The notes beneath the pieces were generated by a model that worked only from the letters and a program-made list of their open reading frames with translations, searched no databases and was not told the origin of the DNA. This document shows, piece by piece, positions 1-64,000 of a stretch of 64,000 nt of DNA. The stretch lies in NCBI GenBank assembly GCA_028289425.1, contig JANQPL010000011.1, forward strand, positions 186,001 to 250,000, given 5' to 3'. Position 1 is the stretch's first letter. Every line of letters begins with the position of its first letter. The translations under genes were made by a program, and so were the position numbers. The stretch comes from Alphaproteobacteria bacterium (GTDB taxonomy: Bacteria > Pseudomonadota > Alphaproteobacteria > JANQMY01).

Positions 1-42
1 GACATCTGTTCCTTGTCTTACTTCGTCTTCTGTATACTGAGC

Positions 43-1686
43 TTAGTCTCCGCTGCGGGTGCTCGGCGGCGCGGCTTGCACGGCCGGCGCTTCGGTGGAC
101 GGTGCCTCCGAAGGTGTCGGCGACGTGCCGTTGCCGGCGGCCGGCGCCTTTTTGGCCCTTGGCTTTGGCTTTGCCCGTTGCGCGGTACGCTTGCGCACCG
201 GCCGTTTCACCGCCGCCTTCTTGGCCGACGCGGTCTTCTTCTTCGCCGGCTGTTTCGGGAGCGGCCGTTTGAGCGCGGCGGCCCGTAACTCTTCGAACGA
301 TTCTTCAATGCAATCGCCGTAGAAGTCCGGATCGGGGATCATGTCCCGGTCCGACGTGAAGGAGACCGTGATCTGCCCGCAATAACTCAAAATCGGGTGG
401 ATCAGCCCCATGCCATCGACGATTGGGCCCAGACCGAATTGGTTCACCATTTTGGCGCCCGTCGAATAGAGCGGCACTTGAGGCCCCGGCACGTTCGTAA
501 CCACCGCGTTGTACATGGGGTTGATCGAATTCGCGAGGCCAAGACCGGTGTAGAGCCGGGCCGCCAAGCCCGTCATCGCCGACGGGATGAATTTGGAGTA
601 GTCCGCCAATTGACGCGCGCCGATGGCGTTGGTGAATTCCTTGGAATTGCGTGCACTTTCATGGGCGAAATGCAGCCGGCCAAGCGGGTCGGCGATGTGG
701 GTCCCAAGTTCCACAGACATGGCCGACACCTGGTTCCCCATCGTGCCGCTTTCCCCTTGGGTGCGCACGGAGATCGGCGCCATGGCGATCAGCGTATCGC
801 TGGGCAATTCGTTTTTGGCCTGCAGATATTTGCGCATGGCGCCGCCGACCACCGCCAAGATGGCGTCGTTGATCGTCGCGCCCGATAGCCGGTTCTTGAT
901 GTCGCGCACCACGTCGAGATCGAAGACCCGCCCTTCGAACACCCGGTGGGCCGACACGGTGTTGTTGAAACGGGTGCGCGGCACCCGCGCGCCGCCCGCC
1001 GGCCGTTTGAAGTCACCCCGGCCGAGGCCCGCCGCCGTTTTCGCCAGCGCCGGCACGGACCGCACCACCACATCCGCGAAACGGAACGGCTGGCGCAAAT
1101 TGTTGCCATAGGCCCGCGCCAGCAGAGACGCGGAGGTGGGCACCGATTCCGGCGCCCAGGGTTTTTCCGGTTCTACGGCGGTGTCGTCGGGGCTCAGCGA
1201 ATTGATCGCCGCCGTCATCTCCATGCCCGACACCCCGTCCACGGCGGCGTGGTGCACTTTGGTGATGAGCGCGTAAGACCCCTTCGGCACGCCCGGTACG
1301 TTGTCGAGCCCTTCCACCACGTTGAATTCCCACAGGGGCTTCGACAGATCGAGCGGGCGCGAGAAAAGACGCGACGCCAATATGCAAAGCTGCCGCCAAT
1401 CCCCCGGCGCCGGCAAGGCCATGTGGCGCACGTGATATTCGATGTTGAATTCGGGATCTTCGATCCAATACGGATGATCCAGATTGAGCGGCACCGACAC
1501 CACACGCTGCCGGAAGCTGCGGGCTAGATGAACGCGCTGCTCGATGAAGGATAGGATTTCCTTGAACCGTACCTTGCCGCCCGGTGCCGTAGACTGGTCG
1601 TAGATGTAAAGCCCGCCCACATGCATCGGCATACGCGGCCGTTCGAAATAGAGGAAAGATGCGTCCAGTCCGGTGAGTTGCTCCAT
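43..1686 (-). CDS. Wax ester synthase / diacylglycerol acyltransferase (WS/DGAT) family
   Basis: The 547-residue product starts with the family-typical MEQLTGLDASFLYFE and carries the catalytic HHxxxDG motif as HHAAVDG near residue 145. WS/DGAT enzymes join fatty acyl-CoA to a fatty alcohol or diacylglycerol to make wax esters or triacylglycerol at the cytoplasmic membrane or lipid droplet. A good RBS (aggagg) sits just before the ATG. The catalytic region ends near residue 470. The last 70 or so residues are a Lys/Ala/Pro-rich tail resembling histone H1, ending in a Pro/Ser/Ala stretch, which is unusual for the family. The upstream minus-strand neighbours (BKACE, PlsC-type acyltransferase) suggest a lipid-metabolism block. 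Substrate cannot be told from sequence. Confidence 0.93.
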   Translation of the reverse strand: MEQLTGLDASFLYFERPRMPMHVGGLYIYDQSTAPGGKVRFKEILSFIEQRVHLARSFRQRVVSVPLNLDHPYWIEDPEFNIEYHVRHMALPAPGDWRQLCILASRLFSRPLDLSKPLWEFNVVEGLDNVPGVPKGSYALITKVHHAAVDGVSGMEMTAAINSLSPDDTAVEPEKPWAPESVPTSASLLARAYGNNLRQPFRFADVVVRSVPALAKTAAGLGRGDFKRPAGGARVPRTRFNNTVSAHRVFEGRVFDLDVVRDIKNRLSGATINDAILAVVGGAMRKYLQAKNELPSDTLIAMAPISVRTQGESGTMGNQVSAMSVELGTHIADPLGRLHFAHESARNSKEFTNAIGARQLADYSKFIPSAMTGLAARLYTGLGLANSINPMYNAVVTNVPGPQVPLYSTGAKMVNQFGLGPIVDGMGLIHPILSYCGQITVSFTSDRDMIPDPDFYGDCIEESFEELRAAALKRPLPKQPAKKKTASAKKAAVKRPVRKRTAQRAKPKPRAKKAPAAGNGTSPTPSEAPSTEAPAVQAAPPSTRSGD

Positions 1687-1883
1687 GATTTCCTCCTGCG
1701 CGCGTCGGCGCGCTTGACTGTTGCCGTTTATCGGACCATGCGGTTTTGATCATACGCACAAAAACTGGAAACCTGCGCAACGCGTGGCGGGTCCACTTAC
1801 GACGTGGCTGACGGCTCTCGCGGTCTTTCGCTTTCGATGAGGTTTGCCTGCATACGATTTGCTGACGTTGCCTCAGCCTGCCA

Positions 1884-2744
1884 TCACGTGCCTGACGATG
1901 CCGCCAGTGCCTGGCGCACATCTTCGGCTGTCCCTAGAGTATGCCCAAACTGGCCGATCATTGAAACCGCTTCTTCGGTCAATTGCCGGTTTGTTTTCTC
2001 GCATCCCAACGAGGCATCCTCCAGGCCGACCCGTATGTGACCGCCGCGCGACAACGCCGCTTCCGCGATGCGCATCACATCGCCGCCGAGACCCGACACC
2101 ATCCAAGGGGCACCCGGGGCAAACTCTGCCAAAAGCGCTTGATAGGCATCGAGCGCATAGGGCCGGGGCGGCAGGCCGAATTGAAAATCCTCGGACAACA
2201 TCAGGCGGTAAATCGGTTGCGGCAGGGTGGGCGTGCGGCCGGCCCACCCGGCGCCAAGCCGGACAAAACCCGGTTCGTAGACCGCAAAGCTCGGATGGCT
2301 CTTAAATCGCGCCGCAATGTCCAGACCGCGTCGGATATGGGCGTCGGGATTGGCATATAGAATGCCGTTCTGGTCGCGTGCCAACTGGGCCCCATGGGTG
2401 ATGTTCACACTGCCGGGGTCGACCACACACCATTCCAGCAAGCCGCGCGTACCCAGCACCTCCACCGGCGCAAACCGCTCTTCCAGCGTGCCGGTCAGGG
2501 CCAAGGTCGGATAGACAATGGCATCGGTCTTTGCGCGCAGGCCTTCGATGATGCGGGTGTAGATATCCGCATTCTCAGTGGGCGTGCCGGTGTCTGGGTC
2601 GTAGGCGTGGAGATGCAGGATCGCCGCGCCCGCTTCCGCACATTGAACCCCGTCTTCAATGATCTCGTCAGGCGTGACGGGAATCAGAGGTTGGTGCTTG
2701 CGGCCGGCACCGCCATTGAGCGCGACCTCTAGCCAAACCTTCAC
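1884..2744 (-). CDS. BKACE-family beta-keto acid cleavage enzyme (DUF849)
   Basis: The 286-residue TIM-barrel-type protein opens with MKVWLEVALNGG. It has the paired metal-binding His motif ILHLHAYD near residue 45 and the late GGHIRVGLED motif near residue 225, both characteristic of the 3-keto-5-aminohexanoate cleavage enzyme (BKACE) family. Members condense a beta-keto acid with acetyl-CoA using Zn2+ and release acetoacetate plus a new CoA ester. The start is GTG and overlaps the stop of the upstream acyltransferase gene (GTGA), so translation is probably coupled. The actual keto acid is unknown; BKACE members range over many substrates. Confidence 0.88.
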   Translation of the reverse strand: MKVWLEVALNGGAGRKHQPLIPVTPDEIIEDGVQCAEAGAAILHLHAYDPDTGTPTENADIYTRIIEGLRAKTDAIVYPTLALTGTLEERFAPVEVLGTRGLLEWCVVDPGSVNITHGAQLARDQNGILYANPDAHIRRGLDIAARFKSHPSFAVYEPGFVRLGAGWAGRTPTLPQPIYRLMLSEDFQFGLPPRPYALDAYQALLAEFAPGAPWMVSGLGGDVMRIAEAALSRGGHIRVGLEDASLGCEKTNRQLTEEAVSMIGQFGHTLGTAEDVRQALAASSGT

Positions 2745-3628
2745 GGCGCCTGCCAGGGCCGGCCGAAGGGCAGTTCGTCTTCCACATGGGCCTGCAGCTT
2801 GTTGGTGACCTCCTCCGGATCGCCGTCAAGATCCGTAGGCGGAATAAGCGTGCCGAACGTCATGGTGTATTCCCGGCCCTTCTTGTTGAGCAGCTCATGA
2901 AACAGGGTCATGTCACGCAGCTCGTCGCTTAACCGCCAGAACAAATAGTAAAGCCGCGAGTTCCGCCCAGACAAATGCAGCGGCAATACCGGCGCATCAT
3001 ATTTCTGCGCAAGGCTGATCACGGTGGACACCCAAGGGCGCTCACGCAGACCCTGGTCGGTCATGCGCGCCAGCCGGCCCGACGGGAACAGCACAATTGC
3101 CTTATCTTGCCGAAAGGCTTCCACCATGGAGCGCAGGGTTTCCCGCGACCGCTCCCGGGACCGCTTTTCTCCGACCCACTCCACCGGAATGACCATTTCA
3201 TCGAGCTTGGGGGCCACGCGGATCGCATCCCGATTGGCGAAGAAGGCCATGTCCGGCCGGCGTGACTTGAGCGCATCAAAAACAGCGAACCCGTCGGCGA
3301 TGCCGGTGGGGTGGTTTGGCGCCAGAATGAACCGTCCGTTCGATGGAATGTTCTCCGCACCATGCTGCACCAATTTGAGATCGAGCATGGCGCTCACATA
3401 GTCGAACACGTCCCGCGACCGCATATCGCGGATGCGGTCGGCCATCTCCACGGCCGTGCCGTACTTCAAGACCGGATAGAGCACCGTGCGGATGAGCGGA
3501 CGCAGCAGCGGATCGCCAAGTAAATGAGGCGCGCGCTCTTCGATGAGCTGATCGACGATGTGAGGGCTGGCTGAAATCGCGCGTCCCTTCCGGCGCGTTT
3601 TCGTGCCAAGCCATTCGCTGGACGTCAT
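2741..3628 (-). CDS. PlsC-type 1-acyl-glycerol-phosphate acyltransferase-like protein
   Basis: The 295-residue protein has the acyltransferase motif NHxxxxD as NHPTGIAD near residue 103 and a second block, LFPSGR, near residue 180 that matches the usual FPEGTR block with Ser for Glu. The family moves an acyl group from acyl-CoA or acyl-ACP to a lysophospholipid or similar acceptor at the inner membrane. An aaggag sequence lies about 15 nt before the ATG, slightly far, so the start is less certain than the identity. The gene is followed by BKACE with a 4-nt overlap. The altered second motif leaves the acceptor open. Confidence 0.85.
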   Translation of the reverse strand: MTSSEWLGTKTRRKGRAISASPHIVDQLIEERAPHLLGDPLLRPLIRTVLYPVLKYGTAVEMADRIRDMRSRDVFDYVSAMLDLKLVQHGAENIPSNGRFILAPNHPTGIADGFAVFDALKSRRPDMAFFANRDAIRVAPKLDEMVIPVEWVGEKRSRERSRETLRSMVEAFRQDKAIVLFPSGRLARMTDQGLRERPWVSTVISLAQKYDAPVLPLHLSGRNSRLYYLFWRLSDELRDMTLFHELLNKKGREYTMTFGTLIPPTDLDGDPEEVTNKLQAHVEDELPFGRPWQAP

Positions 3629-3763
3629 GGGACCGGCCTCTGTCTCCTTAACTCAACATGGCCACATACGGAGCGCACTCTAGACGCGCCATCGGGCAGG
3701 AATGTGGTCACTTTCTCCTCAAAAGCACGTTCTTGGCTGAAAATTGCCAAATAGTTAATGGTT

Positions 3764-4486
3764 TCAGGCCCCATTGGCGGATATCCAGGTTTGTTTGGCC
3801 TTGGCCATCAACTGCCCGTCGGTGGAAAAAAGCGCCGTGGAGGCGAAATGCTTGCGCCCTTCGCTGGCGCCGGGCCAGGCGGCCACGATGCACGTATCGC
3901 CCGGATTTGGCCGCTCGAAGATCTGAGCCGTCATGCGGCCGAGCAAGGTAAATTGGCCCACGACGCCGGTCGGCGCCAAGGAATGAACGCCCGGGCAATC
4001 GAGCGCCGCCCACACAAATTCGGGGGCCACCGCCCCCTCCAGTACTTCGAGCGTGTCCCGCACCACCCAGGGGGTGGCATGCATGTGCCCGTCATCTCCG
4101 TCGACCGGTCCCGCCCATAAGCACAGCGCATCTTCAGGGTCCCGGTTGCGGCTGCAGGTGAAGCACTCATTGAAATCGGAGGTGCCCTCAAAAACATAGG
4201 CGCTGCCGCGGGCGTCTTCGGCCGCCGCCAAAGGTGGCGCTTCAGGCACCGACAAATCTTCGAGCGAGGACGGTTTTGCCTCCGCCAACAACGTGTCGCC
4301 TTCTCGCAGTTCAACGCCGCCTGCCACCTCGATCACATCGAGCGGCCGGTCTAGCGGCGGCGGCGCCCGTAACGTGACTTCGGCGGGCCCATCGATAAAG
4401 CGTGCCAGACGCCCACTGATATAGCCGCCATTGGCAGAGGTGGACGGGCCCCGAAAGCGGTGGGCAACGGTAATCGTCGAACTCAT
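3764..4486 (-). CDS. Hotdog-fold-like protein, possible acyl-CoA thioesterase
   Basis: This 240-residue protein begins with a HRFRGPSTSANGGYISGRLA stretch that resembles the N-terminal part of double-hotdog thioesterases, where a Gly-Gly-Tyr turn starts the long helix. It ends with a beta-rich half containing LLGRMTAQIFERP. Three Cys lie close together in ECFTCSRNRDPEDALC near residue 140; they could be structural or bind metal. There is no signal peptide. It is the first gene of the minus-strand lipid block, 135 nt ahead of the acyltransferase. The fold is inferred from pattern only, and the RBS (ggaatg) is weak. Confidence 0.5.
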   Translation of the reverse strand: MSSTITVAHRFRGPSTSANGGYISGRLARFIDGPAEVTLRAPPPLDRPLDVIEVAGGVELREGDTLLAEAKPSSLEDLSVPEAPPLAAAEDARGSAYVFEGTSDFNECFTCSRNRDPEDALCLWAGPVDGDDGHMHATPWVVRDTLEVLEGAVAPEFVWAALDCPGVHSLAPTGVVGQFTLLGRMTAQIFERPNPGDTCIVAAWPGASEGRKHFASTALFSTDGQLMAKAKQTWISANGA

Positions 4487-4571
4487 ACAATCATTCCAAT
4501 TTCTGCCCTAACGCCCATCAAAAAGATGGGTGCATGGGGTTGATCCGATGTTTGAACACCTGGCCGGCCCG

Positions 4572-4626
4572 CTCCCCCTCCCAACCACCCGGATACGGTA
4601 CCCTGGCGGGTGGTTGGGAGGGGGAG
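4572..4626. repeat. Palindromic intergenic element, copy 1
   Basis: Two perfectly complementary 20-bp arms (4572-4591 and 4607-4626) enclose a 15-nt loop containing ggtaccct. The inner arm sequence, cccaaccacccg and its complement, and the ggtaccc loop core are shared with the element at 48388-48460, so both belong to one family. A near-identical direct repeat, aaagatgggtgcatgggg, flanks it at about 4520 and 4650. Confidence 0.85.
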
Positions 4627-4825
4627 TGGGCTGACCGAGCACCGTTCAAAAGATGGGTGCATGGGGTTCATCCAACTTTTTGGGGACCCCACCCCTCTTA
4701 CCTGGGCAATTACGCGGCCTGGTGCTTAAGCCACAGCGTTTCTCCTGTCAAAGAACATAGCCAGATATAAGCTACACCTATATCAGGTGAGGGGCAAACA
4801 GAGCCCGGCTTCAATACCAACTCAT

Positions 4826-4860
4826 ACCGTCATGCCCGCCGATAGGCGGGCATCCATTGG
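4826..4860. repeat. Dispersed 35-bp palindromic repeat, copy 1
   Basis: The core has 9-bp complementary arms (atgcccgcc at 4832-4840 and ggcgggcat at 4845-4853). A second, diverged copy lies at 6398-6432 with the same order: accgtcat, arm, loop, arm, ccactgg. Each copy precedes one of the two repeat-protein transcription units. Confidence 0.75.
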
Positions 4861-4996
4861 CCGGTCCACATGGCACCTTGTCGGCGTGCTTACCGAGGCG
4901 CTGCAGTGGGGATCGGCCATTGGGTCTGCGCGCTTTCGCGCGGGGATGACGGGAAGAGCTTGAAGTCCAACCCCTGCGTTAGATCCTCACCACCTA

Positions 4997-5032
4997 GGGC
5001 ATGATCGTCTTCAAAAAAACACGATCATGCCC
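4997..5032. repeat. Hairpin with 12-bp perfect arms
   Basis: gggcatgatcgt (4997-5008) pairs exactly with acgatcatgccc (5021-5032) across an A-rich 12-nt loop. It lies just before the 23-bp dispersed repeat at 5062-5084, and the two may form one composite mobile repeat. Confidence 0.75.
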
Positions 5033-5061
5033 AGAGTCTATGTCGTTCGCGCGATCGGACG

Positions 5062-5084
5062 GTGAACCGGTTCCCACTTCACCT
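5062..5084 (-). repeat. Dispersed 23-bp repeat, copy 1 (reverse orientation)
   Basis: On the minus strand this reads aggtgaagtgggaaccggtt followed by cac, exactly as at 60663-60685 on the plus strand. A shorter relative (agcgtttccaggtgaagtg) is at about 12858-12875. From memory, sequences of this type are frequent intergenic repeats in Rhizobiales. Confidence 0.8.
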
Positions 5085-5097
5085 GATCGCGCTCAAG

Positions 5098-5182
5098 CGT
5101 TAATCAATATCGTCGTTATAACAACCAACGGATGAGTTTCACCTTCTCTTAACCATAAAATCTCCCTACGGATGATTTTGGG
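5098..5182 (+). promoter_or_regulatory. Conserved upstream region of repeat-protein gene 1
   Basis: These 85 bases align without gaps to 6555-6639 upstream of repeat-protein gene 2. The shared blocks are cgttaatca (offset 0), the palindrome gttataac (offset 17), ttaacc (offset 51), ccctac (offset 66) and gattt (offset 76), all at identical spacing. The ttaaccat block at 5149-5156 resembles a CtrA half-site. That link is only a motif resemblance. Confidence 0.65.
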
Positions 5183-5220
5183 GAGAAGTGTGCGAACGGC
5201 CTATGGGCTTGGGGGAAGTT

Positions 5221-6321
5221 ATGAAACCGCTTTGGATCTTGGGGAGCATTTGCGTGGCAGCCGCGGCACTCAGCAGCGCGGCAAAGGCCGACCCCATTCC
5301 GGATTTTCAACTGGGCAACATCACCATCAATGCCGGCCAGAACGGCAATTGGGGCATCAACAATACCGGTATGAACAACACCGGGTTGAACAACGGCAGC
5401 AAGGACAATAAGGGCGCGTTTAACGGCGACCAGTCGAACGGAGACCCGCGCGTTCAAGTGGTCAGCGAAGGGCGCACCGGTGAAGGCAATACCGGCTTCC
5501 GCAATGGCAACAACAATTTTGCCACCGAACAAGATGGCAATGCTGGCAATGACAATACCGGCGCGTTCAACGGCAATGACAATTTCGCGGGAGAACCGTT
5601 CGAACGTGGCTTTATGCCGCCTGAGCACGAAGAAGAGGACGTCTTTGCTTCCAATGCCGGCAACAACAATGTGGGCTTCGGCAACGGCAATCGAAATCTG
5701 GGATTCTCCAGCGGCGATGCCGGCAATTCGAACAAAGGCGCCATTCTGGGCAACGACAATGAAGCGCAGAGTGCATTCGCCGTCTCCATCAATGGCTTCC
5801 AACTGGAAGAAGACGGCGAGGCCGGGAACGAAAATGTCGGATTCGACAGCGGCAACCGCAACACCGCAGAATTCGGCCGCGCCGGCAATTCGAACCGGGG
5901 CGCCGGAAATGGCAACGATAACGAGGCGACCGAAGTTTCCGTGATTATTATTCTTGAGGAAACCGACCTGACCCAAGACTTCGCCGATGATAATGGCGGT
6001 TTCACCATTGACGTTAAGCGGGGCGAAGCCGGCAACGACAATACCGGCGCCATGAACGGCAACAACAATACAGCCGCACTCGGTGATGCGGGATTGGGTA
6101 ATGTGGGCTTTGATAACGGCAACAACAACGAAGCGAGTGGCGAAGAGGTTGTCGGCCCGCCGGCACAGATATTTACCGGCGTTGCTGGTGTGCACAATGT
6201 CGGTGCGGGCAACGGCAATGGTTTTTCGGCCACCATGCCCACCATGACCATGGACGATGTGCAAGGCAGCTTCAATCTGGGAGCCAATGACATTGGCTTC
6301 GATTTGTCGACCTTGCCCTAA
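5221..6321 (+). CDS. Secreted Gly/Asn-rich pentapeptide-like (xNxGx) repeat protein 1
   Basis: The 366-residue product has a Sec signal peptide ending around AKA (residues 1-22), the entry motif DFQLGNITINAG, then irregular units such as GNDNTGAFNGNDN up to residue 350. It ends with SFNLGANDIGFDLSTLP. The xNxGx pattern resembles Pfam Pentapeptide_2, best known from mycobacterial PPE-MPTR proteins, and predicts a stacked Asn-ladder solenoid. Several repeats are interrupted by acidic insertions of about 20 residues. The ATG at 5221 is chosen over an earlier in-frame ATG at 5188 because it directly starts the signal peptide and follows gggggaag. The gene is monocistronic, with its own terminator at 6350. 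Function unknown; a structural or surface role is inferred. Confidence 0.85.
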   Translation: MKPLWILGSICVAAAALSSAAKADPIPDFQLGNITINAGQNGNWGINNTGMNNTGLNNGSKDNKGAFNGDQSNGDPRVQVVSEGRTGEGNTGFRNGNNNFATEQDGNAGNDNTGAFNGNDNFAGEPFERGFMPPEHEEEDVFASNAGNNNVGFGNGNRNLGFSSGDAGNSNKGAILGNDNEAQSAFAVSINGFQLEEDGEAGNENVGFDSGNRNTAEFGRAGNSNRGAGNGNDNEATEVSVIIILEETDLTQDFADDNGGFTIDVKRGEAGNDNTGAMNGNNNTAALGDAGLGNVGFDNGNNNEASGEEVVGPPAQIFTGVAGVHNVGAGNGNGFSATMPTMTMDDVQGSFNLGANDIGFDLSTLP

Positions 6322-6349
6322 TCGTCCGTAAACAGAACTACTACAAAAG

Positions 6350-6374
6350 CCGGGCGCCCCACGTCCGGTTTTTT
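6350..6374 (+). terminator. Rho-independent terminator after repeat-protein gene 1
   Basis: ccgggcg (6350-6356) pairs with cgtccgg (6362-6368) with one G-T wobble across a 5-nt loop and is followed by six T. It lies 29 nt after the stop codon and separates gene 1 from the downstream four-gene operon. Confidence 0.8.
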
Positions 6375-6397
6375 GTGCGCCTTTCTGCAATGTCTAA

Positions 6398-6432
6398 ACC
6401 GTCATACCCACCGTTAGGCGGGTATCCACTGG
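6398..6432. repeat. Dispersed 35-bp palindromic repeat, copy 2
   Basis: This diverged copy of the 4826-4860 element keeps accgtcat, the ggcggg arm and the ccactgg end. Its arms are no longer perfectly paired in the centre. Confidence 0.7.
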
Positions 6433-6554
6433 CCTCCGCCCGCCGCACGGCAACCGCCTCATGGCCCGGCCTGTGCTACTCGGCTCAGCCATTAGATCCC
6501 CGACTCGCTTCGCGGTCGGGGATGGCGTTGGGAGGGATCAGGCACACTACCCAA

Positions 6555-6639
6555 CGTTAATCAAACCCGCCGTTATAACAATCAAATGGAGAGTTTTACC
6601 TACCGTTAACCCTAAACGCGCCCTACCCTTGATTTGGTG
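6555..6639 (+). promoter_or_regulatory. Conserved upstream region of the repeat-protein operon (gene 2)
   Basis: This is colinear with 5098-5182: cgttaatca at 6555, gttataac at 6572, ttaacc at 6606, ccctac at 6621 and gattt at 6631 keep exactly the same offsets. Conservation of spaced blocks in otherwise diverged DNA suggests shared transcriptional control of both units. Confidence 0.65.
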
Positions 6640-6676
6640 GGTGTGCCTTTCGGCAACCTTTTGATGTGGGGGCGTC

Positions 6677-7714
6677 ATGAAACCGTTTTGGATTTTGGGG
6701 GGCATTTGCGTTGCAGCTGCAGCGCTGAGCGGCGCGGTAAAGGCCGATTCCATTCCCGATTTTGAACTGGGCAGCATCACTATCAATGCGGGCCAGGACG
6801 GCAATTGGGGCCTTAACAACGGCGGCATGAACAATGCCGGCATCGGCAATGGCAGCAAGGGCAATAAGGGCGTCAACAACGGCAATGGCAATGAGGGGTC
6901 CGACGGCACCGTTGGGAACGACAATCGGGGCATGGACAACGGCAACAATAATCCCGGTTCCGTAGAGGGCACGGGAAGTGGCAATGCCGGGATCGGCAAC
7001 GGCAATTTCAACGCCGATGGTAGCGATGACGGCCACTCTAACAAGGGCATCTTCAGCGGGAATTTCAACAGCGGCACCCGCCGCGGCGGCGGCGGCGGCA
7101 ATGGCGACTCTAATGTAGGCGCTTTTAATGGGAATTTTAACGGCGGCGGCGCCGGTGGTAGCGGCGACGACAATATCGGCCTCGGCAACGGCAACTATAA
7201 TTTCACGACAGGTACGGGCGCGGTTTCCGGTCAAAGAAACAAAGGCGCCTTCAACGGTAACTTCAATCCCGACAGTTCAACCAGCGGCGACGACAATGTC
7301 GGCATGGGCAATGGCAACTTCAATCCGGGCGCGGACGAAAGCGGTAGCGACAACACCGGCCTCGGCAACGGCAATGCGAATGCGGATTCGCTCCAAACCG
7401 GCAACGACAATAAAGGGGCGTTGAACGGAAACGTCAATTTCGGCGCCCAAACCACCGGCAAGGAAAATACCGGACTGGGCAACGGCAATTTCAATCCCGG
7501 AGCGGAAAAGAGCACCGGCACCATCAATCGTGGCCTGGGCAATGGCAGCTTTAACCCCGGTGCTGCGAATTCCGGCTTTGGCAATACAGGCGCGTTGAAT
7601 GGGGTCGGCAATGCAGGCGGCTTTAGCGTCGGCAATATGAATTTGGGTGCGGGCCAGGCCATGACCAATGGCAGCATCGGCGCACCGAACATCAGCCTGC
7701 CGGGGCTGCCCTAG
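6677..7714 (+). CDS. Secreted Gly/Asn-rich xNxGx repeat protein 2
   Basis: The 345-residue protein has a signal peptide nearly identical to that of gene 1 (MKPFWILGGICVAAAALSG), cleaved near VKA. The entry motif DFELGSITINAG follows, then regular decapeptide-like units such as GNDNVGMGNGNFNPGA and GLGNGN to residue 330, and finally the tail APNISLPGLP. Gly and Asn together make up roughly half the mature protein; Cys is absent outside the signal. The repeats are more regular than in gene 1, with many GNFN steps. It is the first gene of a probable four-gene operon, and the next start is only 26 nt downstream. The ATG follows ggggg at a suitable distance. Function unknown. Confidence 0.87.
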   Translation: MKPFWILGGICVAAAALSGAVKADSIPDFELGSITINAGQDGNWGLNNGGMNNAGIGNGSKGNKGVNNGNGNEGSDGTVGNDNRGMDNGNNNPGSVEGTGSGNAGIGNGNFNADGSDDGHSNKGIFSGNFNSGTRRGGGGGNGDSNVGAFNGNFNGGGAGGSGDDNIGLGNGNYNFTTGTGAVSGQRNKGAFNGNFNPDSSTSGDDNVGMGNGNFNPGADESGSDNTGLGNGNANADSLQTGNDNKGALNGNVNFGAQTTGKENTGLGNGNFNPGAEKSTGTINRGLGNGSFNPGAANSGFGNTGALNGVGNAGGFSVGNMNLGAGQAMTNGSIGAPNISLPGLP

Positions 7715-7739
7715 AGATCGGATCTGGGGGGATAGACCG

Positions 7740-9386
7740 ATGCGCAACAAGACCAAACTTCTCAGCACCGTGATGATCGCGAGCACGCTTGCGGTGACAG
7801 GCGCGCTGGCCGGCCCGAAACCGTCGCGCGACGACATTGTCGTTTCCCCCGACCTCACCATCAATCAGGGCAAAGACGGCAATTTCGGGTTTAACAACAA
7901 AGGCTCCCACAATCTGGGCTGGGGCAATGAAGGCACCGGCAATAGAGGCGGCGGGAACGGCGTCGGTTCGTCCGCGGATGACACCTCCACGGCCGGCTCC
8001 CACAATCTGGGTTTTCACAATGGCGTCGGTGCCCAAGCGACCGACGGTAGCCGCGCCGGCAACCGCAACGTCGGCATTGGAAACGGCAGCGCAACCAATG
8101 GCGGCACGTTGGGTGCTGGGAGGGGGGGAACTGCCGGTTCACATAACATCGGAATCAACAATGCCGTGGCCATGGACCGTGGGTCTATAGCGGCGGGCGA
8201 TGGCGGCAGCGCGGCGAGTGGCAATATCGGCATCAAAAACGCCAGCGCCATCGGCCAAAAAACGCAAATCGCCGCGGGCGGGTTCGGGGCGCAGGCAGGC
8301 AACAAAAATATCGGAAATGGAAATGGATCGGCACTCGAAGGCTCGACCCGCGTCTTCGCGATAAATCCGATAGAGGACGGCATCGCCACCGCGGGCAGCC
8401 GCAATATCGGCAACAGCAACGGCACTGCTGATAATGCGGGCAGCGTTATTGCCGAAAATGTATTAGGGGCCGACAACGCCAACGCCACCGCGGGCAGCCG
8501 CAATATCGGTAACGGCAACGGCGCCGCGGACAATAGGGGCAATGTCCTCGCCGAAAATAGCTTGGATACCAGCAATGTCGACGCCACGGCGGGCAGCGGC
8601 AATATCGGTAACCGCAACGGCACCGCGGATAACGGCGGCAATGTCAGAGCCATAAATCGCACCGATGCCGCTGATGCGGATGCCTCGGCGGGCAGCGCCA
8701 ATATCGGAAACGGCAACGGCGCCGCGGACAATGGCGGCTTGGTCGATGTCTTTAATTTCGATTCGGGGACCGGCGCCAGCGGCTTTGCGGGAAGTCGCAA
8801 TATCGGCAATGGCAATGGCGCTGCCGAAAATTCCGGCTCCGTTCGCGTTGATAATGCGGGAGAAGACAGCACAGGCACTGCGGGGAGCAGGAATATTGGA
8901 AACGGGAACGGCACGGCGAACCAGGGCGGGCTCGCCGCCCAAACCATGGTGCAAGGTGATAGTGCCACTGCAGGCGCCGGTAACATCGGCAACGACAACG
9001 GGACAGTTGAAGGTTCCCAATCGACTATCATTGCCCAAGCCGACGGGATGGCCGCCTCCAACAATCTTGGATTCGGCAACGCGCGCGCGCTGAATGCGGG
9101 CGCCATGTTGGCCGCCACTCCCGGTTCTCGAATCGGTGTTGGCAATATCGGCTTTGACAACGCGACCGCGGACAACGGCACCAACAACTTCGCGATCGAA
9201 GGCGGAACGGCAATGAGCGGCAATGTGGGCGGGTCTAACGGCAACGCCATCGATGGCAGCATTACGGCTATGGGCGCGGGGTCGTTTGCCGGCAGCGGCA
9301 ATGTGGGATTTGGCGTTGGCGACGGTCCGCTGAGCGCGGGGCCGGGCGAGGTGGTGGGCAGCTTCAACCTGCCGGGGCTGCCATAG
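7740..9386 (+). CDS. Large secreted xNxGx repeat protein 3 with 33-residue super-repeats
   Basis: This 548-residue product is the longest of the set. It has a signal peptide ending ALA, then SPDLTINQGKDGNFGFNN, a diverged form of the shared entry motif. From about residue 217 it has a higher-order repeat of 33 residues (99 bp) beginning TAGSRNIGNGNGAADN. Four exact-length units start at 8388, 8487, 8586 and 8685, followed by shortened ones. The C-terminus is VVGSFNLPGLP. The ATG at 7740 is chosen because it begins the signal peptide; an earlier in-frame ATG at 7668 lies inside gene 2. Spacing to gene 2 is 25 nt and to gene 4 is 29 nt, so co-transcription is likely. Function unknown. Confidence 0.85.
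   Translation: MRNKTKLLSTVMIASTLAVTGALAGPKPSRDDIVVSPDLTINQGKDGNFGFNNKGSHNLGWGNEGTGNRGGGNGVGSSADDTSTAGSHNLGFHNGVGAQATDGSRAGNRNVGIGNGSATNGGTLGAGRGGTAGSHNIGINNAVAMDRGSIAAGDGGSAASGNIGIKNASAIGQKTQIAAGGFGAQAGNKNIGNGNGSALEGSTRVFAINPIEDGIATAGSRNIGNSNGTADNAGSVIAENVLGADNANATAGSRNIGNGNGAADNRGNVLAENSLDTSNVDATAGSGNIGNRNGTADNGGNVRAINRTDAADADASAGSANIGNGNGAADNGGLVDVFNFDSGTGASGFAGSRNIGNGNGAAENSGSVRVDNAGEDSTGTAGSRNIGNGNGTANQGGLAAQTMVQGDSATAGAGNIGNDNGTVEGSQSTIIAQADGMAASNNLGFGNARALNAGAMLAATPGSRIGVGNIGFDNATADNGTNNFAIEGGTAMSGNVGGSNGNAIDGSITAMGAGSFAGSGNVGFGVGDGPLSAGPGEVVGSFNLPGLP
8388..8880 (+). repeat. 99-bp in-frame tandem repeats inside repeat protein 3
   Basis: Units beginning acc-gcg-ggc-agc (TAGS) recur every 99 bp at 8388, 8487 and 8586. 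A diverged unit starts at 8685 (SAGS), then one at 8784 (FAGS) of 31 codons. Each codes for GNIGNGNG, a (T/A)ADN turn and a variable 12-residue loop. Unequal crossing-over is the likely origin. Confidence 0.8.
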
Positions 9387-9415
9387 AGGTTGGATCTGTT
9401 AGGGGCAACAGGACG

Positions 9416-10303
9416 ATGAAAGCGATTTTACTCCGTACAGCGATGATTTTGGGCTTGGCCGCCCTGCCCGCCGCAGCAAGCGCCCAAGCCCTGAGCGACT
9501 TTCAGCTCGGCGACATCACCATCAATGCGGGTGACAATTGGGGGATCAACAATACGGGCAGCGGCAATTACGGCATCGGCAATGGCAGCCGCGACAATAA
9601 GGGGATCTTCAACGGCAACGGCAATTCCGGGCCAGGGCGTGCCGGTGAAGGCAATAAAGGCGCGTTCAACGGTAATGACAACACGACGGAAGTCGACTCA
9701 ACCACAAGCGCCGGCAATGACAATGTGGGCTTCGGAAACGGTAACGAAAACGAAGCCTTGGTCGGAAACGTCAGTGTCGGAAGCAAAAACATCGGTTTCG
9801 GAAACGGCGTCGGCAGTAGAGCGCTGCTTGCTAACGCCAGCGCCGGGAACGAAAACCTAGGCCTTGGCAATGGCGGGAACAACAGTGCGACGGGCCAAGA
9901 TTCCAGCGCCGGGGACAAAAATGTCGGCCTCGGTAATGGCAGCGAAAACCGCGCAACCGGCGTTGGCGGCAAGGCAGGCAATGAGAATAAGGGCCTGGGT
10001 AATGGCATTGAAAACAACGCCTCCTCAGGCAGTGCCGGCAGCAAGAATAAAGGGCTCGGCAACGGCGTTGAAAACTTCGCCTCGTTCCAAGGGTTTTCCG
10101 GGGACGAAAACACCGGCATCGGGAACGGGATCGGCAACGATACCGCCCTTGGCAGCGCCGGCTTTGGCAATATGGGGCTGGGTAATGGAATCGGCAATGT
10201 GTCGCCGCCGGCGGATGCTGGCAATTTCAATATGGGCGTGGGGCAAACGACACAGATCGGCGCCTTGGGCGCGCCCAATATCAGCATTCCGGGTCTGCCG
10301 TAA
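9416..10303 (+). CDS. Secreted Gly/Asn-rich xNxGx repeat protein 4
   Basis: The 295-residue protein starts with the signal peptide MKAILLRTAMILGLAALPA, cleaved around ASA-Q. The entry motif DFQLGDITINAGDNWGINN, repeats such as AGNENLGLGNG and the tail APNISIPGLP follow. The first 90 residues differ from those of repeat protein 5 at only about six positions, and the DNA is nearly identical there, so the pair is a recent duplication. The repeats have a regular 17-19-residue period: a Ser/Ala-Gly opening, GNxNxGxGNG and a variable acidic/Ala loop. It sits within the four-gene operon with 29-nt spacers on both sides. Function unknown; exported structural protein inferred. Confidence 0.87.
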   Translation: MKAILLRTAMILGLAALPAAASAQALSDFQLGDITINAGDNWGINNTGSGNYGIGNGSRDNKGIFNGNGNSGPGRAGEGNKGAFNGNDNTTEVDSTTSAGNDNVGFGNGNENEALVGNVSVGSKNIGFGNGVGSRALLANASAGNENLGLGNGGNNSATGQDSSAGDKNVGLGNGSENRATGVGGKAGNENKGLGNGIENNASSGSAGSKNKGLGNGVENFASFQGFSGDENTGIGNGIGNDTALGSAGFGNMGLGNGIGNVSPPADAGNFNMGVGQTTQIGALGAPNISIPGLP

Positions 10304-10332
10304 CGTGTGTATTTGTTAGAGGTAGCAGAACG

Positions 10333-11094
10333 ATGAAAGCGATTTTACTCCGTACAGCGATGGTTTTGGGCCTGGCCGCCCTGCCTGGCGCCGCGTTCGC
10401 GCAAGCGCTGAGCGACTTTCAGCTCGGCGACATCACCATCAATGCGGGTGACAATTGGGGCATTAACAATACGGGCAGTGGCAATTACGGCATCGGCAAC
10501 GGCAGCCGCGACAATAAGGGGATCTTCAACGGCAACGATAATTCGGGCCCAGGGCGTACCGGCGAAGGCAATAAAGGCGCGTTCAACGGCAACGGCAACT
10601 CTGACGAGTTCGGCGGATCAGCCGGCAACGATAATGCCGGGCTCGGCAATGGCATCGGCAACGACACCAAACTGGGCACCGCGAGGGCCGGCAACAACAA
10701 TAGCGGGATCGGCAATGGGGTCGATAACCTCGCCCGGTCCGAAAGCAGCGCCACCGCCGGCAGCGACAATCATGGGCTCGGCAATGGCATCGGCAGTTCG
10801 GCCGAATTTGACAACGCGCAGGCCGGCAACAGAAATGTCGGAATGGGCAATGGTCTTGAAAATATGGCCAGGGGGAACAACGCCAACGCCGGCAGCGAAA
10901 ACACAGGCGTGGGCAACGGCATCGGCAACACGAGTGGTGCCGATGGCGTCGCCGGCATCTTCAATCGCGGCATGGGCAATGGCATCGGCAACATAGCACC
11001 GCCCGGCGCGGGCAATACCAATACCGGGACGGGACAAACGACCCAAACCGGCGCCTTCGGCGCGGGCACCATCAGCATTCCCGGGCTGCCGTAA
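10333..11094 (+). CDS. Secreted Gly/Asn-rich xNxGx repeat protein 5
   Basis: At 253 residues this is the shortest member. It has a signal peptide cleaved near AFA-Q, the entry motif DFQLGDITINAG, then units such as GNDNAGLGNGIGNDTKLGT, and ends GAGTISIPGLP. It is a sister of repeat protein 4, sharing about 93 percent of the first 90 residues and the same C-terminal tail, while the middle repeats have drifted in number and loop sequence. The intergenic sequence before it (tgttagaggtagcagaacg) resembles the one before gene 4, so the duplication included the translation start region. It is followed by a strong terminator at 11122. Function unknown. Confidence 0.87.
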   Translation: MKAILLRTAMVLGLAALPGAAFAQALSDFQLGDITINAGDNWGINNTGSGNYGIGNGSRDNKGIFNGNDNSGPGRTGEGNKGAFNGNGNSDEFGGSAGNDNAGLGNGIGNDTKLGTARAGNNNSGIGNGVDNLARSESSATAGSDNHGLGNGIGSSAEFDNAQAGNRNVGMGNGLENMARGNNANAGSENTGVGNGIGNTSGADGVAGIFNRGMGNGIGNIAPPGAGNTNTGTGQTTQTGAFGAGTISIPGLP

Positions 11095-11121
11095 CTCATC
11101 TGCTTACGGAGGACCCTAAGA

Positions 11122-11150
11122 CCGGGCGTGCCCCCACGCCCGGTTTTTTT
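11122..11150 (+). terminator. Rho-independent terminator of the repeat-protein operon
   Basis: Perfect 9-bp arms, ccgggcgtg (11122-11130) and cacgcccgg (11135-11143), enclose a cccc loop and are followed by seven T. It lies 28 nt after the last repeat-protein stop and marks the end of the four-gene unit. Confidence 0.9.
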
Positions 11151-11564
11151 GGAGACATATTTCAATAGGGCCTGACCCTTTCGATCGGCCGGATGTGGAT
11201 TGCCCGGACTTGCGCCGGGCAATGACGACTTGAAATAGAGCCGGGTCGAGCCATAAAAAACATCGTCATCACACGGCAAGCGCCCCGGTCCGCGCTTTGC
11301 GCGGCCGGAGCACAGGCTCCGTGAGTCCGGGCCTGCCTTTGCCGAACGACCCGTCGCCCGAAGGGCTTTGGCCCGCAGGGCGAAGCTTAGGCTTCGCGCA
11401 GGCAGGTGATCCAGGGCGACCTTCTCCTGATTTTCTAAATTGCGACTCCATTCGTCTCTTGCTCTGGATGCCCGCAACACCCCGGCGGGCGCACGGGCAT
11501 GACGCGAAGGGGTAGCGATCGGCGCTTATGAGTGTTCGCGCGGGGATGACACGCTTGAAGACAA
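11151..11564. other. Noncoding region with dispersed repeats
   Basis: No gene is supported here. A palindromic repeat at about 11198-11234 (attgcccggacttgcgccgg, then gcaat) has a relative at 25198-25243. A longer one from about 11266 starts gtcatcac-cggc and ends gtgatcca, as does 25269-25304. GC-rich short inverted repeats (gcgaagcttaggcttcgc) fill the rest. Confidence 0.65.
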
Positions 11565-12827
11565 TTACTCCGCGGCCGTGGTCTGATTGACCTGCGCTTT
11601 CTTGACGGAGGCCTTCACCACCGGAATGTCGTCATCCGCCAGGGGTTGCATCCACTTCTTGCGCTTCAACGCCGCTGCCACGTAAGGCGCAAGCTCTTCT
11701 TGCTTCTCCCGTTCACGGTCTGCAACTTGCGCCTTGAATTCGGGCATGACATCGGTCGCAAACAGATCGAGCGACGCGCAAATGTCGTGGTGGGAATTGC
11801 GCCCTGCCTGCTGCATAAAGATGATCTGGTCCACGCCAGCGTCCTGCAGATCCATGAGATGACGGCGCATGTCGGCCGGCGTGCCGATACCGGGTGCCTG
11901 GTCGCCCATGGCATCGGGCCCGGCATTTTCCGCCGCCGCCACCAGCCGGTCGGTCTTATCACCGCGCAGCTCTTGAAACTCGGCCCACAAATTCGTCCGT
12001 CCCGGGACAGTATCGTGCGCGACCAACGCATTGAGCGCATAGCCGAAAAACTCGAACCCTTCTTGACCGCGCTTGATGGCTTCCACCCGATTGTGATGGA
12101 TCGAAAAGGCCGACACCATGGCGATGTTGGCGTGCACGGTATGGCCAAGCGGCACGCAGTCATCGGACTTGATGATGCCGTAATAAATGTCGCTCCATTT
12201 ACGGGCTTCGTCCGGGTCCACAAAGGAAAAGGCGAGCGCGCCCACCCCTAAGCTCGCGGCCACTTTGATGGTGTCGCGGTTGGTGCACGCCATCCACATG
12301 GGCGGATGGGGCGACTGCAGAGGCTTGGGCAGCACATTGCGGCAGGGCATGGAAAAATATTTGCCCTCGAACCCCGGATAAGGATCCAGCACCATCATAT
12401 TGGCGATTTGCTCCGCCGCCTCGATGGCCATGGCGCGCTTTTCTTTGGCCGGAATGCCGAAGCCGCCAAGCTCGAGCCGGGTTGCGCCTTCGCCGATACC
12501 GAAATCCACCCGGCCGTCGGACATAAGGTCGAGCGTGGCGAGCCCTTCGGCGGTGCGGGCCGGATGATTGTAATTGGGGATCACCTGGCGGATGCCGTGG
12601 CCCAGGCGGATGTTCTTGGTGCGCGCCGCAGCACAAGCCAGAAACACTTCGGGAGCGGACGAATGGGAGTACTCATCCAAGAAATGGTGTTCCACTTCCC
12701 AGGCATAATCATAGCCAAGCTGATCGGCGAGAACGATCTGGTCCAGCGCGTCTTTGAAAAGCTTGTGTTCGTCGCCCTTGTTCCAGGGTTTCGGCAATTG
12801 GTGTTCGTAAAAGACCCCAAATCTCAT
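11565..12827 (-). CDS. LLM-class flavin-dependent monooxygenase (luciferase-like)
   Basis: The 420-residue protein begins MRFGVFYEHQLPKPW, has EVEHHFLDEYSHSSAPEVF near residue 45 and DLMSDGRVDFGIGEGATRLE near residue 105. These are hallmarks of the bacterial luciferase-like (LLM) TIM-barrel family, which uses reduced flavin and often O2 to oxidise small organic substrates. It is longer than average for the family because of a charged C-terminal extension of about 50 residues ending in Lys/Ala/Gln-rich sequence. It stands alone on the minus strand between the repeat-protein locus and two small membrane-protein genes. Substrate unknown. Confidence 0.87.
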   Translation of the reverse strand: MRFGVFYEHQLPKPWNKGDEHKLFKDALDQIVLADQLGYDYAWEVEHHFLDEYSHSSAPEVFLACAAARTKNIRLGHGIRQVIPNYNHPARTAEGLATLDLMSDGRVDFGIGEGATRLELGGFGIPAKEKRAMAIEAAEQIANMMVLDPYPGFEGKYFSMPCRNVLPKPLQSPHPPMWMACTNRDTIKVAASLGVGALAFSFVDPDEARKWSDIYYGIIKSDDCVPLGHTVHANIAMVSAFSIHHNRVEAIKRGQEGFEFFGYALNALVAHDTVPGRTNLWAEFQELRGDKTDRLVAAAENAGPDAMGDQAPGIGTPADMRRHLMDLQDAGVDQIIFMQQAGRNSHHDICASLDLFATDVMPEFKAQVADREREKQEELAPYVAAALKRKKWMQPLADDDIPVVKASVKKAQVNQTTAAE

Positions 12828-13002
12828 GGGTGCGTCCTTCCTGCCGGCTGTTTCAAAGCGTTTCCAGGTGAAGTGCCAAAAATGGATATTGGCGGTTCAC
12901 CGTCCGGAAACGCGCAAAAAAAGTGCCGCAGCCAAGCTGACTTTTTGTCAATAGCGGCGGCCAACGATAGCAGTCGGCGCGGCACGTGCCAATCGATGCA
13001 AA

Positions 13003-13416
13003 TCAGGTCGACACAAGTTTTCCACGAGCACGCACATGAAAGAATAACAACAGCACGGCGCCATAAGACACCGCCAGCAGTCCCATAAACAGCCAGGGCA
13101 CACTGGCCATGATTAATGCCGGCTCGTTGGCGAGCGTATGAAACGCCAAAGCAGAGTCGTTTGTTTGCCCTAAGCTTCTGATTTCACCCGCGAGATTTAC
13201 CAGATCGTGCGAGGTGCGATACATGGCGAAGCCGACGAGAGCGGTGGCTTCCGTAAACAGACCAATCGCCACATAGACCATCGTTTTGGTCAGTTTGTCG
13301 GCGACCAAATAGGCCGCGGCGACAACGGCAAACAGAATTGTCAAGAACGTATCCATCTGCGCGCCGAGCAGCGCGGCGCTTTCATCGAACAAGTACACCA
13401 GTTCAAACTCCGACAT
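13003..13416 (-). CDS. Small membrane protein, paralogue A
   Basis: This 137-residue hydrophobic protein has the N-terminus MSEFELVYLFDESAALL and three to four predicted membrane segments (about residues 22-42, 48-68 and 105-127). It ends HVRARGKLVST. The overall design and the opening M-(S/T)-(E/D)-FEL match the next gene upstream (13477-13890), so the two are tandem paralogues 60 nt apart and probably co-transcribed. A good RBS (gggaggag) precedes the ATG. I do not recognise the family and assign no function. Confidence 0.75.
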   Translation of the reverse strand: MSEFELVYLFDESAALLGAQMDTFLTILFAVVAAAYLVADKLTKTMVYVAIGLFTEATALVGFAMYRTSHDLVNLAGEIRSLGQTNDSALAFHTLANEPALIMASVPWLFMGLLAVSYGAVLLLFFHVRARGKLVST

Positions 13417-13476
13417 AAGATCGTCTCCTCCCGATTAAGTCCGTGCGGGAAAAGACTAGCGCATATTGGGGCGCGG

Positions 13477-13890
13477 TTAAGCGGCCCGGCCAATGCCCCC
13501 ACGTCGGCACTGAAAGAAGAAGTAAATTGCGCCAAAAAAGATGGTCGCGTTTGCCGCATTGAAGGCAATGGGAAGCAGGGTCAGCAGCCGGCGCGGCACA
13601 TAGGCAACGGCCTGCCATTCCAAATCCGACTGTCCTGCCGCGACCGCAACGCCGATCTTTTGGCCAAGCGAAATCAAAGACATGACCGACAGCGCTTGCT
13701 GAAAGACCGCCAGCGACATGGTGACCACAAACAGAGAAATGACCAGCACGGCCAGCCCGCGGGACAAATCGCGCGCGACGAAATAGGACGTGACCACAAA
13801 AGCGAAAATGATCGAGTAATACACGGTGAACAGGGTGTACACATCCATGGCCACATCGGCGTATAGGCTGGCCAGCTCAAAATCCGTCAT
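13477..13890 (-). CDS. Small membrane protein, paralogue B
   Basis: The 137-residue protein begins MTDFELASLYADVAMDVYTLF and has the same length and arrangement as paralogue A: a short acidic amphipathic start, a first membrane helix followed by Y-(F/L)-VA-(R/D)-(D/K)-L, a second helix, a loop and a last helix near residues 112-130. It is preceded by a strong RBS (aaaggaggg). Possible roles include a small accessory or sensing membrane protein, but nothing in the sequence decides this. Confidence 0.75.
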   Translation of the reverse strand: MTDFELASLYADVAMDVYTLFTVYYSIIFAFVVTSYFVARDLSRGLAVLVISLFVVTMSLAVFQQALSVMSLISLGQKIGVAVAAGQSDLEWQAVAYVPRRLLTLLPIAFNAANATIFFGAIYFFFQCRRGGIGRAA

Positions 13891-13970
13891 CGGCTCCCTC
13901 CTTTAGCTATCTTTGATTTGTCGAAGACTAGCCGTAAGCTTGGTCAAAACACCAATCGGAGGCGCGGCCC

Positions 13971-14801
13971 ATGGGCAAGCTATCGGGACAAACGGCCCTT
14001 GTGACGGGCGCAGGACAAGGCATTGGGCTGTCCATTGCCCGGAAGCTTGCCGCCGAGGGGGCCAATGTGGTGGCCAACGATCTGGACGAAACGGCCTGCG
14101 CCGATGTGGTCGGCGATATCGCGGCCCAAGGCGGGGCGAGCCTGGCGGTGCCGGGGGATGTGACGGCGCCCGATTTCGGGGAGCGCGCCGTGGGCGAGGC
14201 GCTCTCCCATTTCGGGGATCTGGATATCATCATCAATAATGCGGGCTACATTTGGAACACATCGGCGCTCAACCACACGGATGAGCAATGGGCGGCGATG
14301 ATCGACATGCATTTGACCGCGCCGTTCCGGCTGCTGCGCGCGGCGGGCGCCCATTTCCGGAACGAGGCCAAGCGCCTCATCTCCGCCGGCGAACCGCTGC
14401 CCTGCCGAAAGATCGTAAACATTTCCTCCGTGTCCGGCGTATTTGGTGCCGCGACCCAAATCAGCTATTCCGCCGCCAAGTCAGGCGTGGTGGGCATGAC
14501 CAAAACGCTCGCCAAGGAATGGGGGCGCTATAATGTGACCGTGAATGCGGTAGCCTTTGGCCACATCGCCACCCGGCTGACCCAGCCATACGAAGAAGCG
14601 CCGGAAGAAATCACCATTGGCGGGCGGGCCCATAAAGTGGGGCTCACCAAACAGCACATCACCCAAATTCAGGAAATGACGCCCCTGGGGCGCACCGGCA
14701 CGCCGGACGATGCCGCCGGCGCCGTGGTGCTGTTCTGCTTTCCCGAAAGCAATTTCGTCAGTGGACAGATCCTGATCGCCAGCGGCGGCTTGGAGATGTG
14801 A
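13971..14801 (+). CDS. Short-chain dehydrogenase/reductase (SDR)
   Basis: A classical SDR of 276 residues: the NAD(P)-binding TGAGQGIG is near residue 13, NNAG near 91, the catalytic Ser in NISSVSG near 150, and the YxxxK motif as YSAAK near 165. An insertion around residues 125-145 lengthens the substrate loop. The C-terminal QILIASGG is typical. It reduces or oxidises a keto/hydroxy group, with unknown substrate. It is divergent from the small membrane-protein genes and ends 4 nt before the convergent lipoprotein gene. Confidence 0.92.
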   Translation: MGKLSGQTALVTGAGQGIGLSIARKLAAEGANVVANDLDETACADVVGDIAAQGGASLAVPGDVTAPDFGERAVGEALSHFGDLDIIINNAGYIWNTSALNHTDEQWAAMIDMHLTAPFRLLRAAGAHFRNEAKRLISAGEPLPCRKIVNISSVSGVFGAATQISYSAAKSGVVGMTKTLAKEWGRYNVTVNAVAFGHIATRLTQPYEEAPEEITIGGRAHKVGLTKQHITQIQEMTPLGRTGTPDDAAGAVVLFCFPESNFVSGQILIASGGLEM

Positions 14802-14805
14802 GCAG

Positions 14806-16266
14806 TCAGTTGCCGATAATGTTCACGTTGCGGGTGACTGGTAGATTTTCTGCTTTCACGTTAAGTCCGATTAGGTAGTCAACGATGGCGAGCGCTGTGG
14901 ATGACGAGTGGCTTCCGTGAGCGGGAACCACGTATTGTTGGTCTTCATACTTCGTTGAAACAAATGGGAGGTTCTGAATCCCGACATCCGTAACTTCGGC
15001 CACAAATATCGCTCCTCCGCCAGATTTAGAACAGAGACTATAGTGTTTTGGCCAAAGGTCGTTGGAGTTCTGTGGCGAACGGCAGATCGTCTGTTCTTTT
15101 TGTTTATCTTGTCGCGCATCTAAGAGTTCACCCAAATAGTAAAGAACTCCCTGAGTTGAACGAAGCTCAAACCTAGCAATCTCTTGCGGCTCCGACTCAT
15201 CTAGAGAAACCCGAATGCCAACTTTGTTTGCCAATGATTTGCACCCTGGGAGGTCACTCGGACAATCGAGTTTTGCAGATCTCTCGCCAATACTTCTTTG
15301 CAAAAGCACTATTCGGTCGCCCCCTTTGCCTAACACGAGCACACCCTTTTCCGGTGAACACAATTCACTTGGGCTTTCCGCACTAGGCGGACATTTTCTT
15401 TCGTTTAACCGGACACTAAGCTTCTCTTTAGTCGCGCTGGCAATGCTCTTGATCAACGCGGCATCGGAAGTGGTGAATAGCGGACCAATTTGATTAAAAC
15501 TTGGCGTCGCCTGGATTTCGGGATCTATTTTTTCTAGAACTCGCAGAAATCCACATATCTCTCTCCATGCAATTCTGCGTTGCTTCAAGGTTAGGGTAGA
15601 TGTGTTCTCAGTTGTTCTAGGCTCAGAAACGGCCGCCGATTGATAGACCTCATCGCAGCTTGAGAGTTTAAACTCCCGATAAAAATTTGGATTGTTTCGA
15701 AGAACAGCATAGCATTCGTTTGCGCTCTCACATCTACAGCTCTCATCGTCGGTGGCTTGGCCATCATCGGCGTTTGTGAAGGTGCAAACTGCGACTTCGT
15801 CAACCTTTATTTCGATACGATCGAAGAGAAGATTGAAAAGCAAGGGCTCTTTCCATCCTTGGGAAATGAAGTAACGCAGCGTTGTTGCCGGTATTGCCGT
15901 CAGTATTCCATTCATGAAAGCTTGATCGCGGTTTTGATTGGCCAGCGTGAAACTGGGGTTCTTACTAACAGTTAGCGTAGGACTAATTGACCGGCCTCCC
16001 GCGGTCTCTGGACCGAGAGAAAACATCGAGTTGCTCCCAACACTGACCGTAAGAGATCCCTGGACTTGGCTTAGCGTTGTGAATTTCATCGGCCGGTTCT
16101 TCGACCCGCGAATGATGTTCAGCAATATCTCTTCATTGCTGTACCGCTCGTACGCCTTGTTGAACTGAATCGCGTCATGGGAAACGACGCGGCCATAGCT
16201 CACGCAGCCGCCCAGCAAAAGAGACAGACCGACAACAACGTATACGGAACATTTGCTAAAGAACAT
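14806..16266 (-). CDS. Lipoprotein of unknown function, AT-richer than its surroundings
   Basis: The 486-residue protein has a lipoprotein signal with lipobox LGGC (Cys21). It is followed by a region with NEEILLNIIRGSKNRPMKF near residue 45 and TTLSQVQGSLTVSVGSN; I have a vague memory of similar segments in other proteobacterial hypothetical lipoproteins. The middle contains a Cys-rich loop (DDESCRCESANECY). The gene is visibly AT-richer than the surrounding 60-plus percent GC DNA and uses codons such as ata, aga and tta more freely, a sign of recent acquisition. It is convergent with the SDR gene, with only 4 nt between stops. Periplasmic or outer-membrane location is inferred from the lipobox; function unknown. 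Confidence 0.7.
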   Translation of the reverse strand: MFFSKCSVYVVVGLSLLLGGCVSYGRVVSHDAIQFNKAYERYSNEEILLNIIRGSKNRPMKFTTLSQVQGSLTVSVGSNSMFSLGPETAGGRSISPTLTVSKNPSFTLANQNRDQAFMNGILTAIPATTLRYFISQGWKEPLLFNLLFDRIEIKVDEVAVCTFTNADDGQATDDESCRCESANECYAVLRNNPNFYREFKLSSCDEVYQSAAVSEPRTTENTSTLTLKQRRIAWREICGFLRVLEKIDPEIQATPSFNQIGPLFTTSDAALIKSIASATKEKLSVRLNERKCPPSAESPSELCSPEKGVLVLGKGGDRIVLLQRSIGERSAKLDCPSDLPGCKSLANKVGIRVSLDESEPQEIARFELRSTQGVLYYLGELLDARQDKQKEQTICRSPQNSNDLWPKHYSLCSKSGGGAIFVAEVTDVGIQNLPFVSTKYEDQQYVVPAHGSHSSSTALAIVDYLIGLNVKAENLPVTRNVNIIGN

Positions 16267-16446
16267 GGCACCCCCCTGTCGCGGGGCGGCCCCGCGATCC
16301 CCTTAATCGCGAAATTACGCCAACTTGCCCGTCTAGGTTGCCTCATAAGCGCCGCCGCCAGGTATGAAACCGCTCACAGGGTTGGGTGTTGTGGCGGGGC
16401 GAAATTTCCGTCATAAAGGCCGGCTTCATTTACCTAAGGTGCCCCG

Positions 16447-17466
16447 ATGACCCGACCGAAAGCAGCGTCCGATGCCTTCATCAAAGCCATGCCCAAAGTG
16501 GAACTGCATGTGCATTTGGAAGGCAGCATTCGGCCCGCCACCCTGTTGGAGCTGGCGCGGCGCAATAAGGAGCCGCTGCCGGCGGACACGATCGAGGGGC
16601 TGGAGCAGTGGTACACCTTCACCGACTTCCCCCATTTTGCCGAGATCTACCAGACGCTCTCCCGCTGCATCAAAACCGCCGACGACATCGAACTCATCGC
16701 CCATGATTTCCTGCAGGGCCAGGCAGACCAAAACGTGCTGCACAGCGAGGTGACCTATACGGCCCATACCATTTGGAAGAACACCCAAATCCCCTTCGAG
16801 AAACAGCTCGCGGCGCTGAACAAGGCCCGCGCGTGGGGGGAAAAAGAGCTGGGGGTTTCCATGGGCCTCATCATCGACATTCCGCGGGACTGGGCAGACG
16901 ACAAAGACGCGGTGATGATCGGCGAATGGGTGGTGGACCATCACGGCAATGGCGTCATCGCCCTGGGCCTGGCGGGCTATGAGGTGGGCTATCCGCCGGA
17001 AGACTTCGCGGTGCCGTTCGATCATGCCGCCAAGAACAATGTGCCCGCCGTGGTGCATGCGGGCGAAACCATGGGGCCCGACAGCATTTGGGGGGCGATC
17101 GACCGGCTGCAATCGGTGCGCATCGGCCATGGGGTGCGCTGCCTGGAAGACCCAAAATTGGTGGAAACCTTGCGGGAGCGTCAGATCCCCCTGGAAGTCT
17201 GCCCCACCAGCAATGTGTGCCTGGGCGTGGTGGACCGCTTGGCCGATCATCCCCTGCCCGCGCTGGTCGATGAAATGCTCTATGTCACCATCAACACCGA
17301 CGATCCACCCATGTTCGGCACCACGCTTAATGACGAACTGATCAAAGTGTCCGATACGTTTGGCTTTGGCGAAGATGAGCTGCAGCACTTTATGAGCCAG
17401 GCGGCCCGTGCGAGCCTGTTGCCCAAGGCGGACCGCAAAGCGCTCGAAAACCGCATCGCCGCCTGA
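16447..17466 (+). CDS. add: Adenosine deaminase family protein
   Basis: The 339-residue protein carries the full amidohydrolase set: the Zn-binding HVHLEGS near residue 21, HAGE near 201 (third Zn His plus catalytic Glu), RIGHG near 224, CPTSN near 256 and NTDDP near 284. Length and motifs fit adenosine deaminase or adenine deaminase of the same superfamily; only a substrate test would separate them. The enzyme hydrolyses the 6-amino group of adenosine to inosine in purine salvage. The ATG is followed closely downstream by an MBL-fold hydrolase gene (14 nt), probably in the same transcript. Confidence 0.88.
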   Translation: MTRPKAASDAFIKAMPKVELHVHLEGSIRPATLLELARRNKEPLPADTIEGLEQWYTFTDFPHFAEIYQTLSRCIKTADDIELIAHDFLQGQADQNVLHSEVTYTAHTIWKNTQIPFEKQLAALNKARAWGEKELGVSMGLIIDIPRDWADDKDAVMIGEWVVDHHGNGVIALGLAGYEVGYPPEDFAVPFDHAAKNNVPAVVHAGETMGPDSIWGAIDRLQSVRIGHGVRCLEDPKLVETLRERQIPLEVCPTSNVCLGVVDRLADHPLPALVDEMLYVTINTDDPPMFGTTLNDELIKVSDTFGFGEDELQHFMSQAARASLLPKADRKALENRIAA

Positions 17467-17479
17467 GGGAACAGGGCCC

Positions 17480-18262
17480 ATGCCTGGTCTGAAGATCGCC
17501 GATCGTTGGTTTGAACGCCGGACATTGTCGGGCGACATCACCCTGCTGACCGAACCCCATGTGCACCCGCTGATCCGCTGCAACATTTGGCATGTACGCG
17601 GGCGTGACAATGACCTGCTGGTGGATACGGGCATCGGGCTGGGGTCATTAAAGGCGGAGATCGAGGATTTGGTGGACAAGCCGCTCGCCGCCGTGGCCAC
17701 CCATATCCACTACGATCATGTGGGCTGCCTGCATGAATTCGATGACCGCATCATGCATCGCATCGAAGCGCCGCGCATGGCAGCTTATGACGAGTTCGCG
17801 CCGCTCACGACGGACGCGTTCCCGCCCGAGATCCTGGAAGGCATTGTCGCCGCCGGCTACGACCGCCCGCAGGATGGGCTGTTGATCGACGCGGTCCATG
17901 AGACCGGCTTTGACCTGGACGACTATGCGATCGTTTCAACATCCGTGACCCGCACCGTGGACGACGGCGATGTGATCGACCTTGGCGACCGCCGTTTTGA
18001 AGTCATGCATTTGCCGGGGCATTCGCCCGGCAGCATGGGATTGTGGGAAGCGGCCTCGGGCACCCTGTTTTCGGGGGATGCGATCTATGACGGCCCCTTG
18101 CTGGACGATCTGCCGGACAGCGATATCGCGGACTATATCGCTACCATGAAGCGGCTGAAGGAGCTGCCGGTGGACGTGGTGCATGGGGGTCATGAACCAA
18201 GTTTTGGGCGCAGCCGGCTTGTCGAAATTGCGGACACGTATCTCGCCGCGCGCGATACGTAG
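17480..18262 (+). CDS. MBL-fold metallo-hydrolase
   Basis: The 260-residue product contains the metallo-beta-lactamase-fold motif HxHxDH as HIHYDH near residue 75. The later ligands are seen in LPGHSPGS near residue 178 and FSGDAIYD near 198, followed by VVHGGHEPSF. The family hydrolyses thioesters, lactones, phosphodiesters and others using a dinuclear metal site. The ATG at 17480 lies 14 nt after the deaminase stop and after gaggga, so it is preferred to an in-frame upstream start inside the deaminase gene. Substrate not predictable. Confidence 0.85.
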   Translation: MPGLKIADRWFERRTLSGDITLLTEPHVHPLIRCNIWHVRGRDNDLLVDTGIGLGSLKAEIEDLVDKPLAAVATHIHYDHVGCLHEFDDRIMHRIEAPRMAAYDEFAPLTTDAFPPEILEGIVAAGYDRPQDGLLIDAVHETGFDLDDYAIVSTSVTRTVDDGDVIDLGDRRFEVMHLPGHSPGSMGLWEAASGTLFSGDAIYDGPLLDDLPDSDIADYIATMKRLKELPVDVVHGGHEPSFGRSRLVEIADTYLAARDT

Positions 18263-18274
18263 GCAACGTGTCGG

Positions 18275-19540
18275 CTAAGGGACGATTGGCTGCAACACAC
18301 CCTCTCCGGATGCCGCCTCAGGCCCCACCGCGCGCGCCAATTGGCGCAGGGCATGTGCCACCTTGTTGCACTGGGTGGTGTTTGCGCAGGGGATGCGTAT
18401 GTTTGGCCGTTGCGCGGTGTCCCCCAAACCGTTCATGACCGTCATGATGGTGCCCCTTTTGTTTTCGGGCACGACCATTTCGGCGCAATAGGCTTTGCCG
18501 GCCGCGCAAGCTGCAACAACCCAGAACCCCGTCTCGCCGTTCCAGTTTTTCGACTGAGTGATGGCCACGCGTTCGATGTCGAGCCGGCCCAAATTGATGT
18601 GGATGTCGTAGTCCACGAGCAAGCTGTCCAAACGGCAGTTGGAAAGCTCGGGCTGTTCCGGGTTGATCAGGGACAGGCATGCTTTGCGTTGCACCACCAA
18701 ATGGTTCTCTTGGTCGAGATAAGCGCCGACGCCGCGCAGCAATCGAAGGGCGCCGTTTCCGCCCGCCGCCACGGCCAATTCGGCATCCTTGGTGGCAGAC
18801 GACAATTGCGCCAGTGGCGTCGCCAAGCCGGCGGGTGGGGAGGGGTTGATCCCGCCATGGGGCCTGTCCTCGCTCGACGGCGGCGGAGCGGGTGTCCGTT
18901 GGGCGGTGTTTTTTGGGTTTGCGGCGCTCCACGCCAGGGCCTGAAGGTTCTTCAGGATCTCGGTGCAGGTTTGAAAGCCGCTACAGGTCATCAACCAGGT
19001 CATGGGGTGATTGCGCAGGTCACCGAGCTGATTCTCGACGCACTGTTTGCCTGCTTTGCAGGCAAACGAAACAACGGGCTGTGTGCCGGGCTGGTCGCGA
19101 AATGTCATCCCATTGCCGTCCAGATCCGCCAAGGTGATGAGCGTTCGGCCGGTCGCCCCATTCTTCGCATCACAACCGGCCCCTTTGCAGAACCTGTTGT
19201 GAATGACCAAGGTCTCGGAACTCACCAGTTCGGCGCCCAGCTGGGTGATCGTGAGTGTTGCGCGTCCGTCTCCAATCGAAAAGCTCTCGCCGGCGAATTG
19301 TTCCCCAAGTCGGTGTGCGATCCCCTGGTGGATCTGCACGTCCACATCCGATCGATTGGGAAAGGGATCTTCGTCCGTATTGGCGACAACTGAGGTGTCG
19401 CCGCGGGGTGGATCAGGCGCCTGGGATGTGTCATCGCCGCATCCCGCAAGCACCGACAAGACGGCGGCAACACTGAAGCATTTCATCGCTCGGCGGAAAT
19501 CCATCGCTTTCTTTGCCCCTAAATCATGATTCTCGGCCAT
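18275..19540 (-). CDS. Lipoprotein of unknown function
   Basis: The translation has a lipoprotein signal with lipobox LAGC after the hydrophobic run FSVAAVLSVLAG. Two starts are possible: the ATG at 19540 or the ATG at 19504 (MDFRRAMKCF), and the latter gives a more normal signal length. The mature part of about 390 residues is Pro/Asp-rich at first and then holds at least ten Cys, many in short spacing such as FCKGAGCDAK and CKAGKQC, suggesting disulfides and a periplasmic site. A repeated half-motif of the kind CxTQCNK/CxGFQTC may reflect internal duplication. It is convergent with the MBL hydrolase and divergent from pyrophosphatase. No family recognised. Confidence 0.65.
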   Translation of the reverse strand: MAENHDLGAKKAMDFRRAMKCFSVAAVLSVLAGCGDDTSQAPDPPRGDTSVVANTDEDPFPNRSDVDVQIHQGIAHRLGEQFAGESFSIGDGRATLTITQLGAELVSSETLVIHNRFCKGAGCDAKNGATGRTLITLADLDGNGMTFRDQPGTQPVVSFACKAGKQCVENQLGDLRNHPMTWLMTCSGFQTCTEILKNLQALAWSAANPKNTAQRTPAPPPSSEDRPHGGINPSPPAGLATPLAQLSSATKDAELAVAAGGNGALRLLRGVGAYLDQENHLVVQRKACLSLINPEQPELSNCRLDSLLVDYDIHINLGRLDIERVAITQSKNWNGETGFWVVAACAAGKAYCAEMVVPENKRGTIMTVMNGLGDTAQRPNIRIPCANTTQCNKVAHALRQLARAVGPEAASGEGVLQPIVP

Positions 19541-19621
19541 ATCACCTTACAGCCGTTCGCTTCCGTGAACAGATCGCGTATAGGTCAATGCCTCGAGCGT
19601 TTCAGCAAAGGAACACCCTCT

Positions 19622-20137
19622 ATGGACATTTCCAAGATCCCGGTCGGGGTGAACCCACCCGACGACATCAACGTGATCATCGAAATCCCCATGGGCGGTC
19701 TGCCCGTGAAGTATGAGGTGGACAAGGACTCAGGCGCCATGTTCGTCGACCGGTTCCTGCATACGGCCATGCAATACCCGTCCAATTACGGCTTCGTGCC
19801 CCATACCAAGGCGGCCGACGGCGATGCGCTGGACGTGATGGTGCTGAGCCGCACGGCGGTGATGCCGGGCGCGGTTATCCGGTCTCGGCCCGTGGGGGTG
19901 CTGCTGATGGAGGACGAAGCCGGCGGTGACGAAAAGATTCTCGCCGTGCCGGTGCAGACCCTGCACCCCTATTACGGAAACATTGCTTCGGTGAATGATT
20001 TGCGGCCCATCTTGCGCGATCAGATCGCCCACTTCTTCGAGCACTATAAGGATCTGGAACCGGGCAAATGGGTCAAGGTTCAAGGCTGGGGCGATGTGGA
20101 CGAGGCGCGCAAGATTATCTCGGAGTCAATCGTGTAG
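19622..20137 (+). CDS. ppa: Inorganic pyrophosphatase (family I)
   Basis: The 171-residue protein matches family I soluble pyrophosphatase: IEIPMGGLPVKYEVDK near the start, YPSNYGFVP near residue 55, and the metal-binding signature DGDALDVMV near residue 68 (commonly DGDPLDV). It hydrolyses pyrophosphate released by biosynthesis in the cytoplasm. The ATG at 19622 is preceded by aagga and begins at the family-typical position; a longer in-frame extension from 19526 has no homology-like sequence. A ttaaccat motif lies downstream at about 20173. Confidence 0.95.
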   Translation: MDISKIPVGVNPPDDINVIIEIPMGGLPVKYEVDKDSGAMFVDRFLHTAMQYPSNYGFVPHTKAADGDALDVMVLSRTAVMPGAVIRSRPVGVLLMEDEAGGDEKILAVPVQTLHPYYGNIASVNDLRPILRDQIAHFFEHYKDLEPGKWVKVQGWGDVDEARKIISESIV

Positions 20138-20190
20138 GCGCTAGATCATCACGCGATCAACCATTTCTCGTTAACCATAAACCGACCGGT

Positions 20191-20835
20191 CTAGTAGTTG
20201 GGAGGTCGTTCTAGAATTTCACTCGACAGAAGCTCAGAAAGCCAATGGCGAAAACCCTTTCGGGCATCTTCTTCCGACAGGCCGATAATTGGCGCGAGCA
20301 CTGGACCGGACAGTCCATCGCCGATGGCGGCAATCGCAGCCAGATAGACGGCGAACTGGGTGTGCAGCCGGGCTTCGGGCGATTCGGCCCCACCCGTCGA
20401 GGATTTGCTTTGGGCAAGCAGCGCTTCCACCACATCCTGCAGCAGCCGGTCGACAACGTCTTCCTGGCCCTCTCGGCGCTGGCCGGTCAAAGCAAGCCAG
20501 GCCATCAGACGGGCATGCCCCCGATCCGCCAGAACTTCGAAGACCTCCTGAAGAATGCTGTCGCTTTTCGACCCATCCACACTCTCGCTAGAAAGTCGTT
20601 CTAGTATATCGCTGAGGAGGCGCTGCATCATGTGGTCCGACAGCATGCGCTGCAATTCCGACGTGGAACCGAAATGATGGAGCAGTGTGGAATGGGCAAT
20701 GCCGGCGTCACGGGCCACATCGGCCACTTTCAGCCCGTCGGGCCCATGGGCCGCCAGGCGCTTTTGGGCGGTTTCTAAGATAAGGGCGCGGGCTTCTTCA
20801 GGTGTGCGGCGCTTTCGGCGGTCGGTCGTGGCCAA
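20191..20835 (-). CDS. TetR-family repressor of the COQ4-like gene
   Basis: The 214-residue protein has a TetR-type N-terminal helix-turn-helix (GLKVADVARDAGIAHSTLLHH, residues about 36-56) and a variable ligand-binding C-terminal half. It is transcribed away from the COQ4-like gene, with 112 nt between the starts. That gap holds three copies of TAT(C/T)(G/T)AC-N6-GTCGATA, which are very likely its operators. This suggests repression of the COQ4-like gene and autorepression, relieved by an unknown small ligand. Confidence 0.88.
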   Translation of the reverse strand: MATTDRRKRRTPEEARALILETAQKRLAAHGPDGLKVADVARDAGIAHSTLLHHFGSTSELQRMLSDHMMQRLLSDILERLSSESVDGSKSDSILQEVFEVLADRGHARLMAWLALTGQRREGQEDVVDRLLQDVVEALLAQSKSSTGGAESPEARLHTQFAVYLAAIAAIGDGLSGPVLAPIIGLSEEDARKGFRHWLSELLSSEILERPPNY

Positions 20836-20849
20836 GGGATAACTTTCTT

Positions 20850-20916
20850 TATCGACAGTTTAGTCGATAGTTATTGACAATTCTGTCGATAGTGCCTATC
20901 TACAGGGGCGTCGATA
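20850..20916 (+). promoter_or_regulatory. Three TetR operators over the COQ4-like promoter
   Basis: Operators: 20850-20869 (TATCGAC-N6-GTCGATA, perfect dyad), 20872-20891 (TATTGAC-N6-GTCGATA) and 20897-20916 (TATCTAC-N6-GTCGATA), start-to-start spacings 22 and 25. A sigma-70-like promoter, TTGACA (20874-20879), 17-nt spacer, TATCTA (20897-20902), runs through them. Operator 2 covers the -35 and operator 3 the -10, so binding would block RNA polymerase. Operator 1 lies toward the repressor gene start. Confidence 0.82.
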
Positions 20917-20947
20917 GTATACGGCCATCTCAGGGAACAGGACGACC

Positions 20948-21706
20948 ATGACTACAGACACACTCCCCCAACCTTCCTACAAGATTGAACCCCTAAAGGC
21001 CATTAAAGCGCTGCGCGCCCTGGTGCGCGAGCCGGAGGACACCTCACAGGTCTACACCATTATCGAAGCCCTCGCGGGAAAGTCCCATCTGCGCACGACG
21101 GAGCAGTTCAGCCGATCGGAGAAGGGCGCCGCAATGCTGGCGGAGCGCAATGAGCTGCTGGATACCCTCGTGGACCGCGAGGCGTTGTCGAAGCTGCCCG
21201 ACGGGTCCTTCGGCCGCGCCTATCTTGATTTCCTCATCCGAGAGAATATCAGCGCGGAAGGCCTGATCGATGCCGGCGAACATGTGCGGAATCCCGAAAA
21301 CCAAGCCACCGATGAAGCGTTTGTGGGCCGCCGCTTGCGGGAAATGCATGATCTTTGGCACGTGCTGACCGGCTATGGCCGGGACGGATTCGGCGAGTTG
21401 TGCGTTCTGTCGTTTTCGACCGCGCAAAACTGGAACCCCGGATTTGCGGCGATCATCGCTGTCGGCACGCTCAAGATCGCCCGAGACGCGTCGCTGATCA
21501 AAGTGATGTCGGCGGTGCGCGAAGCCTATCGCCACGGCAAGCAAGCGAAATGGCTTCTAGAACAAGATTTTGAGCACTTGCTGACCCTGCCGCTGCATGA
21601 AGTGCGCGCCAAGCTGAACATCAACGTGCCGCTGGTCTACAAATCGGCATACGACATCATCGAGGCCACCAGACCGGAAGCGCGCGGGGAATTGGCAGCG
21701 GCTTAG
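20948..21706 (+). CDS. COQ4-like ubiquinone biosynthesis accessory protein
   Basis: The 252-residue protein has the COQ4 signature RRLREMHDLWHVLTGYGRD (residues about 129-147) with the Zn-binding HDxxH and a following Glu in FGELCVLSF. Eukaryotic COQ4 organises the coenzyme Q biosynthetic complex; some bacterial homologues are found with lipid or terpenoid genes. Cytoplasmic, no signal peptide. It is controlled by the divergent TetR gene through three operators, which is unusual for a core quinone gene and suggests a conditional, perhaps ligand-induced role. Confidence 0.85.
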   Translation: MTTDTLPQPSYKIEPLKAIKALRALVREPEDTSQVYTIIEALAGKSHLRTTEQFSRSEKGAAMLAERNELLDTLVDREALSKLPDGSFGRAYLDFLIRENISAEGLIDAGEHVRNPENQATDEAFVGRRLREMHDLWHVLTGYGRDGFGELCVLSFSTAQNWNPGFAAIIAVGTLKIARDASLIKVMSAVREAYRHGKQAKWLLEQDFEHLLTLPLHEVRAKLNINVPLVYKSAYDIIEATRPEARGELAAA

Positions 21707-21738
21707 GCACTGTACCCTGTCCCGTATTGTTTCCATTG

Positions 21739-21853
21739 TCATCCCGGACGCAGCGCAGCACATAGTGGTGCGCTGCAGATCCGGGATCTCTTAAATTTCT
21801 TGGATCCCGTGTCTGCGGCGCAGCGTTTCACGCTGCACCGCGCACGGGACGAC
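21739..21853. repeat. Palindromic intergenic repeats downstream of the COQ4-like gene
   Basis: atcccgga (about 21741) pairs with tccgggat (about 21779) over an inner cagcgca/tgcgctg arm. A second unit (atcccgtgtctgcggcgcag to cacgggac) follows. They resemble common alphaproteobacterial intergenic repeats and may act as transcription end structures between the convergent genes. Confidence 0.55.
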
Positions 21854-21854
21854 A

Positions 21855-22640
21855 TCATGTGTGTCTCTCAATGAACGCGGCGACCGCCGCGTTGAACGCC
21901 TCGGCACCGTCAATATTGACGGCGTGGCCGGCGTCGATGTCGACCACTTCCAACGACGGCAGGACCTGTTCTGCAAAACGGCGATGGGGATCGAACCGGG
22001 TTTCCCTTGTGCCCACCACCAGCAAGGTGGGCACCTTGGTGTCGGCAAACCGATCCGCCTGAGAGCCGCCGGCCAATGTGTGCTCGAAGGTGAGCGCCAG
22101 GGACGCAACATTGATGAGTGCTGCTTCCTCGATCAGCTTTTCGCGGGCAATCGGATCCAGCCGCTTGGCATGCAGCGGATGGATCGGCATGTCTTCCACT
22201 TTCGCCTTGCCGGCCGCCAAGACCTTTCCCTGTTTGGCCGCCCCCTCCACCATGCGTTTTGCGTCGTCACCCCGGGACAAGGCGGACGCCGAATTGGTGA
22301 AGACCTGCCCCAGAATGCGGTCGGGGCGTTCCAGGGCATAGCGCAGAGTGAGGGTCGCACCGAAGGACTGGCCGCAAATGAACCATTGATCGGCACCGAT
22401 GGCCTCTCGAATGGCCTCGAAACCGGCAATGTATGCGCCCGGTGCATAAGCTTCAGGCTCCATCGGGGCCGGCGATTTCCCGTGGCCCAACAGATCCACG
22501 GTTATCGGACGCGCAACTTTCTTCAGAGGTTCCACATTGTAGATCCACTGGGCTGTGCTCGACAGCATGCCGTGGACCAGCAGCAAAGGCGGCCCGTTGC
22601 CGCCATGATCTTCCCAATGCAGCGTCGGCGGCATGGTCAC
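21855..22640 (-). CDS. Alpha/beta-hydrolase
   Basis: The 261-residue protein shows the oxyanion strand LLLVHGML near residue 20, the nucleophile elbow GQSFGAT near residue 90, an acidic residue after strand 7 (GTRETRFDPHRR) and a late HAVNIDG that supplies the catalytic His. It belongs to the esterase / epoxide hydrolase / C-C hydrolase superfamily. Its start codon overlaps the stop of the upstream SDR gene by 4 nt, so the two are translationally coupled and probably act in one pathway. Substrate unknown. Confidence 0.88.
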   Translation of the reverse strand: MTMPPTLHWEDHGGNGPPLLLVHGMLSSTAQWIYNVEPLKKVARPITVDLLGHGKSPAPMEPEAYAPGAYIAGFEAIREAIGADQWFICGQSFGATLTLRYALERPDRILGQVFTNSASALSRGDDAKRMVEGAAKQGKVLAAGKAKVEDMPIHPLHAKRLDPIAREKLIEEAALINVASLALTFEHTLAGGSQADRFADTKVPTLLVVGTRETRFDPHRRFAEQVLPSLEVVDIDAGHAVNIDGAEAFNAAVAAFIERHT

Positions 22641-23455
22641 GCCATCACACCGCCATCGATGACAAGCTCCGTTCCGGTCACATAGCGCGACTCATCCGAC
22701 GCCAAATAGACCACACCTTCGGCAATGTCGCGGGGCACCCCCTTTACCCCCAAGGGGGCGATGCGCTCGGCCATCGCATCCAGATCGATTTGGTTGGCCC
22801 CGTCGCGAAACCCCATCGACCGTCTGGCTAGGTCGTCGTCGGAGTCCCGCAACTGGGTGATGTCCCCATGCCAGATCGCCGTTTCGATGATGCCGGGATG
22901 GATCGAATTGACCCGCACCTTGTAGCCGGCCCGGCCGCATTCGACGGCCGCCGCTTTCGTGAACAGACGCACGCCCCCTTTAGAGGCGCAATAGCCCGTC
23001 AGGCCCGGCGCGCCCTGCAACCCGGCAACGGACGATATGTTGATGATCGAGCCGCCGCCCGTGTCGCGCATGGTGCGCACGGCCGCCCGCGTGCCCAGGA
23101 ACACCCCGTCCAGATTGACCGCGTTTTGCCGGCGCCAATCCTCCAGCGAGAACTCCACTATGGACCCGCCAATGGCAATGCCCGCATTGTTGACCATGAT
23201 CTTGAGCGGCCCAAAGGCATTTTCGGCGGTTTCGACGACCGCAAGCCAGCTTTCTTCTTCGGCGACGTCTTGATGGTGAAAAATCGCCTTCCCGCCATCC
23301 GAGTTGATTTGATCCGCCACGGCCTGACCCGCCGCGTCATTGATGTCGGTGAGCAGGACCGGCGCCCCTTGCTCGGCCAACGCAGCCGCCGCGCCGGCGC
23401 CAATGCCGGACGCCGCCCCCGTTACAATCGCTGTCTTTCCGTCAACGCGCCCCAT
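22637..23455 (-). CDS. Short-chain dehydrogenase/reductase (SDR)
   Basis: A classical SDR of 272 residues with TGAASGIG near residue 12, NNAG near 89, Ser in NISSVAG near 142 and YCASK (YxxxK) near 155. The C-terminus GTELVIDGGVMA is typical. The product likely oxidises or reduces a hydroxy/keto group with NAD(P). It is the first gene of a two-gene unit with an alpha/beta-hydrolase and divergent from an acyl-CoA synthetase gene, with 98 nt between. A CoA- or ester-based degradation module is inferred. Confidence 0.92.
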   Translation of the reverse strand: MGRVDGKTAIVTGAASGIGAGAAAALAEQGAPVLLTDINDAAGQAVADQINSDGGKAIFHHQDVAEEESWLAVVETAENAFGPLKIMVNNAGIAIGGSIVEFSLEDWRRQNAVNLDGVFLGTRAAVRTMRDTGGGSIINISSVAGLQGAPGLTGYCASKGGVRLFTKAAAVECGRAGYKVRVNSIHPGIIETAIWHGDITQLRDSDDDLARRSMGFRDGANQIDLDAMAERIAPLGVKGVPRDIAEGVVYLASDESRYVTGTELVIDGGVMA

Positions 23456-23553
23456 GCCATTCCTTCCTTCGCCAATAGAATTGTCCGATCTTTTCTACGT
23501 CGGAACCTTGAGGCACACTACTCCAGATAACAAAGCAACAAGAAGGGGAGATC

Positions 23554-25182
23554 GTGTCGAAGATTTACGATGTGACGCTGTCGGAGTCCTATTTCGCCGC
23601 GCAGGACGATGATCAGGTGCTGGACACGACGGTCGGGGGCATATTGCGCGAGGCCGCAGAAAAAGCGCCGGACAAAATGGCTCTGGTGGAGGGAACGGAA
23701 GCCGGCACCCTCGGCCGCCGCTGGACTTACAAAGAACTGCTTGCCGATTCGGAACGGCTGGCCCGTGCCCTGTGCAGCCGTTACGAACAGGGCGAGCGGA
23801 TTGCGGTCTGGTGCCCCAACACACCTGAATGGATCATCACGGAATTCGCTGCCGGTTTGGCGGGGCTTACCCTGGTCACGGTCAATCCGTCCTATCAGCC
23901 GAACGAGCTCAAATATGTGCTGGAGCAATCCCGTTCGGTGGGCCTGTTCCTTGTGCCCGAGTTTCGCGGCAACCAGATGTGGCAGATTGCGGAGGGCGTC
24001 ACCAAGGAACTGCCCGCGGTGCGCGAGATGGTCAATATGGACGACCCGGAAGCGCTCTACAAAACGGGCACGGGCAACCGGCCCCTGCCGGACGTGAAGC
24101 CCGAAGACCCGGTTCAGATTCAGTACACATCGGGCACCACGGGCTTCCCCAAGGGTGCGGTCTTGCATCATCGCGGGCTCACCAACAATGGCCGCTTGAC
24201 CTTTGCCCGCATGGGGCTTGGGTCGGACGACATCTACATCAACCCCATGCCCATGTTCCACACCTCCGGCTGTGGGATCGCCACGCTGGGCTGCACCCAA
24301 TTGCAAGCGTCCCAAGTGCTGCTGAAACTGTTCACGCCGGAAAATGCGCTTAATCTGATTGAGGAAACCCGGGCCACAGCCGGGCTTGGCGTGCCCACCA
24401 TGCTGGTGGGCATGCTGGAAACCCAAAAGGCGGCGCCGCGCGATGTGCGCAGTATCAAATTGTTCGTGTCCGGCGGGTCCATGGTGCCGCCGGAAATCAT
24501 CAAGCAAGTGACGGCCACTTTCGATTGCGGGTTTGAGATCGTCTATGGGCAGACGGAAACCTCACCCGTGATCACCCAGACCCGGGTGATCGACAGTTTC
24601 GAAGACAATACGGAAACCGTCGGCCAGCCCCTTCCGTGTACGGAGATATCGATCCGCCATCCGGACACCCATGCGGTCATGCCGGTGGGCGAGGTGGGCG
24701 AAATTTGCGCGCGCGGTTACTGCAACATGCTGGAATATAACGACAATCCGGAAGCGACCGCCAAGACAATCGATGCCGATGGCTGGCTCTATACGGGCGA
24801 TCTGGGCACCATGGATGCGCGCGGCTATGTGAAGGTGACAGGCCGCGTCAAAGAGATGATCATCCGCGGCGGCGAAAACCTGTTCCCGGCGGAAATCGAA
24901 AACATCATGCTGGAGCACCCGGCCATTGCGGAAGTGGCCGTGGTGGGCATTCCGGACGATCGATGGGGCGAACAGGTGGCGTGCTTCGTCCGGACCGACG
25001 GCACCAAGCCTGAGGTCATGGAAATGGTGGACCATTGCCGGCAGAGCCTGTCGCCCCAAAAGACACCCCATTATTGGATCTTCGTGGACGAGTGGCCGCT
25101 AACCGGCTCCGGCAAGATCCAGAAGTTCAAGCTGCGGGACAATTTCGTCGACGGCCAGTACGACGCCCTGACACGGAAGTGA
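23554..25182 (+). CDS. AMP-forming acyl-CoA synthetase
   Basis: The 542-residue ANL-family enzyme starts at GTG after aggggag. It shows the ATP-binding P-loop YTSGTTGFPKGAVLHH near residue 190, VYGQTETSP near 332, GWLYTGDLG near 411 and the C-terminal catalytic Lys region TGSGKIQKFKL near 520. It activates a carboxylic acid, probably a fatty or aryl acid, to its CoA ester via an acyl-adenylate in the cytoplasm. It is divergent from the SDR/hydrolase pair, which may process the same substrate. Confidence 0.93.
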   Translation: MSKIYDVTLSESYFAAQDDDQVLDTTVGGILREAAEKAPDKMALVEGTEAGTLGRRWTYKELLADSERLARALCSRYEQGERIAVWCPNTPEWIITEFAAGLAGLTLVTVNPSYQPNELKYVLEQSRSVGLFLVPEFRGNQMWQIAEGVTKELPAVREMVNMDDPEALYKTGTGNRPLPDVKPEDPVQIQYTSGTTGFPKGAVLHHRGLTNNGRLTFARMGLGSDDIYINPMPMFHTSGCGIATLGCTQLQASQVLLKLFTPENALNLIEETRATAGLGVPTMLVGMLETQKAAPRDVRSIKLFVSGGSMVPPEIIKQVTATFDCGFEIVYGQTETSPVITQTRVIDSFEDNTETVGQPLPCTEISIRHPDTHAVMPVGEVGEICARGYCNMLEYNDNPEATAKTIDADGWLYTGDLGTMDARGYVKVTGRVKEMIIRGGENLFPAEIENIMLEHPAIAEVAVVGIPDDRWGEQVACFVRTDGTKPEVMEMVDHCRQSLSPQKTPHYWIFVDEWPLTGSGKIQKFKLRDNFVDGQYDALTRK

Positions 25183-25197
25183 TAACTTGGAGAATGG

Positions 25198-25304
25198 ATT
25201 GCCCGGGTTCGCGGTCTTGCGCCCGCTTCACCGGGCAATGACGACGTGAGAGAGACTCCCTTTCTTCGTCATCACCCGGCGAGCGCAAGTGAGTCCGGGT
25301 GATC
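25198..25304. repeat. Dispersed palindromic repeats between convergent genes
   Basis: attgcccggg ... cccgggcaat-like arms (25198 to 25243), then catcacccgg ... ccgggtgatc arms (about 25270 to 25304). Related units lie at about 11198-11234 and from 11266. They sit between the acyl-CoA synthetase and hupE-like stops and may serve as bidirectional transcription end structures. Confidence 0.55.
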
Positions 25305-25339
25305 CACTAAAGGTCCGGAACAAGCGGTTATTGTTTTCT

Positions 25340-26554
25340 TCAAAACGCTCGGTCGACGAACCAAAAGACGCCGAGCGCCAGAAGCACAGTGGCGCTGGAG
25401 TGCGCCAGCAAGGCCAGCCCATCTCGCGACAAGAGTTTCGCGGCGACAAACCAAAGCGCGCCGAGCAGCCCCACCACCAGGATCTGCCCAATCTCCACGC
25501 CCACATTGAACCCCAGCAGCGCCCAAACAAAGCGGTCGGGCGGCAGGCCGATTTCCGCCAGCACATTGGCAAACCCGGCGCCATGCACCAGACCAAAGCT
25601 CAGTGTAAGGACAGGTGCAATCCAAGCGTGCTGCCCCGGTTCCGACGCCATGCGGCCATAGGCCAGCACGAACAGGATGAGGCCGCCCCAAACCACGGCC
25701 GACAGGGCGCCGCCCCACAGGAATGTGACGCACGCGAGCCCCACCAAGGCCGCGGACGCGATTCGGGCGACAGGCCAAAAGGACAGGTGCCCGGCCGCCA
25801 GCACCTCCGCCGCCACAAAAGCAATGGTGAAGCCGATCAGCGCCTCGATCACCGGCACGTTCGGCGAGATCACCCCCAGAGCAGCTAGCGCCAGCGTGAT
25901 GCTATGGCCCACCGTGAAGCCGGTGATCAGGAACAGCACCTGACGCAGGTTTTGACTCAGCAGCAGCAACGCCGCCACGAATGCCAAATGATCGAGCCCT
26001 TCGAGAATGTGCTGAACGCCAAGCCAAGTATAGACCAAAAATGGGGGCCCTTGAGGCGCATGGCTTTGCGCTGCATCGACGTTTGCCAATGAATGGCGGC
26101 GCGCCGTGTCCGAGTAGATGAGTTCGCGCCAACCGCCGCCGGCCCCACGGGCCCGGGCGAAATGGATGTGTTGGGCAGAGACCGGGAAGAATGCTTCGAC
26201 GGTCGCCGTAACACCCTGCCAGGTGCCCGGATCGGCACAGCGAAACCGCAGTTCTTGGCGCTGATAGCCTTCGGCTGCGCGTAAGCGCCGTGGTGCGCCG
26301 TCCAAGGTGCAGGCCGCACCGTCTTGCGACACGGTGATTGTTTCGAGCAAATGAAGGGCCAGCTGGTCATCGGGGGTGCGTGGCGTTTCGTCAAGCACGC
26401 GCAACAAGGTGACGCGCCGAGCGTCCACTTGGAACACCATGACAATGTCCGCACCCTGAAGGCTCCAGGACGAAAACGATTGGCTCTTTGTGTGGGCAAG
26501 GGCGGGCAGCGCCCACACAACCGCCAACAACAAGATCCCCCAAAAGCGGTTCAT
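25340..26554 (-). CDS. HupE/UreJ-family membrane protein
   Basis: The 404-residue protein has a signal peptide (cleaved near ALA-HTKS), an extracytoplasmic domain of about 170 residues and then seven hydrophobic helices. The latter contain the family motifs LGVQHILEGLDHLAFV near residue 185 and FTVGHSITLALA near residue 220. HupE/UreJ proteins are thought to be metal (nickel/cobalt) permeases, and His/Asp in these helices would bind the ion. The second half closes with a GAGFANVLAEIGLPPD segment. It is the last gene of a DUF3604-PPIase-HupE operon and its start overlaps the PPIase stop by 4 nt. The actual cargo is not known. Confidence 0.87.
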   Translation of the reverse strand: MNRFWGILLLAVVWALPALAHTKSQSFSSWSLQGADIVMVFQVDARRVTLLRVLDETPRTPDDQLALHLLETITVSQDGAACTLDGAPRRLRAAEGYQRQELRFRCADPGTWQGVTATVEAFFPVSAQHIHFARARGAGGGWRELIYSDTARRHSLANVDAAQSHAPQGPPFLVYTWLGVQHILEGLDHLAFVAALLLLSQNLRQVLFLITGFTVGHSITLALAALGVISPNVPVIEALIGFTIAFVAAEVLAAGHLSFWPVARIASAALVGLACVTFLWGGALSAVVWGGLILFVLAYGRMASEPGQHAWIAPVLTLSFGLVHGAGFANVLAEIGLPPDRFVWALLGFNVGVEIGQILVVGLLGALWFVAAKLLSRDGLALLAHSSATVLLALGVFWFVDRAF

Positions 26555-27429
26555 GGCGTTTCATCTTGGGGTAAACGGATGATCTCCGCTTCGGATTTAA
26601 GCCAAGTAAGATAGTCGCGCAGTGCCTGATCGTCGGAGCGGCGCTTATATTCGGAAACTACCTGATCCCGCACCGCGTCGAGCGCCGGCATCGCCCCCTT
26701 CAAAACGTCCGCCACCCACAGAAAGTGATAGCCGCTGCTTGTTTCGATCGCGCGGCTTACGGATCCGGCCTCCATGGTGACCGCCGCATCGGTCAAGGTG
26801 GGGCCCAGATAATCGCGCAGCTTGGCGGCGGGCAGAAGCGTGTCGGGCACTTGGGGCAGAATGGGGTCCGATAATTCGGCGGCCACGTCGTCAAACGGGT
26901 CGCCGGCGGCCAGCCTTGCGGATATCTCGCCCAGCCGCTCGGGCCGGGCATCGCTGTCCGGCTTTTTCACAAAAAGCCGTTTCACTCGCAGGCGTTCGGT
27001 CTTCGCGAAATAGACTTTGTTTTCTTCGAAAAATGCGTTGAGTTCATCGTCCGTCGGTTGGTGGCCCGACCGGTCGGCCACCACATAGGCGATCATGGCA
27101 TTGACGATGCTCTTGCGCACGGTGCGGTCGGAATCCATCAAACCGATTTCCGTGCCCCGTTGCACGAGCAGTTCTTCTTCGATCAGCCGTTCCAGCACAT
27201 CGGCGCGCACTTGATCGGTGATGGGATTGCGCTTGTCCCCTGCCAGGGCTTCGATGGCGCGGGCATATTCGTCGGCACTGATCGCGGCGTCGTTGACCCG
27301 GGCTGCCACGTCGCGGCCGAGGTACCGCTCGGGAGACCGCTCCAGCAACGCCGAGCCCAGCGCCAAGGCAAGACCCGCGAGCGCGCCGGCGAGCAGAAGG
27401 GCCTTAGACCTCAACATGGGACGCGGCAA
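26551..27429 (-). CDS. Membrane-anchored parvulin-like peptidyl-prolyl isomerase
   Basis: The 292-residue protein starts with a hydrophobic anchor (residues about 8-27), then a helical N-domain (RVNDAAISADEYARAIEAL, typical of SurA/PpiD-like proteins) and a parvulin-type domain around residues 140-240 ending with SSGYHFLWV. The conserved first His of the parvulin active site (usually xHIL) is replaced by Arg-Leu-Phe in LRVKRLFV, so isomerase activity may be lost and a chaperone role is possible. It lies between DUF3604 and hupE-like genes, 12 nt after the first and overlapping the second. Confidence 0.83.
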   Translation of the reverse strand: MPRPMLRSKALLLAGALAGLALALGSALLERSPERYLGRDVAARVNDAAISADEYARAIEALAGDKRNPITDQVRADVLERLIEEELLVQRGTEIGLMDSDRTVRKSIVNAMIAYVVADRSGHQPTDDELNAFFEENKVYFAKTERLRVKRLFVKKPDSDARPERLGEISARLAAGDPFDDVAAELSDPILPQVPDTLLPAAKLRDYLGPTLTDAAVTMEAGSVSRAIETSSGYHFLWVADVLKGAMPALDAVRDQVVSEYKRRSDDQALRDYLTWLKSEAEIIRLPQDETP

Positions 27430-27441
27430 CGCCTGAACGCA

Positions 27442-29700
27442 TCACTCCACCGCTGCTGCTTGCGGGGCCTCGTAGCTGACATAGATGGGCGACGACCAGG
27501 CGCGGCCCTCTTTCATGGCCGTGCATTGATCGGACCGGTCGCCCCGGTAATCGCCGTAGCACATATTGGTCTTGATGCAATTGCCGTCCGCATCGTATTC
27601 GCAGCGCAAATTATTACCATTGATCACCGGCTGCGCCTCCTGATAGGCGCGGGCATAGTATAGACTGTCGCGCGCCGACCCTTCGAATTCCAGATCGGTG
27701 AATTCCACCGTGCATCCGGCTTGATCGGGCACGCAGGTAAAGCTGCGCCACGGGTCCATGATCAGATCGTCCACCGACTCGCCGATCTCCTTTTGCGGTT
27801 GTATACGGATGATGTCGATGCGGGTGATGAGATGGCGTTCATCCGACGGGTTATAGCATTCGCCCGCGCACAGCGATTGGATGCGCTCCGGCGACAGGGC
27901 TCCGGACGTATGGTCGGGGCATCCCGGCTTCTGCTTGAAGGCGCCCACGGCCCGCACCCGGAAGGTAGGCGATGCCGATTGACCCACCGAGCCGCCCATA
28001 GGCGTTTCCGCCCCACCGTCAGCCCCCAGATGATCGAACCACAAGAGGATGCGCGGGCCGCTGGTGCCGTAAATCTCTTTGCGCTGCATGGCGTCCCACA
28101 CCGCGCCGCGGCTGCGCCCTTCCGCGTGGACCGCCGCAAGACCGCCGGTGGTCCAAAACGTGCTTTGACGCTCCATTTCGGCAAGGCCGAAGCCCGCTTG
28201 CGCAATGGCTTGTTCTTGGCTGATGGGTTCCGACTTGGCGGCGGGTTCTTCGTCTTCGTGCGTCGCCGTCGACCAGCGGGGTGCTGCAGGCCCGCCGGAT
28301 TCGGTGGTCCTCAGCCGGTCCACGGCCTTATAGCCGGTACCCGGCCGGGCCCGGTGATTGTCGCTGGACGCAATAAAGCCCCAATTGAAGCGCCGTGGAT
28401 TTCCGGGATCGTCGAAATTGGTGATCGCCAGCCCATATTGCACGGATGTCAGCGGGCGGTGATTGAAAGGCGGCACGAAACAGTCCTTACACTGACCGGA
28501 ATCGAGCCAGTCTTCCGGTGCCTCCCCCTTGACGGTGATATGGCCGGCCACACCGAGCGACGCGTAGTTCTGCCGGGCCTCGCCGGCCCGCAAATCGCAC
28601 ACCGCATCGTCTTGTCCTTCGGCACTGCACCGCTCGCGGATGATCTCGCCGGCGCGCCAACAACTGGGCAAATAATCAGCCGTCGGAGACGGACACAGGA
28701 AGTTGCCGTCCGTATCCACTTCGATGGCACGCCATGGCCGATACTCTTCCGAATTGCCGTGACCGGACATCACCTCGATGATGGGTTGTTTTTCCGGACG
28801 CATGGCCGCCGTCAACTGCTTATCCAATGTGGTGCCGGGCGGTGTGTAAAAGCCCCAACTGGTGCCATGGGGGATGATCAGCGGGTCGAGCCCCTGTTCG
28901 TCAAGGCTTTTGGAAAGCTCCGCCGGCGTCGTGGCGCTTTCGAAGCAATCCGGCGCCAGCTCGTTCGCGGGCACGGATTTATCGCACGCCTCAACGCTGC
29001 GGGAATCGTCCATATACCGTTGAAAATCGTAATAATTCTGCCGATTGGAGAAATCGATGACCGGCACGATTGCCGGAATAAAACCGGCGGATCCGCGAAT
29101 CGTATCTGTCGCCACGCCCGTTGCCGCGATTGGCCGCGCCGAAATCTCATCGTCTTCGAGACCCTTAAAGATCACATTCTTATGGCCGTAATGCTCTTCA
29201 GGCAGACGGCCAACTTGAGTCCATTCAAACCCCACAAAGGAAACCAGGTCCTGGTCACCGTCGGCCCCCGCCACTGCATTGCATTGACGGATCGTGTCTT
29301 TTGTTTCCTGCCAGCGCCGCGGCGTGCTGGCTTCGGCGTGGTCGGTGATGGCCCAAAAATCGATCGCCGAACAATGGCGCGCGTAATCACAGGCATCGGC
29401 AAGTGGATGGGCGCCCTCTCCCCCATTCAGCGGCAGGGCCCACAAAAAAGCGTCCGTCGAGTAGGTGCTGTGTACGTGCAAATCGCCAAACAAGATCTGT
29501 TTCGGTTCGGCAACGCCAACCTGCTTTGACGATTCCGTTTGCGCCGCTTGGCGTCCGGCGATCACACCAGCCGGTGTCGCCGCGCCGGTGATTTCCCCAG
29601 GCCCCCGATGCTGGCCATAGAGCCCTAGAAATCCGCCTGCCAGGTAGCCGCCCACCAGCAAGATGACGACAGCCACCAATCCGATAACACCGCGTAACAT
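27442..29700 (-). CDS. DUF3604 protein, probable exported metal-dependent hydrolase (copy 1)
   Basis: The 752-residue protein has one N-terminal membrane segment or signal, then FGDLHVHSTYSTDAF near residue 70 and WAITDHAE near residue 116, both resembling PHP-type metal sites. VGFEWTQ, IIPHGTSWG, IASSDNHRARPG near residue 455 and YGTSGPRILLWFD near residue 550 follow. A C-terminal part with paired Cys (KPGCPDHT, AGECYNPSD) suggests disulfides outside the cytoplasm. DUF3604 has few studied members; hydrolase activity is inferred. It heads a three-gene operon with a PPIase and a HupE-like permease. A paralogue sits at 36391. Confidence 0.85.
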   Translation of the reverse strand: MLRGVIGLVAVVILLVGGYLAGGFLGLYGQHRGPGEITGAATPAGVIAGRQAAQTESSKQVGVAEPKQILFGDLHVHSTYSTDAFLWALPLNGGEGAHPLADACDYARHCSAIDFWAITDHAEASTPRRWQETKDTIRQCNAVAGADGDQDLVSFVGFEWTQVGRLPEEHYGHKNVIFKGLEDDEISARPIAATGVATDTIRGSAGFIPAIVPVIDFSNRQNYYDFQRYMDDSRSVEACDKSVPANELAPDCFESATTPAELSKSLDEQGLDPLIIPHGTSWGFYTPPGTTLDKQLTAAMRPEKQPIIEVMSGHGNSEEYRPWRAIEVDTDGNFLCPSPTADYLPSCWRAGEIIRERCSAEGQDDAVCDLRAGEARQNYASLGVAGHITVKGEAPEDWLDSGQCKDCFVPPFNHRPLTSVQYGLAITNFDDPGNPRRFNWGFIASSDNHRARPGTGYKAVDRLRTTESGGPAAPRWSTATHEDEEPAAKSEPISQEQAIAQAGFGLAEMERQSTFWTTGGLAAVHAEGRSRGAVWDAMQRKEIYGTSGPRILLWFDHLGADGGAETPMGGSVGQSASPTFRVRAVGAFKQKPGCPDHTSGALSPERIQSLCAGECYNPSDERHLITRIDIIRIQPQKEIGESVDDLIMDPWRSFTCVPDQAGCTVEFTDLEFEGSARDSLYYARAYQEAQPVINGNNLRCEYDADGNCIKTNMCYGDYRGDRSDQCTAMKEGRAWSSPIYVSYEAPQAAAVE

Positions 29701-29745
29701 TTTCCAACCCCGATCTTATTTTTCTTATGACTATCTTGCGTGCCG

Positions 29746-30945
29746 TTAGAGCCCCAGCACGCCTTTGGCGATGACATTCCGTTGGATTTCGTTGGAGCCC
29801 CCATAGATGCTCGATGCGCGCAAATACATGTAATCCGCCATGGGCATCAAAGCGTGTTCGGGCCCCACCATCGGTTCGTTGGTTTGACCAAGAATGTCCA
29901 GCTTGTGGGAGGGGCTTGCGTAAAAAGCCAGCGCTTCCACGGCCAATTCGGTCAGCCGCTGCTGCACTTCCGTGCCGAGCACTTTCAGGATGGACGACGT
30001 CTGCCCCACCGGTTCGCCCTTTGCCACATCTGACAGGACCCGCAAATTGGCGTATTCAACGCTGGTGAGTTTCACTTCCACTTCGGCAAGCGCCCGCTGG
30101 AATCCTTCGTCGTCCGCCAACGTCGCCCCATCGCCGTCCCGCTCCTTCGCGGCCATCGCCCGCAATCGCTCGATGCGTTTTTTGGATTCGGGCACGCCGG
30201 AAATCCCGGTCCGTTCATTCACCAGCAGAAATTTGGCGTAGGTCCATCCCTTGTTTTCTTCGCCGATACGGTTTGTCACCGGCACCCGTACATCGGTGAG
30301 GAACACCTCGTTCAAATGGTGCTGTTCGTCCAGCGAAATGATCGGCCGCACCTCTATGCCCGGGGTTTTCATATCGATGAGCAGGAACGAAATACCTTCC
30401 TGCGGCTTGCCGTCCGATTTCGTCCGTACAAGGCAGAAAATCCAATCGGCCATGTGTGCGTTGGTGGTCCAAATCTTGTGGCCATTGACCACATAGTCGT
30501 CGCCGTCCCGCACGGCCGAGGTACACAATGAGGCAAGGTCTGACCCTGATCCGGGTTCGGAGTAGCCTTGGCACCACCACACATCGCCCGCCAAGATCCC
30601 GGGCAGATGCTGCTTCTTCTGGTCTTCGTTGCCGAAGGTGTAGATGACCGGCCCCACCATGGTGAGCCCAAAGGCTTGCAGGCGTGGCGCGTTGGCTTTC
30701 GCGAATTCCTCGTTGAAAATGTATTTCTGTGTCGCGGTCCAACCGGTGCCGCCATATTCCGTTGGCCAATTGGGTGCCGCCCAGCCTTGTTCGTAAAGCG
30801 TGCGGTGCCAGGGCGCCATCTGATCGCGGGGCACGGACAAGCCGTCTTTCAAATTCGTTTTCAGCGCCGGGGGCAGCTTCTCGTCGAAAAACTTGGCGAC
30901 TTCGTCACGAAATTTTTGATCTTCCGGTGACATGGACAGATCCAT
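29746..30945 (-). CDS. Acyl-CoA dehydrogenase
   Basis: The 399-residue protein fits the acyl-CoA dehydrogenase family: QGYSEPGSGSDLASL near residue 130 (FAD/substrate binding), an IWTTNAHMADW stretch near residue 160, and the C-terminal YGGSNEIQRNVIAKGVLGL. It removes two hydrogens from an acyl-CoA with FAD, passing electrons to ETF. A helical insertion near residue 255 contains many charged residues (KERDGDGATLADDE), as in the FadE-type families of actinobacteria and alphaproteobacteria. It is separate from the DUF3604 operon, and an FMN-type split-barrel gene is next upstream. Confidence 0.93.
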   Translation of the reverse strand: MDLSMSPEDQKFRDEVAKFFDEKLPPALKTNLKDGLSVPRDQMAPWHRTLYEQGWAAPNWPTEYGGTGWTATQKYIFNEEFAKANAPRLQAFGLTMVGPVIYTFGNEDQKKQHLPGILAGDVWWCQGYSEPGSGSDLASLCTSAVRDGDDYVVNGHKIWTTNAHMADWIFCLVRTKSDGKPQEGISFLLIDMKTPGIEVRPIISLDEQHHLNEVFLTDVRVPVTNRIGEENKGWTYAKFLLVNERTGISGVPESKKRIERLRAMAAKERDGDGATLADDEGFQRALAEVEVKLTSVEYANLRVLSDVAKGEPVGQTSSILKVLGTEVQQRLTELAVEALAFYASPSHKLDILGQTNEPMVGPEHALMPMADYMYLRASSIYGGSNEIQRNVIAKGVLGL

Positions 30946-31035
30946 CTGTCTGCTCCTTCCGTCATGAGCGAACGCTTTGGCGGCGCGGCATCCGGCAGGA
31001 TGCGCATTTGCCGGGCGAAACCGTAACTTGGATTG

Positions 31036-31506
31036 TCAGTATTTTCCACCGAGCTTTCGATGGTCCCAAGAGACGATTTTCGTCGGCCGCACGCGGATCC
31101 CCGTTCTTTTTTCCGCCCGCTTGAGTAACCCCTCGCGCAACGACGCAGGGTCAACACCGGGGGCGCCGCCTGTCCGCTGCGTAATGTCGCCTAGAATATC
31201 CGCAACCCGTTCCGTGTCGTGGACCAATTCCGCCGTGCCGTAAAAGATCGCGGCGCGCAGTTCCTCGTAGACCGCACCGTCTTCCGCCAACAGGGTAACG
31301 CGCGGGTCGCGTTCGAGATTCTTGATCTTTTGGCTCTTGGTGAATGTGGTCATGGCGACCGTGCCGTCATCGCCATAGGCAAACCACATGGGCATGGGGT
31401 GCGGCAGTCCCTCCGGATCGATGGAGTTTAGGATGATGGTGCGGTGGCTTGTGAGGAAATCGCGAATTTCCTCATCGCTCAGTCTTATTTGGTCGCGGCG
31501 CGACAT
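31036..31506 (-). CDS. Split-barrel (PNPOx/F420-type) flavin or F420-binding protein
   Basis: The 156-residue protein has the split beta-barrel pattern of the pyridoxamine-phosphate-oxidase-like superfamily: ILNSIDPEGLPHPMPMWFAY near residue 25, TTFTKSQKIKNLERDPRVTL near residue 52, and a C-terminal IRVRPTKIVSWDHRKLGG. In this superfamily such proteins bind FMN or F420; the sequence looks close to the FDOR group known from actinobacteria. It sits between the acyl-CoA dehydrogenase and a TPR lipoprotein. Cofactor is a guess from similarity of pattern. Confidence 0.8.
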   Translation of the reverse strand: MSRRDQIRLSDEEIRDFLTSHRTIILNSIDPEGLPHPMPMWFAYGDDGTVAMTTFTKSQKIKNLERDPRVTLLAEDGAVYEELRAAIFYGTAELVHDTERVADILGDITQRTGGAPGVDPASLREGLLKRAEKRTGIRVRPTKIVSWDHRKLGGKY

Positions 31507-31529
31507 AGGGGACCTCTTGATGCTTTCGA

Positions 31530-32513
31530 TTATTGTGTTGGGGTAACCCGCGCCAGATCTTCGGCGTAAGCGGCATTCTCCGGGCTCAGCTCAACGGCAC
31601 GCTGATATTTTTCGCGCGCACCATCAAGGTCGCCACGTGTTTCCGCGAGGAACCCAAGCGCGCGTTCCGCTTCCGAGCTGGCGGGATCCAGGCGCAACGC
31701 CTTATCGCAATCTTCCTGCGCTTCTTGCAAACGGCCAAGCTGTGCAAGGGCTTCGCACCGGCCGGCAAACGCCACCACTGCGCTGGGGTTGAGTTCGCCC
31801 GCGATGCCGTACACATCGGCCGCTTCTTCATGACGCCGCAAAGCATTGAGTGTGCGGCCTTCCGCAGCACGCGACCGCCATTCCAGCGGATCCAATTCAC
31901 TCGCTTTCTCATAATCGGCAAGCGCATTATCCAGATCGTTCTGCGCCCAATAAATGTCACCCCGGGCGATGTAGGTAAACGCGTCTTCCGGATCGATTTC
32001 CAAAGCCCGCCCCAAATCGGCAAGTGCCGCCGGCGTATCACCCATTTCCAGGAAGATCTGCGCGCGCCAATAAAGGCTGTAGGTATCTTCGGGGTCGAGT
32101 TCGAGGGCGCGGTTGAAATCCGCCAAGGCGTTTTGCATGTCGCCCTTGTCCAAATAGGCATTGCCCCGACGCACAAAAATGTAACTGCGCGTGCCGTCGA
32201 TCTTCAGCGCTTCGCCGTAATCGGCGATGGCTTTGTCCAGATCGCCCGTTTCTCCATAAGCGAAGCCACGATTGAAATACGCGGACACCAGAGATTCCTC
32301 ATCCAGATCGCCGGAATCGATCGATGCGGTCAAGCGGTCGATCGCCGCCATCATTTCGCCTGAGTCGAGAGCGGTCATGCCCTCGTCAAAAGCGATGACG
32401 CCTTCTCTCTGGGAACCGTCCGTTTGCTGGGCGCTGTCTTGATCGCATGCGGTCAGCCCCCCGATCAGTAACGCGACCAGAGCCCCAACGATCCAATACG
32501 GCCTATTTCTCAT
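31530..32513 (-). CDS. Tetratricopeptide-repeat lipoprotein
   Basis: The 327-residue product begins MRNRPYWIVGALVALLIGG and has a lipobox LTAC, then about seven TPR units (for example AIADYGEALKIDGTRSYIFV, ALADFNRALELDPEDTYSLY and ALADLGRALEIDPEDAFTYI) up to residue 320. TPRs form right-handed superhelices that hold partner proteins; lipidation places it at the inner or outer membrane facing the periplasm. The ATG at 32513 has ggggag five nt upstream, better than an upstream in-frame ATG at 32585 that overlaps the next gene. Role unknown. Confidence 0.85.
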   Translation of the reverse strand: MRNRPYWIVGALVALLIGGLTACDQDSAQQTDGSQREGVIAFDEGMTALDSGEMMAAIDRLTASIDSGDLDEESLVSAYFNRGFAYGETGDLDKAIADYGEALKIDGTRSYIFVRRGNAYLDKGDMQNALADFNRALELDPEDTYSLYWRAQIFLEMGDTPAALADLGRALEIDPEDAFTYIARGDIYWAQNDLDNALADYEKASELDPLEWRSRAAEGRTLNALRRHEEAADVYGIAGELNPSAVVAFAGRCEALAQLGRLQEAQEDCDKALRLDPASSEAERALGFLAETRGDLDGAREKYQRAVELSPENAAYAEDLARVTPTQ

Positions 32514-32584
32514 CCATCTCCCCTGGCATCTCCCCGACATCTCCCCGAATCTGCCTTTGGGCCGGGCACATACCGGCTCGGCCA

Positions 32585-33778
32585 TTACGCGGCAGCGCGC
32601 AAGAATCCCTTCTTATTCAACCATTCTATGGTGATCCCGACCGCTTCGGCCATTTTTTCCGGCTGGCCCAAATAGTAATGGGTTGCCCCGTCGATGCGAT
32701 GGAATTCCTTATTGTCGTGGCCGATCCCTTCCATAATGCGCCGAGCATGGCTCGGCGTACAGGCGTCATCGGCCGAATTTTCGATCACCAGGACCGGCAC
32801 AGAAATCTTTCCGGCGCATTTCGGCCCATCCGCACGGGATTCCCGATAGGACCATTGGCTAAGCCAGGCCCTTAGCGAGGAATAGCGCGCCAGCCCCGCC
32901 GGCATCATGTTCACCACCCGCGGGTCGCCCATATAGCACCAATTGGGCCCTTTCCGGTCATTGGGATCGATGGACAAATCGAGCCAGCGCGGGTCCGCCA
33001 TGGTCCCGTGAACCACGAAAGCTTGCTCGTCAAAATGAAGGCCTTTGCTTCTAAGATCGTCGAGCCGGTTATGCACCCATGCGCTGATCTTTTCAGAACG
33101 TGCAATTTGCGCGGCGCGGAAGCGCTCCACATAAGCATCGGTGTAGGGCGGCTGGTTCGGGTTTTCCGGATTGTACAGATCGAGTTCCGGGTCCCGCTTA
33201 CTCGGGTCCAGCTCATCCAAAATCGACGGATCGAGCCATTCGGTAAGCGTGATTGCCCGTGACACATGCGCCGCCAATTGCAGCACCGCATCGGCCGGCG
33301 GCAATTGTGCGCCCACCACATCCACCGGATCGCCCGCCGGCGTTTCGGTGATGTCCGGCTGTTCGGCCTGGGATTGATAGAACATGGAAAGCGACCCGCC
33401 GCCCGACCATCCCGCGAGGACGACGGTTTCGTAGCCCAGCTTTTCTTTGGCGTATCGGATATAGGCCCCGAGATCGAGGATCACTTTTTCCATGATCAGG
33501 CCGGAATCGTTGTGAGGGTAGCGGCTGCCGCAGGTCAGCACCGGAATGCCCGCCCGCGCCAAAGCGTTGGGCATGGGCAACAGATTCATCACCCCCGTCG
33601 GATGCATGAATACGAGAACCGTTTTATGCGGGCTGTCCTTGGGCTTGAGATGCTGGCCTTCCACAACCACTTGATCCATCGCGCCGCCATAGGTTTCTTT
33701 AAAACCACTCTTTTCCTTGTAGGCCAGATAGATCGGCAGACGTTCCACCTCATAAACTTGCGATGTGTCTGCGTTCAT
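32585..33778 (-). CDS. Alpha/beta-hydrolase, 397 residues
   Basis: The protein contains the nucleophile elbow GWSGGGSLSMFY near residue 118, a large lid region with PADAVLQLAAHVSRAITLTEW, the acid VLVIENSADDACTP near residue 335 and the catalytic His in DGATHYYLGQP near residue 365. The ATG at 33778 follows gaggag, so the longer 417-residue form from 33838 is not adopted. The superfamily covers esterases and lactonases; this type has an unusually long lid. It is divergent from a TetR gene with about 190 nt between, which may control it. Confidence 0.85.
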   Translation of the reverse strand: MNADTSQVYEVERLPIYLAYKEKSGFKETYGGAMDQVVVEGQHLKPKDSPHKTVLVFMHPTGVMNLLPMPNALARAGIPVLTCGSRYPHNDSGLIMEKVILDLGAYIRYAKEKLGYETVVLAGWSGGGSLSMFYQSQAEQPDITETPAGDPVDVVGAQLPPADAVLQLAAHVSRAITLTEWLDPSILDELDPSKRDPELDLYNPENPNQPPYTDAYVERFRAAQIARSEKISAWVHNRLDDLRSKGLHFDEQAFVVHGTMADPRWLDLSIDPNDRKGPNWCYMGDPRVVNMMPAGLARYSSLRAWLSQWSYRESRADGPKCAGKISVPVLVIENSADDACTPSHARRIMEGIGHDNKEFHRIDGATHYYLGQPEKMAEAVGITIEWLNKKGFLRAAA

Positions 33779-33970
33779 TGTGGTCTCCTCTTTTTTGTTG
33801 CAGCGTCGCCCTGTGGCGAAAACATTCCCGTGCCACAAAGAAACTTACAGCATCCGACCGAACGAATGCGAGCCAACACCAATAAAATAGTGCCTTTGGT
33901 CACATTAGTGGTTCAGCACCGCGCCGGTTTGAGTCTAGAATAGAATTCGAGAGAACGCAGGGAGACGCTC

Positions 33971-34636
33971 ATGGTGAACGGGAGCCAGCACCAAGCGAGT
34001 AGTGCGCGCCAACAACAAATATTGGACGCCGCCCTTCACTGTTTTCTGGAAAAAGGAATTGACGCGACCACCATTGCCGATGTGCGCGAGCGGTCAAACG
34101 CCAGCACCGGCAGCATCTATCACCATTTCAAAGACAAAGAAGGCCTTGTGGGCGGCGTGTATCAACGCATTGTTGGCCGCTATCAAACCAGCCTGCAGTC
34201 CGCCTTGCCGGAAATGAACACCTCCAAAACATTGATCATGGGTCTGGTGTTGCATTTCACCGAATGGGCGGCACAAAACAAATCCGCCGTGCGGTTGCTT
34301 GGTGAAATGCGTCACAGCCCGGCCTCTCACCGCATGAATGGCCGTGCGGATCTGCCCAGGGAAACCATGCTTAGCCCCGCATTGGTCGATCTGGAGAAAG
34401 CCGCCGAAGACGGCGACATCATCAAAATGGCCGCGCCCTTATATGAAGCGATTATCCTTGGACCGGTCTTTACGGTGAGCGACTACTGGTATGACGACAA
34501 TCCCCGCGCCGCCAAAGATGCGGAGCAGTTGGCCAAATCCGCATGGCAGGCTTTGAATGTGAAAAGCGCCAACGGCAAAGACTCAACGAAAGACAAGAAA
34601 GACCGGCGCAAGAAGGGCAACAAGAAAAAGAAGTAG
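33971..34636 (+). CDS. TetR-family regulator with Lys-rich tail
   Basis: The 221-residue protein has the TetR DNA-binding domain (ATTIADVRERSNASTGSIYH, residues about 36-55) and a helical ligand-binding region to residue 185. It ends with about 25 residues dominated by Lys/Asp (DSTKDKKDRRKKGNKKKK), an unusual add-on that may strengthen nucleic-acid binding. It is divergent from the alpha/beta-hydrolase gene, which is its likely target. An atypical charged C-terminus of the same kind is seen on the WS/DGAT protein of this window. Confidence 0.88.
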   Translation: MVNGSQHQASSARQQQILDAALHCFLEKGIDATTIADVRERSNASTGSIYHHFKDKEGLVGGVYQRIVGRYQTSLQSALPEMNTSKTLIMGLVLHFTEWAAQNKSAVRLLGEMRHSPASHRMNGRADLPRETMLSPALVDLEKAAEDGDIIKMAAPLYEAIILGPVFTVSDYWYDDNPRAAKDAEQLAKSAWQALNVKSANGKDSTKDKKDRRKKGNKKKK

Positions 34637-34668
34637 CGCGGGGCTATGTCGATCCCCTGATCCAATTA

Positions 34669-35475
34669 TTATGCGGGGTCCTGCCCCGCGGACTTTCCGC
34701 GGAAGTGCAAGTAAGCGCGGGCGAGGTATCCCACCAAGATCAAATTAAACAGGATGGCTTGCGCAATCCCCAGCGCCCGCGACACCGCCTGTACCGTCAT
34801 GGGCGCACTGCTTTGGAGGAAGGGGCCGGTCAGTCCGGTCAACAGCAAACTCACGATCAGCGACACGGCGCCGATCACCAAAAGACCCGTGGCCAAGCGC
34901 AGACCATTGCCCTGCGTAAGCTGCCAGGCCTCTCGAAAGCTCAAGCTTTCATCGGAAACCGCCAGGGCCGACAGAACCAAATAAAGCCGCGCGGTTACGC
35001 CAAAGGCAATGATCACCACGATGGGCGCCAGCAATGACGCAATCGCTTCATTGGGCTGACCGCCGCTGATCACCAGGGCAAAAGCGGCCAAGGGCAGGGA
35101 CGCGATAATAGCTGCGATAATCCCTAGCAAAGCGATCACAATTTGCGTCGCCACATATCGCAACGTGACGGGTGGAAATACGGGCCCCGGCTCGCGAATA
35201 TCCTCGCCCAAGATGACCACGCGCTGCCAGCGAATACAGATGGGCGCGAGAATAACGAGGGATAGTAGACCGGCAATTAACAGCCAAGCCGCCGACGGAA
35301 GCTCGGTTTCCAATCGCGAGCGATAGAAAATGTCGCCCATGGTGACCAACAACAGCGCAAAAAACGGTAAGCGCGCTTCTTGGAGCACGGAAAAACGGTC
35401 CGCCCAGAGTTTTTCCAGGGTAAAGCCGATCGCCGGCACGATCGGAAACTGATCTTCATTTAAGGTCGAGGACAT
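34669..35475 (-). CDS. Polytopic membrane protein, paralogue C
   Basis: The 268-residue protein has about six membrane helices. Conserved points shared with the upstream gene (35544-36374) are P-(I/V)-(C/S)-IRW-(Q/H)-R near residue 80, a LVLSA(L/A) segment near 170 and the (W)-Q-L-T-QGNGLR loop near 190, where the partner has W-LATKGNGLR. It is a tandem paralogue. I recognise no named family; it may be a YciC-like or transporter-like membrane protein, but nothing fixes this. Confidence 0.75.
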   Translation of the reverse strand: MSSTLNEDQFPIVPAIGFTLEKLWADRFSVLQEARLPFFALLLVTMGDIFYRSRLETELPSAAWLLIAGLLSLVILAPICIRWQRVVILGEDIREPGPVFPPVTLRYVATQIVIALLGIIAAIIASLPLAAFALVISGGQPNEAIASLLAPIVVIIAFGVTARLYLVLSALAVSDESLSFREAWQLTQGNGLRLATGLLVIGAVSLIVSLLLTGLTGPFLQSSAPMTVQAVSRALGIAQAILFNLILVGYLARAYLHFRGKSAGQDPA

Positions 35476-35543
35476 TCACTACCCAATACTTTTCCGCCCG
35501 GTTAACGCCCAACCCAGGCGCCGCTTAGCAATTCGGCATCGCC

Positions 35544-36374
35544 CTAAGACCGTTCGGAACTCTGTGAAAGCGCGCCATCTGGGGTATCGCCTAGCCTTTT
35601 TTGCACAAGTTGAACATAGGCATAGGAAATATAGCCCACTTGCACCAAAGTGATCAGCATTTCAATGACCACATAGGCCGAAGCGAAGACAAACAGCAGA
35701 ATTACATCCGCAATCCCGCCAATACTGTCCATGAACACCAGGTCCAACAGCGCCGTTCCCGCCCATTCGACAAGAGCAATCACAAGAGCGCCTGCGGTAA
35801 TCCGCAACCCGTTCCCCTTTGTGGCAAGCCAGGCATGTTCAATCTTCAACCGGTCATTGCCGACGGCGATCGCAGGCAACACAACCAAAAACCGGCACAT
35901 GACGGAAAGGGCAAGTACAGCCGCAACAAAGAACACGCCCATCACACCAATGGCGGCAAGCGGGCCCTCCGCATTGGCGCCCTGTATGCCGGCGATGACC
36001 GGTTCCAACATCAGCACCAACGGGATGAACAGCACCGCCCCCAATACGAGCAGGGCGGTTTGAGCGAAGAAATAGGCGCCCGTGCGCGGGACGAAAAAGC
36101 CGGGCAAGGCATCCAGCGGCTCATTCAAGATACAAAGGCGGTGCCAGCGGATACTGACCGGCACCAGCAGCAGCATGGCGGTAGCGCCCGACAAAAAGAC
36201 AACACCATCGCCGCCTTGGGAGTCGAAGAAAAAGAGATCGACCGCCGCAAAGAACAAGGGCGTCAAAAGAAGCGCAAGAAACGCTTCCGGCCGTTTAGCA
36301 AACAGCTCTGGGGCATAGGCCAACAGATGACGCCAAGCCACCGCCAATGCGGCAAAGGGATCGAACTGTGTCAC
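35544..36374 (-). CDS. Polytopic membrane protein, paralogue D
   Basis: The 276-residue protein has about six hydrophobic helices and the same key positions as paralogue C (VSIRWHR near 78, KGNGLR near 190). It lies between the DUF3604 copy-2 gene (17 nt upstream) and paralogue C (68 nt downstream), so the three may form one transcript. The pair resembles small integral proteins of unknown role. Function not assigned. Confidence 0.75.
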   Translation of the reverse strand: MTQFDPFAALAVAWRHLLAYAPELFAKRPEAFLALLLTPLFFAAVDLFFFDSQGGDGVVFLSGATAMLLLVPVSIRWHRLCILNEPLDALPGFFVPRTGAYFFAQTALLVLGAVLFIPLVLMLEPVIAGIQGANAEGPLAAIGVMGVFFVAAVLALSVMCRFLVVLPAIAVGNDRLKIEHAWLATKGNGLRITAGALVIALVEWAGTALLDLVFMDSIGGIADVILLFVFASAYVVIEMLITLVQVGYISYAYVQLVQKRLGDTPDGALSQSSERS

Positions 36375-36390
36375 GGGTACGCGTTAATTC

Positions 36391-38595
36391 CTATTCCGGC
36401 GTCGCCGCCACGTCGACAAATATGGGCGAGGACCAGGCACGGTGCTCCACATCGGCCAAACAGTCATCGGCCGGATCGGTGCGGCCGTCGCCATAACATG
36501 GGTTCACCTTAACGCAGTTTCCGTCCTGATCATATGTGCAGCGCAGGGTGTTGCCATTGATGGTCGGCGTCGCTTCTTGAATGGCGCGGGCGTAATAGTA
36601 GGCGGTACGGCCCGCGCTTGCGAATTCCAGATCCGTGAACGCCACATCGCAGCCATTGCCGTCATCGGCACAGTCGAAGACCCGCCACGGGTCGTCAATC
36701 AGTTCATGCAGCGGTTCGTCGGGGGCAATTTGAGGCCGGATTCGCACAATCTCGATACGGACAATCTTAAGGCGATCGTCCGACGGATTGTAGCATTCGC
36801 CTTTGCACAACAGCCGGAGCCGGTCGGCCGGAAGGGCCGATGACACATGATCGGGACATCCGGGCTTTTGCTTCAAGGCCCCCGCCGCACGCACCCGGAA
36901 GGTGGGATTGTCCGTCAGCGTAACTTCCGTTCCCATGGGCGCGCCACCGTCAGGACCGTTTTCAAGATCGAACCAAAGCAAGATCCGCGGCCCGCTGGTG
37001 CCGTAGACTTCGCGGTTTGCCACCGCCTGCCATATCGCCTTGCGGTCGCGGCCTTCCGCATGGGCCGCCACCAAACCGCCCGTATACAGAAAAGACGTGA
37101 CCCGGTCCGTATCGCGCCCGTTGAAGCCTTTAAGTTCGCCCGTGTTTTCTGCTTGCGGGGCGGGATCCGAAACGCGTTCCGGCTGAGGCCGCATTGGGCC
37201 TGCGGCATCGGTCATGCCTTTGCGCGCAAATTCTTTGTAGCCGGCGCCCGCGCGTGCGGTGTGATTGTCGCTTGAGCCTAAGAAACCAAACCGGTTGCCG
37301 CGCACCGGCTTGCCGTTTTCGTCGAAAGCCCGCCGCGCGAGCGTATATTGCACCGACATGCGCGGCCGGTAATTGAAGGCCGGCAGAAAACAATCCGGAC
37401 ACTGACCGGCATCGAGCCAGTCTTGCACCGAGCTGCCGGGGATTACCGCATGGCCGGACCGTTTGGCGGCAATGTGGAAAAGCCGCGCATCCTTTTCGTT
37501 TTGCGCGCACTGCTCTTCGTCAAGCCCTGCCTGCAGACACGCTGCCTTGACGATTTCGCCCGCGCGCCAGCAATTAGGCGTAAAGTCTTCTGTCGGTTCC
37601 GGACAAACCAGCGTGCCGTCGTCTTGCGTCAGAAGCGTCCGGAACGCGCCGTAGGTTTCGCTGTTGCCGTGACCGGAATAAACCTCGATGAGCGATTGCC
37701 GCGTGTCGTTATAGTTTTCTTCCGTCAGCTGATCATCCCAGCGCGTACCGGGCAGGGCCGTCATGCCCCAGGCCGTGCCGTGGGGAATGACCAGGCTGGG
37801 CATGCCCCACTCATCGAGCTTGTCGTGGAGTTTTTTCGGCGTTTCCGCTTTCTCCCGGCAGCCGGCAGGCAGATCGCGCACGGGCACGCCGTCGGCGCAG
37901 GCCTCGACGGCCGCCGCTTCAGACAAATAATTGAGATAGGCGTGGGTGCGTCCATCCCGCTGGGTGCTGCCCAAAATCAAGCGTGCCAGAGTGGGCATGC
38001 CGAACACGCCGCCGGAACCCGATTCGATCGGCCGCGTGGGGATCTCGTCATCCTCAAGGCCTTGAAGGATGACGTTCTTGTGCCCGTAATGGGTCGCGGG
38101 CGACGTGCCCGATTGGGTCCATTCCCACCCCAGAAACGCCACCATATCGGGATTTGCCGGATCGCCCGCTACCGCGTTGCATTGGCGGATCGTGTCGATC
38201 GTATCGCGCCAGAAGGCCGGCGTGAGGCCTTCCGCATGATCGTTGATGGACCAAAAGTCCAGCGCGGAGCAATAACGCGCAAAATCGCAGGCGTCCGCCG
38301 GCGGATGGGTGCCTTCGCCGCCAACCAGCGGCAAGGACAGCTGAAACGCATCGGACGAGTAGGTGGTGTGGACGTGAAAATCGCCGAACAGGATTTGTTT
38401 TGGCCCCGCCCGCAACGCAGAAGCGGCCGAAGACTGTGCCGCTTGCCGCTGCCCGATCACCTGGGGTGGCGTCGGCGTAACGGCGATCGCGCCTGGTTCC
38501 TCATGGCCCCCCCACCAACCGCCGATAATGCTCTGAGCAAGCAGGCCCGCGATAACCACGAGCCCCGCCAGGCCCCATCCAATCCGCGCTAACAT
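36391..38595 (-). CDS. DUF3604 protein, probable exported metal-dependent hydrolase (copy 2)
   Basis: The 734-residue product is a paralogue of 27442-29700. It has an N-terminal membrane segment, FGDFHVHTTYSSDAF near residue 62, WSINDHAEG near 107, LGWEWTQSG near 141, LVIPHGTAWG near 260, GSSDNHTARAGAG near 440, YGTSGPRILLWFDL near 520, and matching Cys pairs near the end. Unlike copy 1 it is not followed by PPIase and HupE genes but by two membrane-protein genes. The ATG at 38595 aligns with the start of copy 1 (MLARIGWGL) and follows aagggg; earlier in-frame starts are less likely. Confidence 0.87.
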   Translation of the reverse strand: MLARIGWGLAGLVVIAGLLAQSIIGGWWGGHEEPGAIAVTPTPPQVIGQRQAAQSSAASALRAGPKQILFGDFHVHTTYSSDAFQLSLPLVGGEGTHPPADACDFARYCSALDFWSINDHAEGLTPAFWRDTIDTIRQCNAVAGDPANPDMVAFLGWEWTQSGTSPATHYGHKNVILQGLEDDEIPTRPIESGSGGVFGMPTLARLILGSTQRDGRTHAYLNYLSEAAAVEACADGVPVRDLPAGCREKAETPKKLHDKLDEWGMPSLVIPHGTAWGMTALPGTRWDDQLTEENYNDTRQSLIEVYSGHGNSETYGAFRTLLTQDDGTLVCPEPTEDFTPNCWRAGEIVKAACLQAGLDEEQCAQNEKDARLFHIAAKRSGHAVIPGSSVQDWLDAGQCPDCFLPAFNYRPRMSVQYTLARRAFDENGKPVRGNRFGFLGSSDNHTARAGAGYKEFARKGMTDAAGPMRPQPERVSDPAPQAENTGELKGFNGRDTDRVTSFLYTGGLVAAHAEGRDRKAIWQAVANREVYGTSGPRILLWFDLENGPDGGAPMGTEVTLTDNPTFRVRAAGALKQKPGCPDHVSSALPADRLRLLCKGECYNPSDDRLKIVRIEIVRIRPQIAPDEPLHELIDDPWRVFDCADDGNGCDVAFTDLEFASAGRTAYYYARAIQEATPTINGNTLRCTYDQDGNCVKVNPCYGDGRTDPADDCLADVEHRAWSSPIFVDVAATPE

Positions 38596-38774
38596 GGCCA
38601 TCCCCTTTTTTTGTTTTCTGAACCGCACCTGTCTTGAGCGTATCGCAAGCCTACTGTGGTACGCCCGCAAAAGAAAACATTGGCATTAACCGTCCTGTTT
38701 GTCACAACTGATCCCTTACTGAGTCGGGCAACGGCCCGGCGGTCATCTCAACACTCGGAGCGCTGCACCGGCCT

Positions 38775-40637
38775 ATGCGCCTGATCGGGATCTATGCAGA
38801 CAGCTTGGACGAGGCGCGCCCCTTCATCGCAACCCTCGATCCGATAATGTACGCGCAGGAGGACATGCGGGCGCTTGTTGAGCCAACCGAGCAAGCGCCC
38901 TTGGCCGTGTTCTCGCAAGGAAATCCTTATCCGGAAATTCACTGCGACCGCGCCGCCAACGGCAACATCACTCTTTTGGACGGCGTTTTGTTCAACCCCG
39001 ACGGCTTGCGCAGTGCCCGCGCCAGTGTCGCGGCGGCCCTCGGCCACGCCATCGAAGAAGACGGCCTGTCCGCTCTGGCCCGCGCGGATGCGGCAGCGAT
39101 GATCTGCCATTTCGATGCCGCCACCGAAACGCTGACGCTCGCCCGCGACCCGATCGGCAATGTGCCGTCCTTTTACATGGACAATGACGACGCCTTTCTG
39201 TGGGCATCGGACCTTCCCTCCCTTCTGCCCTTCGTCCGGTCGCCGGAGATACATCCCGCAGCGCTGGACTTCTTCATGTCCAACGGATATGTGCCGGCCC
39301 CTTGGTCCATGGTGCGCGGGATCCACCGCGTGCCGCCGGGTCATGCGATCATCAAACAAAAAGGAACTGCGGCGCGCACGCAAGCCTATTGGCGGCCCAG
39401 CGGGACCCCGCCACTGGCGTTGTCGGAGGATGAAATTGTCGCGCGCTTCGAAGAGCTGTTCCCCAAAGCGGTCGCCCGGCGCGTGTCCGATATCAAAAAA
39501 ACCGGCGTGTTGCTGTCGGCCGGCGTCGATTCCAAAACCGTGTTGGCAGCGGCGAAGAACCATTTCGGTAGCGCCCCACAGTCTGTCACCTTTCATTATG
39601 TGGGCCATGACGGCCACTTAAACGAAGCGTCGGAAGCAAAGGCGTGTGCGGAGCACTTTGGCTCACGCCACCATGTGGTTCCGTTCGAGCCGGCCGATCT
39701 TCCGGCCATGCTTCCCAAAATGGTTTCGGATTTCGGCGAACCCTTTTCCTATGGCCTTCACACGGCAGTGCTGAGCGCGGTGCGGGATGTGGGCATTCGC
39801 GATTTGTTGTGCGGCACTGGCGCGGATGGTTGGTTTGCGGGCTTCCAGGAGTTGAGCGCCCGGCGATATATTTCGCAGAATCCGGCGCTGAAATGGGCCC
39901 TGCGAACGGGCACCAGGATAACGCGGCAAACCGAAAACGCCCTGCACGCCTTGGGGTATGATGGGGGCGTACCCATCGCCGGCGAGTACGCCCGGCGGTT
40001 TCACATCGGCATATGGACGGCGCAAACCGGCTTTCCCTTCTATCTTGCGGAATATATCGCGCCCTACTGGCTGCGCCGGCGGCTTTACCTAAACCCCGAA
40101 CTGGCGGATTGGGGCCGGCGCGAAAAGCGTATGTTGCGCGACGCGGTCCGGGCGGACCTTGAGGACGAATCCTTGATCGCCCGGGGCAAGATCCTCAGCA
40201 CACGGTTTTATGGCGCCGACATGATGCAGAATTGGAATCATTGGTCGGCACGGGCGTCGGGCACCGCCATTCACACGCCCTATTACGATCTGGAGCTGAT
40301 GGATTTGATCGCCCGGCTGCCCCTCGACCGGTCCGGCAAGCCGGAACTGCGCAAATACGCGGCCACCATGATGCCGCACGACATGGCCTATACCAAGAAG
40401 ATTGCGCAAAGCGTTCCGCTGACGGATTGGTTTTCCGGCCCCTTGAAAGAGTTTGTTGGCGACTATCTGGCGGGCGAGGCCGTCCGGGCGGGCGGCGTAT
40501 TCGATTCCGCCATGGCACTGAAGACATGGCATCGCAAGCCGCCCCATGTGGAAAACATCGATTGGGCTCTTTGGAACATCATCGCCGTGTCGGAATGGCA
40601 GAAAGTGTTCGGCGTGAGCGCGCCACGCGCCACCTAA
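38775..40637 (+). CDS. Asparagine-synthase-like protein lacking the N-terminal catalytic Cys
   Basis: The 620-residue protein has an N-terminal glutaminase-like half (through about residue 190) followed by an ATP-pyrophosphatase domain with the PP-loop LLSAGVDSK near residue 240 (canonical SGGxDS) and PFSYGLHTAVLSAV near residue 320. Ordinary asparagine synthetase starts Met-Cys; here the sequence starts MRLIGIYADS with no Cys near the start, so glutamine hydrolysis is probably lost. The protein may use free ammonia, or activate a carboxylate for amide or lactam formation as in some natural-product enzymes. A plus-strand acyl-CoA synthetase gene follows 63 nt later. Confidence 0.83.
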   Translation: MRLIGIYADSLDEARPFIATLDPIMYAQEDMRALVEPTEQAPLAVFSQGNPYPEIHCDRAANGNITLLDGVLFNPDGLRSARASVAAALGHAIEEDGLSALARADAAAMICHFDAATETLTLARDPIGNVPSFYMDNDDAFLWASDLPSLLPFVRSPEIHPAALDFFMSNGYVPAPWSMVRGIHRVPPGHAIIKQKGTAARTQAYWRPSGTPPLALSEDEIVARFEELFPKAVARRVSDIKKTGVLLSAGVDSKTVLAAAKNHFGSAPQSVTFHYVGHDGHLNEASEAKACAEHFGSRHHVVPFEPADLPAMLPKMVSDFGEPFSYGLHTAVLSAVRDVGIRDLLCGTGADGWFAGFQELSARRYISQNPALKWALRTGTRITRQTENALHALGYDGGVPIAGEYARRFHIGIWTAQTGFPFYLAEYIAPYWLRRRLYLNPELADWGRREKRMLRDAVRADLEDESLIARGKILSTRFYGADMMQNWNHWSARASGTAIHTPYYDLELMDLIARLPLDRSGKPELRKYAATMMPHDMAYTKKIAQSVPLTDWFSGPLKEFVGDYLAGEAVRAGGVFDSAMALKTWHRKPPHVENIDWALWNIIAVSEWQKVFGVSAPRAT

Positions 40638-40700
40638 AAACGGGGTGACAGGCACGCCCGGTCGCGCCAAACTATCTCCAAAAACACCAGGAGAACGACC

Positions 40701-42242
40701 ATGGATGTGCGAACGGCGATGGCGCGCGCCGCCTTATTCAACGCAAACCGCGAGGCGGTGGTCTGGCGGGACCGGCGCCTCACCTTTGCCGAAAGCTGGG
40801 AGCGCAGCATTCGCCTTGCCAACGGATTGATCAGCCTGGGGCTGAAGCCCGGGGACCGGGTGGGGGTGCTGGAAGACAATTGCGTGGATGCCGCCGATTT
40901 CTTCGGCGCCGGCGCCATTGCCAATGTGGTCCGTGTACCCCTTTATCCGCGCAACGGCCGGGAGGCGCATCTACACATGTTGGGTCATACCAATTGCCGG
41001 GCGCTGTTGGTGGCGCCCCAACACGCGGCCGAAGTGGATGGGTTCTCCGAAGAGCTGCCGGACCTCGATCACATCCTCATTCGCGATGAGAGTTATGAGC
41101 CCTGGCTTGCGGAACAATCGAGAGACATTCCGGACATCACCGCGGATGAGAACGATGTCTACATCATCCGTCACACCGGCGGCACCACGGGCAAATCCAA
41201 AGGCGTGGCCTACACCCACAAAGCCTGGATGTCCGCCGGGCGTGATTGGTTCTACAGCTTCCCGCCGGTGGAGCCCGGCGACCGGCAGCTCCATGTGGGG
41301 CCCATCAGCCACGGGTCGGGCTATCAATATCTGCCGGTGTGGATGGCCGGCGGCTGCAATGTGCTGATGGATCATTTCCACCCCGCCGAAACGCTGGACC
41401 TGATGGAGCAAGAACAAATCGCCTATGCCTTTTTGGTGCCCACCATGCTGAACGCCATGGTGCATGACCCCAGCATTAAGGGGCGCGATTGGTCAGCACT
41501 CAAATGCATCCTCGTGGGCGCGGCGCCCATTTCCGATGCAACGGCGCTGAAGGCGCGCGAGATCTTCGGCGACGTGCTCTATCAAGGCTATGGCCAGACC
41601 GAAGTCTTGCCGGTGACGATGATGGGTCCGCGCCAATGGTTCGCCACCGATGTAGAGGGGTCGACGCCCTTGCGCGCTTGCGGCCTGGCCCTGCCGTTTG
41701 CCCAGGTGCAGATCTGGGATGAAGACAATAACGAGGTGCCGTTGGGCGACGTGGGAGAAATCTGCTGCAAGGCGGATGGTCAAATGTCCGGCTTTTGGAA
41801 CAATGAAGAGGCGACTGCCGAACGCATGATCGGCGGCTGGGTCAAGACCGGCGATATGGGCCGCATGGACCAGAACGGCTATCTCTACATTGTGGACCGG
41901 GCCGACGATATGATCATCTCCGGCGGTTACAACATTTGGCCGCTGGAGCTTGAAAACGTGATTGCGGATCACCCGGCGGTGGTGGAAGTGGCCGTGTTCG
42001 GCGTGCCTCACGACAAATGGGGCGAAAGCCCTTACGCCATTTGCGTGACCGACGGCACAACAAAAGTTTCAGAGGAGGAGATCATTTCTCTGTGTACGGA
42101 GCGCTTGGGGTCTTACAAGAAACCGGCGGGTGTGACGTTGCAAACCGATCCGTTACCCAAATCGCCCGTGGGCAAAATCAAGCGCAAGGATTTGCGCGAA
42201 CCCTTCTGGGCGGGCAAAGACAGGCGGGTTGCGGGGAGCTGA
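40701..42242 (+). CDS. AMP-forming acyl-CoA synthetase / ligase
   Basis: The 513-residue ANL-family enzyme has the P-loop IRHTGGTTGKSKGVAYTH near residue 155, YQGYGQTEVLPV near 293, GWVKTGDMGRMDQ near 380 and the C-terminal SPVGKIKRKDLR near 490 with the catalytic Lys. It activates a carboxylate to acyl-AMP and then acyl-CoA. The RBS is caggaga. It follows the asparagine-synthase-like gene and may act on a shared substrate; the next gene (HELAH protein) is 126 nt downstream beyond a hairpin. Substrate unknown. Confidence 0.93.
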   Translation: MDVRTAMARAALFNANREAVVWRDRRLTFAESWERSIRLANGLISLGLKPGDRVGVLEDNCVDAADFFGAGAIANVVRVPLYPRNGREAHLHMLGHTNCRALLVAPQHAAEVDGFSEELPDLDHILIRDESYEPWLAEQSRDIPDITADENDVYIIRHTGGTTGKSKGVAYTHKAWMSAGRDWFYSFPPVEPGDRQLHVGPISHGSGYQYLPVWMAGGCNVLMDHFHPAETLDLMEQEQIAYAFLVPTMLNAMVHDPSIKGRDWSALKCILVGAAPISDATALKAREIFGDVLYQGYGQTEVLPVTMMGPRQWFATDVEGSTPLRACGLALPFAQVQIWDEDNNEVPLGDVGEICCKADGQMSGFWNNEEATAERMIGGWVKTGDMGRMDQNGYLYIVDRADDMIISGGYNIWPLELENVIADHPAVVEVAVFGVPHDKWGESPYAICVTDGTTKVSEEEIISLCTERLGSYKKPAGVTLQTDPLPKSPVGKIKRKDLREPFWAGKDRRVAGS

Positions 42243-42254
42243 CCCCCCTCCTGA

Positions 42255-42278
42255 CCTTCCCCCGCACGCGGGGGAAGG
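42255..42278. repeat. G/C palindrome after acyl-CoA synthetase gene
   Basis: 11-bp arms (ccttcccccgc and gcgggggaagg) separated by 2 nt. A close relative is the perfect 24-bp palindrome at 43153-43176 and another at 43206-43229. These are likely dispersed hairpins located in intergenic DNA. Confidence 0.7.
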
Positions 42279-42367
42279 AAAAATGTGCAGCAGGTTCATG
42301 CGATTAGCCTTCTCCCGTTTAGGGGATTGGGAATGGCAAAGGCTTTTCATCCGAAGGATAAACAATA

Positions 42368-43135
42368 ATGTTCTTCAATCGGCGCATCATTGATCGGGAC
42401 GAGGAAGAGTGGCAGATCGACGCGGCACGGTGGGTCATTGCGAACTTTGGCGGGCTGGAACAAATCCGCGAGACCAAACTTATTCTTCCGACCAAGGATT
42501 ACTTTCCAACGGACGGTGAAGAAGGTGATGAATTGGCCGTGGTCGTGTGGGACAAGATCAAATCTCACGCCGGTATGGAAGAATGGCCCTGTGAATTGGT
42601 TCCACAAGATGAGATGGCACCGCATCAATTGTCGGACTTTATGGTGCAAAAGTTCGACAACCCGTCGCCCGCGGGCACGTTCGGCCTTTCGCCCGACGGC
42701 GAGCAACCCATTCCGACCGTAACCTATGATGCCGGGCTGACGGCCAATCCCATGCAGTTGATCGCCACCCTGGCCCACGAGCTTGCCCATTATTTGATGG
42801 CCACATCGAAAGAAGCCCCGCCAGGCGGCTGGGAGGTCCATGAAGAGGCAACGGATTTCCTTACAGTCTTTATGGGCTTCGGTGTGTTCTCGGCGAATTC
42901 CGCTTTTCACTTCCGCCAATTCAGCGACGGCTTCTCCCAAGGCTGGGAATCACGCCGCTCAGGCTATTTGTCCGAGGCCGCTCTTATCCACGCCCTGTCC
43001 CTGTTCCTGGTATTAAGGGAAGCACCGGTTGCTGCGGCGCTCGAACATCTCAAGCCGCACCTTCAATCTCTTTTGACACGCGCCCACAAACGGCAGCTTA
43101 AGGACCCTCGCATCGCTGAGTTGAGGGAGATGTAA
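42368..43135 (+). CDS. Putative Zn-dependent protein with HELAH motif
   Basis: The 255-residue protein holds the zincin-type signature ATLAHELAHYLM near residue 136 (HExxH), followed by VHEEATDFLTVFMGFG about 20 residues later, which supplies a further acidic residue as in gluzincin-like proteins. There is no signal peptide. It is otherwise not recognised. The N-terminus MFFNRRIIDRDEEEWQIDAARW is charged. It lies between hairpin-containing spacers, after an acyl-CoA synthetase and convergent with lnt. Peptidase activity is plausible but unproven. Confidence 0.65.
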   Translation: MFFNRRIIDRDEEEWQIDAARWVIANFGGLEQIRETKLILPTKDYFPTDGEEGDELAVVVWDKIKSHAGMEEWPCELVPQDEMAPHQLSDFMVQKFDNPSPAGTFGLSPDGEQPIPTVTYDAGLTANPMQLIATLAHELAHYLMATSKEAPPGGWEVHEEATDFLTVFMGFGVFSANSAFHFRQFSDGFSQGWESRRSGYLSEAALIHALSLFLVLREAPVAAALEHLKPHLQSLLTRAHKRQLKDPRIAELREM

Positions 43136-43152
43136 AGTTGCCCCCCTCCTGA

Positions 43153-43176
43153 CCTCCCCCCGCATGCGGGGGGAGG
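43153..43176. repeat. Perfect 24-bp G/C palindrome
   Basis: cctccccccgca and its exact complement meet without a loop. It belongs to the same family as 42255-42278 and lies 17 nt after the HELAH gene. Confidence 0.7.
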
Positions 43177-43205
43177 AAGAAACGGCCAAGTCCGCATAGA
43201 AGTAG

Positions 43206-43233
43206 CCCTCCCCCGTTTACGGGGGAGGGTTTT
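43206..43233 (+). terminator. Strong hairpin with T run between convergent genes
   Basis: 11-bp arms, ccctcccccgt (43206-43216) and acgggggaggg (43219-43229), with a 2-nt loop and four T. Placed between the HELAH gene and the lnt stop, it likely terminates plus-strand transcription. Confidence 0.55.
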
Positions 43234-44858
43234 CATCCCCGAAAGCGCCATGCAATGCCCCCGGCTAACATCAGTACCAGGAGCGACATCCAATCCCCCA
43301 GCATGGCGTAGAGGGTGGGGGCGAGCGGCGCGGGCAGCACCGCATCAATGGCACCTTCGGTTTCGGGCTCCAGCCGCTTAACGATGCGCCCCAGGGGATC
43401 GATCACGGCGGTCACGCCTTGATTGGCAGCGCGCACCATGGGCAGGCCTTCTTCCACCGTTCTCATCTGTGCCGAGACAAAGTGCTGGCGCGGGCCCCAG
43501 CCCTTGCCGAACCAACTGTCGTCGGACACGTTCAGCAGAAAATCGGGCCGCCTGCCGCTGCCCACCACATATCCCGGGAAAATCGCCTCATAGCAGATGA
43601 GGGGCGAGAAGGACGGCGCCCCATCGGCGGCGATGGTCTCTAGCCCACCGCCCGGCGTCAGCGCGCCCCGTGCGCGGGTCAGCTGTTCGAAACCGATCGT
43701 ATTGAAGAACCATTTGATGGGCACATATTCGCCAAACGGCACCAGGTGGGACTTGTCGTAGATCTGTTCGACCTCCCCTTCCGTGTCGAACACCTGAAGG
43801 GAGTTATGAAAGAGGCGCCGACTTTCCACCCGGTTGAAATCGATCCGCGACGAGCCCGCCAGCAACAATTGGTCGGGCTGCAGCATCTCGCCGATATATT
43901 GCCGCGCGAGATCGCTGGCGGCGAGATCGAACGAGGTGGTCGCTTCCGGCCAAACGATCATGTCCACATCGCTTGAGGCCGAGGTTTGCCCGAGGCCAAC
44001 CGCCTGTTCGAACAGGCGGGTTTCCCCGTTAGGCAAGAATTTGAGGCGCTGTTCCACGTTCGGATTGATCAAGCGCACCGTGGTTTCTGCTTGCGCTGCC
44101 GGTTGAGCCACCACCGCCAGCCGCGCGGCCCCGAAGCCATAGACCGCCAACAGGCCAAAGCCCATGGCCACCAGCGGCCCGATGAGTATTGGTTGCGGCG
44201 ATGGAGGCGCGGTCTCAACTGTTCGGCACCGCGGCCTTAGCGCTACGGCCGGCAAGCTGCAGAGCGCCACATAGATCAGCCCCAAACCGTAGGGCCCCAC
44301 GACCGAGGCAAGCTGCACGGATTCGATTTCGTTCGTCCACGAATAAACCACGAGGTTCCAAGGGAAGCCGGTGAGAATGTAGCCGCGCAACAGCTCCCCC
44401 GCCGACCAAGCCACCGCGAGCACCAGCACCCGCGTCCAGTTGCTTGTCCAAAAGCGCGCCGCAAACATGGCGCTGAAAGCAATGAACAGGGCCATGCCGG
44501 CGCCCATGCCGATCACCGCCACGGGGGCCAGAAAGGCATATTTGTCCGCTTCCACATAAAAGGGATTGGCGATCCAGGCATAGGCCGGCAAGCACATGCC
44601 GACACCGAAGAGCCACCCGACAAAAGCCGCATCAGCCAGCGGTCGCTTGGCCGCGCGCGAGGCATCGATCAGCAGCACCAGCGCCGACAGGCCGACGATC
44701 AGCACGGCGGACAGATGCACCGGCGCATGGGACAAGGATGCCAGCAACCCGAACGCCAAGGCCGCGCCATAGCGGTAGATCGCGCGCTGCTCCAACTGTT
44801 CGACCAGCGCGCCAAACAGATCCGGAAATCCTTTTGTAGATGTTGCCGTGGACATCAA
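43233..44858 (-). CDS. lnt: Apolipoprotein N-acyltransferase
   Basis: The 541-residue protein has an N-terminal block of membrane helices and a periplasmic nitrilase domain with the catalytic set Glu in IVWPEATTSFD near residue 310, Lys in IYDKSHLVPFGEYVP near residue 367 and Cys in PLICYEAIFPG near residue 420, plus a final helix. It attaches the third acyl chain to the N-terminal Cys of lipoproteins, the last step in lipoprotein maturation. Its start overlaps the stop of the patatin gene by 4 nt. Several lipoproteins of this window would be its clients. Confidence 0.94.
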   Translation of the reverse strand: MMSTATSTKGFPDLFGALVEQLEQRAIYRYGAALAFGLLASLSHAPVHLSAVLIVGLSALVLLIDASRAAKRPLADAAFVGWLFGVGMCLPAYAWIANPFYVEADKYAFLAPVAVIGMGAGMALFIAFSAMFAARFWTSNWTRVLVLAVAWSAGELLRGYILTGFPWNLVVYSWTNEIESVQLASVVGPYGLGLIYVALCSLPAVALRPRCRTVETAPPSPQPILIGPLVAMGFGLLAVYGFGAARLAVVAQPAAQAETTVRLINPNVEQRLKFLPNGETRLFEQAVGLGQTSASSDVDMIVWPEATTSFDLAASDLARQYIGEMLQPDQLLLAGSSRIDFNRVESRRLFHNSLQVFDTEGEVEQIYDKSHLVPFGEYVPIKWFFNTIGFEQLTRARGALTPGGGLETIAADGAPSFSPLICYEAIFPGYVVGSGRRPDFLLNVSDDSWFGKGWGPRQHFVSAQMRTVEEGLPMVRAANQGVTAVIDPLGRIVKRLEPETEGAIDAVLPAPLAPTLYAMLGDWMSLLVLMLAGGIAWRFRG

Positions 44859-45703
44859 CTCATCGAGGAGGTCACCGGCGACCGATCATCGGCCGCCGCA
44901 CTTTCCTGCCGTGCCATGTGCTCCAAAATCTGGGGCAGCTTATCGCGGGCGACCTTTTCGCCGGCCGCGACAATATCGTCAAACAAATGAAAATCCGTAA
45001 ACTGAATACCGGAAAGCTCCGGCGCCAGATAGATGTGCTCACGCGCTTTCATTTTTTCGCGCGTGAGGTTGTAGATCAAAATATCGAAGGATTTGAGGAA
45101 TTGCTGATAGACGCGCCCCAGATGCACCAGATTGAGCGCCGAGTTTTCATTGGCAAACGGAAACGGCCAGTCGGGAATGACCCCCGGATCGACAACCACC
45201 GCCGTTTGCCCGGACTTCGCACCGGCCAACGGCACCGGCTCCGTATATCCGCCATCCACCAGGCGATAGCCCTGGTGATTGACCGGGGTAAAGCCGCCCG
45301 CCATGAGGCTGCTGCCCAATATGGGCGGGATCAGCGCTCCGGATTTGAACGAGACGCTTTTTCCCGATTGAAGATCCGTGCAAAACACCTCCAGCGGTAT
45401 GCTCAGGTCTTCGAACGTTTCAACAGCAATCGTTTCCCGCAAGAACTTTTCCAAAGGTCCGGGCGACATAAGCCCCGGCCCAAAGGAGGGCCGCCCGGCC
45501 AAATGATGCAGCTTCATTTTCCGGAACCGCGCGAACAGCTCATCCAAATCGGACGTGCTGCCATAGGCGGCCCCAACAATGGCCCCCATGCTGGTGCCCA
45601 GGATCTCGTCGATCTCGATGCGTGCGTCTTGCAGCGCCTTTAAGACGCCCAGATAGGCGAGGCCGCGCGCCCCGCCCGACCCCAAGACCAAGGAAATTTT
45701 CAT
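44855..45703 (-). CDS. Patatin-like phospholipase
   Basis: The 282-residue protein has the oxyanion hole GSGGARGLAYLG near residue 9, the GxSxG nucleophile as GTSMGA near residue 38 and the catalytic Asp in DGGYTEPVP near residue 152. The family uses a Ser-Asp dyad to hydrolyse acyl esters of membrane lipids. It is encoded 4 nt overlapping with lnt and 2 nt after the upstream membrane-protein gene, so co-regulated with envelope lipid modification. Substrate and location (cytoplasmic or secreted) are not decided; no signal peptide is visible. Confidence 0.9.
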   Translation of the reverse strand: MKISLVLGSGGARGLAYLGVLKALQDARIEIDEILGTSMGAIVGAAYGSTSDLDELFARFRKMKLHHLAGRPSFGPGLMSPGPLEKFLRETIAVETFEDLSIPLEVFCTDLQSGKSVSFKSGALIPPILGSSLMAGGFTPVNHQGYRLVDGGYTEPVPLAGAKSGQTAVVVDPGVIPDWPFPFANENSALNLVHLGRVYQQFLKSFDILIYNLTREKMKAREHIYLAPELSGIQFTDFHLFDDIVAAGEKVARDKLPQILEHMARQESAAADDRSPVTSSMS

Positions 45704-45705
45704 GC

Positions 45706-46881
45706 CTACAAACCTAAGAAGGCCAGTATGTTCTGCACGTACGATTCGATCTCGGAAAAACCTACCAGCAATTGGATGGCAGGTGAAATGTATCCAGCCA
45801 GAGTGATGGTTCCTTTTGCAAATCCGACCGGCAACACGGACAAATCTTCAAATCGCCGATAGAGATTGACCAGGTTGCTATAGAATTCCAGCCGCGCGAC
45901 TTCCTCCGGGTCGGTTATCGCTTTCTCGGGCACGAGCGCGAGCGTTTGTTGTGATTGTGACGGAAAATTCGCTTGAATAATCTTTGTAAGGTGTTCGAGT
46001 TGCCGCCTTTTCGAACGGCTAATCACGCGAGTCAAATTAAAGATCGGAATCCCAAAAATGATCGCGACAGCAGGCAAGTAGATGGATGCCGCAATGATAA
46101 CCGTGTCGGCAGAACCGAATTGTTGAATCCAAACAATCGATCCAAACGCGATCGCAAAGCCCACGATGCCAGCGATGAGCAATACATCGCCGACAACCGA
46201 GAGCCCGCCCATTCCATCCGGCGAAACCGGAGAAAGCGCGATTTCCCCCTCATCATCCAGCAGAAGCACAAGGCGCATTACGAAAAAGCCACTGACCAAC
46301 AGGTAATACGCGAATGCCGCCAGTATGATCGGCCACACAAATGTGGCCCAAAGGATCGCAAGAACAAATCCGGCGGGCTCTTGATAGGGCATGAGCGACC
46401 AGGACTTAACGGCGTTTCCCGTCATCGGTAGGTATACGGAGAAATAGGCGGCAAGCCCTAAGAAGAACAGCACCACCCCCCAATAAAAGACCCGCGCCCC
46501 CCGCGCGCCCGGCGACAGGGTGATGGCGCCAATGCCTTGGGCAGCCAACCGTTCCACCCGATCCCGATGGCCGTCGCCGATCACCATATTCGGAACGAAT
46601 TGCAGAAACTCAAGCGTGTGGCTGACAACGCGACGCACGAGCCAGAAGATAATCAGAATCGCGACGATCAACGTGAAATGAAAGACATCGCCCGTCAGAC
46701 CGATTACATCGCCCTGGGTCGTGAAGGTGCCGTCAAACCAGGTAACGGCCGCCGCCGCCACATTGATTAGGGCCAGCATGACCAACAGCCGTACGGTCGA
46801 TGGCCGACCGTTGGGCGCAAAGAAAAAGCGGAACGGATTTCGCCCGAACGGCGCCGCCGTTTCCGCGCTACGCAACTCCAT
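45706..46881 (-). CDS. Integral membrane protein of unknown function
   Basis: The 391-residue product begins MELRSAETAAPFGRNPFRFF and has several hydrophobic segments (about residues 30-55, 70-92, 130-150, 175-210 and 250-310). A soluble helical C-terminal part has SRSKRRQLEHLTKI and ends in two weaker hydrophobic stretches. The ATG at 46881 is preceded by gggggag, favouring it over the earlier ATG at 46923. It is adjacent to and probably co-transcribed with the patatin and lnt genes. I do not recognise the family. Confidence 0.7.
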   Translation of the reverse strand: MELRSAETAAPFGRNPFRFFFAPNGRPSTVRLLVMLALINVAAAAVTWFDGTFTTQGDVIGLTGDVFHFTLIVAILIIFWLVRRVVSHTLEFLQFVPNMVIGDGHRDRVERLAAQGIGAITLSPGARGARVFYWGVVLFFLGLAAYFSVYLPMTGNAVKSWSLMPYQEPAGFVLAILWATFVWPIILAAFAYYLLVSGFFVMRLVLLLDDEGEIALSPVSPDGMGGLSVVGDVLLIAGIVGFAIAFGSIVWIQQFGSADTVIIAASIYLPAVAIIFGIPIFNLTRVISRSKRRQLEHLTKIIQANFPSQSQQTLALVPEKAITDPEEVARLEFYSNLVNLYRRFEDLSVLPVGFAKGTITLAGYISPAIQLLVGFSEIESYVQNILAFLGL

Positions 46882-47033
46882 GCCTGTCACTCCCCCGCAA
46901 CACCCCGCCTGCTGCACCCTCAAGCTTGACGCCCACGCCCCGCCATGGGATGCCGTCTTCTCGCGTCAGTATACACAACCGGCACCAGCGCGTCTTCCAC
47001 GGGCGCCTCTGCCGGTCACAGGGAGATATTCGC

Positions 47034-47828
47034 ATGTCGGCGTCCCTCATCCTGTATGAACATCCGCTGAGCCCCTATGCTCAGAAGGTCAAGATTGCGC
47101 TTCGGGAAAAAGACATACCCTTCACGCTGGAGCTGCCGGCGGCCCTGGGCACGGGCGAGGTGTCGGGAGACTTTGCGACCGCGAGCCCGCGCGGCGAAGT
47201 GCCGGCGCTGATCGATGGCGATGTGCGCCTGTTCGATTCCAAAGTGATTTTGGATTACATCGAAGACAAATGGCCCACGCCGGCGCTGATGCCCAGCGAC
47301 CCGGTGATCCGCGCCAAGGTGCGCACGTTGCAAGAAGTGTTGGACACCCAATATGAAGCGATCAATTGGGGCTTGGGGGAGATTACCTATTTCAAGCGTG
47401 GCGCCGGCACCTGTGCCGACACGCTGCGGGCCCGGGCCGCCGAGCAAACGCGCAAACTGCAAGCGTGGCTGACCCGGCAGTTGGGCGACGGCACCTGGTT
47501 TAACGGCGCTGATTTCGGCTTCGGCGATTTGGCGGTGGTGCCTTATGTGCACGCCTCGATGGGCTTCGATATCGGCCCCGCGCCCGACACGCCGCTGGGC
47601 GCCTGGTACGCCAGTGTGTTGGAGCGTCCGGCCGTGGCGCGCACATCCGCCGAAGCAACCGCGTCCATCTCCGGCATGTTCCAAGTGAGCGAGATTGTGG
47701 AGCAAGGCCTGTTCAAGCGCGAATATCGCGACCACCGGCTGGAATGGATGATGCGCTCCGGCGGCGTTGACGTCGTGACGGACGGCCTGGCCAAGGACAA
47801 CATCCGCTTTTCAACTGAAATAGAGTAG
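47034..47828 (+). CDS. Glutathione S-transferase family protein
   Basis: The 264-residue protein begins MSASLILYEHPLSPYAQKVK, a thioredoxin-like N-domain with GEVPALIDGDVRLFDSKVI near residue 60 and a helical C-domain with NGADFGFGDLAVVPYVHA near residue 160. It conjugates or reduces substrates with glutathione; the -SPY- start suggests Ser rather than Cys or Tyr as the catalytic residue. The ATG at 47034 after aggga is clear, and longer in-frame extensions are not coding-like. It is followed by a small Cys-containing protein and a second GST-like gene. Confidence 0.9.
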   Translation: MSASLILYEHPLSPYAQKVKIALREKDIPFTLELPAALGTGEVSGDFATASPRGEVPALIDGDVRLFDSKVILDYIEDKWPTPALMPSDPVIRAKVRTLQEVLDTQYEAINWGLGEITYFKRGAGTCADTLRARAAEQTRKLQAWLTRQLGDGTWFNGADFGFGDLAVVPYVHASMGFDIGPAPDTPLGAWYASVLERPAVARTSAEATASISGMFQVSEIVEQGLFKREYRDHRLEWMMRSGGVDVVTDGLAKDNIRFSTEIE

Positions 47829-47901
47829 TTACAAACTTGCCCTTGCGCGGAAGTCCGCAAGCAGTAGGCTTTCCCGGAATAAATTGTGTCTGGGAGAAAA
47901 C

Positions 47902-48375
47902 ATGCTCCGCGTTATTCTGTTGGTCCTGATCCTTGCAGGGGCGGGGGCCGCTTATACCCATTTCATTGTCTGCCCCTGCGAAGTGATCCCGGGTGGCCCG
48001 CTGTCCGGCCCGGTCATCGACGAGCCGGTGGAGGATTGGTCGATCGCCAATGACCGCGACCAGGTCCCTCTGTGTCAGGTCGAGGTGCCGGGCGCTTATA
48101 CCTATTCCATCAATGTGAATTGTATGGCCCATGAGGGCCGGCTTTATGTGAGCTGTTCCGCTTGCGCCAACAAGGTGTGGTCGGGCATTGCATTGGAGCG
48201 CCCCGAGATGCGCATCCGCGTGGCCGGCAAGGTCTACCCCGTCACGTTCACCCGCATCGACGATCCCGACTTGAAAGACGCGGTATGGCGCGCGCGCCTT
48301 CAGAAGATCGACGCGGAAGACAAAGAAGCGCCACGTCCGGATGGCTGGTGGACGTTCAATGTGGCTTCGCCTTAG
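47902..48375 (+). CDS. Small exported or membrane-anchored Cys-containing protein
   Basis: The 157-residue product starts with a hydrophobic segment MLRVILLVLILAGAGAAYTH followed by VCPCEVIPGG. Further Cys occur at about residues 55, 73, 84 and 87, with CSACANK as a CxxC. The core reads like a beta-rich barrel (YTYSINVNCMAHEGRLYVSC) with WSGIALERPEMRIRVAGKVY, similar in feel to split-barrel proteins. The ATG at 47902 after gggagaaaa is good. It lies between two GST-like genes. Family not recognised. Confidence 0.6.
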   Translation: MLRVILLVLILAGAGAAYTHFIVCPCEVIPGGPLSGPVIDEPVEDWSIANDRDQVPLCQVEVPGAYTYSINVNCMAHEGRLYVSCSACANKVWSGIALERPEMRIRVAGKVYPVTFTRIDDPDLKDAVWRARLQKIDAEDKEAPRPDGWWTFNVASP

Positions 48376-48387
48376 TTGGTTCCCACA

Positions 48388-48460
48388 CCTCCCCGCTCCC
48401 CCGGCCCAACCACCCGTAACAGGGTACCCTCGGGGTGGTTGGGCCGGGGGAGCGGGGAGG
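48388..48460. repeat. Palindromic intergenic element, copy 2
   Basis: Perfect 28-bp arms (48388-48415 and 48433-48460) around a 17-nt loop containing the palindrome agggtaccct. It shares the core cccaaccaccc...ggtaccc...gggtggttggg with 4572-4626. It lies downstream of the small Cys-containing protein gene and just ahead of the second GST-like gene. Confidence 0.85.
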
Positions 48461-48551
48461 CCAGGCCCAATCAAAAATGTCGTTACTTGATTGCGTCCCC
48501 TGCCTGCGCCACAAGACAATCAACAACACACCTGGCGCAGGAGGCCCCCGC

Positions 48552-49646
48552 ATGACCACCCCCAACAAACTCTATGGCGTTGAGATGTCCTATTACACGG
48601 GCAAGATCCGCCCCTATCTGCGCTGGAAGCAAATTCCCTTCGAGGAAATCCGAAGCGGCGCGGAGGTCTTCGCGGAAGTGATCCTGCCGCGGGTGGGTTG
48701 GCCGGTGGTCCCCGTGATCGTCACGCCGGAGGATGAAACTTTGCAGGACACGTCCGACATGATCGACTATTTCGAAGCGAAATATCCCGAGCCGTCGATC
48801 TTCCCGGCCACGCCGAAACAAGCGCTCGCCGCCAAGCTGCTGGAGGTGTATGGCGACGAGTGGCTGGTCATCCCCGCCATGCATTACCGCTGGAACTACA
48901 ACCGGGATTGGGCGATTGAGAATTTCGGCGCCAATATGATCCCGGACGCCAGCCGCGAAGAAAAAATGATCGAGGGGGAAAAGCGGGCGAAGAATTTCGA
49001 AGGCGTGGTGCCGTTTCTGGGCATCAATGAAGGCACTATTCCCGGTATCGAAAAATCATACGAGGCGCTGCTGGCCGAACTGAACGCGCATTTTTCCAAG
49101 CACGATTATTTGTTCGGATCGCGGCCCTCCATTGGCGATTACGGGCTGATCGGTCCTCTGTATGCGCATAATTACCGGGACCCAGCATCCGGCGAGATCA
49201 TGAAGCGCCTGGCGCCGGGCGTTGCCAAATGGGTCGAGCGCACCGAATTCGTGCCCGAGCCGGGCAAAGGTGCGTTCTTGCCCAATGACGAGGTGCCCGA
49301 AACCCTGCTGCCGGTGCTCCGCCGGATGATGCGCGAACAAATGCCGGTGCTGGAGAACACGGTGCGCCTTTACAAGGAATGGGCGGAACAGAATGACGAC
49401 CGTGAAATTCCCCGGGCCATCGGCATGCATAAATTCACCGTGGAGGGCTGCACCGGTGAGCGCATCGTGGTGCCGTTCAACATCTGGATGCTGCAAAAAC
49501 CCTATGACTACTACCACTCGCTGAGCGGCGCCGATAAGGCTGCCGCCGACGAGTTGCTCGACGCTATCGGTGGTGAAACGTTCCGTAAACTGAAGATCGA
49601 GCGCCGGGTCAAGCGGGAGAATTTCAAGCTGGTAAGAGCGGATTAA
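48552..49646 (+). CDS. Glutathione S-transferase-like protein, long form
   Basis: The 364-residue protein opens with a thioredoxin-fold N-domain (MTTPNKLYGVEMSYYTGKIR and VPVIVTPEDETLQDTSDMID), then a longer than usual C-terminal part with a helical GST-C region (SIGDYGLIGPLYAHNY near residue 200) and about 120 extra residues including FNIWMLQKPYDYYHSLSG. The start ATG at 48552 follows gcaggagg. The large C-terminal extension is unlike ordinary GSTs of about 220 residues. Catalytic residue unclear. Confidence 0.8.
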   Translation: MTTPNKLYGVEMSYYTGKIRPYLRWKQIPFEEIRSGAEVFAEVILPRVGWPVVPVIVTPEDETLQDTSDMIDYFEAKYPEPSIFPATPKQALAAKLLEVYGDEWLVIPAMHYRWNYNRDWAIENFGANMIPDASREEKMIEGEKRAKNFEGVVPFLGINEGTIPGIEKSYEALLAELNAHFSKHDYLFGSRPSIGDYGLIGPLYAHNYRDPASGEIMKRLAPGVAKWVERTEFVPEPGKGAFLPNDEVPETLLPVLRRMMREQMPVLENTVRLYKEWAEQNDDREIPRAIGMHKFTVEGCTGERIVVPFNIWMLQKPYDYYHSLSGADKAAADELLDAIGGETFRKLKIERRVKRENFKLVRAD

Positions 49647-49664
49647 GGACACCCCCATTTGTCG

Positions 49665-49755
49665 CCCCTGCGCAAGCAGGGGCCCATAACCACTGAGCTC
49701 ACACTATTGGCACAGGGGGTATGGGTCCCTGCCTCCGCAGGGACGACGTAGGGGG
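49665..49755. repeat. Pair of small dispersed repeats before ada
   Basis: cccctgcgcaagcagggg (about 49665-49682) and ccctgcctccgcaggg (about 49729-49744) form two short hairpins of related sequence flanked by gtcg/cgac. No coding potential is seen. Confidence 0.55.
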
Positions 49756-49779
49756 CATGGTTGCTTCTAATCTTTTTCA

Positions 49780-49791
49780 AATACAAAGCAA
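49780..49791 (+). promoter_or_regulatory. Possible Ada-box-like site upstream of ada
   Basis: AAT-N5-GCAA lies about 70 nt before the ada start. E. coli Ada binds AAT-N6-GCAA, so this is one base short and only suggestive of autoregulation. Confidence 0.3.
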
Positions 49792-49858
49792 GAAACGGAG
49801 CGTATCATCGGGGGCGGGCGCCTACTTTGCGTGAAAACGTGAAGTGAAAGGTGACGTG

Positions 49859-50938
49859 ATGTTGATGACCGACTCCAAACTCAATGAAACCGAAATGCGT
49901 GCCGCCATTAAACGGCGCGATGCCGACTATGATGGCCGCTTCGTCTATGGGGTGATCACCACGGGCGTCTATTGCCGCCCGATCTGCGCGGCCCGCCCCG
50001 CCCGGCCGGAGAACCTGCGCTTCTTTGCCACGACCCACGAGGCGGCTAAAGCAGGCTTTCGCGCTTGCAAGCGCTGCAAGCCCGACGATGCCTCCCGCGA
50101 CACGGCACAACTCAAAACCATTGCCGACTATATTGAGGCGCATGCGGACGAAAAACTGACCCTTGGCCATTTGGCCCAACGGTTCGGCCTGTCGCCAAGC
50201 TATTTTCAGCGCTCGTTCAAAGCGGCCTTCGGGGTGACGCCAAAGGCCTATCAAGATGCCGCCCGGCTGAAGCGGCTCAAAGGCCGGCTGAAGGCGGGCG
50301 ACCAAATCGCCGGATCGATTTTTGAGGCCGGCTATGGCTCCACCAGCCGGGTCTATGGCGAGGCTGCGCGGAACATCGGTATGACCCCATCGGCCTACCG
50401 GGCGGGCGGCGCCGGGGAAACCATTTCCTATGCGGCGCGAAAAACGTCCCTGGGGCTATTGATGATGGCGGCCACGGATCGCGGGGTGTGCTTTGCCATG
50501 TTTGGCGACAGCAAAACGGCCCTCAAACAAAATCTGCAGGCGGAGTTTCCCAATGCGGTGCTGGCGCCGACACCCAAAGCCGGCGACGATGCACTCGACC
50601 AATGGATTGCGGCGTTGGACGACCACCTGTCCCGCAACGCCCCGCGGCCCGATCTGCCGCTCGACCTGCGCGGCACGGCCTTCCAGATCAAAGTCTGGAA
50701 GTTTCTGCTCAGCGTGCCCGAAGGCGAGGTGGTGAGTTACTCGGAAGTCGCTGAGGGGATCGGTAAACCCAAAGCGTTTCGCGCGGCAGCGTCCGCCTGC
50801 GGGTCCAACAAGATCGGTGTGCTGGTTCCCTGCCACCGGGTGTTGCGGGGCGACGGCGGCATCGGTGGTTACCGCTGGGGCGTGGAGCGCAAACGTGCGC
50901 TGCTCGATGCCGAGCGCGCACGGGCGGCCACGCGATGA
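49859..50938 (+). CDS. ada: Bifunctional Ada: regulator and O6-methylguanine-DNA methyltransferase
   Basis: The 359-residue protein has an N-terminal Zn domain with four Cys (YCRPICAA near residue 40 and RACKRCKPD near residue 69), an AraC-type helix-turn-helix (LTLGHLAQRFGLSPSYFQRS near residue 97) and a C-terminal methyltransferase with VLVPCHRVLRGDGGIGGYRW, where Cys accepts the alkyl group from O6-methylguanine. Methylation of the first domain turns Ada into an activator of its own regulon. The ATG at 49859 after aaggtg fits better than the GTG at 49844. It overlaps the next gene by 4 nt. Confidence 0.95.
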   Translation: MLMTDSKLNETEMRAAIKRRDADYDGRFVYGVITTGVYCRPICAARPARPENLRFFATTHEAAKAGFRACKRCKPDDASRDTAQLKTIADYIEAHADEKLTLGHLAQRFGLSPSYFQRSFKAAFGVTPKAYQDAARLKRLKGRLKAGDQIAGSIFEAGYGSTSRVYGEAARNIGMTPSAYRAGGAGETISYAARKTSLGLLMMAATDRGVCFAMFGDSKTALKQNLQAEFPNAVLAPTPKAGDDALDQWIAALDDHLSRNAPRPDLPLDLRGTAFQIKVWKFLLSVPEGEVVSYSEVAEGIGKPKAFRAAASACGSNKIGVLVPCHRVLRGDGGIGGYRWGVERKRALLDAERARAATR

Positions 50939-51645
50939 CCTTGGAACAGCGGGTCCAAAACCTGGATTGGACCGATCTTAAATCGCGGCTCGACCAAGAT
51001 GGCTTTGCGGTAACGCCACCGCTGCTCACGGCGGCGGCGTGCCGAATGCTCGCATCCCTGTATGGGGAAGACGATGCCACCTTCCGGTCCAAAGTGATCA
51101 TGGCGCGGCACAGTTTCGGGCAGGGCGAATACAAATATTTTGCCTATCCCTTGCCCACGACCGTGGAGACGTTACGGCACGCGTTCTACGCGCCCCTCGC
51201 CGCCCTTGCCAATGAATGGTCGGAGCAGCTGGGCGAGCCACCCCATTGGCCCGCCAAGCAAAAGGAATTGACGGCCTACTGCCGCAAGAACGGTCAACAG
51301 CGCCCCACGCCGCTGATGCTCAAATATGAAGAGGGCGACTACAATTGCCTGCATCAGGACGTGTACGGAGATATTCAGTTTCCGTTTCAGGTCATCATTC
51401 TGTTGAGCCACCCCGGTGACGACTTTGGCGGCGGCGAGCTTGTGCTGGTCCAGCAACGGCCGCGCCAGCAATCGCGACCCATGGTGGTGCCGTTGTGCCA
51501 AGGTGCTGCGGCGGTCATACCGGTGCGGTTCAAGCCGCAACACGGAACACGCGGCTGGCGGCGCACCCAAATACGCCACGGGGTGAGCGAAGTCACAAAC
51601 GGCAAACGCATGACCCTGGGCCTCATCTTCCACGACGCGGCTTGA
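50935..51645 (+). CDS. 2-oxoglutarate/Fe(II) oxygenase, putative alkylation-damage repair (DUF2086-like)
   Basis: The 236-residue protein begins MTLEQRVQNLDWTDLKSRLD. It has the HxD motif as LHQDVYGDIQFPFQ near residue 141, a second His in IRHGVSEVTNGKR near residue 217 and RMTLGLIFHDA at the end with the 2-oxoglutarate-binding Arg. From memory this is the Oxygenase-NA (PF09859) family, thought to repair oxidative or methyl damage to DNA. The ATGA overlap with ada strongly supports a joint alkylation-repair operon. It is not a close AlkB homologue by pattern. Confidence 0.85.
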   Translation: MTLEQRVQNLDWTDLKSRLDQDGFAVTPPLLTAAACRMLASLYGEDDATFRSKVIMARHSFGQGEYKYFAYPLPTTVETLRHAFYAPLAALANEWSEQLGEPPHWPAKQKELTAYCRKNGQQRPTPLMLKYEEGDYNCLHQDVYGDIQFPFQVIILLSHPGDDFGGGELVLVQQRPRQQSRPMVVPLCQGAAAVIPVRFKPQHGTRGWRRTQIRHGVSEVTNGKRMTLGLIFHDAA

Positions 51646-51694
51646 AAGCTCCAGCCTGGAAAAGAACGAATAGCTTTTCCAACTTTATTTGTCG

Positions 51695-51790
51695 TCATTG
51701 CCGGGCTTGTCCCGGCAATCCAGAGCGGCATGCGTTGAGCAAGCGACACTGGATACCAAGAACTCGCTCGCGCTCGCCTTGGTATGACGT
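51695..51790. repeat. Dispersed intergenic palindromes
   Basis: gtcattgccgggcttgtcccggcaat forms a hairpin, and tggatacca...ttggtat... forms a second hairpin. A related unit opening cgtcattgcgagcg is at 56298. No gene in this gap (51646-51904). Confidence 0.5.
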
Positions 51791-51904
51791 GGATTGGTTG
51801 AAACGAACAAAAAGCCTCTGGCCCAGCCGGCAGTTTGACTTGCATCAAGGCCAACCGGCTCTTTTCGGTCTCTTATGCCAGCCCACTGAGACGGCAGGCA
51901 GATC

Positions 51905-52636
51905 GTGGCTGAATCGGCACCCCTGACAGAGTCGGCGTCGGTGTTTCGCACCCGCGGGATCACCAAGATCTATCGCTCGGGCGAGGTAGAAGTGCACGCG
52001 CTTCGCGGCGTGGATCTGGACCTGTATGAAGGGGAAATGGCCGTTTTACTGGGCCCCTCCGGCAGCGGTAAATCAACCCTGCTCAATATTTTAGGCGGCC
52101 TCGACGTGCCCACATCGGGTGAAGTTACGTTCAAGGATCTCGCCCTCTCCAGCATGAAAGAGCGGGGTCTTACGGCCTTCCGTCGCCATCGGGTCGGCTT
52201 CGTGTTTCAATTCTACAATCTGATCCCAAGCCTCACGGCGCGCGAAAACGTGGAACTGGTGACGGAGATTGCGCGCGACCCCATGTCCGCCGAAGAGGCG
52301 CTGACATTGGTGGGCCTTGAGAAACGCCTTGATCATTTTCCGGCGCAGCTGTCAGGCGGCGAGCAGCAGCGGGTCGCCATCGCCCGGGCCATCGCCAAGC
52401 GGCCCGAAGTGTTGTTGTGCGACGAACCCACCGGCGCGCTCGACAGCAAGACCGGCACCTTAGTTCTGGAAGCCATCGACACGGTCAATCGCGAATTGGG
52501 CACCACCACGGCGCTGATCACCCATAATCAGGTCATCGCGCAAATGGCCGACCGGGTCATTTGGTTCGGGGACGGACAAATCGTCCGCATCGACGTCAAC
52601 GAGACGCGCATTTCCGCGCAGGAGGTGGCGTGGTGA
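51905..52636 (+). CDS. ABC transporter ATP-binding protein (MacB/LolD type)
   Basis: The 243-residue ATPase has Walker [10 protein letters not shown] near residue 45, the Q-loop FQFYNLIPS near residue 97, signature [14 protein letters not shown] near residue 145, Walker [12 protein letters not shown] near residue 169 and the H-loop ITHN. It starts at GTG. It is followed, with overlapping genes, by an FtsX-type permease and an HlyD-type adaptor, giving a three-part efflux or lipoprotein-release-like system (DevABC/MacAB-like). Cargo unknown. Confidence 0.93.
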
Positions 52637-55008
52637 CGGCTTTGATTTCGCCCCTCACGAAAAAACTCGCGCGCGATCTGTGGCGCATCAAAAGCCAGGG
52701 CCTTGCGATCGCTCTCGTCATCGGCTGCGGTGTGGCGACCGTGGTGATGGCCTTCGGCACGCTGGTGTCGCTGCAGGAAACGCGCGAGACCTATTACGAA
52801 CGCTTTCGGTTTGCCCACGTCTTTGCTCAGCTCAAACGCGCGCCCGAGCGATTGGCGGATGACATCGAACGGATTCCGGGGGTTGCCCGTGTCGCCACGC
52901 GGATCGTCAAAGACGTCACCCTGGATGTGCCCGGTATTCCGGAACCGTCCGTTGGGCGGCTTGTCTCCATTCCCGAACGCGGTGAGCCCATGCTCAATCA
53001 TATGACGTTGCGCGAGGGCAGGTGGGTGCTGCCCGACCGGACGGACGAGGTCATCGTCAGCCAAAAATCGGCCGACGCGCACGGATACCAATTGGGCGAT
53101 CCGATCGGTGCCACGATTAACGGGAAAAAGCGTACACTGACGATTGTGGGCATCGCCCAATCGCCCGAATTTATCTACGCCCTAGGCCCCGGGCAATTCA
53201 TCCCCGACGATAAGACCTTCGGCATTATGTGGATGGGCCGGGAAGCCCTGGAAGCGGCGTTCGATCTGAAGGAATCCTTCAACGATGTGTCGATTTCCCT
53301 GATGCGCGGGGCAAACGAAAAAGACGTTATCGACCGGGTCGACATCTTGATCGAACCCTTTGGGGGCACCGGTGCGTTCGGCCGCGAAGACCACATGTCG
53401 GATGCTTTTGTGCGCGGCGAAATGGACCAGCTGCGGGCGATGGGAAGCATCTTGCCGCCCATTTTTTTGGGCGTGGCGGCCTTTCTGCTGCATGTGGTCA
53501 TCGGGAGGCTGATCCATACGGAACGGGAACAGATTGGACTCCTCAAAGCGTTCGGCTATGCCAACTGGCATGTGGGCTGGCACTACCTCAAATTCGTGCT
53601 TGTGCTCTCCGCCGGTGGTGTCTTGATCGGCATTGGGTTGGGGTGGTGGATGGGCCGGTGGATGACGGGGCAATATTCAGAGCTATTGAACTTCCCGTTT
53701 CTGCATTACCGGCTTGAACTTTCCGTTTTTGCGCTCGCCGTTGTGGTGACTGTTGGCACCGTGACGGTTGGCACCCTTCGCACCGTGATGAGCGCAGTGC
53801 GATTGCCCCCGGCCGTTGCCATGTCGCCCGCGCCGCCGCCCGTCTACCACAAATCTCTGCTGGAGCGGTGGGGCCTGCAGCGTTACCTCACCGAACCAAC
53901 GCGCATCATCATGCGTAACATTTTTCGCTGGCCGGTTCGCACCGGTCTCACCTGTCTGGGTCTTGCCGCGTCCAGCAGCCTAATGGTGGCGACGATGTTC
54001 GGCCTCGATGCCCTCGATCAGATGATGGATGTGTATTACTTCCAATCCAACCGGCAGGACGCCACGATCAGCTTCGTCGACACCCGATCCGACAATGTGC
54101 TTCAGGATGTGATGCGATTGCCGGGGGTGATGGCCGCCGAACCCATGCGGAACGTGCCCGTGCGCCTGCGCCTTGGGCACCTGTCGGAGCTTGTTTCGAT
54201 CACCGGCATCCCGCAAGACGCCAAGCTGTACCAATTGCTGGACATCAACCTTCGGCATGTGGATGTGGTGCCGGAAGGATTGATCATTTCCACCCGGCTT
54301 GCCGAAAACCTGGGCGCCAAACCCGGCGACATCGTAACGGCAGAAGTGAAAGAAGGCCGGCAGCCGACGCTGCAGCTTCCCGTGGCGGTGGTTGTGGAAG
54401 AGTATATCGGCGCCAGCGCCTATATGAGCCTCGATGCGCTCAACCGCGCCATGGGGGAACGGCGATCCGCCAACACCGCCATTGTTCTGTTGGACGACAC
54501 CCAACTGCCGGCCCTTTACGACGAGATCAAGAACACGCCGATGGTGGCGAGCATCTTCCTGCGCAGCACGGCCCTTCGCTCGTTCAACGAAACCATCGCC
54601 GAGAACACCACACAGGCCCTGGGCTTTTACATTTTCCTTGGGTCCATGATTGCCTTCGGCATTGTCTACAACAGTGCCCGGATCGCCTTGTCGGAACGGG
54701 GGCGCGAACTGGCCTCCTTGCGGGTGCTGGGCTTCACGCGCGGCGAAGTATCCTACATTCTGCTTGGCGAGCTGGTGCTGTTGATGACCGTCTCGCTGCC
54801 CTTGGGCTGCGTCCTGGGCTATGGCCTTGCCGCCATCATGGCAGAGGGTCTGCAGACGGATTTGTATCGCATTCCCCTGGTGGTCAGCCGGTCCACCTAT
54901 GGCACGGCAATGCTGGTGGTCATCTGCGCCACGGCGGTGTCGTGTTTGATCGTCGGCCGGCGGATCAAAAATCTTGACCTCATCTCCGTATTGAAGACAC
55001 GCGAATGA
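52633..55008 (+). CDS. FtsX-like ABC permease
   Basis: The 791-residue permease has eight or so membrane helices and two FtsX-type halves. A first transmembrane helix near residue 25 ([15 protein letters not shown]) is followed by a large periplasmic domain, then helices near 280-400, a second periplasmic domain and the C-terminal helices with [24 protein letters not shown] near residue 685. GTG at 52633 overlaps the ATPase stop (GTGA) and follows aggagg. It works with the neighbouring ATPase and adaptor. The N-terminal extension upstream of 52633 in the same frame is not coding. Confidence 0.93.
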
Positions 55009-56285
55009 CAAACAACAGCTCTTTCTTCACCCCGGCCCGGCGGCGCGAATTCGCGATTGCCGGCATTGTCATCATCCTTGCCATTGCGCTGACGGCGGCC
55101 TTTTGGCCCCAGGCCGTGCCCGTGGATCTGGCGGCCATTGAACGCGGCCACATGGCCGTGACCATCGACGAGGAAGGCGAAACCCGCGTGAAAGAAGTGT
55201 ATGTCTTGTCGGCGCCTTTCTCGGGCCGGGCGCTGCGCATCGACGCGGATGTGGGCGACATTGTGGAACGCGACAAAACAATCCTGGCGTCGATCGAGCC
55301 CATCGATCCGAACCTGCTCGACATTCGAACCCGTGCTCAAGCGGAAGCGGCCGCGAAGGCCGCGGAAGAAGCAAGCCGCCTGGCGTCGGCGGAAGTCACC
55401 CGCGCCCAGGCGGAGCTCGACCTGGCGGTCGCCGAACTGAAGCGCAACGAAACCCTGTTCGAGAACGGAACCATTTCGGCAAGCCGGATCGATCGGCTGC
55501 GCGCGGAAGCGCAGGTGCGCCAAGCGGCTTTGGAAACGGCCGCCGCCGCGCTCAAAATGCGCGAATTCGAGCTGGAAACGGCACGCGCCTCTCTGATCGA
55601 GCCGGCTGAGGCCATCGAAAGTGAAGAGGGCACCGCCGGTGAAGGCGATCAGGAAACCGCCGACATCCCCACCAGGAACAGAAAATGCTGCCTGCCGGTC
55701 ACGGCCCCTGTTGACGGCCGTATACTGAGGATTTTTCACGAAAGCGAAGGTGTCGTTACCGCCGGCACGCCGCTCATCGAAATCGGCGACCCGACCAATT
55801 TGGAGATCGTGGTCGACCTATTGTCCACAGACGCGGTCCGCGTGCAGGAAGGATCGCCGGTTCTCATTCGCGATTGGGGCGGCGACGGTGATTTAAGGGG
55901 CCGTGTCCGGCGGGTGGAGCCTTTTGCCTTTACGAAAGTGAGCGCCCTTGGCATTGAGGAGCAGCGCGTGAAGGTGATCATAGACTTTCTGGGCGACAAG
56001 GAATCCTGGGCGCGCTTGGGTCACGCCTATCAGGTGGATGCCTCGATCATTGTTTGGGAAAGCGGCGATGCCCTCAAAGCACCGCTAAGCGCGCTTTTTC
56101 GGCTGGACAATGATTGGGCCGTCTTCCACGCCCAAAACGGACGGGCCGTGGAGCAAAGAGTCAGTTTGGGCAAGATCAATGAGCTCGAGGCGGAGATCAC
56201 CGACGGCCTTGCGGAAGGAGACACGGTGGTCGTGCACCCCAGCGACCGGGTGGTCGACGGGGTGCGCCTCATCGAGCGCGAGTGA
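55005..56285 (+). CDS. HlyD-type efflux periplasmic adaptor
   Basis: The 426-residue protein has a signal-anchor (residues about 17-34), a biotinyl-lipoyl-like domain (VDLAAIERGHMAVTIDEEGE), a coiled-coil hairpin around residues 105-195 (RAQAEAAAKAAEEASRLASA), a second lipoyl half containing CCLPVTAPVDGRILRIFHES and the membrane-proximal domain. It joins the inner-membrane FtsX pump to an outer-membrane channel, encoded elsewhere. The start overlaps the permease stop by 4 nt (ATGA). A CC pair at the lipoyl half is unusual. Confidence 0.92.
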   Translation: MTNNSSFFTPARRREFAIAGIVIILAIALTAAFWPQAVPVDLAAIERGHMAVTIDEEGETRVKEVYVLSAPFSGRALRIDADVGDIVERDKTILASIEPIDPNLLDIRTRAQAEAAAKAAEEASRLASAEVTRAQAELDLAVAELKRNETLFENGTISASRIDRLRAEAQVRQAALETAAAALKMREFELETARASLIEPAEAIESEEGTAGEGDQETADIPTRNRKCCLPVTAPVDGRILRIFHESEGVVTAGTPLIEIGDPTNLEIVVDLLSTDAVRVQEGSPVLIRDWGGDGDLRGRVRRVEPFAFTKVSALGIEEQRVKVIIDFLGDKESWARLGHAYQVDASIIVWESGDALKAPLSALFRLDNDWAVFHAQNGRAVEQRVSLGKINELEAEITDGLAEGDTVVVHPSDRVVDGVRLIERE

Positions 56286-56297
56286 CGGCGTGATTTC

Positions 56298-56398
56298 GTC
56301 ATTGCGAGCGTAAGCGAAGCAATCCAGAGCGGTTTGTTCGGTGCTTGCCGCCCTGGATCGCGGCGCCCGCTTACGCGGGCTCGCGATGAGGTCATGGG
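56298..56398. repeat. Dispersed intergenic palindrome
   Basis: cgtcattgcgagcgtaagcg opens and cgcttacgcgggctcgcgat closes an imperfect inverted repeat, with ccagagcgg inside. It is related to 51695-51790 and lies between convergent genes. Confidence 0.5.
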
Positions 56399-56421
56399 TA
56401 ATGAACCGAAGGGGCGGCTGG

Positions 56422-57561
56422 CTACGCACCATCAAGGCCCAACGCCGCTTTGATGGACCGGTGGTAATGCTGCAGGCCGGGTTCATTCCGGCCATAGGTC
56501 ACGTGTGATTGCGCGCCGGTGTAGAAGCCGCGTTGGATCTTTTCGCACAAGGCGAAGTCTTCATCGCCCGTCACATTCATCAACAGATCGAAATTGTTTT
56601 GCCAGTGGCGGGTTTCGCTGTCGGTTTCGGGCTTAGTTGGACAATAGAGCGAAACGACAATGTCGGCCTCATCGGGCGAGCCCTGTTTCGGAAACGCCTG
56701 AAACGTCTCCACATGGTCTTGCTGATAGATCAGCACCGTGTTGGGGAACAGGAAGTAAAGCTGGGTGATGTGGGGCGCCAGCGGCCCGTCCCCGATCTCG
56801 CTGATCGACTTGCGCGCCGCTGTAAGACGCCCGATCACGCCCCAATCATCCCACACCGCAAAAAGGCTGTGGATCATGGGCGCCAGGGATTTGCTATGCA
56901 GCTTGTCCAGGTGATAGGCCTCGAGAAACGTGTCCACCACCAGCTTCCAATTCATGCGACGCCCGCTGGTACGGGTACCGAAGCGATAATACGTATCCAG
57001 ATCAAACGCGGCGATGTCTTCGGCCGCCCCGCCCAGCCGTTCGTCGGGAGACACATCGGTGCGTTTTGGATCGCAGCTCAGAAAGATGAGGCCGTTCTTT
57101 TCCGTGACCGGCAGGGGGGTCAGTCCCATCTCGCATTTGTCGATGGCGGCAAACCCTTCTTCCGTTGGCCGCGCCACAAGTGACCCTTTCAAATCGTAGG
57201 TCCATCCGTGATAGGGGCAGGTGAAGCGGCGGAACGTTCCGCGGCCTTCGGCCACGGGCGCCCCCCGGTGTCGGCACACATTAAGGAAGGCGCGCAGCAC
57301 GCCCCGCTCGTCGCGGACCAAAATGATCGACCGCCCGGCAATGTCGTGGGTCAGCCATTCGGGCGACGCCGGCACATCGGCGGAGAGGCCAACGCACAAC
57401 AGACCCTTTTGGAAGAAGATATCCAGTTCCTGCGCCAGCACGTCCCGCGACGTATACATGGCCACGGGATTTTCGTAAGGCGCCGGCGCCATGTCGGTGG
57501 TGCCGGCAGCCATGTGGGCTCTGATGCGGCGAATGAGATCGGCTTCAGAGTCCGGAGTCAT
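56422..57561 (-). CDS. Rieske non-heme iron ring-hydroxylating oxygenase, alpha-type
   Basis: The 379-residue protein contains a Rieske [2Fe-2S] site (CRHRGAPVAEG near residue 95 and CPYHGWTYD near residue 115: CxH-x17-CxxH) and a mononuclear iron site with FLEAYHLDKLH near residue 215 (H-x4-H). The family dihydroxylates or demethylates aromatic and related compounds using electrons from a reductase, not encoded here. The neighbouring F420-type LLM, rhodanese and CoA-transferase genes suggest a catabolic cluster. Confidence 0.92.
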   Translation of the reverse strand: MTPDSEADLIRRIRAHMAAGTTDMAPAPYENPVAMYTSRDVLAQELDIFFQKGLLCVGLSADVPASPEWLTHDIAGRSIILVRDERGVLRAFLNVCRHRGAPVAEGRGTFRRFTCPYHGWTYDLKGSLVARPTEEGFAAIDKCEMGLTPLPVTEKNGLIFLSCDPKRTDVSPDERLGGAAEDIAAFDLDTYYRFGTRTSGRRMNWKLVVDTFLEAYHLDKLHSKSLAPMIHSLFAVWDDWGVIGRLTAARKSISEIGDGPLAPHITQLYFLFPNTVLIYQQDHVETFQAFPKQGSPDEADIVVSLYCPTKPETDSETRHWQNNFDLLMNVTGDEDFALCEKIQRGFYTGAQSHVTYGRNEPGLQHYHRSIKAALGLDGA

Positions 57562-57570
57562 GCCGCAAGC

Positions 57571-58476
57571 CTAGAGGCTGGCGAGAAAATCGATCGTACG
57601 CTCGGTGGCACCTTGCTCCACGGGCATCACGGCGGCGTTGAGATGGGTTACGCCCAAATCCCGCAAGCGGCCGATCTCATCGCGCAGCACATTCTCGCCA
57701 CCCACAATCGCCACATCGGCGGGGCCGTCCGCGCCTTCCCGGTCGAGCATGGCACGGTAAGACGGCAGTTGTCCGTAGATCACCAAGGTCTCGTTGATCT
57801 TTTCCTTCGCCGCATCCGGGTCGTTGGTCAGCACGACAGGGAAACCCGTAACAATTTTCGGATCGGGTCGCGCGGCGCCTTTGGCGGCATCGCGGATGGA
57901 GGGCGCAATGTGGCCTTCCAGTGTCTTTTGCCCCACCATCCAGGTGATCGTGCCGTCGGCCAATTCGCCCGCCAGCTTCAGCATGACCGGGCCCAGGGCC
58001 GCCACCACCACCGGAGTCGGTTCCACATCGCGAATATCGATTTGGAAGCCGTTCACCCGATATTGGTCGCCATTGAACGCCACTTGCTCGCCGCGGATGG
58101 CCGCCATGAGCACCGACAAATATTCGCGCATGTGCCGCGCCGGCTTGTCGTAGGAAAAGCCCAGCAGGTCTTCAATGACGATCTTATGGGAGAGCCCAAT
58201 GCCCAGATTGAAGCGGCCGCCCGTGGCGACGGACGCGGTGAGTGCCTGTTGTGCAATGGCCGTGGGGTGTCTCGGATAGGTGGGCACGACGGCGGTGCCG
58301 AGTTCGATGGACTTGGTCGCTTGGCCCGCCAAAGACAGCGCCATGATGGCGTCCAGCGAAAAGATTTGGGGCATCCAAACGGCGCCAAACCCTTTTTGTT
58401 CTGCCGAAACCGTTTGCGCGACCAGATCGTCCAGCGATGTGGACCCGTCGCCGCCAAGGGTCAGTCCGATTTTCAT
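57571..58476 (-). CDS. LLM-class F420-dependent-type oxidoreductase
   Basis: The 301-residue protein starts MKIGLTLGGDGSTSLDDLV and shows the LLM pattern FGAVWMPQIFSLDAIMAL, ELGTAVVPTYPRHPTAIAQQ near residue 62 and RFNLGIGLSHK near residue 90, as in F420-dependent oxidoreductases (Mer-like). The ATG at 58476 after aggagg is strong; the earlier in-frame start at 58560 is rejected. It lies 9 nt downstream of the rhodanese-gene block. Substrate unknown, cofactor inferred from family pattern. Confidence 0.88.
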   Translation of the reverse strand: MKIGLTLGGDGSTSLDDLVAQTVSAEQKGFGAVWMPQIFSLDAIMALSLAGQATKSIELGTAVVPTYPRHPTAIAQQALTASVATGGRFNLGIGLSHKIVIEDLLGFSYDKPARHMREYLSVLMAAIRGEQVAFNGDQYRVNGFQIDIRDVEPTPVVVAALGPVMLKLAGELADGTITWMVGQKTLEGHIAPSIRDAAKGAARPDPKIVTGFPVVLTNDPDAAKEKINETLVIYGQLPSYRAMLDREGADGPADVAIVGGENVLRDEIGRLRDLGVTHLNAAVMPVEQGATERTIDFLASL

Positions 58477-58517
58477 GAGTGCCTCCTGATTGGTGAATTC
58501 TGCGATTGATAGTGCCG

Positions 58518-59384
58518 CTAAGCGTCGCTCTCCATGGGCAGGTCCGGATCGGCCGACCATTCCTGCAGCGAGGCGTCGTAGACCGACACGTTTTCCTTGC
58601 CCAATAGCGACAGGGCAAAGGCGTCAGTGGTGGCCGCGATGCCGCCGCCGCAATAGCTGATGATGTGCGCAACGTCTTCCTTCATGAGTGGCGCAAACTG
58701 AGCGCGCAGGGCGTCCATGGGCAAGAAGGTGCCGGCTTTCGGATCCACAAGATTGAAGGCGGAGACATTGATACTGCCCGTGATGTGGCCGGGACGGCCA
58801 TAGTGGATGGGACTGGTGCCGCGATAAATATCCTCCGGCAACGCATCGAGGATGCAGGTGCCGCTGTCTTCGAGCGCGTCCTTCACATCGTCGCGCGCGG
58901 CCACCAATTCAGCCCGAAAGGTTGCCGTAAACTGCGCAGGTTGGTGCGTCGGCGCTTCGGTCGAGACCGGCTTGTTTTCGCCACGCCATTTGGCCAAGCC
59001 GCCATCGAGCACCGCCGCATTATCGAAACCAAACACCTTGAACATCCACCACAGGCGCGTTGACCACATGACGTGGTCTGAACTGTAGATTACCACGCAA
59101 TGATCGTTGCCGATCCCCAATGCGGACATGGCGGACGCGAATTGATCGGGCTTGGGCAGCATAAAGCGCAGCGGCGTCGACGTATCCGACAGGGCGTCCA
59201 CCAGATCGGCGAAGACCGCGCCGGGAATGTGCCCGGCATCATAATCCTGCCGGCCGCTTTCCATGGTCATGGTGCCGTCTTTTTGCGGGCGCAAGTGAAC
59301 CGTTGCATCCACGATCCGAAGGCTAGGATCGTCAAGATGCTCGTGGAGCCAGTCGGTGGAAACGAGGAGAGAATTGTCTGTCAT
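58518..59384 (-). CDS. Rhodanese-type sulfurtransferase (two domains)
   Basis: The 288-residue protein has two rhodanese domains. The first contains LLVSTDWLHEHLDDPSLRIV and YDAGHIPGAVF. The second carries the active-site loop YCGGGI near residue 238 with catalytic Cys and a C-terminal WSADPDLPME. It moves a sulfane sulfur from thiosulfate or 3-mercaptopyruvate to an acceptor thiol or cyanide. ATG at 59384 follows ggagggaccc. It is the middle gene of a minus-strand run with the CoA transferase upstream and the LLM enzyme downstream. Confidence 0.88.
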   Translation of the reverse strand: MTDNSLLVSTDWLHEHLDDPSLRIVDATVHLRPQKDGTMTMESGRQDYDAGHIPGAVFADLVDALSDTSTPLRFMLPKPDQFASAMSALGIGNDHCVVIYSSDHVMWSTRLWWMFKVFGFDNAAVLDGGLAKWRGENKPVSTEAPTHQPAQFTATFRAELVAARDDVKDALEDSGTCILDALPEDIYRGTSPIHYGRPGHITGSINVSAFNLVDPKAGTFLPMDALRAQFAPLMKEDVAHIISYCGGGIAATTDAFALSLLGKENVSVYDASLQEWSADPDLPMESDA

Positions 59385-59409
59385 GGGTCCCTCCCAGACC
59401 AAAAAACAG

Positions 59410-60615
59410 TTAGCCCGCCGCTTTGGCGGCTTCTTCCGTGTCCGGATCGCCTTCGCTGAGCAGCACGCCGGTCGTGGCGAGCGCCGACGCCTGGTCAGCG
59501 GAAACGCCCAACCAATCGCCCAAAGCTTCCACATTATGTTCGCCGCGATGGGGCGCTTGGGCACCTTTTGAGATACCGCTCTGCACACCAGAAAACTTGT
59601 AGGGCGACTGCACGGTTTTGCGGGTGCCGCCTTCCCGGTCGTCCACTTCCACAATGACGCCGCGAGGGGCGACGCTTGGCTGGCTGAAGGAATCATCGCC
59701 AAACGCGCGGACGCGGCCCCAAGCCAGGTTCACCTCGTCCAGATGAGCGCAGAGCGCCTCGAAGCTCTCGAAACTCATGATGTGGTCCCGCACGGCCTCG
59801 AAACGGCATTTAATCTTGGTGTCGAGATCGGCGCCCGGAGGCGTCGGGTCCTGAAGACCCGCGCGGGTGGAAAACACACGCCACAGCCAGCGCATCTCTC
59901 CCGAGATAAGGATTTGCTGCCCTTCCGGCGCACTCCAAACCCGGCTTTCTTCTTTGTTCGGCCACACACCGTCCAGCGCGTAGTTTGCATAATCGTCGAT
60001 GCTGTGGACCACATTGATCATGGCGATGTCTACATGCTGGCCTTCACCGGTCTGTTCCACGTGACGCAATGCCGCGAACATGCCCACCAATCCGTGTAAG
60101 GAACTATAGGTGTCGGCGATCGACAATGTCACATCGGCCGGCGGCGTATCGTTGTAACTGGCCTGCCGGTCGATGATCCCCATTTCCGCATGCAGGATCG
60201 GCGCATAGGCAGCGCGGGTGCGCTCCGGCCCTTCTTGCCCAAATCCGGAAATGGACACCATCACCAATTTCGGATTTGCGGCATGCAGGTCGTCCCAACC
60301 GATGCCGTATTTTTCCATTACGCCGGGGCGGAAGTTTTCGATCACCACATCGGCCTTTTCCGCGAGCTTCAGGATCAGCTCTCGGGCACCGTCCGCGCGC
60401 AGATCGATGCAAACGTTCCGCTTGCCCACATTTTGCTGAACGTAGAAGCCGGACTGTTCGCCAATCTTGTGCCCAAAATTACGCGTAACGTCCCCCTCCG
60501 GTGGCTCAATTTTCAACACATCCGCACCCAAATCGGATAGCAACCGGGTGGCATAGGGGCCTGCCAGCACCCGGGAAAAATCAAGAACCTTAAGACCGTT
60601 GAGCGGATATTCCAT
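59410..60615 (-). CDS. CaiB/BaiF-family CoA transferase
   Basis: The 401-residue protein has the CaiB-type opening LKVLDFSRVLAGPYATRLL, GADVLKIEPPEGDVTRNFG near residue 30 and IADTYSSLHGLVG near residue 165, where Asp is the catalytic residue. The enzyme moves CoA between carboxylic acids, such as bile acid, carnitine or fatty acid derivatives. It is divergent from a TetR gene with 121 nt between. It starts the minus-strand run with rhodanese, LLM and Rieske genes. Confidence 0.92.
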   Translation of the reverse strand: MEYPLNGLKVLDFSRVLAGPYATRLLSDLGADVLKIEPPEGDVTRNFGHKIGEQSGFYVQQNVGKRNVCIDLRADGARELILKLAEKADVVIENFRPGVMEKYGIGWDDLHAANPKLVMVSISGFGQEGPERTRAAYAPILHAEMGIIDRQASYNDTPPADVTLSIADTYSSLHGLVGMFAALRHVEQTGEGQHVDIAMINVVHSIDDYANYALDGVWPNKEESRVWSAPEGQQILISGEMRWLWRVFSTRAGLQDPTPPGADLDTKIKCRFEAVRDHIMSFESFEALCAHLDEVNLAWGRVRAFGDDSFSQPSVAPRGVIVEVDDREGGTRKTVQSPYKFSGVQSGISKGAQAPHRGEHNVEALGDWLGVSADQASALATTGVLLSEGDPDTEEAAKAAG

Positions 60616-60662
60616 GGACGCCTTCCTCTGATTTCTGTTTGCTCCTTGTATAGAGCGTTTCC

Positions 60663-60685
60663 AGGTGAAGTGGGAACCGGTTCAC
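60663..60685 (+). repeat. Dispersed 23-bp repeat, copy 2
   Basis: Exact match to the reverse complement of 5062-5084, extended upstream by agcgtttcc which is shared with about 12858. It lies in the intergenic region between the CoA-transferase and TetR genes. Confidence 0.8.
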
Positions 60686-60699
60686 GCTCAAAATAATCC

Positions 60700-60729
60700 T
60701 TGCAATCGTTCTTGCCCTTTTTATATAAT
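60700..60729 (+). promoter_or_regulatory. Promoter of the TetR gene, probably leaderless
   Basis: TTGCAA (60700-60705), an 18-nt spacer and TATAAT (60724-60729). Transcription would begin about 7 nt further, at or next to the ATG (60737), and no Shine-Dalgarno sequence precedes the ATG. The mRNA is likely leaderless. Confidence 0.55.
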
Positions 60730-60736
60730 CACCATT

Positions 60737-61345
60737 ATGCCAAAAATAGTCGACCACGATCTCAAGCGCAAAGAACTGGCCAAAGCCGCCATTAACGTCA
60801 TCGGCGAAACCGGGCTGGAGGGCTTGCGGCTTGTTGATGTGGGCAAGGCGGCCGGCGCCACCACCGGTACTGTGACCCATTATTTGGGGGATAAGAATGC
60901 GGTACTGATGGCCGCGCTCGATCAGGTATCACACCATCTTATCCAGAATTTCAACGCTCTGTTTGGGCGCGGGACGCCCGAAGATATTGTTGAAGGCTTC
61001 TGCAACGTGCTGCCCCTCAACGAAGAAAACCGCCGCGATTGGCGGGTTTGGATTGCTTATTGGGGGGGCGCCATCGGCGATGCTGAACTGGCGGAGCGGC
61101 ACCGGCAGCATTACGACACCTTCCGCACATTGCTCGCCCAGCACATGCGCAACCTGGCGCCCCAGGATCGTCCGAAACATCCCCCCGAGATGACGGCGGA
61201 CTTGATCATTTCGGCGTTGGATGGGCTTGGCACACGGGCAGCTTTGGAACCCGACCTGTGGCCCCCCGACCGCCAACGCGCCCATCTGCGCGCCCTGCTT
61301 GAACCGCTGTTGATTGCCGACCGGAAAACCGTTCTTGCCTCTTAG
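60737..61345 (+). CDS. TetR-family regulator
   Basis: The 202-residue protein has the TetR helix-turn-helix LRLVDVGKAAGATTGTVTHY (residues about 33-52) and a C-terminal helical ligand domain with WRVWIAYWGGAIGDAELAER. ATG at 60737 is chosen because TATAAT ends 7 nt before it and the preceding frame is not coding-like. It is divergent from the CoA-transferase gene and followed by a PhyH-type dioxygenase 12 nt later, so it may regulate both. Ligand unknown. Confidence 0.87.
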   Translation: MPKIVDHDLKRKELAKAAINVIGETGLEGLRLVDVGKAAGATTGTVTHYLGDKNAVLMAALDQVSHHLIQNFNALFGRGTPEDIVEGFCNVLPLNEENRRDWRVWIAYWGGAIGDAELAERHRQHYDTFRTLLAQHMRNLAPQDRPKHPPEMTADLIISALDGLGTRAALEPDLWPPDRQRAHLRALLEPLLIADRKTVLAS

Positions 61346-61357
61346 AAAGGACAGATC

Positions 61358-62266
61358 ATGACCGCACAACCGCTCATCTCTCTTGGCCCCGATGCCACGC
61401 CCGAACAAATCAACGAAATCGTCATCCGCGACGGCGCGGTGATTCTCAAAAATCTGATCACGGACGAAAAGGCGGACGCGGTGGTCGCCGAATGCAAACC
61501 TTACGTGGACGCCACGCCCCAAGGGCGCGACCAATTCACCGGCTTCAAGACCACCCGTACCGGCGCGCTGGTCGCCCGCTCCCCCGAGTGCCGCGAACTG
61601 GTCACGAACAAATCCGTGCTTGGCGCCTGTGACGTGTTTCTCGACCCCTATTGCGAACGCTATCAGCTTCACCTCACTCAAATCATCCGTATACAGCCGG
61701 GCCAGAAGAAGCAGTATCTGCATCGCGACCGGCTGGCCTGGGGCGGCTATGTGAAACAGGTGGAACCGCAACTCAATACCATTTGGGCGCTCACCGACTT
61801 CACCAAAGAAAACGGCGCCACCCAAGTGGTGCCCGGGAGCCCCCATTGGGACGAAAAGCGTGAAGCCAAACCGGAAGAGATCACCTATGCGGAAATGCCT
61901 AAAGGCTCCGTGCTGATCTATTCGGGCTCTGTCATCCACGGCGGCGGCGCCAATGAGTCCACCATGGACCGGTGGGGCCTCAACATCACCTATTCGCTGG
62001 GCTGGCTGCGGCAGGAAGAAAACCAGTATCTGTCCTGCCCGCCCCACATCGCTAAAGATTTGGAGCCGGAGCTTCAGGAGTTGATCGGCTACACCATGGG
62101 CTCCTATGCGTTGGGCTATTACACCGAGCCAAGCGCTCCCGGCGAAGGTGTGGAGATCGCCCCGCCGGAATTCGCGCTTGGCCGCAGCCCGCGCAAAGGC
62201 GTCAATGCATCCCTTGCTGCGGCCGGCGAAAACGAACTGTTCCCCACGACGGACGCAGCGCAGTAA
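61358..62266 (+). CDS. Phytanoyl-CoA dioxygenase (PhyH) family protein
   Basis: The 302-residue protein carries the Fe(II)/2-oxoglutarate facial triad: YLHRDRLAWGGY near residue 120 (HxD) and VIHGGGANES near residue 195 (distal His), with SLGWLRQEENQYLS supplying the 2-oxoglutarate-binding Arg. The family hydroxylates acyl-CoA or small molecules with loss of CO2 from 2-oxoglutarate. It starts 12 nt after the TetR gene and lies before the carbamoyltransferase gene. Substrate unknown; secondary-metabolite tailoring is one possibility. Confidence 0.88.
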   Translation: MTAQPLISLGPDATPEQINEIVIRDGAVILKNLITDEKADAVVAECKPYVDATPQGRDQFTGFKTTRTGALVARSPECRELVTNKSVLGACDVFLDPYCERYQLHLTQIIRIQPGQKKQYLHRDRLAWGGYVKQVEPQLNTIWALTDFTKENGATQVVPGSPHWDEKREAKPEEITYAEMPKGSVLIYSGSVIHGGGANESTMDRWGLNITYSLGWLRQEENQYLSCPPHIAKDLEPELQELIGYTMGSYALGYYTEPSAPGEGVEIAPPEFALGRSPRKGVNASLAAAGENELFPTTDAAQ

Positions 62267-62360
62267 CAGCGCCCTCACGGGTCCAAAGTTGTTTCTGTGA
62301 GTCCCCCCGTGCTAACCAGGTGCCGAACTCGAGCGGTATGGGGACGCACAGCGGCAGCCT

Positions 62361-64000
62361 ATGTACATTCTTTCTCTCGGCACCGGCTATCATGATGCCG
62401 CGGCGGCGTTGTTCGACGATTATGACGTGATCGCCGCCGTTCAGCTCGAACGGCTCACCCGGCAAAAACAAAACAAAGGCGGCGTGCCGGGCCTGTGCGT
62501 GCGCGAAGTGCTGGACATTGCCGGGCTGGCGCCCAAAGACATTGACGCGGTGGTGCTGTCGCGCGCGTCCTATCCCACTCGGTATTTTGACTACAGTCCG
62601 TTGAAGCGGGTCGAGTACGGCTTCCGCCGCGCCATGGGCAGCGAAAAACTCAAAGATCTTTGGGGCGAGATGAACCGGCGCGGCGCCGACAAAGCCGAAG
62701 ACATTTTCAACCGCCCACTCTTTTTCAAAGAGTGGGGGTTCCGCGACGATTGCCGGCTGTTCTTTTCAAACCATCACTTCGCCCATGCTTTGTCGGCCCT
62801 GTTCTACACGGACTGGGACGATGCGCTCATGTACACGGCCGATGGCTGCGGCGACAATGTGCATTACAGCCAACGCATCCTGAAAGACGGTACCATCACC
62901 ACCCTGTTCGGCGGCGAAGACGACACCAAAAAGCCGCGCCGCGTGGACAGTTTGGGCCTGTGCTATGCCTATGCCACCGAAGCGCTGGGGTACCGGCCCA
63001 ACCGGCATGAGGGCAAACTCACTGGGCTTGCCGCTTTCAGCGAACCGGTGGTGGCCGAAGATCTGCAGAAGCACTTCCAGGTGGACGAAAACGGTCTCAT
63101 CGGCAGTGACTTTGAAGATTTCGCCGACATGCGGCTCACCGTGCGCCAGATGGCCGAGGGGCAGGAACCCGCCGCCGTCGCGGCCTCGGTCCAAAAAGTG
63201 CTGGAAGACACGATATTCACCTCGGCCCAGCGGATTCTGGAGAAACATCCGGTGAAGAAGATCGCTCTGGCCGGCGGCGTGTTCGCCAATGTGCGGCTCA
63301 ACCGGCTGATGTGCGAACAAACCGGCGCGGACGAGATCTTCATCTTCCCCGGCATGGGGGATGAAGGACTGGTGTTCGGCGGCGCGCTTCAATTCTTGAT
63401 GGAGCGGGACGGGCTCGATGCCTGGCTGCAAAAGCGCCGGCGATTGGACACTGTCTATTTCGGTCGCGATCACAATTCGGACATCGACAAAGTGCTGGGC
63501 GGCGATGTGCTGGTCAAGAAACTCGATGGCGACCCCGCCGACACCACGTCCAAACTCTTACAGCAAGGGCTTGCCGGCGCGATCTACGAAGGCCGCATGG
63601 AATTTGGCCCCCGCGCCCTGGGTGCGCGCTCGATCCTGGCATCGCCTGCGGACAAAGGCATCAACGATACGCTCAACAAGCGCCTTCAGCGTACGGAGTT
63701 TATGCCTTTTGCACCTTACGTGCTGGCGGAAGATGCCCGCATGGTGTTCGACGTGACCGATTCCAATCACTATGCCTGCCAGTTCATGACCATTACCACT
63801 GCGGTCCACAAAGACTGGCACGACAAAATTCCCGCCGTGGTTCATGTGGACGGCACGGCGCGGCCCCAGATCATCCGCCGCGAGCAGAACCCTCTTTATG
63901 CGGATATTCTAATGAAGTTTAAGGAAGACACCGGCCTGCCGACCCTGGTGAACACCAGCTTTAATGCCCACGAAGAGCCGATCATCAACACGCCGGATGA
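62361..64000 (+). CDS. Carbamoyltransferase (NodU/CmcH family), 3'-truncated by the window
   Basis: An open frame runs from the ATG at 62361 to the end, giving 546 residues. It begins MYILSLGTGYHDAAAALFDD, has the Kae1-like motifs NHHFAHALSALFY near residue 135, HEGKLTGLAAF near residue 215, IALAGGVFANVRLNR near residue 302 and the C-terminal EFGPRALGARSI near residue 413. Family members transfer carbamoyl from carbamoyl phosphate to a hydroxyl on antibiotics or Nod factors. The usual length is about 570-610, so roughly 30-60 residues are cut off. It follows a PhyH dioxygenase. Confidence 0.92.
   Translation, partial: MYILSLGTGYHDAAAALFDDYDVIAAVQLERLTRQKQNKGGVPGLCVREVLDIAGLAPKDIDAVVLSRASYPTRYFDYSPLKRVEYGFRRAMGSEKLKDLWGEMNRRGADKAEDIFNRPLFFKEWGFRDDCRLFFSNHHFAHALSALFYTDWDDALMYTADGCGDNVHYSQRILKDGTITTLFGGEDDTKKPRRVDSLGLCYAYATEALGYRPNRHEGKLTGLAAFSEPVVAEDLQKHFQVDENGLIGSDFEDFADMRLTVRQMAEGQEPAAVAASVQKVLEDTIFTSAQRILEKHPVKKIALAGGVFANVRLNRLMCEQTGADEIFIFPGMGDEGLVFGGALQFLMERDGLDAWLQKRRRLDTVYFGRDHNSDIDKVLGGDVLVKKLDGDPADTTSKLLQQGLAGAIYEGRMEFGPRALGARSILASPADKGINDTLNKRLQRTEFMPFAPYVLAEDARMVFDVTDSNHYACQFMTITTAVHKDWHDKIPAVVHVDGTARPQIIRREQNPLYADILMKFKEDTGLPTLVNTSFNAHEEPIINTPD

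Follow-up and report, generated by a model that had tools for sequence, protein, structure and literature searches.

The window analysed here, a 64-kb stretch of an alphaproteobacterial contig, contains a divergent gene pair coding for a TetR-family regulator and a Coq4-like protein, with three palindromic sites in the intergenic region between them (Table 1). The element downstream of coq4 is possibly a terminator or a repeat relic.

Table 1. Features of the tetR–coq4 locus, with positions given in the window
Feature	Position	Strand	Description
tetR	20191..20835	-	TetR-family regulator of 214 aa; start codon TTG; transcribed divergently from coq4
Candidate operator O1	20850..20869	.	TATCGACAGTTTAGTCGATA; perfect palindrome TATCGAC-AGTTTA-GTCGATA; ~15 bp upstream of the tetR start codon
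Candidate operator O2	20872..20891	.	TATTGACAATTCTGTCGATA; fits the family consensus TATYGACA-N4-TGTCRATA without mismatch; contains the -35
-35 hexamer of the coq4 promoter	20874..20879	+	TTGACA, assigned from sequence; inside O2; built into the operator family-wide
Candidate operator O3	20897..20916	.	TATCTACAGGGGCGTCGATA; weakest of the three; over the putative -10 and the likely transcription start
Putative -10	20897..20902	+	TATCTA; inside O3; 17 bp after the -35; 3/6 match to TATAAT
Likely ribosome-binding site	20939..20942	+	AGGA, inferred from sequence; 5 nt before the coq4 ATG
coq4-like gene	20948..21706	+	252 aa; HDxxHx11E metal motif; Pfam Coq4
Palindromic element downstream of coq4	21715..21860	+	Double palindrome, strongly folding (z-score -6.8); found once in the window

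Both proteins can be assigned to their families with confidence. The regulator scores 35 bits against Pfam TetR_N (cut-off 24), and its AlphaFold model (pLDDT 87) displays a TetR fold of nine helices with an all-helical C-terminal ligand domain. The best PDB matches of the model all belong to the TetR family (TM up to 0.66/0.73) and include many lipid- or drug-sensing regulators (EthR2, FasR, FadR, RutR), none of them a specific match. Likewise, none of the named NCBIfam TetR equivalogs (BetI, RutR, FadR, AcrR and others) exceeds its cut-off, the best being BetI with 30.8 bits versus 201. The Coq4-like protein scores 98.6 bits against PF05019 (cut-off 22.9). Its HDxxHx11E motif consists of H134, D135, H138 and E150 and is present in 94 out of 94 relatives when a spacer of 11–12 residues is allowed. 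The model of the protein (pLDDT 91.5) matches Alr8543 (6e12; TM 0.69/0.81), a protein of the Coq4 fold that was crystallised with oleate and magnesium. Cyanobacteria, the source of Alr8543, are not known to make ubiquinone, and the Coq4 fold is thus not tied to the ubiquinone pathway.

The initial annotation, made from the sequence alone, had proposed that the TetR protein controls coq4 through three sites of the form TAT-NN-AC-N6-GTCGATA. This pattern matches the forward strand exactly at the three positions listed in Table 1, with start spacings of 22 and 25, and has no further exact match elsewhere in the window. The sites are thus confirmed. The form given to them is half-asymmetric, offers a partial view of the family consensus and hides the true 20-bp palindromes, TATCGAC-N6-GTCGATA, in which 7-bp arms surround six bases and which have no arm mismatch in O1 and a single one in each of O2 and O3. 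One such site arose in 2 of 200,000 shuffles of the intergenic region and two sites in none, and the three palindromes are real, non-random features. Only one other match with at most one mismatch exists in the 5.4-Mb genome (C3:291249), and it lies inside an ORF. A wider regulon in this genome was rejected, because all other near sites examined, namely ten with no more than two mismatches to the family consensus and C3:291249, are located within ORFs.

The divergent tetR–coq4 pair recurs in a sister species from the same genus (G001, L027; also L064), with 69% identity between the TetR proteins and 78% between the Coq4-like ones; TetR residues 26–58, including the HTH, are identical in the two species. 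The operator arms are conserved at 40 out of 42 positions (95%), compared to 11 out of 18 in the six-base cores and 33 out of 52 (63%) in the remaining intergenic DNA (arms versus everything else intergenic, p 8e-5). In the sister species, the arms of O1 (14 out of 14 positions) and O2 are fully kept, whereas O3 is degraded (12 out of 14), suggesting that sites 1 and 2 matter most. TTGACA, TATCTA and the spacing between them are also unchanged.

It had further been claimed that the -35 and -10 elements fall inside the second and third operators. Placement of the -35 in O2 is a good assignment, whereas that of the -10 in O3 is plausible only, considering its poor match to TATAAT. A simple promoter scan did not list the TTGACA/TATCTA pair and proposed TCGACA-18-GACAAT instead. 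Across the related loci described below, a -10-like hexamer (at least 4/6) is found 16–18 bp past the operator TTGACA in 27 out of 46 cases, versus ~14% at random places. The idea that the two divergent genes share a symmetric double -35 was considered and rejected, since the tetR strand shows no -10 enrichment.

A search with the Coq4 alignment yielded a set of 80 named loci, while the window TetR alone gave no matches in the named genome collection. The TetR proteins linked to coq4 form one subfamily, in which R7, R9, H48, H53, H54, F55 and W113 are invariant; its members have in common an RxRR, a recognition region of the form GxxHxxxxHHF and a ligand domain that is conserved. With the window and the two copies of the sister record included, the divergent tetR–coq4 regions number 47, and TATYGACA-N4-TGTCRATA (at least 12 of 16 positions) is present in 46 of them. 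In total, these regions contain 73 sites compared to 1.2 expected from dinucleotide shuffles, with the reservation that the consensus was partly derived from the same loci and that related genomes are not independent. The motif-bearing loci come from Kordiimonas, Parvibaculum, Pseudomonadales, SAR86 and records titled Deltaproteobacteria or Binatia. Most loci have one operator and many have two, typically 24–35 bp apart, with the -35 inside an operator; the three well-formed operators of the window are, on this comparison, an elaboration of its genus. A contig titled as a Klebsiella pneumoniae MAG (L137) contains a tetR–coq4 pair like those of environmental Gammaproteobacteria, and the bin is probably mislabelled.

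The operator and the TetR subfamily occur together. Among 90 coq4 genes with enough upstream DNA, scored at a threshold of at least 13 of 16 positions, 52 have both the subfamily TetR and the operator, 33 have neither, 3 have the TetR only and 2 the operator only, so that the motif is largely missing where the subfamily is missing. When mapped on a tree, the independent contrasts between TetR and operator all point in the same direction and are too few for significance. In one of the two operator-only cases (L072), the gene is an additional coq4 located on the L068 contig, not far from the TetR of L068. In the other case (G010), the TetR ortholog is encoded elsewhere in the genome (L180 1869-2594), and the coq4 promoter (L029 3540-3690) keeps two operators 34 bp apart. 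The displaced tetR has no operator site of its own, implying that autoregulation of the O1 type is not general. In Kordiimonas-type genomes (L065, L066, L067, L069, L070 and L071), coq4 genes are arranged in tandem, and in each case the second copy has an operator of its own. Moreover, whole-genome scans of seven genomes with a slightly loosened pattern gave zero-mismatch sites in five genomes, with every such site at a coq4 promoter, while the reversed control pattern gave 0–1 matches. As the best copies of the motif in whole genomes fall at coq4 promoters, the regulator looks dedicated to coq4 as its one target. Three points follow directly from sequence comparison: site, TetR subfamily and coq4 are linked, they are conserved, and the best sites are restricted to the promoters of coq4. 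Together, the sister-species, 47-locus, co-occurrence and whole-genome comparisons strongly support the switch proposed in the initial annotation, and make TetR control of coq4 very likely. Since repressor, site and gene recur across several bacterial classes, the pair is, as far as sequences can tell, an old and dedicated switch that turns a non-core gene on and off, and not a local oddity. A conserved surrounding pathway was rejected, as nothing beyond tetR and coq4 is kept around the module across classes.

The genome of the window (G000) has two additional coq4 paralogs. The second (L032 3425-4888, on G000:C17) follows, at a distance of 10 bp and in the same orientation, a TetR gene other than the one in the window; the third, more distant one (L033 3706-4494, on G000:C15) adjoins an aldo/keto reductase-like gene. 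The search for a second, constitutive coq4 suggested earlier thus ended with two paralogs, one of them directly behind another tetR, and a constitutive copy is not evident. In L030, L031 and L080, too, coq4 has TetR neighbours that belong to other subfamilies. Given these cases and that on G000:C17, coq4-like genes may have come under TetR control on more than one occasion.

We infer the following scheme, in which binding, repression, autoregulation, the ligand and the enzymatic step are all proposed. A TetR dimer would bind the 20-bp palindrome TATYGACA-N4-TGTCRATA and, in the window, would occupy three copies: O1, adjacent to the start codon of tetR; O2, covering the -35 of coq4; and O3, spanning the probable -10 and transcription start. 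Bound TetR would block RNA polymerase at coq4 and probably limit tetR itself. A small ligand would free TetR and turn coq4 on. This ligand is probably lipid-like, judging from the oleate bound by the Coq4 fold of Alr8543 and the generic TetR fold matches, and it could plausibly be the compound on which the Coq4-like protein acts, or one related to it. The Coq4-like protein itself would be a metal-motif, lipid-binding enzyme carrying out an accessory, conditional step outside the constitutive ubiquinone pathway. The explanation as a whole, a dedicated two-gene repressor/coq4 module with ligand release and an accessory role of Coq4, seems to us likely.

Two other readings concern the sites themselves. 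The three palindromes might be part of a promoter or repeat element and not TetR sites, as TTGACA is itself a -35 hexamer and part of the motif would be conserved regardless. However, the far arm is kept despite having no promoter role, the palindrome is missing from coq4 promoters that lack the TetR and the near matches examined in the genome include no dispersed intergenic copies, which renders this reading highly improbable. TetR-family proteins can also activate transcription besides repressing it, and the regulator could be an activator or dual regulator of coq4, as LuxR/HapR-type TetRs can be at similar sites. Indeed, LuxR activates some promoters, and its consensus, TATTGATAAATTTATCAATAA (PMC2680268), departs from the present motif mainly in a single symmetric base pair. 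Yet the sites here lie over the -35 and -10 rather than upstream, TTGACA is already a consensus -35, and both the divergent arrangement of the genes and the local reach of the regulator are typical for repressors of the TetR kind. Repression thus remains the preferred reading, and we consider activation improbable.

The initial annotation regarded tight repression as unexpected for basic quinone synthesis and suggestive of a specialised role. The non-core status of the gene is supported by its distribution, with Coq4 found in only 33 out of 290 alphaproteobacterial genomes, and by the ubiquinone-type UbiA and other monooxygenases in the window genome; the specialised role is likely. The monooxygenases, encoded elsewhere in the genome, are of the UbiH and salicylate-hydroxylase classes. 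The latter is encoded at L167 1501-2691 (G000) and could, by sequence class, be a UbiN. No UbiD was found in the window genome, which is near-complete, or in those of the sister species and G010. UbiD is present in 20 out of 21 alphaproteobacterial TetR–coq4 genomes reached via the search for relatives (Kordiimonas, Parvibaculum and their kin), and in none of the 17 searched TetR–coq4 genomes not named alphaproteobacterial. Across the class, it is found in 11 out of 33 genomes with Coq4 versus 131 out of 257 without (p 0.065). Given this p-value and the UbiD in most alphaproteobacterial TetR–coq4 genomes, Coq4 as a general replacement of UbiD was rejected as a rule.

These distributions bear on a further alternative, according to which C1 oxidative decarboxylation in the ubiquinone synthesis of this UbiD-less organism is performed by the Coq4-like protein, with TetR as a feed-forward sensor of its polyprenyl-hydroxybenzoate precursor. 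In humans, this reaction has been reportedly assigned to COQ4 (PMC11495197); the window genome contains UbiA but lacks UbiD, which leaves room for a ubiquinone role, and the searched carriers outside named Alphaproteobacteria lack UbiD as well. However, nearly all alphaproteobacterial carriers reached via the search for relatives have UbiD, and the comparison of UbiD with Coq4 across the class gives a p-value of 0.065. Furthermore, half of the genomes of the class lack UbiD, and most of those also lack Coq4, so other enzymes must perform the C1 step there. In Rhodobacter capsulatus this is done by UbiN, a salicylate-hydroxylase-like monooxygenase (PMC10626278), and the window genome has a monooxygenase of that class. 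On balance, we find the decarboxylase alternative unlikely. Because Coq4 is confined to so few genomes and most other alphaproteobacterial TetR–coq4 carriers have UbiD, a conditional accessory role in lipid or quinone metabolism is, by our judgement rather than by computation, considerably more probable than one in core ubiquinone synthesis.

COQ4 is a human disease gene whose catalytic role was reported only recently. A dedicated, conserved repressor offers a direct handle on the bacterial homologues, in that the ligand releasing TetR from its operator would point to the compound handled by bacterial Coq4. With the operator motif, regulated and unregulated coq4 genes can moreover be told apart by sequence, and the switch is more general than was visible from the window sequence alone. 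Tentatively, and with somewhat more doubt than conviction, we suggest that this TetR subfamily is ancient and undescribed and serves as the dedicated sensor of the bacterial Coq4 substrate, and that its ligand would reveal a conditional quinone or prenyl-lipid branch in Alpha- and Gammaproteobacteria and deeper proteobacterial lineages.

A literature search on TetR with COQ4 returned unrelated papers only, and none describing this regulator was found. The module adds a new example to a well-known class of regulators, one whose target is undescribed. It shares with divergent TetR-family repressors of the TetR/tetA, AcrR and TtgR kind the TetR_N domain, the all-helical fold, a divergent neighbour as the target and palindromic operators over the -35 and -10 of that target; however, the target here is a coq4 homologue and not a pump, and no named NCBIfam family fits. 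In its fold and its HDxxHx11E motif, the Coq4-like protein agrees with the solved COQ4/PF05019 structures, Alr8543 (6e12) and the N. punctiforme protein (3msq), but is only ~20–25% identical to them and differs in its accessory bacterial distribution and TetR control. Finally, the TetR-type quorum regulators LuxR and HapR of Vibrio recognise operators of the same architecture, TATTGA.A-N4-T.TCAATA, the comparison being one of motifs, which are related but distinct; in the module described here, C-G replaces T-A at the seventh base of the motif, and the regulator appears to be a local one with a single target rather than a global one.
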